Shown in pieces: positions 1-46,901 of a DNA stretch of 46,901 nucleotides. The stretch spans positions 1 to 46,901 of the forward strand of contig DAIDIO010000008.1 in NCBI GenBank assembly GCA_027459325.1, written 5' to 3'. The notes under the pieces were generated by a model. That model searched no databases. It was not told the DNA's origin and saw only the letters and a list, made by a program, of their open reading frames with translations. The stretch is from Candidatus Saccharimonadota bacterium (GTDB lineage: Bacteria; Patescibacteriota; Saccharimonadia; Saccharimonadales; UBA4665). A program made the position numbers and the translations under genes. Numbering within the stretch: position 1 is the stretch's first letter; each line of letters opens with the position of its first letter.

Positions 1-16
1 TTCATAGTGAGAATTA

Positions 17-73
17 CGGTAACACTATTAATATCTAACCGGTACTATTTCGGTAACACTACTTTTTATCTAA
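17..73. repeat. Pair of degenerate direct repeats downstream of the receiver gene
   Basis: Two similar units of about 22 bases (17-38 and 51-73) each begin with CGGTAACACTA and end in TATCTAA, with a partial CCGGTACT copy between them. They lie just after the stop codon of the receiver-domain gene at the window edge. They could be an operator, an iteron-like site or chance; nothing here decides. Confidence 0.4.
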
Positions 74-77
74 TGCG

Positions 78-494
78 CTATTGTTGCATGCCAAGGTGGA
101 AACGAATACGATTAATTACGTCTGCTATTACAACTTGCGACTTAACCAGGTAGTCGTCTGCCTTTAGAGCTTTCGCCTTATCCTGATCACTCTGTTGAGA
201 CAAAGCTGTTAACATAATGATCTTTAGATTGGCTGTGTCAGGGGTATTTCGAAGTATATCTAGCACATCGAAGCCGTCGACTTTAGGCATCATAACATCC
301 AGTAAAACAAGGTCAGGGTGATAGCTGAGAGCTGTCGATAAGGCATCTTCCCCGTTATTAACCCTCCGTACATCAAATCCTTCAGCTTTAAGCCGTTCTT
401 CGTAAACAGCTGCCAGAGCATTGTCATCTTCGACTAAAAGAATTCGTTTTGGATGGCTATTGGCTGCGTCAGCAATGACAGTGTTGTTATCCAT
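78..494 (-). CDS. Stand-alone response regulator receiver domain protein
   Basis: This is a single CheY-like receiver domain of 138 residues with no output domain. The acidic pocket is D23-D24, the predicted phosphoacceptor is D66 in LLDVMMP, and the switch residues T96 and K118 are present. In the family, a histidine kinase phosphorylates the Asp and the domain then binds a partner protein. The N-terminal 16 residues precede the first strand and are probably disordered. It lies 26 bases after pyrG on the same strand. There is no good Shine-Dalgarno sequence, but a TAACAT element sits 7 bases before the ATG, so the transcript may be leaderless. No kinase lies in this window, so its pathway is unknown. 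Confidence 0.9.
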   Translation of the reverse strand: MDNNTVIADAANSHPKRILLVEDDNALAAVYEERLKAEGFDVRRVNNGEDALSTALSYHPDLVLLDVMMPKVDGFDVLDILRNTPDTANLKIIMLTALSQQSDQDKAKALKADDYLVKSQVVIADVINRIRFHLGMQQ

Positions 495-520
495 AATGCT
501 AATGTTATCTTAATGTTACC

Positions 521-2128
521 TTATTTATCAAGCATAACTTCAATAAAGCCGTTAAACATCGGGTGTGGGCGGTTAGGTCGACTCTTAAATTCGGGATGGA
601 ATTGACTGGCTAAAAAGAACGGATGATTGAGCCCTTCGATAATCTCTACAAGATTATTTTCCGGATTGAGCCCGGTCGCCTTTATACCCCAGGCTTCGTA
701 CTGATCGCGGTATTTATTATTGCACTCTCCTCTATGCCGGTGCCTCTCAACAATATCTGTAGTGCCATAAACCTTATAGGCTAGGCTGCCAGTTTGAACT
801 TTACAGTCATAATTGCCAAGACGCATAGTACCACCGGTCATCAGCTTCTCTTTTTGGCCGTCCATAGTTATAATGACCAGATTTTTGCCGTCATTATCGA
901 GTTCAAAGGTATTAGCATCTTTAAGTCCGGCGTTGCGGGCGGCCGCTATAACAGCCATCTGCAGCCCCAGACATAGCCCCAGGTAAGGTTTCTTGTTCTG
1001 TAGAGCATACTGTGCCGCCTTGATTTTACCTTCAAGGCCTCTTTGACCAAAACCACCGGGCACGACTATGCCGTCATAGTCCTTTATCGCTGTACTTATA
1101 TCAGCACCTGGCTCATCAAATTTCGAAGCATCTATCCAGTCAATCTGTATGTTAACTGAATTATGCCAGGCGGCTGAACGTAAAGCTTCAAACACCGACA
1201 TATAGGTATCGGTGTTATCCATATACTTGGCAACGAAACCAATTTTAAGCTTTTTGTCATAACTAGTAGTCGCCTTCTTGACTACCTGCCGCCAGTCACT
1301 CAAATCAGGCTTGGGCGATTTAAAGCCTAATTTCTTAGTTATAACATCAGCAATTCCTACTTCTTCCAGCGTAAGAGGTACTCCATAAATACTCTTGGCA
1401 TTAGGTAATGGAGCAATTGAGTCAACCGCTACACCACTAAACAGACTAAGCTTATTTATAGCCGCCTGGCTGGCTGGCAGTTCGCTCCGGCAAACTAATA
1501 TATCCGGCGTAATGCCCAGTCCTCTTAAATCTCTGACTGAATTTTGAGCAGGCTTAGTCTTGGTTTCTTGGGAGGCACTTAAATACGGCAGATAGACAAC
1601 ATGAACATACAGGCAGTTATCTAGGCCTACTTTTATGCCCATCTCTCTTATGGCCTCAATAAATGACAGCGATTCATAATCTCCTACCGTGCCGCCAATT
1701 TCAACTATATGGACATCAAAGCCGTTGCCAGCCTCGGCGATCCAGTCCTGAATAGCGCCAGTCAGGTGTGGAATAATTTGAACGTCGTCTCCTTCAAACT
1801 TCCCAGCCCTTTCATCTTCAATAAGTTTTTTAAGTACCCGCCCACTCATCAGACTACTGGACGACGTCATCTCTTCATCTACAAATCTCTCATAATGCCC
1901 AAGGTCTAGGTCGGTTTCCGCACCATCCTTGGTTACAAAACATTCACCATGTTCACGCGGGTTAAGTATACCGGCATCAACATTTAAATATGGGTCACAT
2001 TTTTGAAGATTGACTTTTAAGCCGCGGGCTTTTAAGAGGTTTCCTATCGAGGCGGCGGTGATGCCCTTTCCTAGTCCGGAAAGAACGCCACCTGTTACAA
2101 ACACATACTTAGTCGCATTATCTGCCAC
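521..2128 (-). CDS. pyrG: CTP synthase
   Basis: The enzyme makes CTP from UTP, ATP and glutamine in the cytosol. The N-terminal synthetase domain begins with the P-loop motif SGLGKGITAASIG. The C-terminal class I glutamine amidotransferase domain has the nucleophile C386 in GLCLGLQ and the partners H511 and E513 in QFHPE. The length of 535 residues is normal. The start is a GTG with GGGGAG five bases upstream. No other pyrimidine synthesis gene is nearby, which fits a host-dependent lineage that interconverts salvaged nucleotides (inference). A TTGCCA-N17-TAGCAT element in the 84-base gap upstream may be its promoter. Confidence 0.97.
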   Translation of the reverse strand: MADNATKYVFVTGGVLSGLGKGITAASIGNLLKARGLKVNLQKCDPYLNVDAGILNPREHGECFVTKDGAETDLDLGHYERFVDEEMTSSSSLMSGRVLKKLIEDERAGKFEGDDVQIIPHLTGAIQDWIAEAGNGFDVHIVEIGGTVGDYESLSFIEAIREMGIKVGLDNCLYVHVVYLPYLSASQETKTKPAQNSVRDLRGLGITPDILVCRSELPASQAAINKLSLFSGVAVDSIAPLPNAKSIYGVPLTLEEVGIADVITKKLGFKSPKPDLSDWRQVVKKATTSYDKKLKIGFVAKYMDNTDTYMSVFEALRSAAWHNSVNIQIDWIDASKFDEPGADISTAIKDYDGIVVPGGFGQRGLEGKIKAAQYALQNKKPYLGLCLGLQMAVIAAARNAGLKDANTFELDNDGKNLVIITMDGQKEKLMTGGTMRLGNYDCKVQTGSLAYKVYGTTDIVERHRHRGECNNKYRDQYEAWGIKATGLNPENNLVEIIEGLNHPFFLASQFHPEFKSRPNRPHPMFNGFIEVMLDK

Positions 2129-2212
2129 TTAACTCCCCTATTGCCCATAATGGCTAAACTTATGACACTAATGCTATCAGCGTTACCACTCTTTGGCAAC
2201 CCCTGACGAGCA

Positions 2213-3475
2213 TTAATGGCTATTGATATAATTTTCGGCGGCCGTAAGCTGGGTGTCATTGCCGGCACTAACATCGGACTGGGTTAAGCTAACTGTCTGA
2301 TCAGGCGTAATACCTTTATGATTAATGTTCTGTCCGTCAGGACGATACCAGCTGGCAATTGTTACTTTAAGCTCATCGCCAGGACAACTACCATTAGCCT
2401 CAGTTTGACCGGTTATACAAACAATATCCTGCACTACACCTTTACCGAACGTCTTTTGACCAATTAAATAGGCATCTTTATTGTCATGCAGCGCTCCAGC
2501 CGTAATTTCTGAAGCACTGGCGCTGCCATCATTGACCAGCACTACCGTAGGTAAGCCATGCAAAACATCACCGCCTATGGCATTTTCTGTATCCAGGACC
2601 TCACTACCCCGTTTCTCCTGGAGTATCATTTGACCTGGTTGCAGCCAAAGGCTAGACACATGAATGGCAGCGTCTACAAGTCCGCCGGGATTATCTCGCA
2701 AATCAAGAATTACGCCCTTCACATGTTCGCTGGCAAACTTATTAGCGGCTTGTTCGGCTAAACTTGAAGTATCATCAGCAAAAGTCGAAATCTGCATGTA
2801 GCCTATATTGCCGTTCAGAATTTTAGTGCTGACGCTAGGTAAGTTAATGTTAGCCCGGGTGATTGTTAAGGTCATGGCGGTAGTACCCCTAATTATACCT
2901 AGAGTGACTTTAGTACCAGCTTTACCGCGGATACTGCTAGCAGCCGAATCAGCGGTCATACCCGTAGTAGTTTTTCCATTAATAGTCGTAATTATGTCAT
3001 TGGGTTGCAACCCGGCTTTGGCGGCCGGCGAGCCTTTAATAGGCGACATAATTTCAACTTCCCCACTACTGTTTTGTGTCAATTGAGCCCCAATACCACT
3101 AAAAGTGTTATTCAGTTCATTATTAAAGCTTTTAGCTTCACTAGCCGTGAAGTATTCGGTGTACGGATCTCCGGGCGCCTGAGCTAATCCGTGCTTTATG
3201 CCGTTAAGTAACTCCTGAACAGTCAGGTGACCGTCATAGTTATTTTTAAGAGCCTGGTAAACAGCATTTACTGAACTGTAATTTAGCTGGCTGGGTAAAT
3301 TGTTATTTAATGAACTAATATTACTTGAATTAAAGCTTATTCGGCCATCGCCTATGCCTATGCCAATCAGCAGTACGGCAACCAGTATTAATACATTACG
3401 TACGTGATATACAGTTCTATTTCGTGGCACGGCCACATGCAGCACTACACGCTTTATTTTTTTCCTCATTAGCAA
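2213..3475 (-). CDS. S41 family C-terminal processing peptidase (CtpA/Prc-like)
   Basis: This is a serine protease of the carboxy-terminal processing family, probably anchored outside the membrane. A basic N-terminus is followed by one membrane segment at about residues 27-42. A PDZ domain around 135-210 contains KGSPAAKAGLQPNDII, and the S41 catalytic domain follows. The Ser/Lys dyad is S320 in GSASASE and K345 in TFGKG, the usual 25 residues apart. Start is at the first Met, though the Met two codons later is equally possible. It follows the CHAP hydrolase by about 50 bases; in other bacteria Ctp proteases trim or degrade wall hydrolases, so a functional link is plausible but inferred. Confidence 0.93.
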   Translation of the reverse strand: MLMRKKIKRVVLHVAVPRNRTVYHVRNVLILVAVLLIGIGIGDGRISFNSSNISSLNNNLPSQLNYSSVNAVYQALKNNYDGHLTVQELLNGIKHGLAQAPGDPYTEYFTASEAKSFNNELNNTFSGIGAQLTQNSSGEVEIMSPIKGSPAAKAGLQPNDIITTINGKTTTGMTADSAASSIRGKAGTKVTLGIIRGTTAMTLTITRANINLPSVSTKILNGNIGYMQISTFADDTSSLAEQAANKFASEHVKGVILDLRDNPGGLVDAAIHVSSLWLQPGQMILQEKRGSEVLDTENAIGGDVLHGLPTVVLVNDGSASASEITAGALHDNKDAYLIGQKTFGKGVVQDIVCITGQTEANGSCPGDELKVTIASWYRPDGQNINHKGITPDQTVSLTQSDVSAGNDTQLTAAENYINSH

Positions 3476-3524
3476 TAATTATAGCAGAAAAAGATTGCCT
3501 TTATGCTTAGATTTGTCCTGGATG

Positions 3525-4790
3525 CTAATTAAAATGTATGAAATACAAGCCGCCACGATTAGCATAAGAACTAGGATCGAAGGTGCGCTGGTCATAGGTA
3601 CCGTTATAGTACTCATTGAATTCTTGTACGGTAATGCTTCCGTCAGAATTGACTGAATCAACATACATGGCATGTCCGACGTCGCCAGCTACGTTATAGT
3701 CAATATTTCTAATTGCTATAGTACCGGCAGCTGGTGTTTGGTCAACTGTATAGCCGTGGCTTTCAGCAGCAGTAATCCACTGGTAGGCATTACCCCAGCC
3801 ATATGTCGATACACCATATTTTGTATAGGCCATATAGGCTGTGTAGCTTACGCATTCGCGGTTATCCATGTACCAGTTGTCAACATTACTATCCTGACCG
3901 TAATCACAGCCCCAATGCCCACCGTTCTGGTTAGTAGCGCTAGCAGGATAGCCACCGCCACAATTGCCACTGGCGTTAATACTCTGTCCGCTAACAGTGT
4001 TTAAGGCTGCCAAACGAGCTTTGAGGGACGAAATATTGGAATTATCGGCAGCAATTTGCTGGTTATAGGCGTCTTGTTGTGACTGATTATAACTTAACAA
4101 CTGCTGTTGCTGAGCTTGGGCATTGGCTAACTGGCTATTCTGAGCCTGCTCAGTGGATATTAAGCCGGTTACCTGAAGTTTTTGTGATTGGAGCTGGGCC
4201 TGCAAAGTATTAATTTGCTGAATAATAGCATCAAGCTGGTTTTGAACTACTGCTTGGTACTGCTGCTTATCGACGAAGTCGCTTAAGTTCTGAGAGGTAG
4301 CAAGCTCTTCTATGGTCGTCATTTGTCCATCAATATACATAGTTTTCACATCATCAGCGAGTGTTGCCTTCTTGGCTGTGATTTCCTGCTCATTAGCTGT
4401 TATCTGTTGTTCCAGTGAGGCTTGCTTAGCCTGGTTAGCACTGAGCTGAGCTTGCACGCTAGAGATTTGCGCAGTCAAGGCATCTATTGCCCCTTGGTAA
4501 CTCTGGGCCTGAGACTGTAAGCTACCAACAGTTTGTTGCGCCTGACTGTTCTGACTATTCAAATTATTGATCTGGGCTTGGCAATCGGAAACTGAAGAAC
4601 AACTGACTGCATGAACCAGTTTTTGGCCAACGCCGCTTATTAACATAACGCACATAACTACAGCCAAGCCTAGGCTTGGCGAGCGCTTTAGCAGTCTAAT
4701 AAGTTTATGAGGGTTTTGCTGTTTAACCATGGTTTTTTTGTTTTTGCTTACGCTAATTTTCATTATAGCAGATTTAATCAAGTCTTCCAC
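3525..4790 (-). CDS. Secreted coiled-coil CHAP-domain peptidoglycan hydrolase (PcsB-like)
   Basis: This is a probable wall hydrolase that cuts peptide bonds in peptidoglycan. A basic N-terminus and hydrophobic stretch LGLAVVMCVMLISGVG form a signal peptide. A Gln-rich coiled coil spans about residues 70-270. A CHAP domain follows at about 290-421 with C313 (RECVSY), H373 (GHAMYV) and a polar residue near 390. This layout matches PcsB and related hydrolases activated by FtsEX, and ftsE and ftsX lie just upstream. The start is uncertain: GTG at 4790 has no properly spaced ribosome site. ATG codons at 4763 and 4730 are alternatives, and the last gives the neatest signal peptide. Confidence 0.88.
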   Translation of the reverse strand: MEDLIKSAIMKISVSKNKKTMVKQQNPHKLIRLLKRSPSLGLAVVMCVMLISGVGQKLVHAVSCSSVSDCQAQINNLNSQNSQAQQTVGSLQSQAQSYQGAIDALTAQISSVQAQLSANQAKQASLEQQITANEQEITAKKATLADDVKTMYIDGQMTTIEELATSQNLSDFVDKQQYQAVVQNQLDAIIQQINTLQAQLQSQKLQVTGLISTEQAQNSQLANAQAQQQQLLSYNQSQQDAYNQQIAADNSNISSLKARLAALNTVSGQSINASGNCGGGYPASATNQNGGHWGCDYGQDSNVDNWYMDNRECVSYTAYMAYTKYGVSTYGWGNAYQWITAAESHGYTVDQTPAAGTIAIRNIDYNVAGDVGHAMYVDSVNSDGSITVQEFNEYYNGTYDQRTFDPSSYANRGGLYFIHFN

Positions 4791-4846
4791 CCTTTCTAAG
4801 GTTACTAAAGTTACAATTACCCCATTTGTAAATTTATGAAGAGCCT

Positions 4847-4869
4847 AAAAAAAGGTTAGCCGATTAACC
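4847..4869 (-). terminator. Intrinsic terminator after ftsX
   Basis: On the minus strand GGTTA-ATCGGC-TAACC forms a five-pair stem followed directly by seven T. It lies between ftsX and the CHAP hydrolase gene, so the hydrolase probably also has its own promoter or is expressed at reduced level by readthrough. Confidence 0.7.
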
Positions 4870-4906
4870 ATTGCCTGTTTCTATTCTCGTTCTATCTGTT
4901 CGTTGT

Positions 4907-5848
4907 CTATTTCGTTTTGAATTTGAGATAGCGGTGGGTCGCAATCTGGGCAGAAACCGCTCCCAATACTATACCAATAATCAGCTGTGTGGCCAAGAGC
5001 TGCCAGAAATTATTATCGAAATAATTATTAGCATAACTTATATTAAGCAGTCCTAGAGCGCTAGCCTGCAAAGTACTGCTAGTAGTAACAAAGGCTACAT
5101 TAATGATAATTACCGACAGAATGGCGGCAAGCACGCCGTATATGGAGCTTTCAACTATAAACGGCCCTCTTATGTATCTGGTTGAAGCACCAAGTAAACG
5201 CATAATTTGGATCTCGTCGCGACGGTTGAATATAGCCATCTGAATAGTGTTGAAGATAATTAACGCACAAATTACCACAAATACAATAATGGCAACCACG
5301 CCGACCGACCTTAGTACATCTGTCGCATGAGTAATCCTATTAATGGCCGTCTCTTGCTTACCGCTATAACTCGGCGGCGCCGATTGCATGGCGGCTATAT
5401 TAGGCTCGACTAAGAAATTCTTGATGCTTTGTATTTGATTTAAGTTAACCGGCTTTATCAGAATGGTGGCCGGTAGCGGATTGGCTGTCTCACCGATCGC
5501 AGTAGCTAACTGCTGGTTACCGGCGTTTTGAGCTTCATATTGTTGCAGCACTTGAGTTTTACTCAAATACTGAATGCTTTTCACGTCAGGTAAAGCTTTT
5601 AACTGATTTAGCAATTGTCCGGTTTGCGAGGAATTAACAGAGTCTTTCAAAAAAACCGAGACGTCAATTTTATCGGTTATCTGAGCAATGGTATTAGTAA
5701 ATGTTGCATTAGTAATAAGCGAGAAGAGTACGATAGTTAAAGTAACTACCATAACAGCAATGGCGGCAATTGCTAAACTAATATTGCGCAAAAAGTTAAC
5801 TGCGCCGTTATGGAATATACGACTAAGCGTTCTTAGTTTTCTTTTCAT
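4907..5848 (-). CDS. ftsX: Cell division ABC transporter permease-like protein FtsX
   Basis: This is the membrane half of the FtsEX complex, which does not transport but passes an ATP-driven signal to a wall hydrolase outside. One membrane segment (about residues 22-45) is followed by an extracellular domain of about 110 residues. Three C-terminal membrane segments follow, at about 180-205, 230-255 and 285-305, which is the classic FtsX layout. The length of 313 residues is typical. Its start lies 26 bases inside the end of ftsE, so translation is probably coupled. The coiled-coil CHAP protein downstream is the likely target of the complex. Confidence 0.93.
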   Translation of the reverse strand: MKRKLRTLSRIFHNGAVNFLRNISLAIAAIAVMVVTLTIVLFSLITNATFTNTIAQITDKIDVSVFLKDSVNSSQTGQLLNQLKALPDVKSIQYLSKTQVLQQYEAQNAGNQQLATAIGETANPLPATILIKPVNLNQIQSIKNFLVEPNIAAMQSAPPSYSGKQETAINRITHATDVLRSVGVVAIIVFVVICALIIFNTIQMAIFNRRDEIQIMRLLGASTRYIRGPFIVESSIYGVLAAILSVIIINVAFVTTSSTLQASALGLLNISYANNYFDNNFWQLLATQLIIGIVLGAVSAQIATHRYLKFKTK

Positions 5849-6536
5849 GACCTATGTTGTATCCGGCATTTGCTTTATCACTGACCACCTTGCCGTCCTT
5901 AATTGTTATTACCCGCCTCTTCAGCTTATTAACTATATCCTGGTTATGGGTTGTTAGTAAGACGGTTGTGCCATAGCGATTGATCTTCTCTAAAACCCGA
6001 ATAATATCCCAGGCGTGTTTTGGATCAAGATTGCCTGTCGGCTCATCAGCCACCAATATTCTAGGCTGCCGGACAATAGCCCGGGCAATAGCCACCCGCT
6101 GTCTTTCTCCGCCGGATAACTGACGCGGCATGGAATTTTCTTTTCCTTTTAAATTAACAATATCTAAAACCCTAGGTACTGTATTACGAATTTCTTTATT
6201 GCTAGCACCGACTATTTCAAGGGCGTAGGCGACATTCTCAAATACTGTCCGGTTTGGTAAAAGTTTAAAATCCTGGAAGACCACCCCAATCTTGCGCCGC
6301 AGCAGCGGTATGTCTTTATCCTTAAGTTTGTCGTAATCAATACCTCCGACAATAATTTTGCCGGAAGTCGGTCGCTCTTCCCTAGTCAGTAATTTTAATA
6401 AAGTAGTTTTACCGGCTCCTGACTGGCCGATCACAATAACGAATTCTTTAGGATCAACATGAATACTAATCCTATCAAGCGCTACTTGATTCTCAGCCCG
6501 AGGATATTTTTTTGTTACCCGATCCAACAAAATCAT
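5823..6536 (-). CDS. ftsE: Cell division ATP-binding protein FtsE
   Basis: This is the cytosolic ATPase of FtsEX. It has Walker A GQSGAGKTT, ABC signature LSGGERQRVAIARA, Walker B ILVADEPTGNLD and the switch His in TTHNQD. At 237 residues it is slightly longer than most FtsE because of a basic C-terminal tail overlapping the ftsX start. It follows prfB by 8 bases, as in many Gram-positive and CPR genomes. There is no Shine-Dalgarno sequence. A TGG-TATAAT element (6544-6552) ends 7 bases before the ATG, suggesting a leaderless transcript starting inside the prfB end region. Confidence 0.97.
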   Translation of the reverse strand: MILLDRVTKKYPRAENQVALDRISIHVDPKEFVIVIGQSGAGKTTLLKLLTREERPTSGKIIVGGIDYDKLKDKDIPLLRRKIGVVFQDFKLLPNRTVFENVAYALEIVGASNKEIRNTVPRVLDIVNLKGKENSMPRQLSGGERQRVAIARAIVRQPRILVADEPTGNLDPKHAWDIIRVLEKINRYGTTVLLTTHNQDIVNKLKRRVITIKDGKVVSDKANAGYNIGHEKKTKNA

Positions 6537-6543
6537 TCATATC

Positions 6544-6552
6544 ATTATACCA
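6544..6552 (-). promoter_or_regulatory. Extended -10 promoter of ftsE, leaderless
   Basis: TGGTATAAT reads on the minus strand with 7 bases to the ftsE ATG. No good -35 is visible. The TGn extension usually compensates for that. Confidence 0.55.
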
Positions 6553-7651
6553 TGCTAACGCTATTCGAACTGCCGGCATTCTGGTCTATATATGCCTCAA
6601 TAAAAGGTGTTAGATCGCCATTAAGGACTGCTTCCGGGTCGCTCGATTCATACCTGGTCCGCAAGTCTTTGACCTGTTTGTATGGATGCAGTACATAGCT
6701 TCTTATTTGGTTGCCCCATTCGGCCGATTGATTAGGCCCTTTAAGTTCGCTCAGTTTCTCTTGGTGTTGCTCCAGCTGAAGCTGGGCAAGCTTTGAACTT
6801 AATATAGTCATAGCTAACTCCCTATTCTGTAGTTGAGACCTCTCGTTCTGGATAGCCACACTCAGCCCGGTCGGCAAGTGAGTAATCCGAACAGCCGAGT
6901 CGGTTGTATTAACGCTTTGGCCGCCATGCCCACCACTTCTGTAGACATCTACTTTTAAGTCTTTTTCATCAATTTCTAACTTATCTGTCGACTCTATCAT
7001 TGGCAGAACATCGACTTTGGCAAAACTAGTCTGCCGCAAATTGTCGGCATTATATGGACTGAGACGAACTAAGCGATGCACGCCCTGCTCGCCTTTAAGC
7101 TGACCGTAGACATTGGTACCCGAGATTTCCAATGTGACGCTCTTAATGCCCGCTTCATCCCCCGGTGATTCTTCTACTACAGATGACTGCCAGTTACACT
7201 TTTCGCAAAACCGGATATACATCCGTAGTAACATTTGCGCCCAATCTTGCGCATCAGTGCCACCGGCGCCGGCGTAAATACTGAGTATTACATCATGGTC
7301 GTCATAAGGACCTATAAATTTAAGCCCTTCTTTTAACTCATTTAGCTTAGCGGCTGTTTCAGCTATTTGTTCAGTTAATTCATCCTTTAATGTTTCATCA
7401 TTAAGCTTGACCATCTCGCTAAGGTCGCTTACGCTACTTGCTATTGCAAGCCATGGATTAACTTTCGCTTCTAATTTGGCAATTTGCTTCATTACCGCTT
7501 GGGCATTCTGGGAATCCTGCCAGAAATCAGCAGCCTGGCTAGCCTGTTTTAGCTTAGCTAACTCTTCAGCTAGGGCTTTTATATCGAGCCTGCGCAATAT
7601 TTCGCTTAGTTCGTGTGCTAAAGCTTGTGCGTTCTTCTGCAAATCGTCCAT
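6545..7651 (-). CDS. prfB: Peptide chain release factor 2
   Basis: RF2 releases finished peptides at UAA and UGA stops. It has the catalytic GGQ in GGHGGQSVNTTDSA and the stop-reading SPY (SPF-like) motif in VRLSPYNADN. The length of 368 residues is normal. The programmed +1 frameshift with an in-frame TGA, found in many bacterial prfB genes, is absent: the region reads through as EILRRLDIKA in one frame. I start at ATG 7651 rather than the TTG one codon earlier because an extended -10 (TGT-TATACT, 7659-7667) ends 7 bases before that ATG. UGA is therefore a true stop here. Confidence 0.96.
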   Translation of the reverse strand: MDDLQKNAQALAHELSEILRRLDIKALAEELAKLKQASQAADFWQDSQNAQAVMKQIAKLEAKVNPWLAIASSVSDLSEMVKLNDETLKDELTEQIAETAAKLNELKEGLKFIGPYDDHDVILSIYAGAGGTDAQDWAQMLLRMYIRFCEKCNWQSSVVEESPGDEAGIKSVTLEISGTNVYGQLKGEQGVHRLVRLSPYNADNLRQTSFAKVDVLPMIESTDKLEIDEKDLKVDVYRSGGHGGQSVNTTDSAVRITHLPTGLSVAIQNERSQLQNRELAMTILSSKLAQLQLEQHQEKLSELKGPNQSAEWGNQIRSYVLHPYKQVKDLRTRYESSDPEAVLNGDLTPFIEAYIDQNAGSSNSVSMV

Positions 7652-7658
7652 CAAATCA

Positions 7659-7667
7659 AGTATAACA
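7659..7667 (-). promoter_or_regulatory. Extended -10 promoter of prfB, leaderless
   Basis: Minus-strand TGTTATACT lies in the gap after the M16 peptidase gene, with 7 bases to the prfB ATG and no ribosome site between. Confidence 0.55.
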
Positions 7668-7678
7668 GAGGTTGGTCT

Positions 7679-8989
7679 TCAGCTAAGAGGAGATATGGCG
7701 GGGCGAGCCCACAGCGGTTCTAGCTTAGCTTGCAGCTCCATAGTAAAGTCTTCACCACAGTTACCCAACACGCCAAAGCCCCAAACCGAATCGGCAAACA
7801 TAGCCTGGGCCACGTCAATAATTTGTTGTCTTGTAACCGCCTTAATCCGCTCTGGTATCCGGTAATAATCCTCAATAACATCATCAAAGAAATAGCGTCC
7901 GGCATATCCGGATGCGGTACCGCCGACCGTTTGGGCACTCCGCTGGAAACGGCCCAGAGAATATTGCTTGGTGGACTCGATTTCCTCGTCGCTTAACTTT
8001 CCTTCCAGTACCCCTTGAAGTTCCATTACAATAATCTTCATCAGAGCATTGGCGTTTTTATCTGAAACCTGTGCGCCAAACCACCAGTTGCTGGCATTTC
8101 TGGTATGACTAAGGCCAGAGTTCATACTGTAGACCAGCCCCTTTTCTCGGGCTGTCCCAAGAATTTTCGAATACAGTGTTTCTGTCAGCATTGTATTAAC
8201 AAGATTTAGAGAATCGGTCTCTGAATCATTAAGCCGCCTTTTAATGAAGGTATCGATGTAAAAATATAGGTTTTCAACAGTGTCATTAGGTATGTAAACA
8301 GGTTTAAGCAGCTTTTTAGGATTCTCATGGGGCAAATCAAACCTCTCGCCGCCGTCAGGCAGTTCTATATTCTCAAGTAATTTTGTTAGAGCTGTCCGCC
8401 GGACCGGCTTTAAGTTTCCGGCTATAACAAAACGCATATTGGGTAGATGGTGGGTCTTTTTGTAATGTTGCTTTAGGTCTTCGACTTTAACGTTTCGCAT
8501 TAACTCCAACCTTTCAAAGTCCGACTTGGCTATTAGCCCTAAACTACTTCTCATTTCTAAACTTAACCGCCGGAAATGATTATTGCTTCTAGCTGCCATT
8601 TCTTCCTGAACATTTCCAAATTCGGCCTGAAATTCTTCATCTAAAAAGAGTGGTTTGGAAATTGCCATTAGCATGAGTCCCAGCACCCTATCCCATTCAA
8701 AATCTGCACATTCAGCTTCGTAAGATATATCGTAAACACCGGTCGTTGCATTTGAATAGGCACCATTCTTTTCAAGTTCCGCCTGAAAATCCCGGGCCTT
8801 AGGAATCAGCTCATTGGCTCCCAGTAACACATGCTCCATTAAGTGCGGTACTTCCCACTTACTCTCTTCGACTAAATACTCACCTGCCCTGAAGTTAAAA
8901 TCAAAAGTCATAACTGAGGCGTCAGGAATATTAATGAGTAAACCTCTGGCTCCATTTTTGAGTTTTAGCTCATTAACAGTATGCTTCAT
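7679..8989 (-). CDS. M16 family (pitrilysin-like) zinc peptidase
   Basis: This protein belongs to the processing-peptidase family. The inverted zinc motif HxxEH is at H49-E52-H53 (HLMEH), and the third ligand is probably E129 or E130 in VQEEM, 76-77 residues later. At 436 residues it holds the usual two-half M16 fold. M16 proteins often occur as tandem active/inactive pairs, but only one copy is here and it keeps the motif. Its start overlaps the secA stop as TAATG, so it is translationally coupled to secA. No signal peptide is visible, so cytosolic peptide breakdown is the likeliest role (inference). Confidence 0.9.
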   Translation of the reverse strand: MKHTVNELKLKNGARGLLINIPDASVMTFDFNFRAGEYLVEESKWEVPHLMEHVLLGANELIPKARDFQAELEKNGAYSNATTGVYDISYEAECADFEWDRVLGLMLMAISKPLFLDEEFQAEFGNVQEEMAARSNNHFRRLSLEMRSSLGLIAKSDFERLELMRNVKVEDLKQHYKKTHHLPNMRFVIAGNLKPVRRTALTKLLENIELPDGGERFDLPHENPKKLLKPVYIPNDTVENLYFYIDTFIKRRLNDSETDSLNLVNTMLTETLYSKILGTAREKGLVYSMNSGLSHTRNASNWWFGAQVSDKNANALMKIIVMELQGVLEGKLSDEEIESTKQYSLGRFQRSAQTVGGTASGYAGRYFFDDVIEDYYRIPERIKAVTRQQIIDVAQAMFADSVWGFGVLGNCGEDFTMELQAKLEPLWARPAISPLS

Positions 8990-11598
8990 TAACGCTTTCG
9001 CCTTTTAGCAGCCGTTTTTCTTTTTCGCTCGGTCTTTCTGGCTTTCTTAATGCTTGAAGGCTGTTTCTTTTTCGGAGCTAAAGCGTTTTTGGATTTAAAG
9101 TCTGACTCATCGAATTCGGCTTCTCCCTCTATAATCTGCGAAGCGTTGTTAACTGAGCTACGAGCCGCCATTGTAAGTTCGGTATCAATCGCCCGGTCAA
9201 GATCTTCCTGAGATATAGGCTCGGCATGATACATATGCATTAAGACATCATGCCGTAAACTATTTTGAAGTTCATCAAATAATAGCTGACCACGGCGCCT
9301 GTATTCGACTAGCGGATCCTGTTGGCCGACACTCATCCAGTGAATGCCTTCGCGCAAGTGATCCATGTTCTCCAAGTGCTGCATCCATAAATTGTCGAGT
9401 ACCTGCAAGTAAACGTCTCTCTCAATTTTGTGCAGTATGTCATCCCCGAAGAGCTTCTCGCGTTGGTTATAGAGCTTTAAAGCTTCTTCTTTTAAGACTT
9501 TCTCAAACTGATCAGCATCGGCATCAAAAAGCTTATCCAGGGTTTTTTCATCAAAGCCGAAGGTTGCTCTAATAATATCTTCAAACTGCTCGGTCACGGA
9601 TTCCGGCGCTAGGACCAGATTATGACTTTCTTCTTCGATAAATATCTTAATCCGCTTACTAATATCATCGGACTTTAGTATTTCTTTACGCATCGAATAG
9701 ACCGCTTTACGGTGTCTATTCATGACGTCATCGTATTGAACAACGTTTTTACGCTGATCAAAGTGGAAGCCTTCGACTTTTTTCTGTGCCCCCTCCAAAC
9801 TTTTACTGATCATTTTATTTTCAATGGGCATATTATCATCAACTTTTAGACGATTCATAACCGACTTAATGCGGTCACCACCGAAGATTCTCATTAAATC
9901 GTCTTCAGTACTAACAAAAAACTGGGTTACTCCTGGATCGCCTTGACGACCGGCTCGTCCTCTCAGCTGGTTATCTATACGCCTAGATTCATGCCGCTCG
10001 CTGCCGAGTACAAACAGACCGCCTAGCTCTTTAACACCTTCACCAAGAACAATATCGGTACCACGTCCGGCTATATTTGTTGCAAGCGTAACGGCGCCCT
10101 TTTCGCCCGCCTTAGCAACTATCGCCGCTTCTCTCTCGTTATTCTTTGCATTAAGGACCTGATGAGGAACGTCGGCCTTTTTTAGTAAATTGCCAAGGGT
10201 TTCGTTCTTTTCTATCGATACAGTACCTATCAGTACCGGCTGGCCTTTAGTATGAAGGGCTTTAACTTCCTGAACGATAGCTTTAAATTTCGCCGCTTCA
10301 GTTCGGTATATCCGGTCGCTTCGGTCAATCCTGGTAATTGGACGATTAGACGGTATTTCAACTACGTCAAGCTTATAGATTTGATGGAATTCTTCGGCTT
10401 CGGTTAGTGCTGTACCGGTCATACCGGCTAGCTTGTTATACAGCCGGAAGTAATTCTGGAAAGATATAGTCGCCAGCGTCATACTTTCCTGCTGGACTTC
10501 CACCCCTTCTTTGGCTTCAATTGCCTGATGCAATCCTTCGTTATAACGCCTGCCGGGGAGCAATCGACCGGTGAACTCGTCAACAATAACAACTTCACCG
10601 TCCTTGGTAACTACATAGTCTTTATCTCTCTGAAATAATGCCTGGGCACGCAAGGCTTGTTGAAGATGGTAAATAGTGCGGATGTTCTCGCCGCCATATA
10701 AGTTATCCAGTCCCAGTATCTTTTCTACTTTCTCAGTACCTTTATCGGTAAGGATGACGGTTTTACGCTTTTCATCGGTTTCGTAATCCTTTTCTTTGAC
10801 TAACTGTCTAACTACCTTAGAGAACTGAGCATAGGCGCTGCCGCTAGTCACACTCGGCGCGCTAATAATTAACGGGGTTCTGGCTTCATCAACCAATATC
10901 GAGTCGACTTCGTCTACAATTGCATAATTGAGATCTCGCTGCCTAAGCTGATCCTCTTCTCTTACCATATTGTCCCTAAGATAATCGAATCCGTATTCAT
11001 TATTAGTACCGTAAGTAATATCTGCTTCATAAGCTTCGCGTCTGGAAGCCGGCTTTAGGTGTCTAAAGCGTTCATCTTCGTGGTCTTTATTGACGTATTC
11101 TGGATCATAAATAAAACTTTGGTCGGCAATAATGACCGCCGTCTTCATGCCTAAGAAATTGTACACCTGACCCATCCAACCAGCATCACGCTGGGCTAAA
11201 TAGTCATTAACCGTAACAACGTGAACGCCTTTTTCGCTTAAGGCATTTAAATAAACCGGCAAAGTTGCCACCAAGGTTTTACCTTCACCGGTTTTCATTT
11301 CAGCCACATTACCTTCGTGTAAAACCATGCCACCGATTAACTGGACGTCGAAATGTCTTTGGCCTAGTGCTCTAGTAGCCGCTTCACGCACGACTGCAAA
11401 GGCATCCGGCAGTATCTGATCTAAAGTTTCCTTCTTAGCCAAGCGTTTCTTAAGTACGTCGGTCTGACTCTTTAATTCTGTATCAGACATACTAGAATAT
11501 TTACCGGCCAGTTCATTAACCGCTTTAACACGCTTACGAAGACGTTTGATAGTCTTTGCCTGCGGATCACCTAAAACTTTTTTTAATACAGTATTCAT
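8989..11598 (-). CDS. secA: Preprotein translocase ATPase SecA
   Basis: SecA drives secreted proteins through SecYEG. Walker A is MKTGEGKT at residues 101-108, the DEVDSILVDEARTP motif lies near 210, and helicase motifs such as NIAGRGTDI and RGRAGRQGDPG follow. At 869 residues it is near normal length. The C-terminal zinc-binding CxCx8C tail is missing and replaced by a strongly basic end (KKARKTERKRKTAAKRRKR). RBS AGAAGGGG lies five bases before the ATG. The roughly 70-base leader contains complementary segments that could hide that site. Several likely clients (LepB, HtrA, the surface protein) are in this window. Confidence 0.97.
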   Translation of the reverse strand: MNTVLKKVLGDPQAKTIKRLRKRVKAVNELAGKYSSMSDTELKSQTDVLKKRLAKKETLDQILPDAFAVVREAATRALGQRHFDVQLIGGMVLHEGNVAEMKTGEGKTLVATLPVYLNALSEKGVHVVTVNDYLAQRDAGWMGQVYNFLGMKTAVIIADQSFIYDPEYVNKDHEDERFRHLKPASRREAYEADITYGTNNEYGFDYLRDNMVREEDQLRQRDLNYAIVDEVDSILVDEARTPLIISAPSVTSGSAYAQFSKVVRQLVKEKDYETDEKRKTVILTDKGTEKVEKILGLDNLYGGENIRTIYHLQQALRAQALFQRDKDYVVTKDGEVVIVDEFTGRLLPGRRYNEGLHQAIEAKEGVEVQQESMTLATISFQNYFRLYNKLAGMTGTALTEAEEFHQIYKLDVVEIPSNRPITRIDRSDRIYRTEAAKFKAIVQEVKALHTKGQPVLIGTVSIEKNETLGNLLKKADVPHQVLNAKNNEREAAIVAKAGEKGAVTLATNIAGRGTDIVLGEGVKELGGLFVLGSERHESRRIDNQLRGRAGRQGDPGVTQFFVSTEDDLMRIFGGDRIKSVMNRLKVDDNMPIENKMISKSLEGAQKKVEGFHFDQRKNVVQYDDVMNRHRKAVYSMRKEILKSDDISKRIKIFIEEESHNLVLAPESVTEQFEDIIRATFGFDEKTLDKLFDADADQFEKVLKEEALKLYNQREKLFGDDILHKIERDVYLQVLDNLWMQHLENMDHLREGIHWMSVGQQDPLVEYRRRGQLLFDELQNSLRHDVLMHMYHAEPISQEDLDRAIDTELTMAARSSVNNASQIIEGEAEFDESDFKSKNALAPKKKQPSSIKKARKTERKRKTAAKRRKR

Positions 11599-11681
11599 GA
11601 CACCCCTTCTGCGGTACTTCCCCTCTAAATATTAAGAAGGGATTAATCTACAATCGAGTAATAATCTAGAGAAATATTATA
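11599..11681 (-). promoter_or_regulatory. secA promoter -10 and structured 5' leader
   Basis: Minus-strand TATAAT at 11676-11681 is the likely -10. The leader then holds CCCTTCT (11635-11641), which can pair either with AGAGGGG (11620-11626, loop TAATATTT) or with AGAAGGG (11604-11610), part of the ribosome binding site. The two stems exclude each other, so one would free and the other hide the secA start. Confidence 0.4.
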
Positions 11682-11746
11682 GACACATTTAACGTTTAGC
11701 GCCATAGCTCAAAACGAGGCATTTTATGTTAACTAATTTAAATCTC

Positions 11747-12097
11747 CTACCTTATAAATCGCTTAAGTAAAAGGCGTCTCGGCTTAGAGCTGGCATGCAG
11801 ATCTTTATACTTATGGATCTGGCTTTTAAGCTTATTCTCGGCAAGATCAATAGCTTCTTCGAAACTACTAGCAGCTTCATGAACAGTCAGAGCCTGCTGA
11901 GGTAAATTGACAATTACCTTACAGACAAATTTATTGCCACGGGATTTGTGTTCTTCCAAATGTACTTCAACGTGAGCGCTTTTCCTGGCATGCCTGGGAA
12001 TATATTTATCTAATCCGCCTATTTTTTCTTTTACATAAAGCTTAACTTTTTTATCTAGGTCTGTATGGATACCGCTAATTTCAATCCTGTCCAGCAC
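11747..12097 (-). CDS. hpf: Ribosome hibernation promoting factor / RaiA family protein
   Basis: This is a short-form HPF/YfiA protein that binds the 30S decoding region and silences or protects idle ribosomes. The fold is one beta-alpha-beta-beta-beta-alpha domain of 116 residues, ending in a basic tail (KPRRLLLKRFIR). The long-form dimerisation domain is absent. I place the start at the second GTG (12097), because AGGAGG is then correctly spaced six bases upstream. The first GTG two codons earlier touches the ribosome site. It sits between serS and secA, an hpf-secA linkage seen in many Gram-positive bacteria. Confidence 0.9.
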   Translation of the reverse strand: MLDRIEISGIHTDLDKKVKLYVKEKIGGLDKYIPRHARKSAHVEVHLEEHKSRGNKFVCKVIVNLPQQALTVHEAASSFEEAIDLAENKLKSQIHKYKDLHASSKPRRLLLKRFIR

Positions 12098-12160
12098 GGG
12101 CACCTCCTTTATCTGATACTTATTATAGGCATGAAGCTAAATTAAGTTAAATAACTATTG

Positions 12161-13456
12161 TTACAGCTCTGTTTGGCCGCCCATAAAAGGAACAAGCACC
12201 TTGGGAATGATTACCTTGCCGGCTTCAGTCTGGAAATTTTCCAGTATTGCGATCATTGGCCTTTGCGACAAAGCTGTGGCGTCAGCAGTGTGAACGAGTT
12301 CAACATCGCCATTCTCGCGTCGCACTCTTGTCTTTAAGCGTCTTGCCTGATAGTCGGTCATATAATCGGCTGTGTGTGTTTCGCGATATTTCGCTTGCCC
12401 CGGCATCCAGACGTCAATATCATATCCACGGGCATTTGGTTTGCCAATATCAGCAGTGCATTTTTGTATTAACTGATAAGGTAGCTCAAGTTTTTGCATT
12501 AAGTATTCTTGTATGGCGATATGGAATAAATGTTCGTCAAAAGACGATTCCTTAATAGCTAGACTTTCCATTTCTAATTTCTCAAATTGGTGCATGCGGA
12601 TGATGCCCTCCATATCCTTTCCGTAGGTTCCTGCTTCCTTCCTAAAACTGCTTGCATAGCCAACGTAACGGATTGGAAAGTCTGATTCAGCCAATATTTC
12701 ATCGGCATGCATAGACCCAAGTACATGTTCGGCGCTACCTTGGAGCCATAATTCTTCACCTTCGATCTTATAGCGATCTTCTCTTGGTTCCAATCTATCC
12801 ATGTCATCGTAAATATCGGTTCGAATCATAAGCGGAGGCAGCACAGGTGTAAACGGTTTTGTGCTGACATTTAACTTTGCGGAGTCAGCAATTTCTTTTA
12901 GCGACGACTCACTGGTAAGGACGGATAAAGCATAGTTTATCAGCGCAAAGTGTAACTTCACTAAATCACCTTTTATATAAGCAAACCGGGCACCTGCCAC
13001 TTTCGCAGCTCTCTCTTTATCAATTAGTCCTCTTGTCTCGGCCAAATCCCAGTGGCTTTTTGGAGTGAAACTAAAATCAGGTTTTACCCCAACTTCTTTT
13101 GCAACAACGTTGTCATCTTCGCTCGACCCTACCGGAACATCATCACACGGCATATTCGGCACTTGTTTAAGGAGCGCTGTAAATTCTATCTCAATTGCAG
13201 CATATTGATGCTCGGCATCGCTTATTTTATCTCTGAGAATTCGGCCTTCATTAATTTGCTGATCTGACGGCTTCTGGGCTTTAGTGGCAGTATTTAATGA
13301 GTTTCTTTTTTGTCTTAAATCTTCAACTTGCTGAAGCAACTTTTTTCTTTCTTCATCAAAACCTAGTAGCTGCTTAATATCTACGCTGTAACCTTTTTGG
13401 CTGGATTTTTCGGCAACCAAATCCGGATTATCCCTGATGTACTGTATGTCTAACAT
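12161..13456 (-). CDS. serS: Serine--tRNA ligase
   Basis: This class II synthetase charges tRNA-Ser. The N-terminal coiled-coil tRNA-binding arm covers about residues 28-105. The catalytic core has motif 2 around SSFRKEAGTYGKDMEG and motif 3 near the C-terminus (TALSQRPMIAILEN). The length of 431 residues is normal. A TATAAT (13464-13469) ends 7 bases before the ATG and no ribosome site is present, which suggests leaderless translation. It follows the RecB-like nuclease gene by 26 bases and precedes hpf by 57. Confidence 0.97.
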   Translation of the reverse strand: MLDIQYIRDNPDLVAEKSSQKGYSVDIKQLLGFDEERKKLLQQVEDLRQKRNSLNTATKAQKPSDQQINEGRILRDKISDAEHQYAAIEIEFTALLKQVPNMPCDDVPVGSSEDDNVVAKEVGVKPDFSFTPKSHWDLAETRGLIDKERAAKVAGARFAYIKGDLVKLHFALINYALSVLTSESSLKEIADSAKLNVSTKPFTPVLPPLMIRTDIYDDMDRLEPREDRYKIEGEELWLQGSAEHVLGSMHADEILAESDFPIRYVGYASSFRKEAGTYGKDMEGIIRMHQFEKLEMESLAIKESSFDEHLFHIAIQEYLMQKLELPYQLIQKCTADIGKPNARGYDIDVWMPGQAKYRETHTADYMTDYQARRLKTRVRRENGDVELVHTADATALSQRPMIAILENFQTEAGKVIIPKVLVPFMGGQTEL

Positions 13457-13463
13457 GGTTTTA

Positions 13464-13469
13464 ATTATA
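13464..13469 (-). promoter_or_regulatory. -10 element of serS, leaderless
   Basis: Minus-strand TATAAT with exactly 7 bases to the ATG. No -35 match was seen at 16-18 bases. Confidence 0.5.
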
Positions 13470-13482
13470 GACTAAGTAGCGT

Positions 13483-14265
13483 CTACTTATCTATTCCTAA
13501 GGCTTTTAGAGTTAAAAGCGTGCGTGACTTAGCGTATGTACAGAATTCACAGTCGCCACCCATGGCTGCCTCCCCGACAGGTGGCATTTCCTCATCATCA
13601 AGACAATCTTTCATAGATAACAGCACTCCTTCAATCCAATCATCACTACCTTCATAAGGTATAAGTTTAGTTATAAACTGCAAATTATCTTCAAAGCCAT
13701 CAACGTCATATCGGGCGTTAGTATATACAAAGTAACCGGTTGGATTAACTTTAAAACCGTTCTGCCGGAGTAGCCACTGATATATTTCCATTTGGCGCTT
13801 GTAGCTAATTTGCCAGGCCGAATCAATACCGACCTCACTGGCTTTAGCGGTAGCCTTGTAATCGACTACTATCAGACCGCCGTCATTGTCAACCCAGACA
13901 TCGTCTACTGCACCAAAAACATAAAAATTACTGGCTGCATGATGGGTAGCCACGCCGGTGAAATTGGCACGCCATTTATTAAGATCGGCGTGTTTAAATG
14001 GAACAGCTTTAATCTGGTTATCGAGCATAATCGGGTGCGGCTGCCCTTGCTCGCGGTAATAATCGAACTCTTTTTTAAAAAGTTCATCGATTGCTTTATT
14101 AATATTAAAAGGCGGGCTTGACGGCCGACCGATTTTAAGCCTGGCGTCCAACCAAAAACAGCGCGGGCACTGCATAAACAACTCGATCTTCGACCGTGAT
14201 ATTTTGTATGCTGACGTTTGTCCAGGAATGTACGGCAGCGACCGCATTCTAGTTTGTGTTGCCAT
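13483..14265 (-). CDS. PD-(D/E)XK family nuclease, RecB/Cas4-like
   Basis: This is a predicted DNA nuclease of 260 residues. The core motifs are a GAVDDVWVDNDGGLIVVDYKAT block (first acidic residue, then D-x-K) and QMEIYQWLL, the usual RecB-type Gln-Tyr helix. Two cysteines near the N-terminus (CPRCFW, about residues 33-36) and a C-terminal CEFC pair (about 239-242) could hold an iron-sulfur cluster, as in Cas4 and AddB. No CRISPR or cas gene lies nearby, so a DNA-repair role is likelier than adaptation. A TATAAT (14277-14282) lies 11 bases before the ATG. Confidence 0.85.
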   Translation of the reverse strand: MATQTRMRSLPYIPGQTSAYKISRSKIELFMQCPRCFWLDARLKIGRPSSPPFNINKAIDELFKKEFDYYREQGQPHPIMLDNQIKAVPFKHADLNKWRANFTGVATHHAASNFYVFGAVDDVWVDNDGGLIVVDYKATAKASEVGIDSAWQISYKRQMEIYQWLLRQNGFKVNPTGYFVYTNARYDVDGFEDNLQFITKLIPYEGSDDWIEGVLLSMKDCLDDEEMPPVGEAAMGGDCEFCTYAKSRTLLTLKALGIDK

Positions 14266-14284
14266 ATTTCCCTAAAATTATACC

Positions 14285-14905
14285 TTAAATTTCTTCTAAA
14301 ACACGCAGCAAATCCTTAGCCGTATGTGCAATAGCGGAAGGATTAAACCTGGCTAAGTCTTCATTAGAACAAATACCCCAAGTCACAGCGACAACTTTCA
14401 TACCAACCGCTTGAGCTGCTACTATGTCACGTATTTCATCACCAACTGCCACAGCTTCTTTAACCTTTAAGTTATTCTCTCTGAGTAGCCGGTGCAATTG
14501 TCCCGCCTTACCGAAAACCGCTACCCCACCGTAGATTTCCATAAAGTATTCACGCAAATTATTGTGACGCAAAAATAACCTGATATTCCTGACGCTATTA
14601 CTACTTAAAATAAAGAGTTGATGACCTTCATTATGCAGCTTTTTAATAAGTTCCGGCATTCCATCAAAAGCTTTAAACGACGGTATTGCCTTATCCATTC
14701 GTTTGCGGCCCTTTAAATAAAGGCCAGGTAATGCCAACCAATGAATACCCAATCTTTTAGCCATAAACATAAGTGGTAGTCCTTCAATAATCGCCTGATC
14801 TTCAGAACTAAGCGGCCATCGGCCGGCTTCCTTTGCTATAAACTCTACAAAATAGTTTCGGTTATCGACAATCGTTCCATCAAAGTCAAAAATAATTGCG
14901 GACAT
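14285..14905 (-). CDS. HAD-superfamily hydrolase, phosphatase-like
   Basis: This is a haloacid dehalogenase-type phosphatase of 206 residues. It has the nucleophile motif DFDGTIVDN near the N-terminus, motif II LSSNS, and motif III/IV with a Lys and GDEIRDI, the acidic pair for magnesium. A helical cap fills residues about 18-85. The pattern resembles phosphoglycolate or pyrophosphate phosphatases, but the substrate cannot be fixed from sequence. It starts 5 bases after a small membrane protein gene and is probably co-transcribed with it. Confidence 0.88.
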   Translation of the reverse strand: MSAIIFDFDGTIVDNRNYFVEFIAKEAGRWPLSSEDQAIIEGLPLMFMAKRLGIHWLALPGLYLKGRKRMDKAIPSFKAFDGMPELIKKLHNEGHQLFILSSNSVRNIRLFLRHNNLREYFMEIYGGVAVFGKAGQLHRLLRENNLKVKEAVAVGDEIRDIVAAQAVGMKVVAVTWGICSNEDLARFNPSAIAHTAKDLLRVLEEI

Positions 14906-14910
14906 TAGAT

Positions 14911-15195
14911 TCAGGCTAAGTGGATTATGGAAATAACAATCAAAATGAAAACTACCCCACCTAAAGCTTTTCTGAAGTAATTAACCCCTTTAGCCATTTC
15001 TAAAACCGCCCAGATAATAATAGCTAACATGCCCAGCCAGGAAAATATATTAGCAGCGGTATTGTTCAAAAATAGCGAGATAATTGTCAGCACGACCCAG
15101 GCAATCAAAAAAGCATTTGGCGTTTGCCAGATCACCACGTTGCCGTGTTTATCTCTCCAGATTTTATCCCACAGGTTATCAGTATTTACTCTCAT
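14911..15195 (-). CDS. Small membrane protein, function unknown
   Basis: This protein of 94 residues has a short soluble N-terminus (DNLWDKIWRDKHGNVVIWQTP) and three hydrophobic segments at about 27-43, 48-64 and 75-93. I do not recognise a family. It precedes the HAD phosphatase gene by five bases. TATACT (15206-15211) lies 10 bases before the ATG with no ribosome site, so it looks like the first gene of a leaderless transcript. Confidence 0.75.
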   Translation of the reverse strand: MRVNTDNLWDKIWRDKHGNVVIWQTPNAFLIAWVVLTIISLFLNNTAANIFSWLGMLAIIIWAVLEMAKGVNYFRKALGGVVFILIVISIIHLA

Positions 15196-15293
15196 AACTC
15201 GAAATAGTATAACCTAATTTACGGCCGCTTAAAAATTATTTTAGTGACATCTTCTATTGCCAAGCAAACCGTTCCTGCATTAACGTAAGTAGC

Positions 15294-15824
15294 ATGATAG
15301 CGACACTAAAAAACATCCTGGCTAAGCTCGAGGGATTTATCGGTTCAAGAGTTATCAGCAATCTCCCAGACATTGACATCAGTCTCAAACGAGCAATTAC
15401 AAAGCATTTACCAGTAATTAGCCTGGCTTTTGGCCTGATTTGTTTATATATGGCATTTGATCAATGGCATAACGCTGAGCATGTCACTAGCCTGATCCAG
15501 TACGCCAACCAGAATGAGCATATGTACGGCATTCCCAGCATGCCTGTAAGCAGTCATATGGATTTAGCTTTCTGGTTAGGAATACTAATCCTGATTATTA
15601 TGGCCTATCTTTTCTTTAAGGCCATAAGTCGTCTTAAGGCTAAAAATAAAGAAGGCTGGAACTTAGTCTATTACGCTATTGTTATCAATGTAGGATACGG
15701 TGTAATAATGTTACTAAATTATTACGGTGGTAACTGGCTGCTAATCGAGCACCTGCTGTTTTCGGTATTTTGTTTGTATTTTCTGTTTGAAGTTCGGGCA
15801 CTATTTAAAACGGATGATTCTTAA
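15294..15824 (+). CDS. Four-pass membrane protein, function unknown
   Basis: This protein of 176 residues has an amphipathic N-terminus and four predicted membrane segments, at about 39-57, 87-108, 122-143 and 148-168. The polar loop between the first two is rich in His and Met (HNAEH, NEHMYGIPSMPVSSHM). No family is recognised. It is the only plus-strand gene between 1 and 21.7 kb and ends exactly against the convergent zincin gene. A TTGCCA at about 15258 with TTAACG 17 bases later is at best a weak promoter. Confidence 0.75.
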   Translation: MIATLKNILAKLEGFIGSRVISNLPDIDISLKRAITKHLPVISLAFGLICLYMAFDQWHNAEHVTSLIQYANQNEHMYGIPSMPVSSHMDLAFWLGILILIIMAYLFFKAISRLKAKNKEGWNLVYYAIVINVGYGVIMLLNYYGGNWLLIEHLLFSVFCLYFLFEVRALFKTDDS

Positions 15825-16190
15825 TTACTCCAGTTCCTTAATGTGTTCATGATTTAAACCGTAATAATGAGCAATTTCATGCCAAATCGTGTGCTTAATA
15901 TTCTCTTTTAACTGCTTTAAGTCGGTGGCATTCATAGCTAGAGGCCCCTTAAATAGAGTAATCCTATCTGGCAGTACCGAGTCTCTTCCCTGCCGCTCAC
16001 TTAGCGGCGTTCCCTCGTATAAACCAAGCAAGGTTTGGCGGGGGTGCAGGTGGAGTCTAGTCCGCTGTTCTTCAGTCGGCTGATAATCAAATAATATAGC
16101 AACGTTTTTAATATTCTTAGCATGCTCGCCCGGCAACTCAGACAACGCCTGGTTAATCAGCTGCTGAAACTCTTCATCACTAACTTCCAT
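15825..16190 (-). CDS. Zincin-like metallopeptidase family protein (Zincin_1/DUF1025 type)
   Basis: This is a small predicted zinc protease of 121 residues with the active-site motif HEIAH at H104-H108 followed by YYGLNHEH, where a downstream His can be the third ligand. The middle segment YEGTPLSERQGRDSVLPDRI matches the conserved layout of this short zincin family. There is no signal peptide or membrane segment, so it is cytosolic. It starts 10 bases after lysS and is likely co-transcribed. It ends directly against the plus-strand membrane gene. Its substrate is unknown. Confidence 0.85.
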   Translation of the reverse strand: MEVSDEEFQQLINQALSELPGEHAKNIKNVAILFDYQPTEEQRTRLHLHPRQTLLGLYEGTPLSERQGRDSVLPDRITLFKGPLAMNATDLKQLKENIKHTIWHEIAHYYGLNHEHIKELE

Positions 16191-16200
16191 AGAGCTTAAC

Positions 16201-17712
16201 CTAATCTAGCTTTATATCAGGATAAATAGCCCGGGTCAGATCATCGATTTCGTATCTCAGCTGGGGAAACGGTACGCCTTCTCTGGCAGTAACACCTTCA
16301 AAAGTCCAAAAAACCCTCTCGCTATAACCCCAACCACAGGCGGGTGGCATACCATATTCAAGCATCTCAACATAATCTATATCCAGCATCATCGCTTCGT
16401 CATCACCGGAATCACGCATATTTTGTTGTTCTACAAACCTGTTCAACTGATCAATCGGGTCGTTTAATTCACTAAAGCCATTGCCCAGTTCGCTGCCGGC
16501 AATTATTGGCTGAAACCTCTGGACCGTATTAGCATTATCTGGATTGGTTTTAGCAAGCGGGCTGATAAAAGTTGGTGTATTAATAAGCCAGACCGGACCG
16601 GCTACGTCTTTTCGAATATTCTTCCAAAGTTTATCTATGCCACGAGCCTTATTTTCGGTCTGCTCTACTTCAAGCTTGTGATCTCTAAGAGCTTGCTTGA
16701 CTTGCTCAAGGCTACAATCATAAACATTTAATCCATAGTTTTTTTGTATTACTTCAGCATAATCCCACTCTTCCCAGTCTTTTTGAAGATCAATGTCAAA
16801 GCTGCCCAGTTTAAAAGCTAGCTTGCCAAAAGTCTGTTCTATAACATACCGGTAAAGATCGGTCATAAAATCCATACCATCCCGCCAATCAGCATAAGCC
16901 CAGTACCATTCCATCGCCACATGTTCCGGTAAGTGCTCGTCAGAATAGTTTTCATTTCTAAAACGAGGCCCAATATCGTAGACTTTTTCCAGTCCGGCGC
17001 CTAATAAGCGCTTCAGTGGCAATTCGTGTGAGATTCTTAAGTAAAAATCCTGACCTAAGGCATCCATGTGCGTAACAAAAGGTTTAGCGTCCGCACCACC
17101 GGTAGTATGCTCGAGTACTGGTATATTGATTTCGCTAAAGCCGTTTTTATTAAGAAAATCACGGGTCGCTTGCCAGAACTTAGAACGACGGATAAACCTG
17201 TCTCTGACGTCAGTATTGACGTTCATATCCACGTAACGTCGTCGCAACCTTTCTTCTTTGTTGGTAAAACCCTCGACCGATAAAGGCATTGGTCGTAGGC
17301 TCTTAGTAAGCAGCCTGAGTGAAGTAACCTCAACTGAAACTTCGCCGGTTTGAGTTTTAATAACCGGACCATGTGCCTCAATAAAATCGCCACTATCTAA
17401 AAGTGGTAACTCACTAAAACCCAACTGTGAATTAGTAGCATCCAGATTACCAACTTTATCTTTCGATAAAAACAGCTGAAGCTGGCCACTCTGATCTCTT
17501 ATAACAATAAAGGCAATCTGACCGAATTTGCGAATATTAACTATACGGCCAACGACATTAACAGTTTTACCCTCCAGTTCACTGAATTTACCGGTAATAT
17601 CACTAAGTACATGTGAGCGGTTAGCTTTAGCTGGGTATGGGTTTACACCTAATTTTTTAAGCTCATCAAGCTTTCTCAGCCGCTCACTACGTAATTCCTT
17701 AAGTGTTGCCAT
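16201..17712 (-). CDS. lysS: Lysine--tRNA ligase, class II
   Basis: This enzyme charges tRNA-Lys. The N-terminal OB fold (about residues 50-150) binds the anticodon. The class II core has motif 2 around GPRFRNENYSDEHLPEH and motif 3 near the C-terminus (GWGYSERVFWTFEG). The length of 503 residues is normal. The promoter TTGTAA-N17-TATACT places the transcript start close to the ATG, with only 9 bases from the -10 to the start codon. The leader is therefore nearly absent. Confidence 0.96.
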   Translation of the reverse strand: MATLKELRSERLRKLDELKKLGVNPYPAKANRSHVLSDITGKFSELEGKTVNVVGRIVNIRKFGQIAFIVIRDQSGQLQLFLSKDKVGNLDATNSQLGFSELPLLDSGDFIEAHGPVIKTQTGEVSVEVTSLRLLTKSLRPMPLSVEGFTNKEERLRRRYVDMNVNTDVRDRFIRRSKFWQATRDFLNKNGFSEINIPVLEHTTGGADAKPFVTHMDALGQDFYLRISHELPLKRLLGAGLEKVYDIGPRFRNENYSDEHLPEHVAMEWYWAYADWRDGMDFMTDLYRYVIEQTFGKLAFKLGSFDIDLQKDWEEWDYAEVIQKNYGLNVYDCSLEQVKQALRDHKLEVEQTENKARGIDKLWKNIRKDVAGPVWLINTPTFISPLAKTNPDNANTVQRFQPIIAGSELGNGFSELNDPIDQLNRFVEQQNMRDSGDDEAMMLDIDYVEMLEYGMPPACGWGYSERVFWTFEGVTAREGVPFPQLRYEIDDLTRAIYPDIKLD

Positions 17713-17721
17713 TATTTAACA

Positions 17722-17750
17722 AGTATAAGTTATGTACAATACGGTTACAA
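17722..17750 (-). promoter_or_regulatory. lysS promoter
   Basis: On the minus strand TTGTAA (17745-17750), a 17-base spacer and TATACT (17722-17727). There are nine bases from the -10 to the lysS ATG. Confidence 0.7.
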
Positions 17751-17759
17751 CTTGATTGC

Positions 17760-18218
17760 TCAACCGATGTCTACCACTTTAAAGACGGTTGTGTCGCTCG
17801 CGGTAACTAATTCAACGGAATCTCCTACCTTCTTACCGAGCAAAACCTGCCCAATTGGTGATTCATCGGAAATTTTACCGCTCAGTGGATCGGCTTCAAC
17901 AGTACCGACCACTTGAAACTCTTTGGTTTTTCCATCACTCTTTAGTTTTACATGCGAACCTAGTTGTACTTTGGTATCGCCCTTTGGTTTCTTGATTATT
18001 TCAACGTTTTGCAGAATATTCTCAATCTCACTTATCCGGCTTTCATTTCTTTCCTGCTCTTCTCTGGCAGTTTGGTACTCGGCGTTTTCAGCTAAATCGC
18101 CTTGTTCGCGGGCGCTTTTTATAGCATCGGCGATAGTTGATCGCTTCTCGATGAGTAGATGTAATTCAGCCTCAAGTTCTTCAACGCCTGTTCTGGTTAA
18201 TCTGTATAATTTCTTCAC
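17760..18218 (-). CDS. greA: Transcription elongation factor GreA
   Basis: GreA rescues backtracked RNA polymerase by stimulating transcript cleavage. The N-terminal coiled coil (about residues 5-75) carries the acidic tip in the AREQGDLAENAEY region, and the C-terminal FKBP-like domain follows (GQVLLGKKVGDSVEL). The length of 152 residues is typical. The start is GTG with AAGGAG about nine bases upstream, so this gene uses a normal leader, unlike lysS just downstream. Confidence 0.96.
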   Translation of the reverse strand: MKKLYRLTRTGVEELEAELHLLIEKRSTIADAIKSAREQGDLAENAEYQTAREEQERNESRISEIENILQNVEIIKKPKGDTKVQLGSHVKLKSDGKTKEFQVVGTVEADPLSGKISDESPIGQVLLGKKVGDSVELVTASDTTVFKVVDIG

Positions 18219-18312
18219 GGCAATTTACTCCTTATATCACTATGTGACGCAATAATTGTCTTCGACAACGTTACCCTTCACAAAAACTGACTATATTATA
18301 CCAATTTATTTT

Positions 18313-19563
18313 TTATCGTTCTAGAATTTTTAGAAGTTCCTGCTCACTAATAGACCTGGCTTCATTTTCTGTCCGTTTCTTCCATTCTAGGTTATTCTGA
18401 GCGATTGTTTTATCGCTAATTACTACCCTATTTGGAATTCCTATAAGATCGGCGTCAGCGAAGCTTTCACCAACTCTCAAGTTACGGTCATCATATAGTA
18501 CCGCAATTCCAGCTTCAGTCAATAGGTTATATAAACGATCTGCCGCTTTGACAGTTTTATCGCTATCGCCAATGCGGATAAGATTGACACTAAAAGGCGC
18601 AATCGCCTCTGGCCAGACCAGTCCTTTATGATCAGCAAATATTTCTGCAATTACACCCATCAATCTGGTTATGCCAATGCCATAACTGCCCAAAATAACC
18701 GGCTTCTTATGTCCATCCTTGTCCGTATAAGCCAGGTCCAACTGTTCGCTCTTTATTGAACCAAAACTAAAGATGTTTCCTACTTCTGCCGCTTTAACTT
18801 CCTTTAATTTGGCTTTATCGAGTCCCAAATGCTTTATAACTTCGTCGTTATAGACTTCCTCATTAATCGCCATTTTCTTTTCTTCATCCAAATAGATAAC
18901 ATCTTCTCCCGCATCAGTTACTGTCTGAAACTCATGACTAAACTTCGTAAAAGCTCCTCCGGATGAGTAAGTAACGAAAGTTTTATCACCAAGTCCAACC
19001 CGATCAAAGACTTTTAAATAAGCCTGGGTGGCTGTTTCATAAAAAGCCTCGTGCTGCTCATTGTCTAGCGAGTACGAATACATGTCTTTCATGACAAACT
19101 CACGGCCACGCATAATGCCGCTCTTAGATCTTAGCTCGTTTCTTAGCTTAGTTTGAAACTGGTATACGTTAGCTGGCAAATCCCGATAACTGGAGATATA
19201 ATTTCTCATCATATCGGTAATAGGCTCTTCGTGAGACCAAGCCAGCCCAAGTTCTGTGTTATTTTGAAGTTTAGTCTTAAACCAGACGTCAACTTTAGAT
19301 TCATCCCAGCGATCGGTTTTTTCCCATAAATCTTGACGCTGCAGGTTTGTCATTATGAGTTCCTGTCCACCAATGGCGTTCATCTCTTCTCTAACAATTC
19401 TCTTGATGTTTTCCAGCACCCGTATGCCAAGCGGCAAATAAGCGTACACCCCGGCCATCTCTTTATAGATGTAGCCAGCCCGAATCAGAAGCTGGGCATT
19501 AAGCGCTTGCTCATCGGCTGGTGCGCTCCTAAGGGTTTTTGTAAATAGGTGAGAAAGTCTCAT
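18313..19563 (-). CDS. proS: Proline--tRNA ligase, short form without insertion domain
   Basis: This class II synthetase charges tRNA-Pro. Motif 2 is within QFQTKLRNELRSKSGIMRGREF and motif 3 around GSYGIGITRLMG. A C-terminal anticodon-binding domain starts near residue 330. At 416 residues it lacks the roughly 180-residue INS editing domain found in E. coli-type ProRS between motifs 2 and 3. I start at ATG 19563 because MRLSHLF is the usual ProRS N-terminus and a TATAAT (19576-19581) lies 12 bases upstream. The longer frame to 19605 would overlap the preceding gene. Confidence 0.94.
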   Translation of the reverse strand: MRLSHLFTKTLRSAPADEQALNAQLLIRAGYIYKEMAGVYAYLPLGIRVLENIKRIVREEMNAIGGQELIMTNLQRQDLWEKTDRWDESKVDVWFKTKLQNNTELGLAWSHEEPITDMMRNYISSYRDLPANVYQFQTKLRNELRSKSGIMRGREFVMKDMYSYSLDNEQHEAFYETATQAYLKVFDRVGLGDKTFVTYSSGGAFTKFSHEFQTVTDAGEDVIYLDEEKKMAINEEVYNDEVIKHLGLDKAKLKEVKAAEVGNIFSFGSIKSEQLDLAYTDKDGHKKPVILGSYGIGITRLMGVIAEIFADHKGLVWPEAIAPFSVNLIRIGDSDKTVKAADRLYNLLTEAGIAVLYDDRNLRVGESFADADLIGIPNRVVISDKTIAQNNLEWKKRTENEARSISEQELLKILER

Positions 19564-19585
19564 ATTCAAAGACAGATTATACGGC

Positions 19586-20359
19586 CTAAAGTGAGTGCAT
19601 AGCAACTAAAACAATGAAAGCGATTAGGTTCTTAAGCCCATGTGTTAACATGCCGGCATATAGGCCATTAGTTTTCTCTCTTATATATACCAGCACTAAA
19701 CTGAGCGAAAAAGTATCAATACCGGCAACGTATAAAGGTCCGGCAGAGCCGCCCTCAGGCAAATGTCCGGCGGCAAACAGCAAACTGGTCAGTATCATGG
19801 CCATCCATAAATTAAGCCGTTTTCGGAAACTTGAGAAAATCAGCCCCCGGAAGATTATCTCTTCGGCAATCGGCGGCAGTATGACTAAAGATATAAACGC
19901 CAAAAATACATCAAAAGAGCCATGAACATTGTTAAAGCCCACTTGCTGTTTTTCACCGACGTTTAAGTGTGGCGCAAAGATCAATATAATATTAAGAGTT
20001 ACTAAATAGATAACAAACCAGACCGGTATACCCATTAAACCGGCTGCTATATCGCTCCATTTGGGACGCCTCAGGCCAATTGACTCAAAACTGATCTTCG
20101 TTCTTTTCAGGAATAAGTAGACTAGTCCCAAGGCTATCGTTTCAGACAGCACGACAAAGATAAACTGAGCCAGAACTGAATTTGTCAGCCAGCTATTACC
20201 CTGCGCAGCGCTCCAATGCCTGATTAAAGGATAAATTAATATAAGTAGCCCGGCTATAATCTGTGAGCCAAATAGAGCTACCAGGCCAACTATTACAGAA
20301 CCGGTAACCTTCGGCCAGCCGGTCTTTAAATCTGTTGGTTTAGAGGAATCTGTGGACAT
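19586..20359 (-). CDS. CPBP (CAAX/Abi) family intramembrane metalloprotease
   Basis: This multi-pass membrane protein of 257 residues carries the family motifs EEIIFRG (glutamate pair and Arg), an H in FAAGHLPEG, and a late His in THGLKN. These form the presumed intramembrane zinc site. About seven to eight hydrophobic segments are seen. The family includes CAAX prenyl proteases and bacterial proteins linked to bacteriocin immunity or stress. The substrate is unknown. Its start overlaps the end of the rseP-like gene by 20 bases, so two intramembrane proteases are made together. Confidence 0.88.
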   Translation of the reverse strand: MSTDSSKPTDLKTGWPKVTGSVIVGLVALFGSQIIAGLLILIYPLIRHWSAAQGNSWLTNSVLAQFIFVVLSETIALGLVYLFLKRTKISFESIGLRRPKWSDIAAGLMGIPVWFVIYLVTLNIILIFAPHLNVGEKQQVGFNNVHGSFDVFLAFISLVILPPIAEEIIFRGLIFSSFRKRLNLWMAMILTSLLFAAGHLPEGGSAGPLYVAGIDTFSLSLVLVYIREKTNGLYAGMLTHGLKNLIAFIVLVAMHSL

Positions 20360-21569
20360 CGGCTATCGTTATTAAAACTATTAAACAAAGTATGACGACC
20401 ATGCCGGTTGCAACTATTGCCTCTTCTGTCTTTTGGCTAAGAGGTTTACCTATGGCCCGAGCAATTAAAGTTAGCCACAGTCTTCCGCCATCAAGAGCCG
20501 GAATCGGCAGAACATTCATAATCGCCAGAGTCAAGGATATAATGGCTATCAGGAACAGCATGAAATCAAAACCTAAACTGGCGCTGTCTTTTAGTATGAC
20601 GAATATACCTACCGGTCCGGCAACTTGTGAAGAAGCTACGCATTGACCGTTCTGACGTTCAACCTTATTACCTGTAACCAGTCCAGCAATTAAAGTACCG
20701 AGGCCGCCTAGTGCATGACCCAGGCCTTGAACGGTCAGGGCAGTTGCCTGAACACTAAAGCCGGCTGCGGTTATGGGTGCTGCCCAGGTCGAACGCCGAA
20801 GTGAAAATGACGAAAATTCCACGCCTAAATAACCCTTAGGTGATGGTAGGTTGGCGCAGCCTGGTTTAATGTGCTCTTTTGCAGCCTTATTGCTCAGAGC
20901 ATAATATTTTGCCACTGTAGGCGCCACCACGCTGTACTTAAGAAGGGTTGCGGTAGTATGCATGGTTTTCCCGTTCCTGATAAAGAAGATGCTGACCTTA
21001 TCGCCATTATACTTCTTGGTTAGGCTTGAAACTTGATCGATGTTGCTAACCGGAATTGGTTTATGACCGGCTAAACCAAAAGCGGTAATTTGATCGTAAA
21101 CTTTTAAACCAGCTTTGGCTGCTGGTGAGTCTCGCTGTACATCACTAATAAGTATTTTTTGGCTAATAGTTTTGGTATTACCGGCAACTTTAAACTGATT
21201 GGGCAGCACATTCGGCAAGCCCACCAGGGATAATATTGTTAGTAGTACTAACGCCGTAACAAGGTTCATAGCTACTCCGGCCAGCAAAATTTTGGACTTC
21301 ACCCATAAGCTGGCTGCCCCGTAAGAACCTTTTTCAGTATCGCTGTCATGCTCACCTTTAAGCTTTACAAAGCCACCGATAGGTAAAGCATTAATGGAAA
21401 ATACCCATCCGGCCTTGGTTTTTCTCTTATATATACTTGGCGGAAAGAAAATTCCAAACTCTTCAGCCTCTACGCCGTTCCGGCGAGCCACCATAAAGTG
21501 ACCAAGCTCATGTGTGACAATGAGGCCAATAAATAGAATAATCCCCACAATCAGAATAAGTAACGCCAT
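20340..21569 (-). CDS. rseP: RseP/SpoIVFB-type site-2 protease (M50)
   Basis: This intramembrane zinc protease has the HExxH site in VTHELGHFMVARRNG at the N-terminus and a central PDZ domain (SPAAKAGLKVYDQI). The LDG motif is in NVLPIPALDGGRLW near the C-terminus. The family cuts membrane anchors such as anti-sigma factors or signal peptide remnants. I start at ATG 21569. A TGT-TACAAT extended -10 (21578-21586) lies 8 bases upstream, and the two earlier in-frame starts would fall inside or next to that element. The CPBP protease follows in overlap. Confidence 0.9.
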   Translation of the reverse strand: MALLILIVGIILFIGLIVTHELGHFMVARRNGVEAEEFGIFFPPSIYKRKTKAGWVFSINALPIGGFVKLKGEHDSDTEKGSYGAASLWVKSKILLAGVAMNLVTALVLLTILSLVGLPNVLPNQFKVAGNTKTISQKILISDVQRDSPAAKAGLKVYDQITAFGLAGHKPIPVSNIDQVSSLTKKYNGDKVSIFFIRNGKTMHTTATLLKYSVVAPTVAKYYALSNKAAKEHIKPGCANLPSPKGYLGVEFSSFSLRRSTWAAPITAAGFSVQATALTVQGLGHALGGLGTLIAGLVTGNKVERQNGQCVASSQVAGPVGIFVILKDSASLGFDFMLFLIAIISLTLAIMNVLPIPALDGGRLWLTLIARAIGKPLSQKTEEAIVATGMVVILCLIVLITIADVHRFL

Positions 21570-21577
21570 TAGCATAT

Positions 21578-21586
21578 ATTGTAACA
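21578..21586 (-). promoter_or_regulatory. Extended -10 promoter of rseP
   Basis: Minus-strand TGTTACAAT, eight bases before the preferred ATG. No ribosome site lies between. Confidence 0.45.
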
Positions 21587-21677
21587 AAGCTTTAGATAAT
21601 AGTTGCCGATTAAAATAAATAATCCTTCAGCTTAATTTAATACTTTACAAAGACTTAGGCATAAGCAATAATTAGAA

Positions 21678-21706
21678 TTGAACTTGTGAACGTGGAAAAT
21701 TAAAAG
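21678..21706 (+). promoter_or_regulatory. Possible promoter of the L,D-transpeptidase gene
   Basis: TTGAAC (21678-21683), a 17-base spacer and TAAAAG (21701-21706), which matches the -10 consensus in four of six bases. It would give a leader of about 15 bases. Confidence 0.35.
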
Positions 21707-21728
21707 CAAGCACTAAAAAGAGACAAAC

Positions 21729-22865
21729 ATGAGGGGTAAAAACATTAACCGTTCGGCAATAGGCAATGATTTTATTGCGCCGAAACCTCGATTGCAACCG
21801 GCTATGCAATTAAGCGTGCCCTCTCCTATCCCAAGCTTGGGTCTACCTAACTTAACACTAGACCCACCCAGACCATCAAATAAGCATTCTCAAAGGAAGC
21901 CTTCACGCAACAGCTTGCTAGACGTAATACACGAGCATAGTGTTATAGTCTTTGCTCTATTATTGCTAATTATTGGGGTAGCCGTCATTGAATTTGGTTC
22001 TAGCTATATCATGGCTCATGACTACCCTCCTCTACCAAATAATAACCTTAAAGCTTTTCCGGCTATTGGCGGGCTTAATAAAACTGTCAGCTCGGCCAAC
22101 CTAACAAGTTTTATTTCAAGTGTAACTAATCAGCCAGCTTCTCTAAACTTAGGCAATAAGACAGTCAGCATTAGCCCGGACACAATTAAAAGCTGGTTAA
22201 CAATTACCGGTAGCGGCACTAACTCATACATCCATGTCGACGCCGGTAATGTCGCATCTTCACTTAACAACCTTATTAATCAGTACGTAGTTGCTCCAGT
22301 TAATCAGGTTACTATAACCCGCAGCGATGGATCTAGTGAGGTAGCAATTGCCGGTCAGAACGGCACCGGACTAGATCCTAATGCTGGCATTGCCGCACAG
22401 GCGGTAACGATTGCCAAGAATCTATTCAACACTAAAGGATTTAATGTTAACGCACCGTTAGTTAGCTTACCCTTTCAAGCTTTAACGCCAGCAGCCTTTC
22501 CCAAACTAATTGTTGTAGACTTAAATTCTAAAAAACTATATATGTTTCAAAACGGACAGCTCATAAATACAGTTCTAGTAAGTGCCGGTAAACCCTCGAC
22601 ACCTTCACCGGTTGGTGAATTTCATATATGGGTTAAGCTTCAGAGCCAAACAATGACCGGTCCTGGCTATGTTCAGCCAAATGTACCCTGGGTTAATTAC
22701 TTCGACCATAACGGCGATGCCATTCATGGGGTATACTGGCGACCTGCCTATGTATTTGGTAGCGTCAACACGTCACATGGCTGCGTAGGTGTTCCACTGA
22801 GTAGTGCTGCGATGATCTACAACTGGGCACCGATCGGTACTCCGGTTATAACTACACCTAATTAA
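21729..22865 (+). CDS. L,D-transpeptidase (YkuD/ErfK family)
   Basis: This enzyme forms L,D-type (3-3) peptidoglycan cross-links or attaches proteins to the wall. The cytosolic N-terminus is about 70 residues long and Pro-rich. One membrane anchor lies at about 75-95. An extracellular domain follows, then the YkuD domain at about 257-378. The catalytic signature is HG...SHGCVGVP with nucleophile C352. The length is 378 residues. It stands alone on the plus strand, and its stop codon overlaps the stop of frr on the other strand. A beta-lactam-tolerant cross-linking route is implied by family knowledge. Confidence 0.93.
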   Translation: MRGKNINRSAIGNDFIAPKPRLQPAMQLSVPSPIPSLGLPNLTLDPPRPSNKHSQRKPSRNSLLDVIHEHSVIVFALLLLIIGVAVIEFGSSYIMAHDYPPLPNNNLKAFPAIGGLNKTVSSANLTSFISSVTNQPASLNLGNKTVSISPDTIKSWLTITGSGTNSYIHVDAGNVASSLNNLINQYVVAPVNQVTITRSDGSSEVAIAGQNGTGLDPNAGIAAQAVTIAKNLFNTKGFNVNAPLVSLPFQALTPAAFPKLIVVDLNSKKLYMFQNGQLINTVLVSAGKPSTPSPVGEFHIWVKLQSQTMTGPGYVQPNVPWVNYFDHNGDAIHGVYWRPAYVFGSVNTSHGCVGVPLSSAAMIYNWAPIGTPVITTPN

Positions 22866-23425
22866 AGCGTCATTATTTCGGTTTCTTTATCTTTGGTCAT
22901 ACGCTCAATGACTGACCTAGTTTTAGTTATACAGTCTTCGATTTGAGCAGTCAGACGCTTAGCATCATCTTCACTGGTTGTCTTGTCTTTTTTAGCTTTA
23001 TCTACGACGTCAATTGCTTCATGCCTGGTACTGCGGAGGGCAATCATAGATTCTTCTTGCTTCTGCCCTATTTGCTTTGCCAGTTCCCTCCGTCGTTCTT
23101 CAGTCAGTGCTGGAATAGGCACCCTAACTACCCTGCCGTCATCAGCCGGATTTAATCCTAAGCTGGAGTCATTTCTAATTGCGTTAACAATTGGCGCCAG
23201 ATTATTAGGATCAAAAGGAGTTATCTGAAGTAGCTGTGCTTCCGGGGCCACGACAGAAGCAACCTGGTTTAGTGGCATGCTTGTTCCGTAAGCTTCAACT
23301 TTAACGCCGTCAAGCATGGCCGAATTAGCCCGGCCCGTGCGAAGGCTTTTTAAGTTATCACCGAATCTTTCAATTATTTGATCGGCCTTGGTTTGAGTTT
23401 GCGCAATAACGTTATCTAAATTCAT
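22862..23425 (-). CDS. frr: Ribosome recycling factor
   Basis: RRF splits post-termination ribosomes together with EF-G. It is 187 residues long with the typical N-terminal helix (LKSLRTGRANSAMLDGVKVEAYG), middle domain (ITPFDPNNLAPIVNAI) and the long C-terminal helix. It follows tsf by 33 bases. A TATAAT (23432-23437) lies only 6 bases before the ATG and there is no ribosome site, so a leaderless transcript is likely. The usual pyrH gene between tsf and frr is missing. Confidence 0.97.
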   Translation of the reverse strand: MNLDNVIAQTQTKADQIIERFGDNLKSLRTGRANSAMLDGVKVEAYGTSMPLNQVASVVAPEAQLLQITPFDPNNLAPIVNAIRNDSSLGLNPADDGRVVRVPIPALTEERRRELAKQIGQKQEESMIALRSTRHEAIDVVDKAKKDKTTSEDDAKRLTAQIEDCITKTRSVIERMTKDKETEIMTL

Positions 23426-23431
23426 AGCTTA

Positions 23432-23437
23432 ATTATA
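23432..23437 (-). promoter_or_regulatory. -10 element of frr, leaderless
   Basis: Minus-strand TATAAT within TATATAAT, six bases before the frr ATG, in the tsf-frr gap. Confidence 0.5.
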
Positions 23438-23458
23438 TATGATTTAGACTAATAGAGT

Positions 23459-24055
23459 TTATTCTAATTCGCCTAGTGCCAGTCTTGAAAAGCGTCTGAC
23501 TACAACATTCTCGCCTAAGCGGGCAGCATGATCTTTGACCAATTCACCGACCGTTAAGTCTGGATTTTTAACAAATGGCTGGTCTAGCAAACAACGCTCG
23601 GCAAAGTATTTATTAGCCTGTCCTTCTACTATTTTTGCAACCATATCAGCCGGCTTCTTGCCGTCTTTGGCGCCTTCAGTAAATTCTTTAGTTACCCTTT
23701 TCATTTCCTCTTCTGGAATAGCATCCTGAGACAAATACATCGGATTTAGTGCGGCAATATGCATAGATAGGTCTTTAACTAGGTCTTGGAAGATATCATT
23801 CCTGGCCACAAAATCCGTTTCACAGTTTACTTCAACCAGCACACCGATCCGGCCATCATGATTATAGGTTCCTATAACTCCGGCGCGCGCTTCTCGCTCA
23901 CCGCGTTTCTCGGCTTTAGTTAAGCCTTTTTTTCGCATGGCTTCAAGAGCTGAATCAAAATCACCGTTAGTTTCTTCTAAGGCTTTCTTGGCATCGGTCA
24001 AACCAACACCGGTAAGGTCTTTTAATCGCTTAACTGCTTCAATGTCTACTGCCAT
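23459..24055 (-). CDS. tsf: Elongation factor Ts
   Basis: EF-Ts is the nucleotide exchange factor for EF-Tu. The N-terminal UBA-like domain has RLKDLTGVGLTDAKKALEE, and the core contains VEVNCETDFVARND, the EF-Tu contact. At 198 residues it is the short form lacking the coiled-coil insertion. RBS AGGAGA lies about six bases before the ATG. It directly follows rpsB, the conserved bacterial order. Confidence 0.97.
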   Translation of the reverse strand: MAVDIEAVKRLKDLTGVGLTDAKKALEETNGDFDSALEAMRKKGLTKAEKRGEREARAGVIGTYNHDGRIGVLVEVNCETDFVARNDIFQDLVKDLSMHIAALNPMYLSQDAIPEEEMKRVTKEFTEGAKDGKKPADMVAKIVEGQANKYFAERCLLDQPFVKNPDLTVGELVKDHAARLGENVVVRRFSRLALGELE

Positions 24056-24084
24056 AATATCTCCTCTGAAACTTAACTTTAATG

Positions 24085-24807
24085 TTATTTGGCTTTTGTT
24101 GTTTCGCTTGCTTTTGCTTTAGCTCTTCCCTCAATGACTGCCTGCTTAACATAGTCAAGCATTAACTGAATAGTTTTAATAGCATCATCATTAGATGGAA
24201 TTGGGTATGTTATTGGAGTCGGATTAGCATTGGTATCGACAAGCGCTACAGTCGCTACGCCAATTTTAGTGGCTTCCTTAACAGCGTTGGAGTCATGATT
24301 AATATCTACAATAAAAACTGCACCTGGACGCTTATTAAGTTCCTTAATGCCGCCGTAAATATTATTCAACTGATCGATTTCTTCTTGAAACCGCTGGACT
24401 TCCAGCTTTGAATACTTATTGGCTAGCTCACCACTAGCCATCCGGTTTTCCAAATCCTGAAGGTGTTTGACACGGGCACCAATGGTATTCCAGTTGGTTA
24501 ACATACCACCAAGCCAGCGCTCAGTAACGTAAGGCATCTTAATCTCTTCAGCTGTTTGCTTAACGATGTCCTGGGCTTGCCGTTTAGTGCCCACTAAAAG
24601 GATTTGTTTACCTTCCGAAGCGGTTTTTCTGATAAAACTCAAAGCTTCTTCCAAATTTACGACTGTTTTTGTTAAGTCGATTATGTGGGTACCGTTGCGC
24701 TTGGAGTGAATGTATGGCGCCATTTTCGGGTGCCAACGCTCTGTCTTATGACCGAAATGTGCTCCAGCCGCTAATAATTCTTTGATATCTACCTCAGTGG
24801 TAGCCAT
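24085..24807 (-). CDS. rpsB: 30S ribosomal protein S2 (uS2)
   Basis: S2 joins the small subunit late in assembly. It is recognised by the N-terminus ELLAAGAHFGHKTERWHPKM and the GGMLTNW and IVDINHD segments. I start at ATG 24807, which is preceded by AGAAAGGA. A longer frame to 24846 adds 13 residues with no family match. The result is 240 residues, a normal length. The promoter lies about 100 bases upstream and the leader can fold, as with other autoregulated S2 leaders (inference). Confidence 0.96.
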   Translation of the reverse strand: MATTEVDIKELLAAGAHFGHKTERWHPKMAPYIHSKRNGTHIIDLTKTVVNLEEALSFIRKTASEGKQILLVGTKRQAQDIVKQTAEEIKMPYVTERWLGGMLTNWNTIGARVKHLQDLENRMASGELANKYSKLEVQRFQEEIDQLNNIYGGIKELNKRPGAVFIVDINHDSNAVKEATKIGVATVALVDTNANPTPITYPIPSNDDAIKTIQLMLDYVKQAVIEGRAKAKASETTKAK

Positions 24808-24897
24808 ATTTAGTCCTTTCTCTTCGATTAGGAGCCTTGGAATCAAATGAGAATCTGCTTCCAGGAGGATTAAAGCCTAACCTGCTTAATTTCTGAT
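24808..24897 (-). promoter_or_regulatory. rpsB 5' leader with candidate stem
   Basis: The leader of about 90 bases contains CCTGGAA and TTCCAAGG, which can pair as a seven-pair stem with one bulged A and a 16-base loop. It may be a site for feedback by S2, as in other bacteria; there is no direct proof here. Confidence 0.35.
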
Positions 24898-24904
24898 ACG
24901 CCTA

Positions 24905-24933
24905 ACTATAACAGATGAACTATATATATTCAA
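24905..24933 (-). promoter_or_regulatory. rpsB promoter
   Basis: On the minus strand TTGAAT (24928-24933), a 17-base spacer and TATAGT (24905-24910) preceded by TGT, a strong sigma-70 type match. Confidence 0.75.
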
Positions 24934-24961
24934 GCGTCTCCGGCTTGCTTAGCTAAACAAT

Positions 24962-25207
24962 TCAGCTCTTTTTTTGGGCAACTAATGTAATTACTGCAAA
25001 AGCCGATATCCAGTTTGGCAAAATAAACAAGATAATAACCCACGGCTGTTTAATTTCTTTAATCCCTACGATATAACTAAATACCATATACGCAATATAT
25101 GGGATATAGGTTAGCCAACCATTTCTAGTGGCCGGCAGGTAACTGCCTCTTACCTTCGTAAACCAAATTTTTTTGCTACTAGATCTGTCTTTCTTTTTCT
25201 TGTTCAT
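24962..25207 (-). CDS. Small two-pass membrane protein, function unknown
   Basis: This protein of 81 residues has a strongly basic N-terminus (KKKKDRSSSKK) and a short RGSYLPATRNGWLTYIPY segment. Two hydrophobic stretches lie at about 32-46 and 55-75. No family is recognised. An extended -10, TGG-TATATT (25214-25222), ends 6 bases before the ATG. It is divergent from rpmE2. Confidence 0.7.
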   Translation of the reverse strand: MNKKKKDRSSSKKIWFTKVRGSYLPATRNGWLTYIPYIAYMVFSYIVGIKEIKQPWVIILFILPNWISAFAVITLVAQKKS

Positions 25208-25213
25208 ATATAG

Positions 25214-25222
25214 AATATACCA
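25214..25222 (-). promoter_or_regulatory. Extended -10 of the small membrane protein gene, leaderless
   Basis: Minus-strand TGGTATATT, six bases before the ATG. Confidence 0.5.
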
Positions 25223-25249
25223 GGAAAATGTCTTATGGGGTATCCTCTC

Positions 25250-25279
25250 TTGACCAAAGCCGACTCCATGTTGTATACT
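25250..25279 (+). promoter_or_regulatory. rpmE2 promoter
   Basis: TTGACC (25250-25255), an 18-base spacer and TATACT (25274-25279). Only ten bases separate the -10 from the rpmE2 ATG, so the leader is about 3-4 bases. Confidence 0.75.
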
Positions 25280-25289
25280 TGAGTCTCTT

Positions 25290-25628
25290 ATGAAACAAGG
25301 TTTACATCCAGATACTTACCAATTCGTAGTTTATGAGGACCTCAACAATGGCGTCCGCTTTCTAACTCGTTCAACAGCTGCCAGTGAAGAAAAGATCAAA
25401 TGGGAAGATGGCAACGAATACCCGTTAATTAAAGTCCATATAACCAGTGCCTCTCATCCCTTCTATACCGGTGAAGAGCGCATTCTAGACATTGAAGGAC
25501 GTGTAGATAAATTCAAAGCCCGCGCTGCTGCCGGTAAAGCTGCTCAGGAAAAAAGAGCCGCGGCCGCTCAAAAGGTTGCTAAACGCCAAGCTAGTAAAGC
25601 AGAAAAAGCTGAAGCCAAAACTAGCTAG
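25290..25628 (+). CDS. rpmE2: 50S ribosomal protein L31, type B (bL31B)
   Basis: This is the zinc-free form of L31: it starts MKQGLHPDTYQFVVYED and contains SASHPFYTGEERILDIEGRVDKF, and it has no cysteines. The core is about 83 residues, and a further 29-residue Ala/Lys-rich tail makes 112 in total. The type B form often replaces the zinc form under zinc shortage, but here it may be the only copy. It is followed by a strong terminator. Confidence 0.93.
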   Translation: MKQGLHPDTYQFVVYEDLNNGVRFLTRSTAASEEKIKWEDGNEYPLIKVHITSASHPFYTGEERILDIEGRVDKFKARAAAGKAAQEKRAAAAQKVAKRQASKAEKAEAKTS

Positions 25629-25646
25629 CGACAGATTACTCATCCT

Positions 25647-25684
25647 ACCTCTTAAAGCTAATTTGTTTTAAGAGGTTTGTTTAT
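25647..25684 (+). terminator. Intrinsic terminator after rpmE2
   Basis: ACCTCTTAAA (25647-25656) and TTTAAGAGGT (25667-25676) form a perfect ten-pair stem with a ten-base loop, followed by TTGTTTAT. It separates rpmE2 from prfA. Confidence 0.85.
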
Positions 25685-25695
25685 ATAATAGGAAC

Positions 25696-25701
25696 TATAA
25701 T
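25696..25701 (+). promoter_or_regulatory. -10 element of prfA
   Basis: TATAAT lies 11 bases before the prfA ATG; a second TATAAT overlaps 25684-25689. No clear -35 is seen. The start would leave a leader of about five bases. Confidence 0.5.
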
Positions 25702-25712
25702 CTAAAGAGACT

Positions 25713-26771
25713 ATGAATCAAAAAGAACAAGAATTTAGAGAAGAATACTCTGCCCTTCAAAGCAAACTTCAAGATGCCAGTATCTATAGCAGCAAGGATT
25801 ACCCGAGGCTGGCTAAAAGAAAAAGCGAACTGGAAGAGCTTATTGCTCTATTTGATACCAAAAATAAGCTTGAACAGGATAAGGCTGCTTCTCTTCTCTT
25901 GGTTAATTCGGGCGATCCAGATTTACAAGAACTAGCCAGATCTGAACTAAACGAACTAGAAACCAAATTAGAACAAAACCAAACTGCCTTACTAGAAAAA
26001 CTAACGCCTGAAGACCCTAATAACAGCCGAAATATTATTATCGAGATTAGAGCTGCCGCTGGCGGTGACGAATCAAGCTTATTTGCCGGAGAACTTTACC
26101 GGATGTATAACCGTTGGGCCGAAAATCATAACTACAAAATTGAACTTCTAAGTGAATCGCCCAATGAGGTCGGTGGCTTCAAAGAAATCATCTTTGCCGT
26201 TAATGGACTCGACGCTTACAAAAATTTAAAGTTCGAAGCCGGCGTACACCGAGTACAGCGAGTGCCAGTGACAGAAAGCCAAGGTCGGGTTCACACTTCA
26301 ACGGTTACCGTAGCTGCCCTGCCGGAAGCAGAGGAATCCGACATCGAAATTAATCCGAGCGACTTACGCATCGACGTATACAGGAGCAGCGGGCATGGTG
26401 GTCAAAGTGTTAACACCACCGATTCAGCTGTCCGTATAACTCACTTGCCAACCGGCTTAGTGGTTGCTAACCAGGATGAAAAATCTCAAATAAAGAATAA
26501 AGCCAAGGCTATGAGTATTTTAAGAAGCCGATTACTACAGATAAAAATCGATGAAGACCAAAAAGAATTATCGGATGCCAGAAAAAAACTAATTGGATCA
26601 GGTGATCGTTCAGAAAAAATACGTACGTATAATTTTCCTCAGGATCGTATAACCGATCACCGGATCGGCTACTCTAGGTCAAATACTCCAGGAGCTCTTA
26701 ACGGTGAAATAGACGATCTAATTGAGCATCTGCAAGCCGCCGAACACAGTCTCATAACCCAAGAGGTCTGA
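25713..26771 (+). CDS. prfA: Peptide chain release factor 1
   Basis: RF1 releases peptides at UAA and UAG. It has the GGQ motif in SSGHGGQSVNTTDSA and the PxT stop-reading motif as RVPVTESQG. The length of 352 residues is typical. The gene itself ends in TGA. prmC, which methylates the GGQ glutamine, starts 5 bases after it, the classic prfA-prmC pair. Confidence 0.97.
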   Translation: MNQKEQEFREEYSALQSKLQDASIYSSKDYPRLAKRKSELEELIALFDTKNKLEQDKAASLLLVNSGDPDLQELARSELNELETKLEQNQTALLEKLTPEDPNNSRNIIIEIRAAAGGDESSLFAGELYRMYNRWAENHNYKIELLSESPNEVGGFKEIIFAVNGLDAYKNLKFEAGVHRVQRVPVTESQGRVHTSTVTVAALPEAEESDIEINPSDLRIDVYRSSGHGGQSVNTTDSAVRITHLPTGLVVANQDEKSQIKNKAKAMSILRSRLLQIKIDEDQKELSDARKKLIGSGDRSEKIRTYNFPQDRITDHRIGYSRSNTPGALNGEIDDLIEHLQAAEHSLITQEV

Positions 26772-26776
26772 GACAA

Positions 26777-27586
26777 ATGAAAATCAGCGAATGGCTGAAA
26801 ACTTCGGAAACGGTCCTTAATAATTGCGGCATAGGCACGGCTCGGCTCGATTGCCTTATTCTTCTAGAAGACACTTTGCAAAAGGATCGTGCATGGCTAC
26901 TGGCAAATACCGACTACCATATTAACCCTTCTCAACTTGAATCATTAAATCTATTACTCAATCGAAGAAAACGCCATGAACCACTTGCATACATAAGGCA
27001 AAAATCCGAATTCTATGGCCGTGAATTCTATATAAATAAGCATGTTTTAGAACCACGACCGGAAACCGAAACAATGATCGATTGCCTACTAAACCTACCG
27101 CTTCTTAAACCGGAATGGCGTATAGCAGACGTCGGCAGTGGCAGCGGCGCTATAGGCATCACGGCCGCTATCGAACTTGGCAGCAACTTGATTGATTTGC
27201 TAGACATCGACAATGAAGCGGTAAAAGTATCGAAATTTAATGTAGATAAATTTACTCTAAGCATAAACGTTATAAAAAGTGATCTCCTCCATTCAAGTAC
27301 CACTGAATACGACATACTGTTATGTAATCTTCCCTACGTACCAGATGACTTTCATATAAATCTTGCCGCCAGCCATGAACCAGGTCTGGCTATTTTTGGC
27401 GGTCCGGACGGGTTAAACGTTTACCGGCGTTTGTTTAAGCAGATATCCGGACGATCGAGCAGGCCGTTGTATATTTTATCCGAAGCAATGCCGCCCCAGC
27501 AGCAGATACTTTCAAGTATTGCCCTTCATGCAGGGTATAAGCAAATAGACTGCGAGGATTTTATTCAGATTTTTAAACACATCTAG
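26777..27586 (+). CDS. prmC: Release factor glutamine methyltransferase PrmC
   Basis: PrmC uses S-adenosylmethionine to methylate the Gln of the GGQ motif in RF1 and RF2. The N-terminal helical domain is followed by the Rossmann fold with SAM motif ADVGSGSGAIGI (about 117-128). The substrate motif is NLPY at 184-187, where most PrmC have NPPY. The length of 269 residues is normal. It is co-transcribed with prfA. Confidence 0.93.
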   Translation: MKISEWLKTSETVLNNCGIGTARLDCLILLEDTLQKDRAWLLANTDYHINPSQLESLNLLLNRRKRHEPLAYIRQKSEFYGREFYINKHVLEPRPETETMIDCLLNLPLLKPEWRIADVGSGSGAIGITAAIELGSNLIDLLDIDNEAVKVSKFNVDKFTLSINVIKSDLLHSSTTEYDILLCNLPYVPDDFHINLAASHEPGLAIFGGPDGLNVYRRLFKQISGRSSRPLYILSEAMPPQQQILSSIALHAGYKQIDCEDFIQIFKHI

Positions 27587-27700
27587 TACAACGACTCCTG
27601 GAGGTGTCATATTAATGAAGCGCTGCCAGATCAGGTTGAGCTAGTATTTTTATTACGTTTAAATGAACACTTAAATCTTGGGCTATAATGAATACTTTTT
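27587..27700. other. Convergent intergenic region between prmC and htrA
   Basis: This stretch of 114 bases holds no gene. A TATAAT on the plus strand near 27683 has no partner and faces into the 3' end of htrA. No convincing terminator stem is seen for either gene. Confidence 0.5.
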
Positions 27701-29014
27701 TTAACTACTCGGCTGTGAACCTAGCGTTACATCGACAGAAATTGTCTTGTTCCCTCTTATAACAGTCAGTGTTACCTTTGTACCCGGTGTAAATTGATCA
27801 AGCAGCGCTGTCAAGCTATGGTTCTGATCAATGCTTGTGCCGTTGACTGCGGTAATGATATCGTTGATTTGCAAACCGGCATTTTCTGCCGGACTGCCTG
27901 GAACTATGGAGGGCTGTGTAGGGTCGCTACTTGGAGCTATAAAGGCTCCGTTACTCACACTTAAGTTATATTCATTGGCAACATCTGAGGTAAGCGGGAT
28001 AAAGCGAACACCAAGATAAGGCACTGAGAATTTGCCCGTCTTTGTAACCTGGTTAATCAACCCCTTCACGTCATTAATCGGTATGGAAAATCCTATATTC
28101 TGGGCTCCACTGGCGGTTGCTACATTAATACCAATAACCTGACCGTTCATGTTAACAAGCGGGCCCCCAGAGTTTCCTTCATTAATTGCCGCATCGGTTT
28201 GAAACAAATCCGCTAAATCTTCAGAACTGGTACCGGAACTACTCGAAGCTTGCACACTTCGTCCGTAGCCTGAAATGATACCGCTGGTGACTGTATTCTG
28301 GAACTGACCTAGAGCATTACCAATGGCGACTACGGAATCGCCAACCTGAACCTGGGACGAATTACCGATAATTGCCGGTGTTAACTTCTGTCCTTCCAGG
28401 TTATTAATCTTCAGAAAAGCAATATCTAGACTACTGGAAGCATTGGTTCTACCTATTACTGACACATCTTTAAGCTCGGTACCATTATTAAGCGTAACGC
28501 TTACGCTGGTTGTACCTACTGGTACAACGTGACGGTTGGTAACAATTAAGCCGTCAGATGACAAAATTATACCTGTGCCAGCCGCCTGTTCTTGCTCGGG
28601 CTGGACGAAGCCAAATAGCCCAAAGCCATTGGTGCTTGGGGTGGCTGAAGTTATATTAACGTTGACGCTCACCACACTAGGTCCAACCGTTTTGGCAATC
28701 TGATTTATTAACTGACTTTGGCTGGTGACAATCTTCTTTTGGCCATTCAGAGTGGCGTAGGTAACCCCGCCTACTCCGGCATTCTGGTTTTCTAGCCAGG
28801 CTCCGGCATAGCCAAAAATAAGAGCTGCCAGTAGGTAGCAGACTAGTAAAGAGCGCGCTCCCCACGGTCTGGGATTTTTGACACGGTTCATATCCGGACG
28901 CCTAAACGTCGGCACCGTTATAGATATACTTTTTCCGCCGGCAGTTTTAACTGGTGGCCTGCTTGACACAGTATAACTGCGATTACTTTCCGATTCGTTT
29001 TTTGTAGCTACCAT
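27701..29014 (-). CDS. HtrA/DegP-like serine protease with PDZ domain
   Basis: This is a membrane-anchored quality-control protease. A cytosolic basic N-terminus of about 50 residues is followed by a membrane segment (about 53-71) and a trypsin-like domain. Its triad is His in IVTNRHVV, Asp in SLDIAFLKI and Ser in NEGNSGGPLV. One PDZ domain lies at the C-terminus (SPAENAGLQINDIITAV). At 437 residues it is a typical single-PDZ HtrA. It starts 24 bases after the polytopic membrane gene, with a G-rich ribosome site (GGGGGGA), and is the third gene of the LCP operon. Confidence 0.95.
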   Translation of the reverse strand: MVATKNESESNRSYTVSSRPPVKTAGGKSISITVPTFRRPDMNRVKNPRPWGARSLLVCYLLAALIFGYAGAWLENQNAGVGGVTYATLNGQKKIVTSQSQLINQIAKTVGPSVVSVNVNITSATPSTNGFGLFGFVQPEQEQAAGTGIILSSDGLIVTNRHVVPVGTTSVSVTLNNGTELKDVSVIGRTNASSSLDIAFLKINNLEGQKLTPAIIGNSSQVQVGDSVVAIGNALGQFQNTVTSGIISGYGRSVQASSSSGTSSEDLADLFQTDAAINEGNSGGPLVNMNGQVIGINVATASGAQNIGFSIPINDVKGLINQVTKTGKFSVPYLGVRFIPLTSDVANEYNLSVSNGAFIAPSSDPTQPSIVPGSPAENAGLQINDIITAVNGTSIDQNHSLTALLDQFTPGTKVTLTVIRGNKTISVDVTLGSQPSS

Positions 29015-29038
29015 AAGATAATCCCCCCTTCTCCTTAC

Positions 29039-29788
29039 TTATACGACCTTATTACCCCAGCTGGAAAAAGCCAATATAACTATTACTATGGCTATCATTA
29101 CAAAGACAAACTGTCTCTTCAAGCTTTTATTTAACCGCTCATGATGGTCAAGGTAGTAAAGTCCTGACAAACCATAACCCAGACAGCTTAAAAGTAACGT
29201 TGGCAAAGCCACTCCCCTATAATAAAGTAGCCAGTGACTTAGTAACCATGCTAAGGCCGCCCCAAAATAACCCCACACGTATGCCAGCAATTTAGCATAT
29301 GGTTCGTCAAAAGCCTCTAAGAAATGGCGGGCAGCCAGAAAACAAAAGGCGCCGGTAAGCAGCGTCAAGCCATAAATAGGGCCATTGCCCCAAATCAGAT
29401 ACAAGGCCATCAATGCCGCTAACTGGCCTAAAAACGCCTGCACACTAACCATAAACATGCTACTAGCTGGTTTTATATAGAGTAACCAGCCGGCGTAGAG
29501 TACTACCCATAGAAGGCGCACGTCCACATTAGTCGTCTGGGACATAAACAAAACAATAGACAGACCTACCATGAGGTCGACAGCATTGGCTCTTATGTTA
29601 GCAGCCCAGAACCGAGGTCTTACAGCGAACATACGCCATTTACTTAAAACAATTAGACTGAGTGCTAGCTGAACGAAATGAATACTAACTAAAATGTATG
29701 CCGCTACCGGTAGTATAACCACCAAACAGAGGTGAAGTATATATGAAAAGCCACTGGTTGGTTTAAATTTAAGGATTGCTGGTTTCAT
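29039..29788 (-). CDS. Polytopic membrane protein, function unknown
   Basis: This protein of 249 residues has about eight hydrophobic segments and a short basic loop (DHHERLNKSLKRQ) near the C-terminus. No catalytic motif or family is recognised. It overlaps the LCP gene upstream by 20 bases and is followed closely by htrA, so all three are probably one transcript. The position between an LCP protein and HtrA suggests envelope assembly, but that is only context. Confidence 0.75.
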   Translation of the reverse strand: MKPAILKFKPTSGFSYILHLCLVVILPVAAYILVSIHFVQLALSLIVLSKWRMFAVRPRFWAANIRANAVDLMVGLSIVLFMSQTTNVDVRLLWVVLYAGWLLYIKPASSMFMVSVQAFLGQLAALMALYLIWGNGPIYGLTLLTGAFCFLAARHFLEAFDEPYAKLLAYVWGYFGAALAWLLSHWLLYYRGVALPTLLLSCLGYGLSGLYYLDHHERLNKSLKRQFVFVMIAIVIVILAFSSWGNKVV

Positions 29789-31400
29789 TGTTACCTATAA
29801 TGATAACAAAATTTGCTCCATCTGCAGGTATTGAATTGTTAAGTGCTTTATGGCTAAGGCTTAGCTTGACAGCTTTTTCAAGGAAAGCTTGCGTATGGGT
29901 CTTACCTCCAGTTACATTAAATAAAGTTGTCTGCGGCCAATTACTATCTGGTGCATTGGCAACACCTATGACATTAAAACCTTCCGCACTAAGTTTATTA
30001 CCGAGTGCCGTGGCTAAACCAGGGGTACTTGTTCCGTTCAAAATCATAATACTGGCATCTTCCTTTATCAAATAAGGGTTTGGTAAAGTAGACGAAATAT
30101 AGCCATGGATTTGACCATAATTAAATAGTCCTAAATTCGGCAATACAATTGCCTGGCCTGCCATCGTACCGCTCATCACATACTTAGTCAAATCGTCAGA
30201 AATAAAGCTGGTAGGACTAATCGGGGCAATTAACTGATAAAGCTTGGCTGCATCATTCATAGATAAGTCGCTAGCAACATTGCTACCAAGCGACGTAATA
30301 AGATTAGATACCGCAACCGGACTGGTTAGCGTTGAAGAGGTCATAATTTTTGAAAAAATTGCTGATAGAACCTGCCGTTGGCGCTGTTCTCTATCAGATT
30401 CACTGGTTGTTTCTTTAGACATCACATACAGAACGCTTTGTTTGCCGTTTAATGTCTGGGAGCCCGCCTGGACAATTACCGGCTGTTTATTATTTTGCCA
30501 TGCCATTGATGGATCACTGAGTGTGGTTGGAACATTAATTGTGATGCCGCCTATTGCATCAACAAGCTGCTGCAATCCGGCAAAATTTATAATAACGTTA
30601 TAGTTAATCGGTATGCCAAGCGCGCCTGATAGCGTCTGATCAGCAAGCTTAAAGCCGGCGTTGATAGTTTGAGTATCTGAAGAATTAGGATTAATTCCAC
30701 CAGAGAAACTATATTCGCCTCTCTCAAACACATGACTCATAAGCGAAGCGCCGTTACTATTATTAACCCAAAGATTATTAGGCACACTTATAAGAGTTAC
30801 ATTATTGTTAACTACGTCAATGCTAGCCACGACCATAGTATCGGTTACGTCAGGTTGTTTAGCGTTGCCCCCATCTCTACCCATGAGTAAGACATTTATT
30901 CGGCCGCTAGCCTGTCCTTTTAGTAAATTAACCTTGGGTAGAGTATCGGCATTAGCGGTACCGCGGAAGACCTTATGGAGTTTAATATAGTTCTCGGAGA
31001 ACATTAACCCACCAAGAGTCATTACAATCACCAGGGATACTGCTAGGCTGCTGGTAGCCACTAATCTTGCGCGGCGCCATTTGGATTTTTTGATAAACTC
31101 TTTTACGTTTAACGGGCTGTCGGTGCCAGGCAATGACATGTCTATAGGTATACGCCTAGCCAGAAGTGCTGTCCTGACTTCTGGCAAAGGTGAGCTTCTA
31201 AGCTTCCGCTGTCTACTAATTTCCTTCTCTATTCCCTGTATAACTAGCCTACCTAAACCACCGATTGCTGCTCGCTGATCAGAATATTGAGGCTGCACGG
31301 AACCAGGCCTTTGCACAGATTGCAGATTTTCAAAGGTGTTATTGTTTTGTGTTTGGCTTGGTGTTTGTATTCCAGGCCGCTTTATGCGAAACCTACCCAT
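29769..31400 (-). CDS. LytR-CpsA-Psr (LCP) family protein with LytR C-terminal domain
   Basis: LCP proteins transfer lipid-linked polymers onto peptidoglycan. A cytosolic N-terminus of about 110 residues and one membrane segment (about 113-133) precede the LCP domain at about 163-370 (INVLLMGRDGG, the NFAGLQQLVDAIGGI block, SDREQRQRQVL). A LytR_C-like domain lies at about 450-540 (ASIMILNGTSTPGLA). The usual IPRD motif reads VPNN and the usual YVRxR reads YVMSK, so two Arg commonly placed at the active site are missing. The length is 543 residues. The promoter is TTTACA-N17-TATACT. Confidence 0.88.
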   Translation of the reverse strand: MGRFRIKRPGIQTPSQTQNNNTFENLQSVQRPGSVQPQYSDQRAAIGGLGRLVIQGIEKEISRQRKLRSSPLPEVRTALLARRIPIDMSLPGTDSPLNVKEFIKKSKWRRARLVATSSLAVSLVIVMTLGGLMFSENYIKLHKVFRGTANADTLPKVNLLKGQASGRINVLLMGRDGGNAKQPDVTDTMVVASIDVVNNNVTLISVPNNLWVNNSNGASLMSHVFERGEYSFSGGINPNSSDTQTINAGFKLADQTLSGALGIPINYNVIINFAGLQQLVDAIGGITINVPTTLSDPSMAWQNNKQPVIVQAGSQTLNGKQSVLYVMSKETTSESDREQRQRQVLSAIFSKIMTSSTLTSPVAVSNLITSLGSNVASDLSMNDAAKLYQLIAPISPTSFISDDLTKYVMSGTMAGQAIVLPNLGLFNYGQIHGYISSTLPNPYLIKEDASIMILNGTSTPGLATALGNKLSAEGFNVIGVANAPDSNWPQTTLFNVTGGKTHTQAFLEKAVKLSLSHKALNNSIPADGANFVIIIGNNETSNP

Positions 31401-31417
31401 ATCACTATGTCAAAGCC

Positions 31418-31446
31418 AGTATATATCTAAAATGCTTATGTGTAAA
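31418..31446 (-). promoter_or_regulatory. Promoter of the LCP-membrane protein-htrA operon
   Basis: On the minus strand TTTACA (31441-31446), a 17-base spacer and TATACT (31418-31423). The leader would be about 11 bases. Confidence 0.7.
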
Positions 31447-31530
31447 GAAAACGTTGTGTTTTTTATTTTCTTAAATTAACAGATACGCTTTAACTTGTGC
31501 TTGTTAAGTTTTGCAAAAAATAAGTTATGC

Positions 31531-31536
31531 TATAGT
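31531..31536 (+). promoter_or_regulatory. Extended -10 promoter of lepB
   Basis: TGC-TATAGT, with ten bases to the preferred ATG at 31547, giving a leader of about four bases. No clear -35 at the right distance. Confidence 0.5.
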
Positions 31537-31546
31537 AAAGCATTGT

Positions 31547-32209
31547 ATGAAAAAATTCAGACCTACGTTTTTTAAGAGAAACCCTTCTACTATTGAGCAG
31601 CTAGCTGAGCAAGAGCTAAAAGCTCCACCTTCGTTATGGCGGGAAACAATCTCTACTATTGGCATCCTGGCGACTGCTATTGCTGTGGCCATCTTTATTA
31701 TTCTATTCGTCTTTAGGTCATATCAAGTCGATGGACCTAGCATGCAGAATACCCTGCACAATGGCGATAAACTAATCATCTGGAAGCTGCCGAGAACTTT
31801 GGCCCGAATTACCGGTAATCCATATGTGCCGGCCCGGGGTGACATTATAGTATTCAACGAATCTGGCTTAGCTGCTTTTGGCCAAACCAATGAAAAACAG
31901 TTAATTAAGCGTGTGATCGGCTTACCGGGCGATCGAATTGTGATAAATAACGGTGTTAATATGATTTACAACAAAGCACATCCGCATGGCTTTGACCCAG
32001 ACAAAACATTAGGCTACTTTAAGGGTGTAACGATGCCCTACACCTCTGGAAATATCACCTTAACCCTAGGTAAAAATCAATTGTTTGTGGAAGGCGATAA
32101 TCGTCCCGACTCCCTAGATTCCCGAAGTTTTGGTCCGATAAATGACAGCCAGATAATTGGTGAGCTTATCTTACGCGTCTTCCCTATTGGAAACGCTAAA
32201 GTCTTCTAG
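31547..32209 (+). CDS. lepB: Signal peptidase I
   Basis: This enzyme removes signal peptides from exported proteins. One membrane anchor lies at about residues 36-57. The catalytic Ser is S65 in GPSMQNT, the general-base Lys is K121 in LIKRVIGLPGD, and the box E motif VEGDNRPDSLDSR follows. I start at ATG 31547 (220 residues): the -10 TATAGT lies ten bases before it, so the earlier in-frame start at 31511 would be upstream of transcription. It is divergent from the LCP operon. Confidence 0.94.
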   Translation: MKKFRPTFFKRNPSTIEQLAEQELKAPPSLWRETISTIGILATAIAVAIFIILFVFRSYQVDGPSMQNTLHNGDKLIIWKLPRTLARITGNPYVPARGDIIVFNESGLAAFGQTNEKQLIKRVIGLPGDRIVINNGVNMIYNKAHPHGFDPDKTLGYFKGVTMPYTSGNITLTLGKNQLFVEGDNRPDSLDSRSFGPINDSQIIGELILRVFPIGNAKVF

Positions 32210-32216
32210 ACTTTTG

Positions 32217-32225
32217 TGCTATATT
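32217..32225 (+). promoter_or_regulatory. Extended -10 promoter of parB
   Basis: TGC-TATATT just after the lepB stop, ten bases before the parB ATG; leader about four bases. Confidence 0.5.
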
Positions 32226-32235
32226 CTTAAGTAAG

Positions 32236-33105
32236 ATGAGTGAGCCAAAAAGAAAACAAGCATTAGGTCGCGGCTTTGACACCCTGCTCCCGAAAACCTT
32301 TGATAAAACCTTAGTACTGGATTCTAATGAGCGAATTGAAAAAGTGCCCCTCGATAAGATCCAGGCTAATCCCCACCAGCCCCGTAAAAACTTTGAAGAA
32401 GCAGCGCTTAAAGAATTGGCAGCATCAATTAAACAACACGGCATCATACAGCCACTGGTGGTTACTCCAATAAAAAATGGAATCTACACTATTATTGCTG
32501 GTGAGCGTCGCTACCGGGCCGCAGCACTGGCAAAACTTACAACAGTGCCAGTAATTATTAGAAGCACAGAGGCACTTGAGCAATTAGAAATTGCCTTAAT
32601 AGAAAATGTGCAACGGGTTGACCTAAATCCTCTCGAACAAGCCTTTAGCATCGAGCGTCTGCATGACCAATTTTCAATGTCGTACGACTCTATCGCTAAA
32701 CGGTTGGGTAAAGCGTCTTCAACGGTTTTTAATATTGTTCGCCTCATGCAGCTGCCTGATGAGGCTAAAACCGCTCTAACCGAAGGAAAAATAACAGAAG
32801 GCCATGCCAGAGCTATTCTTGCTCTTAAAGACGATCCTGAGCGACAGGCATATCTACTTAAAGCTATTATCTCCTTGGGCTGGAACGTAAGACAAGCTGA
32901 GCGCTTTGTTGTAAGTATTAAAGAAGGCATTAAAGAATCAGCCGAAGCCAGCGCTAGAACAGCTACCGAAACGCCCGAAACAAAAAGAATCAGCAAAAAA
33001 CTGGGTACCCCGGTAAAAATCAAGCGCATGGCCTACGGTGGACGACTGGAAATTACATTTAATTCAGACGAAGATTTACAAAGGTTGCTGGGCTTTTTTG
33101 ACTAA
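32236..33105 (+). CDS. parB: Chromosome partitioning protein ParB
   Basis: ParB binds parS sites near the origin and spreads as a CTP-dependent clamp. The N-terminal LGRGFDTLLP is the ParA-contact peptide. The CTPase/ParB box is at about 35-125 with NPHQPRK and GERRYRAA, followed by a helix-turn-helix (about 140-170) and a short C-terminal dimerisation part. The length of 289 residues is normal. It faces parA tail to tail with three bases between the stops, whereas most bacteria have parA and parB in one operon. Confidence 0.95.
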   Translation: MSEPKRKQALGRGFDTLLPKTFDKTLVLDSNERIEKVPLDKIQANPHQPRKNFEEAALKELAASIKQHGIIQPLVVTPIKNGIYTIIAGERRYRAAALAKLTTVPVIIRSTEALEQLEIALIENVQRVDLNPLEQAFSIERLHDQFSMSYDSIAKRLGKASSTVFNIVRLMQLPDEAKTALTEGKITEGHARAILALKDDPERQAYLLKAIISLGWNVRQAERFVVSIKEGIKESAEASARTATETPETKRISKKLGTPVKIKRMAYGGRLEITFNSDEDLQRLLGFFD

Positions 33106-33108
33106 GCA

Positions 33109-33861
33109 CTAAACCCTTGAGCGTATCTCTCTTGCCAAAGCCTTATAAGCTCTGGCCCCCTTACTCCAACGATCATGTTCAAATATGGTTTTGCCATAAC
33201 TTGGCGCTTCCGCTAACCTAACGTTCCTGGGAATCACCGTAGAAAGTAGCGTATCGCCAAAGTAATTTTTCAGTTCGTCGTATACCTGATCGGACAGTGC
33301 ATTCCTTTTGTCGTACATCGTTAAAGCTATTCCGAGTATATCCAGGTTAGGATTAGTCCTTTCCTTAATCATCTGAATGGTGTTTAAAAGCTGTCCAAGG
33401 CCTTCGAGTGCATAGTATTCAGCTTGAACCGGTATTAGAACGAATCTAGCGGCCGTCAGGGCGTTTATTGTAAGCAATCCTAAAGCTGGCGGACAATCTA
33501 TAATAACGTAATCTTGAGAGACATCTTTAAGAGCAGTGCTAAGAGAAAATTCCCGCCCTTCTAAACCGACTAGCTCTATTTCGGCGGCCGCCAAGTCAGA
33601 ATTTGCTGGAAGAATAAATAAATTATTTATATGTGTAGGTTGAACGGCCTGACCAAGCACTAAACCCTTGCAGACCACGTCATAAGTTGTGGCTGTCAGC
33701 TCCTTAGACATGCCTATGCCGCTACTAGCATTACCTTGAGGGTCTAAATCCAGTAACAAGACTGAGCTAGCAGCGCTAGCCAGTTGTGAAGCAATATTAA
33801 TCGAAGTAGTTGTCTTACCTACTCCACCTTTTTGATTTACAACTGCTATTATTTTTGACAT
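33109..33861 (-). CDS. parA: Chromosome partitioning ATPase ParA (Soj)
   Basis: This deviant Walker ATPase positions ParB-parS complexes. The deviant P-loop KGGVGKTTT starts at residue 11, and the DLDPQGNASSGIG and DCPPALGLLT motifs follow. The length of 250 residues is typical of chromosomal Soj. GGAG lies eight bases before the ATG and an extended -10 is about 20 bases upstream, so this gene has a short true leader. It is convergent with parB. Confidence 0.96.
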   Translation of the reverse strand: MSKIIAVVNQKGGVGKTTTSINIASQLASAASSVLLLDLDPQGNASSGIGMSKELTATTYDVVCKGLVLGQAVQPTHINNLFILPANSDLAAAEIELVGLEGREFSLSTALKDVSQDYVIIDCPPALGLLTINALTAARFVLIPVQAEYYALEGLGQLLNTIQMIKERTNPNLDILGIALTMYDKRNALSDQVYDELKNYFGDTLLSTVIPRNVRLAEAPSYGKTIFEHDRWSKGARAYKALAREIRSRV

Positions 33862-33879
33862 GTTTACTCCAACTAGATC

Positions 33880-33888
33880 AGTATAACA
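33880..33888 (-). promoter_or_regulatory. Extended -10 promoter of parA
   Basis: Minus-strand TGTTATACT, about 20 bases before the parA ATG and its GGAG ribosome site. Confidence 0.5.
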
Positions 33889-33919
33889 CTACTCATGGTT
33901 AGACTGCCGGCTGGCTTTA

Positions 33920-34048
33920 TTAAACCAGTTTGAACATATCGTCTTTGGCGATTAAGCGCCTGATCTGTTCTTGATAGCGTCGCTCTTTTAGTGATAATCG
34001 CTTAAGTAACCTGTCGTCCTGTAGCTTTTTGTTTTTTGTGTCTTTCAT
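33920..34048 (-). CDS. Tiny basic protein, function unknown
   Basis: A 42-residue frame begins MKDTKNKKLQDDRLL, continues through a charged helix rich in Lys, Arg and Glu (KRLSLKERRYQEQ), and ends DDMFKLV. An AGAAAGAAAG stretch upstream could serve as a weak ribosome site. It lies just after the hairpin at 34073-34113 and before the parA promoter. The sequence looks like a real amphipathic peptide rather than random codons, but there is no homolog I can name. Confidence 0.4.
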   Translation of the reverse strand: MKDTKNKKLQDDRLLKRLSLKERRYQEQIRRLIAKDDMFKLV

Positions 34049-34072
34049 GTTGGCTTTCTTTCTGTTTGATCT

Positions 34073-34113
34073 AAAAAACACTCATCGACCTTTTAGGGTT
34101 CCTGAGTGTTTTT
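34073..34113. terminator. Bidirectional hairpin terminator
   Basis: AACACTCA (34077-34084) pairs with TGAGTGTT (34103-34110), flanked by A on the left and T on the right, so it can terminate in either direction. The 18-base loop has a small inner ACC/GGT stem. Confidence 0.65.
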
Positions 34114-34157
34114 CATCTGGTTATCTTTTTGATTAACCGTATTTTTATAACTGTATC

Positions 34158-34231
34158 TGGCCATTTTATTTTTGTTTTCCGGAACTGATTTGTTCTGGTG
34201 GGCTTCTCAACACCTGAGAGAAGCCCTTTTT
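34158..34231 (+). ncRNA. Candidate small RNA with two hairpins
   Basis: Two adjacent stems lie here: CCGGAAC/GTTCTGG (34179-34198) and GGGCTTCTC/GAGAAGCCC (34200-34226), the second followed by five T. A TATAAC at 34146-34151 could be the -10, giving an RNA of about 74 bases. No protein gene lies upstream on this strand to explain the terminator. It matches no RNA family I know. Confidence 0.3.
34200..34231 (+). terminator. Strong intrinsic terminator
   Basis: A perfect nine-pair GC-rich stem GGGCTTCTC/GAGAAGCCC is followed by TTTTT. There is no plus-strand gene before it. Confidence 0.75.
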
Positions 34232-34314
34232 ACATTTTTATTTGATTTTACCCTCTGTTTGTTGGTTAGGGTTAAGATCTAACTGACTCCAACCCCGTGC
34301 TATTAGTATCTATG

Positions 34315-34342
34315 TTTGAAAGACAGCTTTCAAGCATTTTTT
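34315..34342 (+). terminator. Hairpin followed by T-run
   Basis: TTGAAAG/CTTTCAA with a four-base loop, then GCATTTTTT. A seven-pair stem; orientation is set by the T-run. Confidence 0.45.
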
Positions 34343-34569
34343 GAATAAAATATATATGCGGGTTTTTGCTTCATTTTTGCAATATTTTTACTACAATCTG
34401 TAGCTTATCATACTACGTTAGCATTATTAATGGCATTAGTTGATCTGTTTAAAGGCTGAAATACAGAGAAAATACTTAAGCTTGCTGTTGTTATAAATTA
34501 CACAGTCAATTTTTAATGTTTTACTTTTCCACAGCTATTTTTCAGATAAATTTTAAGCAAAAATGAGTA

Positions 34570-34878
34570 TTAAGCTATCTTCTTAATTTTTATAATGCTC
34601 ACATGTTGGCGATGACCGCGGGTTTTATGAACTCTTTTTTTGGCTTTAAAGCGGATTGAGGTCACTTTTTCGGTTTGTACATCAGCCTCAAGTACATCCG
34701 CACTAACTGATGCTTTATCTAGCATAGGTAAACCGACGCTTACATTGTTATCGTCAATAAGGAGTAATGGCTTAAACTCAATGGTTTTAGAGTCGTTCTT
34801 AAGTAGCTCAACTTTTAACTCTTCACCTTCGGTGACAAGGTATTGCTTTGAACCAGTTTGTATAACAGCTTTTTTCAT
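34570..34878 (-). CDS. rplU: 50S ribosomal protein L21 (bL21)
   Basis: L21 binds 23S rRNA. It is 102 residues long with the opening KKAVIQTGSKQYLVTEGEEL, then LLLIDDNNVSVG and the basic C-terminal signature KKRVHKTRGHRQHVS. The promoter TTTACA-N17-TATGCT lies about 50 bases upstream, and the leader carries a weak GGA. rpmA (L27) is absent downstream, breaking the otherwise very common rplU-rpmA pair. Confidence 0.95.
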   Translation of the reverse strand: MKKAVIQTGSKQYLVTEGEELKVELLKNDSKTIEFKPLLLIDDNNVSVGLPMLDKASVSADVLEADVQTEKVTSIRFKAKKRVHKTRGHRQHVSIIKIKKIA

Positions 34879-34926
34879 TAAATATTTAGTTCCATATCTG
34901 TTAGTTAGAAATAAAGTTACCGATAG

Positions 34927-34955
34927 AGCATATCAAAAATTGGACGCCCTGTAAA
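34927..34955 (-). promoter_or_regulatory. rplU promoter
   Basis: On the minus strand TTTACA (34950-34955), a 17-base spacer and TATGCT (34927-34932). Confidence 0.6.
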
Positions 34956-34989
34956 GAGTAAGGTGATTTTAGGTTAAGAGTTAGCAGGC

Positions 34990-35256
34990 TTAAATACTGG
35001 CATATGATGCGACTTCGTCCATCAGTGGCAAATCTGTTCCCTGCCAGACCTTTTGCGGTGTGCCATCATTAGCAATAGCAAGTATAGCCGGGTACTGCAT
35101 AACATCATATAGACTAGCTAAGGCAATACCCTCTCTACTGTCAATGTCTTGAACTTCGACATTACCACGGCTATAAATCCGTCGAAAATTATGAATGTAA
35201 TCTTCTATTACCCGGCTATGTTCTGAATTTGGTCTGTAAAGTATTAGTAAGCGCAT
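34990..35256 (-). CDS. Thioredoxin-fold protein without active-site cysteines
   Basis: This protein of 88 residues has a thioredoxin/glutaredoxin-like pattern. The first strand is LLILYRP, followed by helix, strand (VEVQDID), helix, and the cis-proline segment YPAILAI. Where CxxC would be, the sequence reads RPNSEH, and the protein contains no cysteine at all. It therefore cannot do thiol exchange in the usual way. It lies 38 bases after nrdJ on the same strand, so it may help or bind the reductase, but this is context only. Confidence 0.65.
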   Translation of the reverse strand: MRLLILYRPNSEHSRVIEDYIHNFRRIYSRGNVEVQDIDSREGIALASLYDVMQYPAILAIANDGTPQKVWQGTDLPLMDEVASYASI

Positions 35257-35294
35257 ATGCTTCCTTATTTATATCACAAATGCGCTTAGCTAAT

Positions 35295-38093
35295 CTAGCT
35301 ACATCCGGTGGTGCTACCACAGCTGGAACAGACATAACAACTGCCTGCTCGTTGTGTCTGGTTGCCGCAGTTGTAACAAAGCGGCGCTACATTTGAACCA
35401 GTAGCCGGCATAGATAGAGCATTGGCGATAGTGCTTTTTTCTTGAACAACAACTGCCTTAAGCGGTTGAATCTCAACTTTTGGAACTTCGACAACTTTTA
35501 GCTCTTCCTTAATCACTGGCTCTTCGATCAATGTTGTTTGTGCAGTTATCTCTGGCATGTCTTCAATTGACGCCAAACCAAGCTCCAAACGATCATCGAA
35601 ACTTAGATAGGTTAACGCTAGCCTTCGAAAGACGTAATCTACCAAGCTGGCTGCGGTTCGTATTTCTGGATCGTCAGTTATACCTGATGGTGCAAAGCTC
35701 ATATGACTCATGCCCTTAACGTATGTTTTAAGCGGTACGCCGTACTGCAAACCATAGCTAACACTTCTAGCAAATGAATCCATTAGTCCAGCCAAAGTTG
35801 AGCCCATTTTAGCAATATTTACAAACAATTCTCCCGGTGTACCGTCTTCATATTCACCTACAGTGAAGTAACCATGGCAGTCAGAGACAGTAAATGAGAA
35901 AGTTTTTGCATTTCGCACCTTAGGCATTGGGCGCTTTACTGCACCTTTTACAATGTAACGGTCCGTGCTTTCGCTGGCTGAGGCCGCCTCAGGAGCTTTA
36001 TCTTCAGAACCTGCCTTTTTAGCCATACTAAGCGGCTGAGCAACTTTACAGTTATCCCTATAAATAGCCACTGCTTTAAGACCCATTTTCCAGGCATCAA
36101 TATGTAACTGCTCAACGTCTTCAACTGTAACATCTTCCGGCATATTGACAGTTTTGCTGATTGCGCCTGACAAGAACGGCTGTACGGCAGCCATCATTTT
36201 TACGTGACCTAAGTAATGAATAGCATTATCGCCCATCGAGCAAGCGAAGACTGGCTCATGCTCTTTCTTTAGGTGGGGTGCGCCAAGTATGGTTTTCTCT
36301 TCATCAATATACGCGACAATATCATTTATCTGAGATTCATCGTAACCAAGAGACTTAAGCGCCCTGGGGACGGTTTGATTAACAATACTCATATTGCCAC
36401 CGCCAACTAATTTCTTAACTTTAACTAGTCCTAGATCTGGTTCGATACCTGTTGTGTCGCAATCCATCATCAGACCAATAGTACCAGTAGGTGCGAGTAA
36501 GCTAGCTTGGGAGTTACGGATACCGTAACGTTCACCGAGCTCAACTGCTTCGTCCCAAGCACTTGCTGCGGCGCTCAGTAAATCTTCCGGAACAAGACTC
36601 GCATCAATATCCGATACTGCTGCTCGGTGCATTCGTAAAACATTTAACATTCCTTCACGGTCTTTGGCGTAACCAGCAAACGGACCAACTTTATTAGCAA
36701 TTCGAGCGCTGGTAGCATAAGCCTCACCAGTCATTAATGCTGTTATTGCAGCTGCTATAGCCCGCCCTTCGTCTGAATCGTAAGGTAGTCCTACCGCCAT
36801 AAGTAGTGCGCCTAAGTTAGCATAGCCAATACCAAGCTCTCGGTAAGCCCTTGCATTTTTAGTAATTTTCTCAGTTGGATATTCACTGTATCCGACTAGT
36901 ATCTCCTGAGCGGTAAATAATAACTCGGTAGTGTGAATAAATGACTTAATATCGAAAGTATTATCATCTTTTAAGAACTTAAGAAGATTAATGCTAGCTA
37001 GATTGCAAGCCGAGTTATCGAGGTGCATATATTCACTACATGGATTAGAACCATTAATTCGTCCAGCAACTGGTGTTGTATGCCACTTATTAATCACGCT
37101 ATCAAACTGCATGCCTGGATCAGCACATTCCCAAGCAGCTTCGGCAAATTGACGGAATAACTCGCGGGCCTTAACCGTTTTCACTGGCTTACCGTTAGTA
37201 ACTGCTTTAAGCTTCCAGTCTTTATCCTGTTCCACAGCTTGCATAAATTCGTCTGTAACACGAACAGATATATTGGCATTTTGATACTGAACACTAAAGG
37301 CGTCCTTACCATCAAGGCTCATGTCCCACCCAAGCGCCTGCAAGTCTCTGGCCTTTCGTTCCTCAATTGCTTTGCTCCAAATAAACTCTTCTACATCAGG
37401 ATGGTCAACATTTAGAATAACCATTTTTGCAGCCCGACGGGTTTTACCACCACTCTTAATGGCTCCCGCACTGGCGTCAGCTCCACGCATAAAGCTAAGT
37501 GGACCGCTAGCCGTACCAGCACTTTTGCCAAGTGGCTCAACGCTTGAACGAATCGCGCTTAGATTAATACCACTACCACTACCGCCCTTGAAGATCATAC
37601 CCTCTTCGACATACCAGTTAAGAATAGCCGGCATAGTGTCTTCAATGCCTAAAATGAAACATGCGCTAGCCTGTTGAGCCCGGCCTTTAGCGCCAATATT
37701 AAACCATACTGGGCTGTTGAAGGCTGCTCTTTGAGTTGCAAGAACGTATTTAAGTTCCTCTCGGAAGTCTTCGGCTTCGGTTTCATTACTGAAATAGCCT
37801 TCGCTAACACCTTCTCTAGTGATGGTATCTGCAACCCGGTCAATTAGTTGTTTAAGGGAATATTCACGCTCTTTTGTACCCGGTGTACCACTGAAATATT
37901 TCTGGGCGACAATGTTGATAGCGTTTAATGACCAGTCGTCAGGAAACTCAACCCCTCTTTGCTCAAATACCGGTGTATCAGTAGCAGGATTTTTAATAAT
38001 TGAATCTCTTTTGACCCACTTAAGTGAATCATAGGCTTTTGATTTGTTAGCCGTAAATAGTCTGCCTACACCAAGGCTGGTTGCTTGTCCCAT
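35295..38093 (-). CDS. nrdJ: Vitamin B12-dependent ribonucleotide reductase, class II
   Basis: This enzyme makes deoxyribonucleotides using adenosylcobalamin. The ten-stranded barrel contains NPCSEYMHLDNSACNLAS with the radical-site Cys and acidic residues, plus LLAPTGTIGLMMDCDT. A C-terminal TSCPD-type domain (about 760-850) is followed by a flexible linker and a Cys-rich tail (CYNCGNQ, CYVCSSC, ending GCS) that re-reduces the active site. The length of 932 residues is typical. RBS AAGAGGA. nrdR lies 68 bases upstream. No B12 synthesis gene is in the window. Confidence 0.96.
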   Translation of the reverse strand: MGQATSLGVGRLFTANKSKAYDSLKWVKRDSIIKNPATDTPVFEQRGVEFPDDWSLNAINIVAQKYFSGTPGTKEREYSLKQLIDRVADTITREGVSEGYFSNETEAEDFREELKYVLATQRAAFNSPVWFNIGAKGRAQQASACFILGIEDTMPAILNWYVEEGMIFKGGSGSGINLSAIRSSVEPLGKSAGTASGPLSFMRGADASAGAIKSGGKTRRAAKMVILNVDHPDVEEFIWSKAIEERKARDLQALGWDMSLDGKDAFSVQYQNANISVRVTDEFMQAVEQDKDWKLKAVTNGKPVKTVKARELFRQFAEAAWECADPGMQFDSVINKWHTTPVAGRINGSNPCSEYMHLDNSACNLASINLLKFLKDDNTFDIKSFIHTTELLFTAQEILVGYSEYPTEKITKNARAYRELGIGYANLGALLMAVGLPYDSDEGRAIAAAITALMTGEAYATSARIANKVGPFAGYAKDREGMLNVLRMHRAAVSDIDASLVPEDLLSAAASAWDEAVELGERYGIRNSQASLLAPTGTIGLMMDCDTTGIEPDLGLVKVKKLVGGGNMSIVNQTVPRALKSLGYDESQINDIVAYIDEEKTILGAPHLKKEHEPVFACSMGDNAIHYLGHVKMMAAVQPFLSGAISKTVNMPEDVTVEDVEQLHIDAWKMGLKAVAIYRDNCKVAQPLSMAKKAGSEDKAPEAASASESTDRYIVKGAVKRPMPKVRNAKTFSFTVSDCHGYFTVGEYEDGTPGELFVNIAKMGSTLAGLMDSFARSVSYGLQYGVPLKTYVKGMSHMSFAPSGITDDPEIRTAASLVDYVFRRLALTYLSFDDRLELGLASIEDMPEITAQTTLIEEPVIKEELKVVEVPKVEIQPLKAVVVQEKSTIANALSMPATGSNVAPLCYNCGNQTQRAGSCYVCSSCGSTTGCS

Positions 38094-38161
38094 AGTGTTC
38101 CTCTTCTTGTGACCTACTGATCTCTTGTACAGTAAGTTATTGTTTAGTTTTATTTATTAGT

Positions 38162-38632
38162 TTAGTTTGTAACTATATGTTTACCTTGTCTGACAAGCGA
38201 TAATTCTTGTTCAAAGCTGGCAATGTCCTTAAAGCGCCTATAGACGCTAGCAAAACGTACATATGCTACTTCATTTAAATGAGCTAGTTGCTCCATGACC
38301 AATTCACCTATGCGTTTAGAGTTGACTTCTGAGTCACCGCAAGCATATAGCTCTTGCTCTACGGCATCGACTACCTTCTCTAGCTCTAAACTTGTTACCG
38401 ACGTCTTCTCGCAGGCCCGATAAAGTCCAGCTAACAGCTTCGCTCTATTAAAAAGTTCGCGTGTGCCATTATTTTTAATGACAACTAACTGCGGTCTTTC
38501 AAGTCTTTCGTAAGTAGTAAAACGATGACCACACTTATTACACATACGTCGGCGGCGAATGGCTTGGCCCTCGCTCACGTCACGCGATTCAATGACTTTG
38601 ATGTCTTCGCTATGACATTGAGTGCACTTCAT
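38162..38632 (-). CDS. nrdR: Transcriptional repressor NrdR
   Basis: NrdR senses ATP/dATP through an ATP-cone and represses ribonucleotide reductase genes. The zinc ribbon is C3-C6 and C31-C34 (MKCTQC ... MCNKC), and the ATP-cone is at about 47-137. I start at ATG 38632: GGAGG lies six bases upstream and MKC is the normal NrdR start. A GTG-started extension to 38707 has no ribosome site and no family match. The length is 156 residues. It is the first gene before nrdJ. Confidence 0.95.
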   Translation of the reverse strand: MKCTQCHSEDIKVIESRDVSEGQAIRRRRMCNKCGHRFTTYERLERPQLVVIKNNGTRELFNRAKLLAGLYRACEKTSVTSLELEKVVDAVEQELYACGDSEVNSKRIGELVMEQLAHLNEVAYVRFASVYRRFKDIASFEQELSLVRQGKHIVTN

Positions 38633-38701
38633 TCTGCCTCCATTCGTTATTTTTAATTCGTAAATGTGCTCAGCGTTTTTATTGTTTCTATATGTCTGTT
38701 T

Positions 38702-38737
38702 TTCCACATATAGTGCTGTGTTCTTCTAATATAGCCC
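38702..38737 (-). promoter_or_regulatory. Candidate NrdR-box pair over the nrdR start region
   Basis: Minus-strand GCACTATATGTGG (about 38705-38717) resembles the NrdR box ACACTATATATAGTGT in its left half. A second CTATAT overlaps the -10, with 21 bases (two turns) between repeats. The usual spacing is about 31 bases, so this is tentative. Confidence 0.35.
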
Positions 38738-38756
38738 CAGCGGTAGTGTTTTGCAA
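38728..38756 (-). promoter_or_regulatory. nrdR-nrdJ promoter
   Basis: On the minus strand TTGCAA (38751-38756), a 17-base spacer and TATATT (38728-38733). It gives an 85-90 base leader before the nrdR ATG. Confidence 0.65.
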
Positions 38757-38824
38757 GCAAAAAGTCGCTGTATTATTTATTACGTAGTACCTCTAAAGAA
38801 GCCGTATTTTTTGGAAAAATTCAG

Positions 38825-40111
38825 CTATTTATTGTCTGATTCGTCTTTACGTTTGCGGCGTAATTTTCGTAAGAATGACGGCTCTTCGACTTGATCTTCT
38901 AAGTCGCTGGTTACCACCCCAGAACTGTCTTCGTCGTTTTTATGCCCATCCTCTTCGGCTGCATGATCGTCTTCATGTAGCGACCAAATGTCCGTCGTAC
39001 CGGTTGTGTCTTTCGAAAAGTCAGTGTCTTCATCTTCTTCGTCATCATTTAGGTCCATATCAATTTCCGATAAGGTTTGCTCGTCTTTTGGCTTATCCAA
39101 ATTAGCGCTTTCTAAGACGGCGCTTCGGGTGCGTGGGGCTTTTGCTGAATAGTATGAAGCATCAAAACCGGTGGCTACTACTGTTATTATTACTTCACCC
39201 TCCAGTTCCGGATTTATTGTCGCTCCAAATATAATGTTAGCTTCCGGATCTGCAGCAGTAGTTATAGTTTCCGCGGCAGCATTAATTTCATGCATAGTCA
39301 GGTCATTGCCACCAATAACGTTGAATAATATGCCCCGAGCGCCATCTATTGAAACTTCTAGTAGCGGCGATTCAATTGCCTGCTTAGCGGCTTCTACAGC
39401 CCGGTCATCACCACTGGCCCGACCAATACCCATAAGAGCACTACCGGCGTCAGTCATCACAGCTTTAACATCAGCGAAGTCTAAATTAATAAGACCGTGG
39501 ACTGTTATTAGATCAGATATCCCTTGAACTCCCTGACGCAGCACATCATCAGCGACCTTAAACGCTTCCATAAGTGGCGTATCACGGTCAATTGTTTGCA
39601 GTAAGCGGTCATTCGGTATAACGATTAAGGTATCGACAGCTGAACGTAATTTCTCTATGGCTGCTTCGGCGTTCTTCCGCCGTTTTTCGCCCTCAAATGC
39701 AAATGGTTTAGTAGCGAAACCTATTACTAGAGTATTTAGGCTTTTAGCGATCTCGGCAACTACATGTCCGGCTCCGCTACCAGTTCCACCGCCTGCACCT
39801 ATGGTGACGAAAACCATATCGGCGCCTTCAATGGCTTTTTTAATTTCTTCAACAGATTCCTTAGCGGCCGCCTCACCAACACCAGGGTCAGCGCCAGCGC
39901 CTAGTCCCCTCGTTGCATCCTTACCTATGTGAATTTTTTTGTTAGCTTTAGAATGATGTAAGGCCTGCGCGTCAGTGTTAATTGCAATAAAATCGACGCC
40001 TTCAATACCGGCATCTACCATCCGGTTGATTGCGGCTCCACCGGCACCCCCAATACCAATAACTTTAATTTGCGCGAATGTTTCTATTGCTGGCTCAACT
40101 ACTTGCGGCAT
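38825..40111 (-). CDS. ftsZ: Cell division protein FtsZ
   Basis: FtsZ is the tubulin-like GTPase that forms the division ring. The GTP motif is GGGTGSG at residues 107-113, and the catalytic loop is [11 protein letters not shown]. The core ends near residue 320. An acidic linker (DDEEDEDTD) and a conserved C-terminal peptide ([12 protein letters not shown]) follow, the binding site for FtsA and other partners. RBS AAAGGGGA. Two promoter-like elements lie in the 168-base gap after ftsA. Confidence 0.97.
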
Positions 40112-40124
40112 TTTCTTCCCCTTT

Positions 40125-40130
40125 ATTATA
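40125..40130 (-). promoter_or_regulatory. ftsZ proximal -10 (P2)
   Basis: Minus-strand TATAAT, 13 bases before the ftsZ ATG, with TTATCA 17 bases further up. Transcripts from here would lack most of the ribosome site, so it may be minor. Confidence 0.35.
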
Positions 40131-40158
40131 CCTCACCAATTCTCGCTTGATAAACTTC

Positions 40159-40188
40159 AGTATACCGTAAAAAGTTAAAAAAGTTCAA
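40159..40188 (-). promoter_or_regulatory. ftsZ promoter (P1)
   Basis: On the minus strand TTGAAC (40183-40188), an 18-base spacer and TATACT (40159-40164), about 40 bases before the AAAGGGGA ribosome site. Confidence 0.6.
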
Positions 40189-40279
40189 TAAATTTGCACA
40201 GGCCTGTTACTGCTGTTAGGAAAAATTAGAGTTAATTGCCTAATAATTATTCAGTCTGTTTATATATTTATTCAGGCTT

Positions 40280-41506
40280 TTAACCTTTAAGTTTGTTGAG
40301 CAAACTTTTGATAACCGAACTGGTATTTACAGAGTAGCCGCGGCTACCAGCATTAGTTTCCGGGAGGGCCGGTAGCAGCAGCATATCTAGCAGCATTAGC
40401 CCAACGACAGTAACATAACTGGGATCTTCAACAGTATCTACTAAACCACCAATCCCGTGCAAACTACCTTGGCGGGCCGGTAACTGCAATCGTTCTTTAG
40501 TAAACTCATCAAGACCTGGTAGCTTGGAAGTACCACCGGTAAGTATGATTCCACCGGGTAATTTTTTAGCTCGTTTAATCTTTTGCAACTCTTTTTCAAT
40601 GTAATCCAACATCTCTTCAACTCTCGCTTCTACAATCATTGATACTTCTGCGAAATCAAAGTTATAGGCTTGGCCATCTAGTTTAACAACTGCCGTGGAT
40701 TTTGATTTTACTTCTCTAAGATCAGCGTGCTGGATCTTAACCGCCTCAGCGACATTCAAATCTGTTTTAAGACCAATCGCTAAATCATTGGTTATATGTT
40801 GGCCACCAATCGGTAAAACTGCTACGTGTTGTACTTCCCCGTCCTCAAAAACTATTAGATTAGTGGTTCCTGAACCGATATCAAGAAGTGCCGTACCGGC
40901 CTCTTTCTGTTGTCTGGTAAATACAGCTTCTGCAGCAGCTAAGCCCGATACGGTATGATGATTAGCTGTAACTTCGGCTTTTTCGAGCGCCATATCCAAA
41001 TTACTTAGATTAGGTGTTGCGGCCGTAACAATATGGGCATCAACCTCCAGCCTAACTCCATGCATGCCAACTGGATCCTTAATGTTCTTCTGTCCATCAA
41101 GTGAATAATTCTTGGCAAAAAACTGTATAATCTCTCGATTTGAGGGTAATTTTACAATCGTTGCCGCTTCTTCCACACGGGCTCGATCGTCTGGAGTTAT
41201 TTCTCTGTTAGCTGCGCTTATAGCTATAACTCCTTCAGAGTTGATGCCGCTAACATGTGAGCCGTTAACATTTACCGTTGCTCTTTTAATAGACATGCCG
41301 GAAATCCGTTCTGCCTCAGTAACCGCCTTTACAATAGCGTTAGCAACATCATCAACATGCACTACTGCTCCCCGCCGCATACCATCATTCTGAGACTGCC
41401 CATGGCCAATTATAGAGGGCATGCCGCCATTCGGGTCGACTGTCCCTATAACGCATCTAACCATGCTGGTACCTATATCTAAACCGACAAATTGTTCGGG
41501 CTTCAT
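40280..41506 (-). CDS. ftsA: Cell division protein FtsA
   Basis: This actin-like ATPase ties FtsZ to the membrane. The phosphate-1 motif is VGLDIGTSMVRC, the family domain 1C follows, and the phosphate-2 motif is ALLDIGSGTTNL. The adenosine motif is GGIILTGGTSKLPG. The C-terminal amphipathic helix SSVIKSLLNKLKG is the membrane anchor. The length of 408 residues is normal. The promoter TTGAAT-N17-TATACT ends nine bases before the ATG, so the mRNA is nearly leaderless. Confidence 0.97.
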   Translation of the reverse strand: MKPEQFVGLDIGTSMVRCVIGTVDPNGGMPSIIGHGQSQNDGMRRGAVVHVDDVANAIVKAVTEAERISGMSIKRATVNVNGSHVSGINSEGVIAISAANREITPDDRARVEEAATIVKLPSNREIIQFFAKNYSLDGQKNIKDPVGMHGVRLEVDAHIVTAATPNLSNLDMALEKAEVTANHHTVSGLAAAEAVFTRQQKEAGTALLDIGSGTTNLIVFEDGEVQHVAVLPIGGQHITNDLAIGLKTDLNVAEAVKIQHADLREVKSKSTAVVKLDGQAYNFDFAEVSMIVEARVEEMLDYIEKELQKIKRAKKLPGGIILTGGTSKLPGLDEFTKERLQLPARQGSLHGIGGLVDTVEDPSYVTVVGLMLLDMLLLPALPETNAGSRGYSVNTSSVIKSLLNKLKG

Positions 41507-41515
41507 CTGTCCATC

Positions 41516-41544
41516 AGTATAGCGCTATTGCTTGCTGGATTCAA
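41516..41544 (-). promoter_or_regulatory. ftsA promoter
   Basis: On the minus strand TTGAAT (41539-41544), a 17-base spacer and TATACT (41516-41521), nine bases from the ATG. It lies back to back with the AbrB-gene promoter. Confidence 0.75.
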
Positions 41545-41567
41545 TGTTCTATAAGAATTATGGCCAG

Positions 41568-41596
41568 TTGACTAGCCTAGCTAATGGATGTATAAT
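41568..41596 (+). promoter_or_regulatory. Promoter of the AbrB-PIN pair
   Basis: TTGACT (41568-41573), a 17-base spacer and consensus TATAAT (41591-41596), then ten bases to the ATG. One of the strongest promoters in the window; the first start codon is almost at the transcript end. Confidence 0.8.
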
Positions 41597-41606
41597 TGTA
41601 TATACC

Positions 41607-41873
41607 ATGCGTAACTACACAGCAACCGTTATAAAAACTGGAAATTCATACGCACTTCGGGTACCAAAGAATTATATTGTAAATTCAAATCTTTCTTTAG
41701 GCCAAAAGGTACAACTGGGCAGCCCAATGCTATCCCCAAAAGAGCATAATCCCGAGGCATTAAAAAAGGCAATACGTAATCTGCAGGAAATAGGTGCATT
41801 TAAAGATATTAAGGATCCTGTGGCTTGGCAGAAAAAAACCCGTCAAGACAGGCCTATCCCGGGTAGAGACTGA
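41607..41873 (+). CDS. AbrB/MazE-type antitoxin
   Basis: This is a predicted DNA-binding antitoxin of 88 residues. The N-terminal swapped-hairpin domain reads TATVIKTGNSYALRVPKNYI, typical of AbrB/VapB. A C-terminal tail with Trp and basic residues (VAWQKKTRQDRPIPGRD) probably wraps the toxin. I start at ATG 41607 because the -10 TATAAT lies ten bases upstream. The longer frame to 41532 would begin before transcription. The PIN gene follows after ten bases. Confidence 0.85.
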   Translation: MRNYTATVIKTGNSYALRVPKNYIVNSNLSLGQKVQLGSPMLSPKEHNPEALKKAIRNLQEIGAFKDIKDPVAWQKKTRQDRPIPGRD

Positions 41874-41883
41874 TTGAACCCTG

Positions 41884-42261
41884 ATGATATGTTTTGATAC
41901 AAATATAATAATTTATTTAGCGAACGGTACTCTCAGTGAAGAAATTATTAGCGATAAGCCTATTTTTTATCCGTCTGTTGTTTATATAGAATCCTTGGGT
42001 TATCCCAAACTACTTTCAGCCGAAGAGTTAAGAATTAAAGAATTATTTCAATTGATTACAGAAATACCCTTAACTGAAAACATTATCTCTCTCGCCAGCC
42101 GTCTGAAACAACTAAGAAATATATCGCTTGCTGATTCTATTGTAGCTGCTACGGCTTTAGAACACGACTTAGAACTCTGGACGGCAAATATAAAAGACTT
42201 TAAGGACCTTGACAATTTAAGGCTTAGCAATCCCTTAGATAGCCACTCAAATTTGGGTTAA
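41884..42261 (+). CDS. PIN-domain toxin (VapC-like ribonuclease)
   Basis: This is a predicted RNA-cutting toxin of 125 residues. The acidic pocket is D5 (FDTNI), E36 (YIESLG), D84 (SLADSIVAATA) and D105 (TANIKDF), all in the PIN order. It pairs with the AbrB antitoxin just upstream. Its 3' end overlaps the stop of the convergent map gene by 15 bases. Targets of such toxins are often tRNA or rRNA, but this cannot be read from sequence. Confidence 0.88.
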   Translation: MICFDTNIIIYLANGTLSEEIISDKPIFYPSVVYIESLGYPKLLSAEELRIKELFQLITEIPLTENIISLASRLKQLRNISLADSIVAATALEHDLELWTANIKDFKDLDNLRLSNPLDSHSNLG

Positions 42262-43002
42262 TATTTCACTACCCTCTTCAGTAATAAGCACGGTGTGCTC
42301 AAAGTGCGCTGACCAGGATCCATCAGTTGTTAATATAGTCCAGCCGTCTGGCGCAACTGTTACATTATCTGTTCCAAGTGTTACCATCGGTTCTATCGCT
42401 ATTGTCATGCCTTTGTCTAGCCAAGGTCCGGTATTTGGACGACCGTAATTGGGTATATTAGGGTCTTCGTGAACATGATGCCCTACTCCATGTCCGACAA
42501 GATCGCGAACAATGCCGTATCGTTTCTTATTAAGGAAACTTTCTATGGCAAAACCTATATCACCGGTACGTACCTGGTCATGAATAGCAGCTATTCCTAT
42601 ATCTAGGGCTTTTTTGGTGTCTTCTAGTAAGCTTATGTGCCCTCTTTGCTTAGGTTTACCGGCTATGACACTAATTGCACTGTCGGTTATCATACCGCGG
42701 TAGCGGACACCGAAATCTAAGCCAACGATATCGCCTTCCTGAATAATTTTTGACGGGTTCGGTATGCCGTGGACGACTTCATTATTAACAGATATACATA
42801 TAACGTCCGGATAACCCTGATAACCTAGAAAAGCCGCTTCCCCACCTAATGACTTAAGTTCATTGGCAGCTATTAAACTAAGATCTTTAGTTGACATGCC
42901 TACTTTAAGTTCTTGTTTAAGCAGGTTTAAAACAGTAGCCAGCATCCGGCCACTTTCTCTCATATATTTCATTTCTTGGCTGGTTTTAACTGCCGTTTGC
43001 AT
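42247..43002 (-). CDS. map: Type I methionine aminopeptidase
   Basis: This enzyme removes the initiator Met from new proteins. Metal ligands are visible in order: DFGVRYRGMITD (two Asp), HGVGHHVHEDP (His), IEPMVTLG (Glu) and FEHTVLITEEG (last Glu). The length of 251 residues is typical of the short bacterial form. The ATG abuts the adk stop as TAAATG. It ends in TGA. Confidence 0.96.
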   Translation of the reverse strand: MQTAVKTSQEMKYMRESGRMLATVLNLLKQELKVGMSTKDLSLIAANELKSLGGEAAFLGYQGYPDVICISVNNEVVHGIPNPSKIIQEGDIVGLDFGVRYRGMITDSAISVIAGKPKQRGHISLLEDTKKALDIGIAAIHDQVRTGDIGFAIESFLNKKRYGIVRDLVGHGVGHHVHEDPNIPNYGRPNTGPWLDKGMTIAIEPMVTLGTDNVTVAPDGWTILTTDGSWSAHFEHTVLITEEGSEILTQI

Positions 43003-43551
43003 TTAAGTAATTGGGTTTGTTTCTTCTAGAGCTTTCACTAGATCGGCATTAACCGCTTCAACTGATTGCTCGGCATTAATGTTTACTACTTTAACATCCT
43101 GTTCTTTCAGCCAATCTACAAGCGGCTGAGTAGACCTTTCATATTCATCGAACCGAGCTTCAATCGCTGCTTCGGTGTCATCAATGCGGGCTCTTTTAAG
43201 TAATCTTTCCTTAACCGCATCCCGGCTGGCAACTAAATGTAGAGCCGCACTCAGATCAAAGCGCCCTGCTTTAACTTGCTCCATGAGCCACTCAGCTTGC
43301 GGGATAGTTCTGGGGAAACCGTCCATCAAGATATCATTATTATCATTAAGAGAAGTAAAAACTTTATCAATAATAGCTATGATTTCCTGATCATCAAGAA
43401 GTCCTCCAGCCAGCATTTTCTCTCTTTGCTCACCTGTCACATACATTCGAAGAACATCGCCCATAGATATTAAATGTAATCCGTGCTGATCGGCTAGCAT
43501 TTTACCCTGAGTCCCCTTACCGCTTCCGGCAATACCCATTAGTAATATCAC
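43003..43551 (-). CDS. adk: Adenylate kinase, short-lid form
   Basis: Adenylate kinase converts AMP and ATP to two ADP. The P-loop is GIAGSGKGTQ, the AMP site DGFPRT, and the lid region is short (RARIDDTEAAI) with no zinc cysteines. At 182 residues it is one of the compact adenylate kinases. The start is GTG, overlapping the yqeY stop as GTGA, with AAGGAG upstream. The usual secY neighbour is replaced by map and yqeY. Confidence 0.94.
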   Translation of the reverse strand: MILLMGIAGSGKGTQGKMLADQHGLHLISMGDVLRMYVTGEQREKMLAGGLLDDQEIIAIIDKVFTSLNDNNDILMDGFPRTIPQAEWLMEQVKAGRFDLSAALHLVASRDAVKERLLKRARIDDTEAAIEARFDEYERSTQPLVDWLKEQDVKVVNINAEQSVEAVNADLVKALEETNPIT

Positions 43552-43997
43552 TGTAATTTCTCCTTAGTTAACCGGGCTATCACACTACCATCTGCGGCTG
43601 CACCCAACTTGGCCTTAACCTGACCAATTACCTGCCCCATTTGTGATGGACTATCGGCGCCTAAGCTTTTTATGACTTCATCAATAACTTTAGCTATATC
43701 TTCTTCACTCATGGCTTCTGGCAAATAGGCTTCAATCATAGCCTTTTCATCTAGCTCTGCCTTAGCTCTCGCCTCATCGCCGGCTTGTTTATATAAATCG
43801 GCACTTTCCTGGCGTTTTTTAGCTTCTTTAGCAAAGGCCGACAACACTTCGTTATCGTCCAGCCCTGACTCTCTTTTGCCACTGGCAACCTTAATATTAA
43901 GTAAGGTTGCTTTAAGCCCTCGAAGAGTCATCGCTTTATGACTGTCCCGGGCCAGTAAGGCTGACTTGATGTCTTTATCAAGCTTATCTTCTAGCAT
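43548..43997 (-). CDS. yqeY: GatB/YqeY domain protein
   Basis: This is a small helical protein of 149 residues of the YqeY family, related to the tail of the tRNA amidotransferase subunit GatB. Typical segments are LRGLKATLLNIKVASGK, EAYLPEAMSEEDI and PSQMGQVIGQVKAKL. It often sits next to rpsU, as here. Its exact role is unknown; tRNA binding is assumed from GatB. It is coupled to adk by a four-base overlap. Confidence 0.92.
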   Translation of the reverse strand: MLEDKLDKDIKSALLARDSHKAMTLRGLKATLLNIKVASGKRESGLDDNEVLSAFAKEAKKRQESADLYKQAGDEARAKAELDEKAMIEAYLPEAMSEEDIAKVIDEVIKSLGADSPSQMGQVIGQVKAKLGAAADGSVIARLTKEKLQ

Positions 43998-44010
43998 AAG
44001 ATAGTTTCCT

Positions 44011-44226
44011 CTATCTTTGCCCTAGTTTGATTTTCTTAAGCTTAAGAGCCTTTCTTTCCTGGCGTATTATAGCCTTACTACGACGATCTCTTTTACTTAT
44101 AGGCTTCTGGAAATACTGATTTTGCTTAACTTCAGCAAGCATACCGGATTGTTGTACCTTACGGTTAAAGCGGCGTAGTAAATTCTCGGTCGACTCTTTA
44201 GCGTCTTTACGGGTTACTTCTATCAT
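44011..44226 (-). CDS. rpsU: 30S ribosomal protein S21 (bS21)
   Basis: S21 lies near the mRNA exit of the 30S subunit and affects Shine-Dalgarno use. This basic protein of 71 residues has the family pattern ESTENLLRRFNRKVQQSG and RDRRSKAIIRQER. The promoter TTGCAT-N17-TAAAAT is eight bases before the ATG, so the mRNA has almost no leader. It heads the rpsU-yqeY-adk-map operon. Confidence 0.92.
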   Translation of the reverse strand: MIEVTRKDAKESTENLLRRFNRKVQQSGMLAEVKQNQYFQKPISKRDRRSKAIIRQERKALKLKKIKLGQR

Positions 44227-44234
44227 CAGATGCT

Positions 44235-44263
44235 ATTTTACTTTACAGGGGTGAGTTATGCAA
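44235..44263 (-). promoter_or_regulatory. rpsU operon promoter
   Basis: On the minus strand TTGCAT (44258-44263), a 17-base spacer and TAAAAT (44235-44240), eight bases before the ATG. Confidence 0.65.
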
Positions 44264-44282
44264 GAGTAAAAAGCCTAAATAG

Positions 44283-46901
44283 CTAATTTAAGTTTACGTA
44301 GTCCCATGTGTAAGTATGAGTAGCTGTATCAGGAATTACAAAGTTGACCGTGAAACCAGTGGTTGATGGAGTAACTGTAGGTACAACCGAAGCTCCATTA
44401 GTACTACCGGTTGCTGATATGACAGTATTTGGAGCTGTAGCATAGCTGGAACTAAAGCTGATGCTACACTGTGCTCCACTTGCCCAGGTGGCAGTACCGG
44501 TAACTAAAGTAATCTGCCCATCGGTATCGTCTCCAGTTACATTACAGGTTGCACCAGTGCCAGCATTAGCATTGACAACAGCCGATGTACTACCAGTAGT
44601 ATTAGCCGTAACTATATGTCCATTAACAGTCAGAGCCCCTGTAATAGTGGCGTTCTGAACTATTAGATTGCCCTGGTAATCAATAGAGGCGAGATTACTG
44701 CCGCTGCTATTTTGTAGACTGAATGCATAGCCCGACGACTGGCCGGCAACATCCTGAACAACAATACCACTATTGGTAGCGCCGTTCGTGCTGACCGCGA
44801 TTTGATATGTACCGGCAGCCGTTGTTAATGCGCCAATGCTGAGTAAGTTAGCCGGGCTGGCCGTGCCAATTCCTACCCTGCCATCAGTAGTATCAACATC
44901 GAATATTCCTGTTCCGGCACTATTAGCGACTTGGAAGGCTGTAGTAGCATTAGATGCAGGCTGTATAAGAACCGATGAACCAAATGTGCTGTTACCACCG
45001 ACATGAAGTGAGTCGCCGACATTTAAGTTACCTGTGTCTCCAGATGCAGAAGACGTTCCAACTGCAACATCATCCATAGTAAATGTACCGACGTGTGTAC
45101 CACCGGTATATCCGTCACCTATAGCAAGATTTGGTGGAATAGTACCTGTATCGATGCTAGTCTCATTTAAGACCTGAGTACCGTCCATGTATATTGTTAT
45201 AGATCCAGTGGTAGTACTAAACGTAATGTCTACTTCTAATTCATGCCATGAGTTTAATGGCAGGACTGTTGTGCTTACATAACTAGTGTTATTAGCTAGA
45301 TCGTAAATTGATATATAGCCAGTTGTCTGTTGTCTGTATACGGACGTGAAGTTAGGTGATACAGTACCAACTGATTCAAGGTTAAGATCAGAAGCACCTT
45401 GGGAAGCTACATTAATGTAAGATTGAATGACTGTAGTTGTGCCCATTGTTATACCAGCTACTACGTGAGAGTATCCAGCACCGGTTTCTACAAACTGAGC
45501 TGCATAATGACCGGTGTGAACTGGAGATGATACAACTGCCGCAGTTGCTGAGCCTGACTGTGTTACCCCTCCATTCCAAGAGTTAAAGTTACCACTTTCA
45601 AAACCGTCACTAAAGAGCCGGGTTAATCCTGGTCCTATGCTAACATCGCCATTAAATAGGCTCTGATTGTTAGCAGTATCTACTGTGAGTAGACTTGTTC
45701 CGGATGTGTTCTGCACCTGAAATGCAGTAGTAGAGTTGACTGCTGACTGTAAAGTGGTTGTGCCTAGGACGTCTAGGTTAGCGCTTGGCGTAGTTGTACC
45801 TACACCTATTCTGGCGGTTTGGTCTGAAGTCTGGGTAGAGCCTGATGTACCAGCGGCACCAGTATCAGTGAATGGACTTGTTGTAGCTGTCTGGTAGACA
45901 TTCTCTGCTCCACTAGTTGTTCCTCTATAGATATGGTAGGAAGTAGCTCCTACTACTGGAGTCCAGCTAATAGTAGCGTTGTTGGTATTGGTAGTTGCTG
46001 TATTGGTAGTTGGTACTGCTGCTCCTAAGCTAGTGTCTGCTGTGGTATCGGTGTAGGTAGTAGTGGTGTTATCTGCAATGGTAGTAACTAGTTTTTCTGT
46101 ACCAGTTGCACCGCCTACTGCAGTACGGTAGATCTTTCGTCCAGTTGTACCGGTTGGGCCTAGTGGTAAGGCTGAAAGGGCTACGGCTTGGTTACCACTT
46201 GTTGTAGTAACACTGAATTCTGTACCACCATTAGTCTCACCATTAGCTGTTACGTAGGTAATCTTGTATAAGTAAGTACCTATACCAAGAGTAGTGCCAG
46301 TGGTTGCGGCAGCTGTGGCTACACCTGGGGCAGTAATTGGAGTAAATGATGATCCGGCAATAGATACTTCATTAGAAGCTAGTGTCTCACCTGCTGCATT
46401 AAGAGCACTGACTTTATAGTAGTAAGTAGTACCAGTTGCACCGGACAGACTACCGCCTTGGTCAGAACCAGCTGCTACAGCTAGTCCAGTTGGAATGCCT
46501 AGGCCTAGTTCTAATAGATTACCTTGTCCTATTGTTATGTTAGAGCTAGTAGTGTTAGCTGTCAGTAAGCTTCCACCTGCAGCATTCTGCACTTGGAAGG
46601 CAGTAGTAGAGTTAGTAGCGTTCTGGAAGGTAGCAGAACCATTGGTGCCATTAATACTTAAGGCAGTTGATGGGGTTGTATTGTTAGTAGTGCCGCTGGT
46701 TGTACTTGGGGCATATATATTGAAGTTAATATTACCGCCAGCACCTGTGCCTGTTCCCTCGCCTCCAGCTATAGCTAAGTTAGTACCAGCGACATTAGTA
46801 CCAGTTGCATTACCGCCTTGGAGAGTACCGGCAGAGGTAAACTCTGACATGACTGTGCCTGAGCTGTTTTGGAACTGTAGGAGATCAGCGGTTTGGGAGG
46901 C
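44283..46901 (-). CDS. Giant repetitive surface protein, C-terminal part (5' end beyond the window)
   Basis: The frame stays open to the right edge: codons before the Met at 46850 read TADLLQFQNSSGTV, the same repeat as inside, so that Met is internal. At least 872 residues are seen. There are three full copies of an N-(S/A)-TTAFQV-x-N repeat, Fn3-like segments (YYYKVSALNAAGETLASNEV, YLYKITYVTANGETNGG, TSYHIYRGT), and a concanavalin-like domain (GFESGNFNSWNG ... IYMDGTQVLNET). A C-terminal beta domain has two Cys. The protein is Thr/Ser/Gly-rich and almost free of Lys. Probably exported and cell-attached; the function, perhaps host contact, is inference. Confidence 0.85.
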   Translation of the reverse strand, partial: ASQTADLLQFQNSSGTVMSEFTSAGTLQGGNATGTNVAGTNLAIAGGEGTGTGAGGNINFNIYAPSTTSGTTNNTTPSTALSINGTNGSATFQNATNSTTAFQVQNAAGGSLLTANTTSSNITIGQGNLLELGLGIPTGLAVAAGSDQGGSLSGATGTTYYYKVSALNAAGETLASNEVSIAGSSFTPITAPGVATAAATTGTTLGIGTYLYKITYVTANGETNGGTEFSVTTTSGNQAVALSALPLGPTGTTGRKIYRTAVGGATGTEKLVTTIADNTTTTYTDTTADTSLGAAVPTTNTATTNTNNATISWTPVVGATSYHIYRGTTSGAENVYQTATTSPFTDTGAAGTSGSTQTSDQTARIGVGTTTPSANLDVLGTTTLQSAVNSTTAFQVQNTSGTSLLTVDTANNQSLFNGDVSIGPGLTRLFSDGFESGNFNSWNGGVTQSGSATAAVVSSPVHTGHYAAQFVETGAGYSHVVAGITMGTTTVIQSYINVASQGASDLNLESVGTVSPNFTSVYRQQTTGYISIYDLANNTSYVSTTVLPLNSWHELEVDITFSTTTGSITIYMDGTQVLNETSIDTGTIPPNLAIGDGYTGGTHVGTFTMDDVAVGTSSASGDTGNLNVGDSLHVGGNSTFGSSVLIQPASNATTAFQVANSAGTGIFDVDTTDGRVGIGTASPANLLSIGALTTAAGTYQIAVSTNGATNSGIVVQDVAGQSSGYAFSLQNSSGSNLASIDYQGNLIVQNATITGALTVNGHIVTANTTGSTSAVVNANAGTGATCNVTGDDTDGQITLVTGTATWASGAQCSISFSSSYATAPNTVISATGSTNGASVVPTVTPSTTGFTVNFVIPDTATHTYTWDYVNLN
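44893..46620 (-). repeat. Dispersed repeat units in the surface protein gene
   Basis: Copies lie at 46561-46620, 45685-45741 and 44893-44955, each coding for TTAFQV followed by a short G-x-(S/G) turn and a (T/V)-(N/D)-T strand. The first two share long identical DNA stretches around GCAGTAGTAGAGTT; the third is more diverged. A partial copy lies at the right edge. Confidence 0.7.

What the first reader, a model, noticed from the sequence alone, without database searches (positions are those of the whole stretch)
44283..46901. Giant modular surface protein cut by the window edge
The open frame runs through the right edge with repeats, Fn3-like and concanavalin-like modules. Composition (Thr, Ser and Gly-rich, almost no Lys) differs sharply from neighbours. 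Such proteins in episymbiotic bacteria are candidates for host attachment, and near-identical DNA in repeat copies suggests recombination or recent duplication.
Basis: partly seen in the sequence, partly recalled or inferred. Interest (0 to 1): 0.5.

Follow-up and report, generated by a model that had tools for sequence, protein, structure and literature searches.

The report
Tipped surface stalk tied to ATPase
The window ends inside the outer half of a very long, probably membrane-anchored surface fibre whose tip resembles a sugar-binding lectin, and in related bacteria the same tip and its membrane partner sit beside a second, unusual rotary-type ATPase, which hints at a powered attachment device.

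Summary
The observation mostly holds. A real 872-aa minus-strand frame fills 44283-46901, Thr/Gly-rich with 0.5% Lys; its 5' end is lost at the contig end. "Near-identical DNA repeats" is wrong for the window (best family 64-72%) but true of the gene's probable other half: a 924-aa frame on own contig C2 with one transmembrane helix and a T/S/G/A/N-rich stalk, which stops inside a 43-bp repeat. Single frames in five relatives match both halves.

The last ~120 aa are a tip domain (A1), at the C-terminus in 31 of 31 frames checked, present in 84 of 118 relatives, also capping phage fibre proteins, probably H-type-lectin-like (low-confidence model).

Upstream of the C2 half lies UP270: signal peptide, outer domain, and a hairpin resembling F-type subunit c without its carboxylate. 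UP270 immediately precedes the b-like gene of a second, F1-like ATPase cluster at 80 of 111 places; an A1 protein follows within 9 kb at 60 of 111. In our genome UP270 and stalk lie away from that cluster.

Best reading: a lectin-tipped anchored adhesin (known kind) tied to an F1-like motor (inferred, new). Nothing here is tested at the bench.

The parts
44283..46901 (-). C-terminal 872 aa of a long surface stalk protein; 5' end missing at the contig end
44289..44651 (-). A1 tip domain, about 120 aa, at the extreme C-terminus
   Evidence: profile match E 1.6e-39, the only one in the own genome; the window sequence is one of the 11 rows of the profile
45046..45618 (-). concanavalin/LamG-like module (limits approximate, by eye)
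   Evidence: weak Pfam Polysacc_lyase hit inside it, E 6.4e-5, below cut-off; structure prediction failed, pLDDT 34
45807..46454 (-). stretch with Fn3-like look (limits approximate, by eye)
   Evidence: no Pfam Fn3 match at E <= 1; distant matches of residues 155-382 in other bacteria
46547..46613 (-). fibre-type repeat NSTTAFQVQN, copy 1 of 3
   Evidence: repeat family D1, 72% to the reference copy
45671..45737 (-). fibre-type repeat, copy 2 of 3 (reference copy)
44885..44951 (-). fibre-type repeat, copy 3 of 3
   Evidence: 64% to the reference copy

Best explanation
The ORF is the outer half of one very long, single-pass, membrane-anchored surface stalk. Its N-terminal half (cytoplasmic tail, one transmembrane helix, fibre-type repeats) is the 924-aa frame that runs off own contig C2. 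The stalk carries a C-terminal, H-type-lectin-like tip (A1) away from the cell to bind a glycan or other ligand on a partner cell. It works with the gene just upstream on C2, UP270: a membrane protein with an outer domain and a C-terminal hairpin that looks like an F-type subunit c without its ion-binding carboxylate. In most relatives UP270 and a small A1 protein flank a second, F1-like ATPase cluster. I propose that UP270 sits in the membrane where subunit c would, RNP loop towards the F1 gamma/epsilon, and passes ATP-driven movement to A1 stalks. Shown by computation: frame, composition, tip domain, UP270-A1 and UP270-F1 gene linkage, missing carboxylate. Inferred: the join, lectin fold and binding, ring formation, force transmission.
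For: Tip domain at the end (0-8 aa) of 31 of 31 frames, in 84 of 118 relatives, and at the end of phage fibre frames (E 1.8e-21 to 9.1e-11 in six viral contigs; best reversed-sequence control 0.55). Second look at Foldseek's matches: H-type lectins and discoidins at Z 5.7-6.1; Pfam H_lectin in 2 of 11 domains, best E 5.1e-4. C2 half: helix 49-76. Both halves match single frames in G016, G042, G109, G092 and G104 (tip of G042). Same downstream genes rpsU-yqeY-adk-map in G035. UP270 upstream of TM-anchored A1 stalks in G016, G042, G109, G112, G004. 80 of 111 b-like places have UP270 immediately upstream, 60 of 111 have A1 within 9 kb, 58 both; UP270 and A1 co-occur 81/9/3/24 over 117 handles. 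UP270 hairpin against subunit c: score above all 200 + 300 shuffles, RNP in 19 of 19, carboxylate in 0 of 19.
Against: The join is not covered by sequence, and eight small contigs (C12-C19) read N. The A1 model has pLDDT 62, Foldseek alone finds nothing at E <= 0.001, and Z near 6 can be chance by the tool's own note. In the own genome the second F1 cluster has neither UP270 nor A1 beside it. 31 of 111 b-like places lack UP270 and 14 genomes have b-like but no UP270 at all. HHalign probability for UP270 against subunit c is only 52.7%, and 7.4% in a first run. Co-occurrence counts are not corrected for ancestry or completeness.
Confidence: 0.55

Rival explanations
1. A passive giant adhesin. 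UP270 is only an envelope partner or assembly helper of A1 proteins; the F1-like cluster is a neighbour through shared expression, with no force transfer.
For: In the own genome and G042 the UP270-stalk pair lies away from the F1-like cluster, and 14 genomes keep the cluster without UP270. Giant surface proteins are common in CPR bacteria (PMC8080830, passages).
Against: The tight UP270-b gap (median 59 nt) at 80 of 111 places and the subunit-c-like hairpin with its loop kept in 19 of 19 are unexplained by mere neighbourhood.
Confidence: 0.3
2. The second F1 cluster is a true ion pump or ATP synthase that borrows membrane subunits, and the stalk is linked to it only by regulation.
For: Catalytic motifs are intact in the own copy; alpha, beta, gamma and epsilon match ATP synthase families.
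Against: No carboxylate at the c position in 19 of 19 UP270; no subunit a seen among the genes of 14 clusters (by gene labels and eye); Pfam subunit c is found once per genome in 14 of 15, and not in G102, which has only the second alpha/beta pair; own alpha and beta score below the cut-offs of the canonical NCBIfam models.
Confidence: 0.1
3. The C2 and C26 pieces are two different genes; the window gene has another N-terminus, for example the signal-peptide type seen in G064, G011, G029.
For: A second N-terminal architecture exists among relatives' A1 giants. The assembly is incomplete (91.5%) and C12-C19 are unreadable.
Against: C2-right is the only stalk-like 3'-less frame among the readable contig ends; C26 holds the only A1 domain and C2 the only UP270; five relatives have single frames matching both.
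Confidence: 0.2
4. A prophage or tailocin fibre left in the chromosome.
For: The A1 domain and fibre-type repeats also occur in phage fibre proteins.
Against: The flanking genes examined are housekeeping genes; P0001 has no match in 50,697 phage records; the probable N-terminus is a membrane anchor.
Confidence: 0.03

Closest known systems
Mycoplasma Type 2 F1-like ATPase and the M. mobile gliding machinery (PMC8406192 passages, PMC3369863 abstract and section 27)
   Same: A second F1-like alpha/beta set beside the ordinary ATPase, linked to very long surface proteins whose tip binds sugars
   Different: Here the cluster has b-like and delta-like genes and UP270 with a subunit-c-like hairpin; the Mycoplasma membrane proteins (12 and 3 helices) have no recognised F0 likeness. 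Function here is untested
Mycoplasma Type 3 F1-like X0 ATPase with MIB-MIP (PMC12994834 abstract)
   Same: An F1-like ATPase that co-occurs with, and is needed by, surface proteins
   Different: The surface proteins there bind and cleave antibodies; here a stalk with a lectin-like tip
Giant membrane proteins of CPR bacteria such as Vampirococcus (PMC8080830 passages)
   Same: Very long membrane proteins thought to serve host recognition
   Different: No A1 tip, UP270 or F1-like partner is described in the passages seen
H-type lectins (Helix agglutinins, discoidins)
   Same: Probable all-beta fold, Z about 6; weak Pfam H_lectin hits in some A1 domains
   Different: Sequence similarity below Pfam's cut-off; binding untested
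Phage tail fibres
   Same: Fibre-type repeats and the same C-terminal domain
   Different: Membrane-anchored, chromosomal, away from phage genes

Membership tests
H-type lectin (Pfam H_lectin) | sequence match above the family cut-off | tested here: not met
   2 of 11 A1 domains match, best E 5.1e-4; the window domain itself has no match at E <= 0.1; 18.5 bits against a cut-off of 24 in the G024 protein
H-type lectin (Pfam H_lectin) | H-type lectin beta fold | tested here: inconclusive
   Z 5.7-6.1 to lectins and discoidins on a pLDDT 62 model
H-type lectin (Pfam H_lectin) | binding of GalNAc or another sugar | not testable with these tools
   needs protein
Membrane-anchored surface adhesin | N-terminal signal or anchor | tested here: met
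   helix 49-76 in the C2 half, if the join holds; 13 of 17 5'-complete A1 frames in relatives have one near the start
Membrane-anchored surface adhesin | adhesion to a host or surface | not testable with these tools
   needs an assay
Phage tail fibre | encoded among phage structural genes | tested here: not met
   housekeeping neighbours
F-type subunit c (for UP270) | hairpin with polar RNP/RQP loop | tested here: met
   RNP in 19 of 19, two C-terminal helices in 19 of 19
F-type subunit c (for UP270) | ion-binding Asp/Glu in the second helix | tested here: not met
   0 of 19 at that position
F-type subunit c (for UP270) | Pfam ATP-synt_C match | tested here: not met
   no Pfam match for own UP270 at E <= 0.01 or for the G024 one at E <= 1
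Mycoplasma Type 2/3 F1-like ATPase (for the second F1) | match above the NCBIfam cut-offs of those models | tested here: not met
   own alpha 319 bits against a cut-off of 600 (MMOB1660) and 251 against 520 (MSC_0619); own beta 354 against 570 (MSC_0618) and 327 against 850 (MMOB1670)

The most novel reading that the evidence does not exclude
These small bacteria carry an ATP-driven attachment or crawling device: a second F1-like ATPase turns a ring of UP270, a subunit-c derivative that no longer carries ions but displays a domain outside the cell, and this moves lectin-tipped stalks of which the window protein is a giant form. It would be a second, separately built case of the logic of the Mycoplasma mobile gliding motor, with a clearer path from an ATP synthase.
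Probability: 0.22. Interest if true: 0.93.

Novelty: new variant of a known kind. Interest (0 to 1): 0.7.

Why it matters
How Patescibacteria hold and move on their hosts is open, and many of their essential genes have no characterised homologue (PMC11665869, passages); [quoted passage not shown] A conserved set of a second F1-like ATPase, an ion-less c-like protein and a lectin-tipped stalk would join the two questions and make both directly testable: purify the complex, look for the ring, remove the genes in a cultured relative. UP270 and A1 also give handles for naming many proteins that match no known family.

Tried and rejected
Full gene from the contig: impossible, the contig ends at the window edge. 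Second copy of the protein in the genome: none (by DNA only two 30-nt matches besides itself). Other 5'-less T/S-rich frames (C25 left 792 aa, C3 left 160 aa) as the continuation of C2: read, no fibre repeats by eye, and A1 is found only on C26. C24-right 3'-less frame (248 aa) as another start for C26: not stalk-like by eye. Structure of the concanavalin-like module: failed, pLDDT 34; its homologues in viral contigs: none. PDB sequence matches: none for A1 or P0001, two rows at E 0.4 and 0.9 for UP270. Foldseek on the A1 model: nothing at E <= 0.001. The genome-contig scan gave six distant matches to inner modules, none covering the tip. Blastp between the two own halves gives long 22-26% alignments, discarded as composition. 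hhalign of UP270 against c gave probability 7.4 in a first run and 52.7 in the run used for the shuffles; both are told, as the options differed. Literature: no paper listed or read links Saccharibacteria/Patescibacteria to an F1-like ATPase with surface proteins, in the searches (open-licence PMC only; listings, not whole texts).

Full report
What was checked. The frame is real: minus strand, 46901 to 44283, 872 aa, stop at the low end, 5' end missing. The window is an entire contig, C26 of a genome of 822,790 bases in 27 contigs, 91.5% complete, so the 'window edge' is an assembly break. The composition claim is right for Thr, Gly and Lys, less so for Ser. The claim of near-identical repeats is wrong for this piece.

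The missing half. I looked at both ends of the contigs for frames that run off an end (C12-C19 read N). Contig C2, right end, holds a frame of 924 aa from a GTG start with a hydrophobic helix at 49-76, then a body of 63% T/S/G/A/N and 0.6% Lys. Its last 43 bases repeat an inner stretch at 97.7%, which would explain the break. Five relatives have single frames that match this stalk and also window pieces: G016 (677 aa), G042 (2876 aa), G109 (3559 aa), G092 (2504 aa), G104 (2032 aa) (the tip of G042 is). G035:C13 has an A1 giant followed by rpsU, yqeY, adk and map, as here. I take the join as likely, about 0.8, not shown. Such genes often break assemblies: 13 of the 31 A1 frames begin at a contig edge, one of these being the start of a single-contig genome.

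The tip. The last 120 aa were aligned with ten relatives (A1). The profile finds one copy in the own genome, 84 of 118 relatives (own genome included) and 27 of 286 genomes of a phylum sample, which is 13 of 25 in the class and 14 of 261 outside it (counted from its rows). In 31 of 31 frames the domain ends 0-8 aa from the stop. Six distinct viral contigs carry it at the end of fibre-like frames, E 1.8e-21 to 9.1e-11, and a second frame in L158 matches at 3.4e-8 (L151 and L153, and L152 and L155, are the same contigs). The model of the window domain, made with six viral rows, is all-beta at pLDDT 62. Foldseek alone gives nothing significant. VIA-align ranks VP37 of a shrimp virus first (Z 9.3) and then mostly H-type lectins and discoidins at Z 5.7-6.1, within the range that can be chance. 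With the sub-threshold Pfam H_lectin hits I call the fold probably H-type-lectin-like.

The partner. On C2 a 270-aa protein, UP270, lies about 195 nt upstream of the stalk. It has a signal-type helix, an outer domain and a C-terminal two-helix hairpin with the loop GRNP. Pfam has no match; the outer domain has one weak PHROG hit, a head scaffolding family, E 2.3e-4. UP270-like genes are in 90 of 116 relatives. They lie just upstream of TM-anchored A1 stalks in G016, G042, G109, G112 and G004.

The surprise. In G024 the UP270 gene starts a cluster: UP270, b-like, delta-like, alpha, gamma, beta, epsilon, then a convergent 327-aa A1 protein (b-like and delta-like are named by place and length, not by a family match). 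Fifteen genomes were searched for alpha/beta and for subunit c: 13 have two alpha/beta pairs, G072 only the canonical one, G102 only the second; Pfam subunit c is found once per genome in 14 and not in G102. Fourteen second clusters were read: UP270 in 11, A1 adjacent in 9 and about 4 kb on in a tenth. With the tables for all relatives: 111 b-like places, 80 with UP270 immediately upstream (median gap 59 nt), 60 with A1 within 9 kb downstream, 59 of these convergent, 58 with both; UP270 and A1 are present/absent 81/9/3/24 over 117 handles, Fisher 1.5e-14. One search examined 118 genomes and searches examined 116 each, so a handle or two in that table was not searched in every call, and ancestry is not corrected for. 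The b-like gene is in 103 of 116 relatives, and in 16 of 25 class members but 0 of 261 others in the phylum sample (counted from its rows); the weakest of these hits (E near 1e-3) may be other b subunits.

UP270 as a subunit-c derivative. The hairpin profile (19 sequences) aligned to 14 canonical c sequences scores 27.2, probability 52.7%, above all of 200 full and 300 hydropathy-keeping column shuffles; a first run with other options gave probability 7.4. RNP is present in 19 of 19, and no acid lies at the position of the c carboxylate in 19 of 19; five have an acid elsewhere after the loop (the c position is read from the sequences). A signal peptide, an outer domain and a hairpin put the loop in the cytoplasm, as in subunit c (inference, recalled biology). 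A c-like ring without carboxylates could not serve an ordinary F0, so a mechanical use is the natural idea.

How it may work. The stalk stands in the membrane and carries the tip outwards; the tip binds a sugar or another ligand on a neighbour. UP270 sits beside it and, where the second F1 is present, passes on ATP-driven turning or shape change. In our genome the second F1 lies on C23 with intact Walker motifs but without UP270 and A1 next to it; as in G042, the pair lies elsewhere. For this genome the motor link is therefore by analogy with relatives, and 14 genomes with b-like but no UP270 show that the cluster can exist alone.

Known things. Mycoplasmas have F1-like ATPases beside the ordinary one (PMC3369863: outline, abstract and section 27), one in the M. 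mobile gliding machine with a long leg whose foot binds sialylated sugars (PMC8406192: passages), another needed for MIB-MIP (PMC12994834: abstract and one passage). CPR bacteria are known for giant membrane proteins (PMC8080830: passages). A study of Saccharimonadia bins reports F-type ATPases and type IV pili, without the present cluster in the passages seen (PMC12592800). An ATP synthase survey reports 60.6% of 33 CPR with an F-type synthase (PMC10656485: passages).

Organism. No tool named it.

Verdict. As part of the UP270, A1 and second-F1 set: unusual, well linked by gene order in relatives, mechanism open.

Noticed in passing
L193, L194, L195, L200, L201, L202, L203, L204, L098: On the far side of the A1 gene at the end of the second-F1 cluster lies, in most of these, a secreted protein of about 245-260 aa with a shared look (SSNYGVNEVFFGSGGE); further secreted proteins of similar style follow.
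   Followed up: no
G015:C42, G084:C46, G028:C2, G034:C12, G090:C26, G070:C16, G115:C7, G011:C7: A more divergent b-like gene (20-26% identity) also directly preceded by UP270: possibly a third type of F1-like cluster in the same order.
   Followed up: no
G040:C4:8747-9085, G110:C36:42911-43267, G115:C2:122725-123087: The outer domain of UP270 (query residues about 30-145) is found inside giant frames just before their A1 tip.
   Followed up: no
L151:6981-8333: A viral contig with a tail protein gene just upstream has a 451-aa fibre-like frame ending in the A1 domain, so phages and these bacteria share the tip.
   Followed up: partly
own genome: C24 right end, C25 left end, C3 left end: Other T/S-rich frames also run off contig ends (248, 792 and 160 aa), so at least one more surface gene is probably broken by this assembly.
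   Followed up: no
G102:C2: This genome has the second F1 alpha/beta pair but no canonical subunit c and no second pair; it may have lost its ordinary ATP synthase and kept the F1-like one.
   Followed up: no
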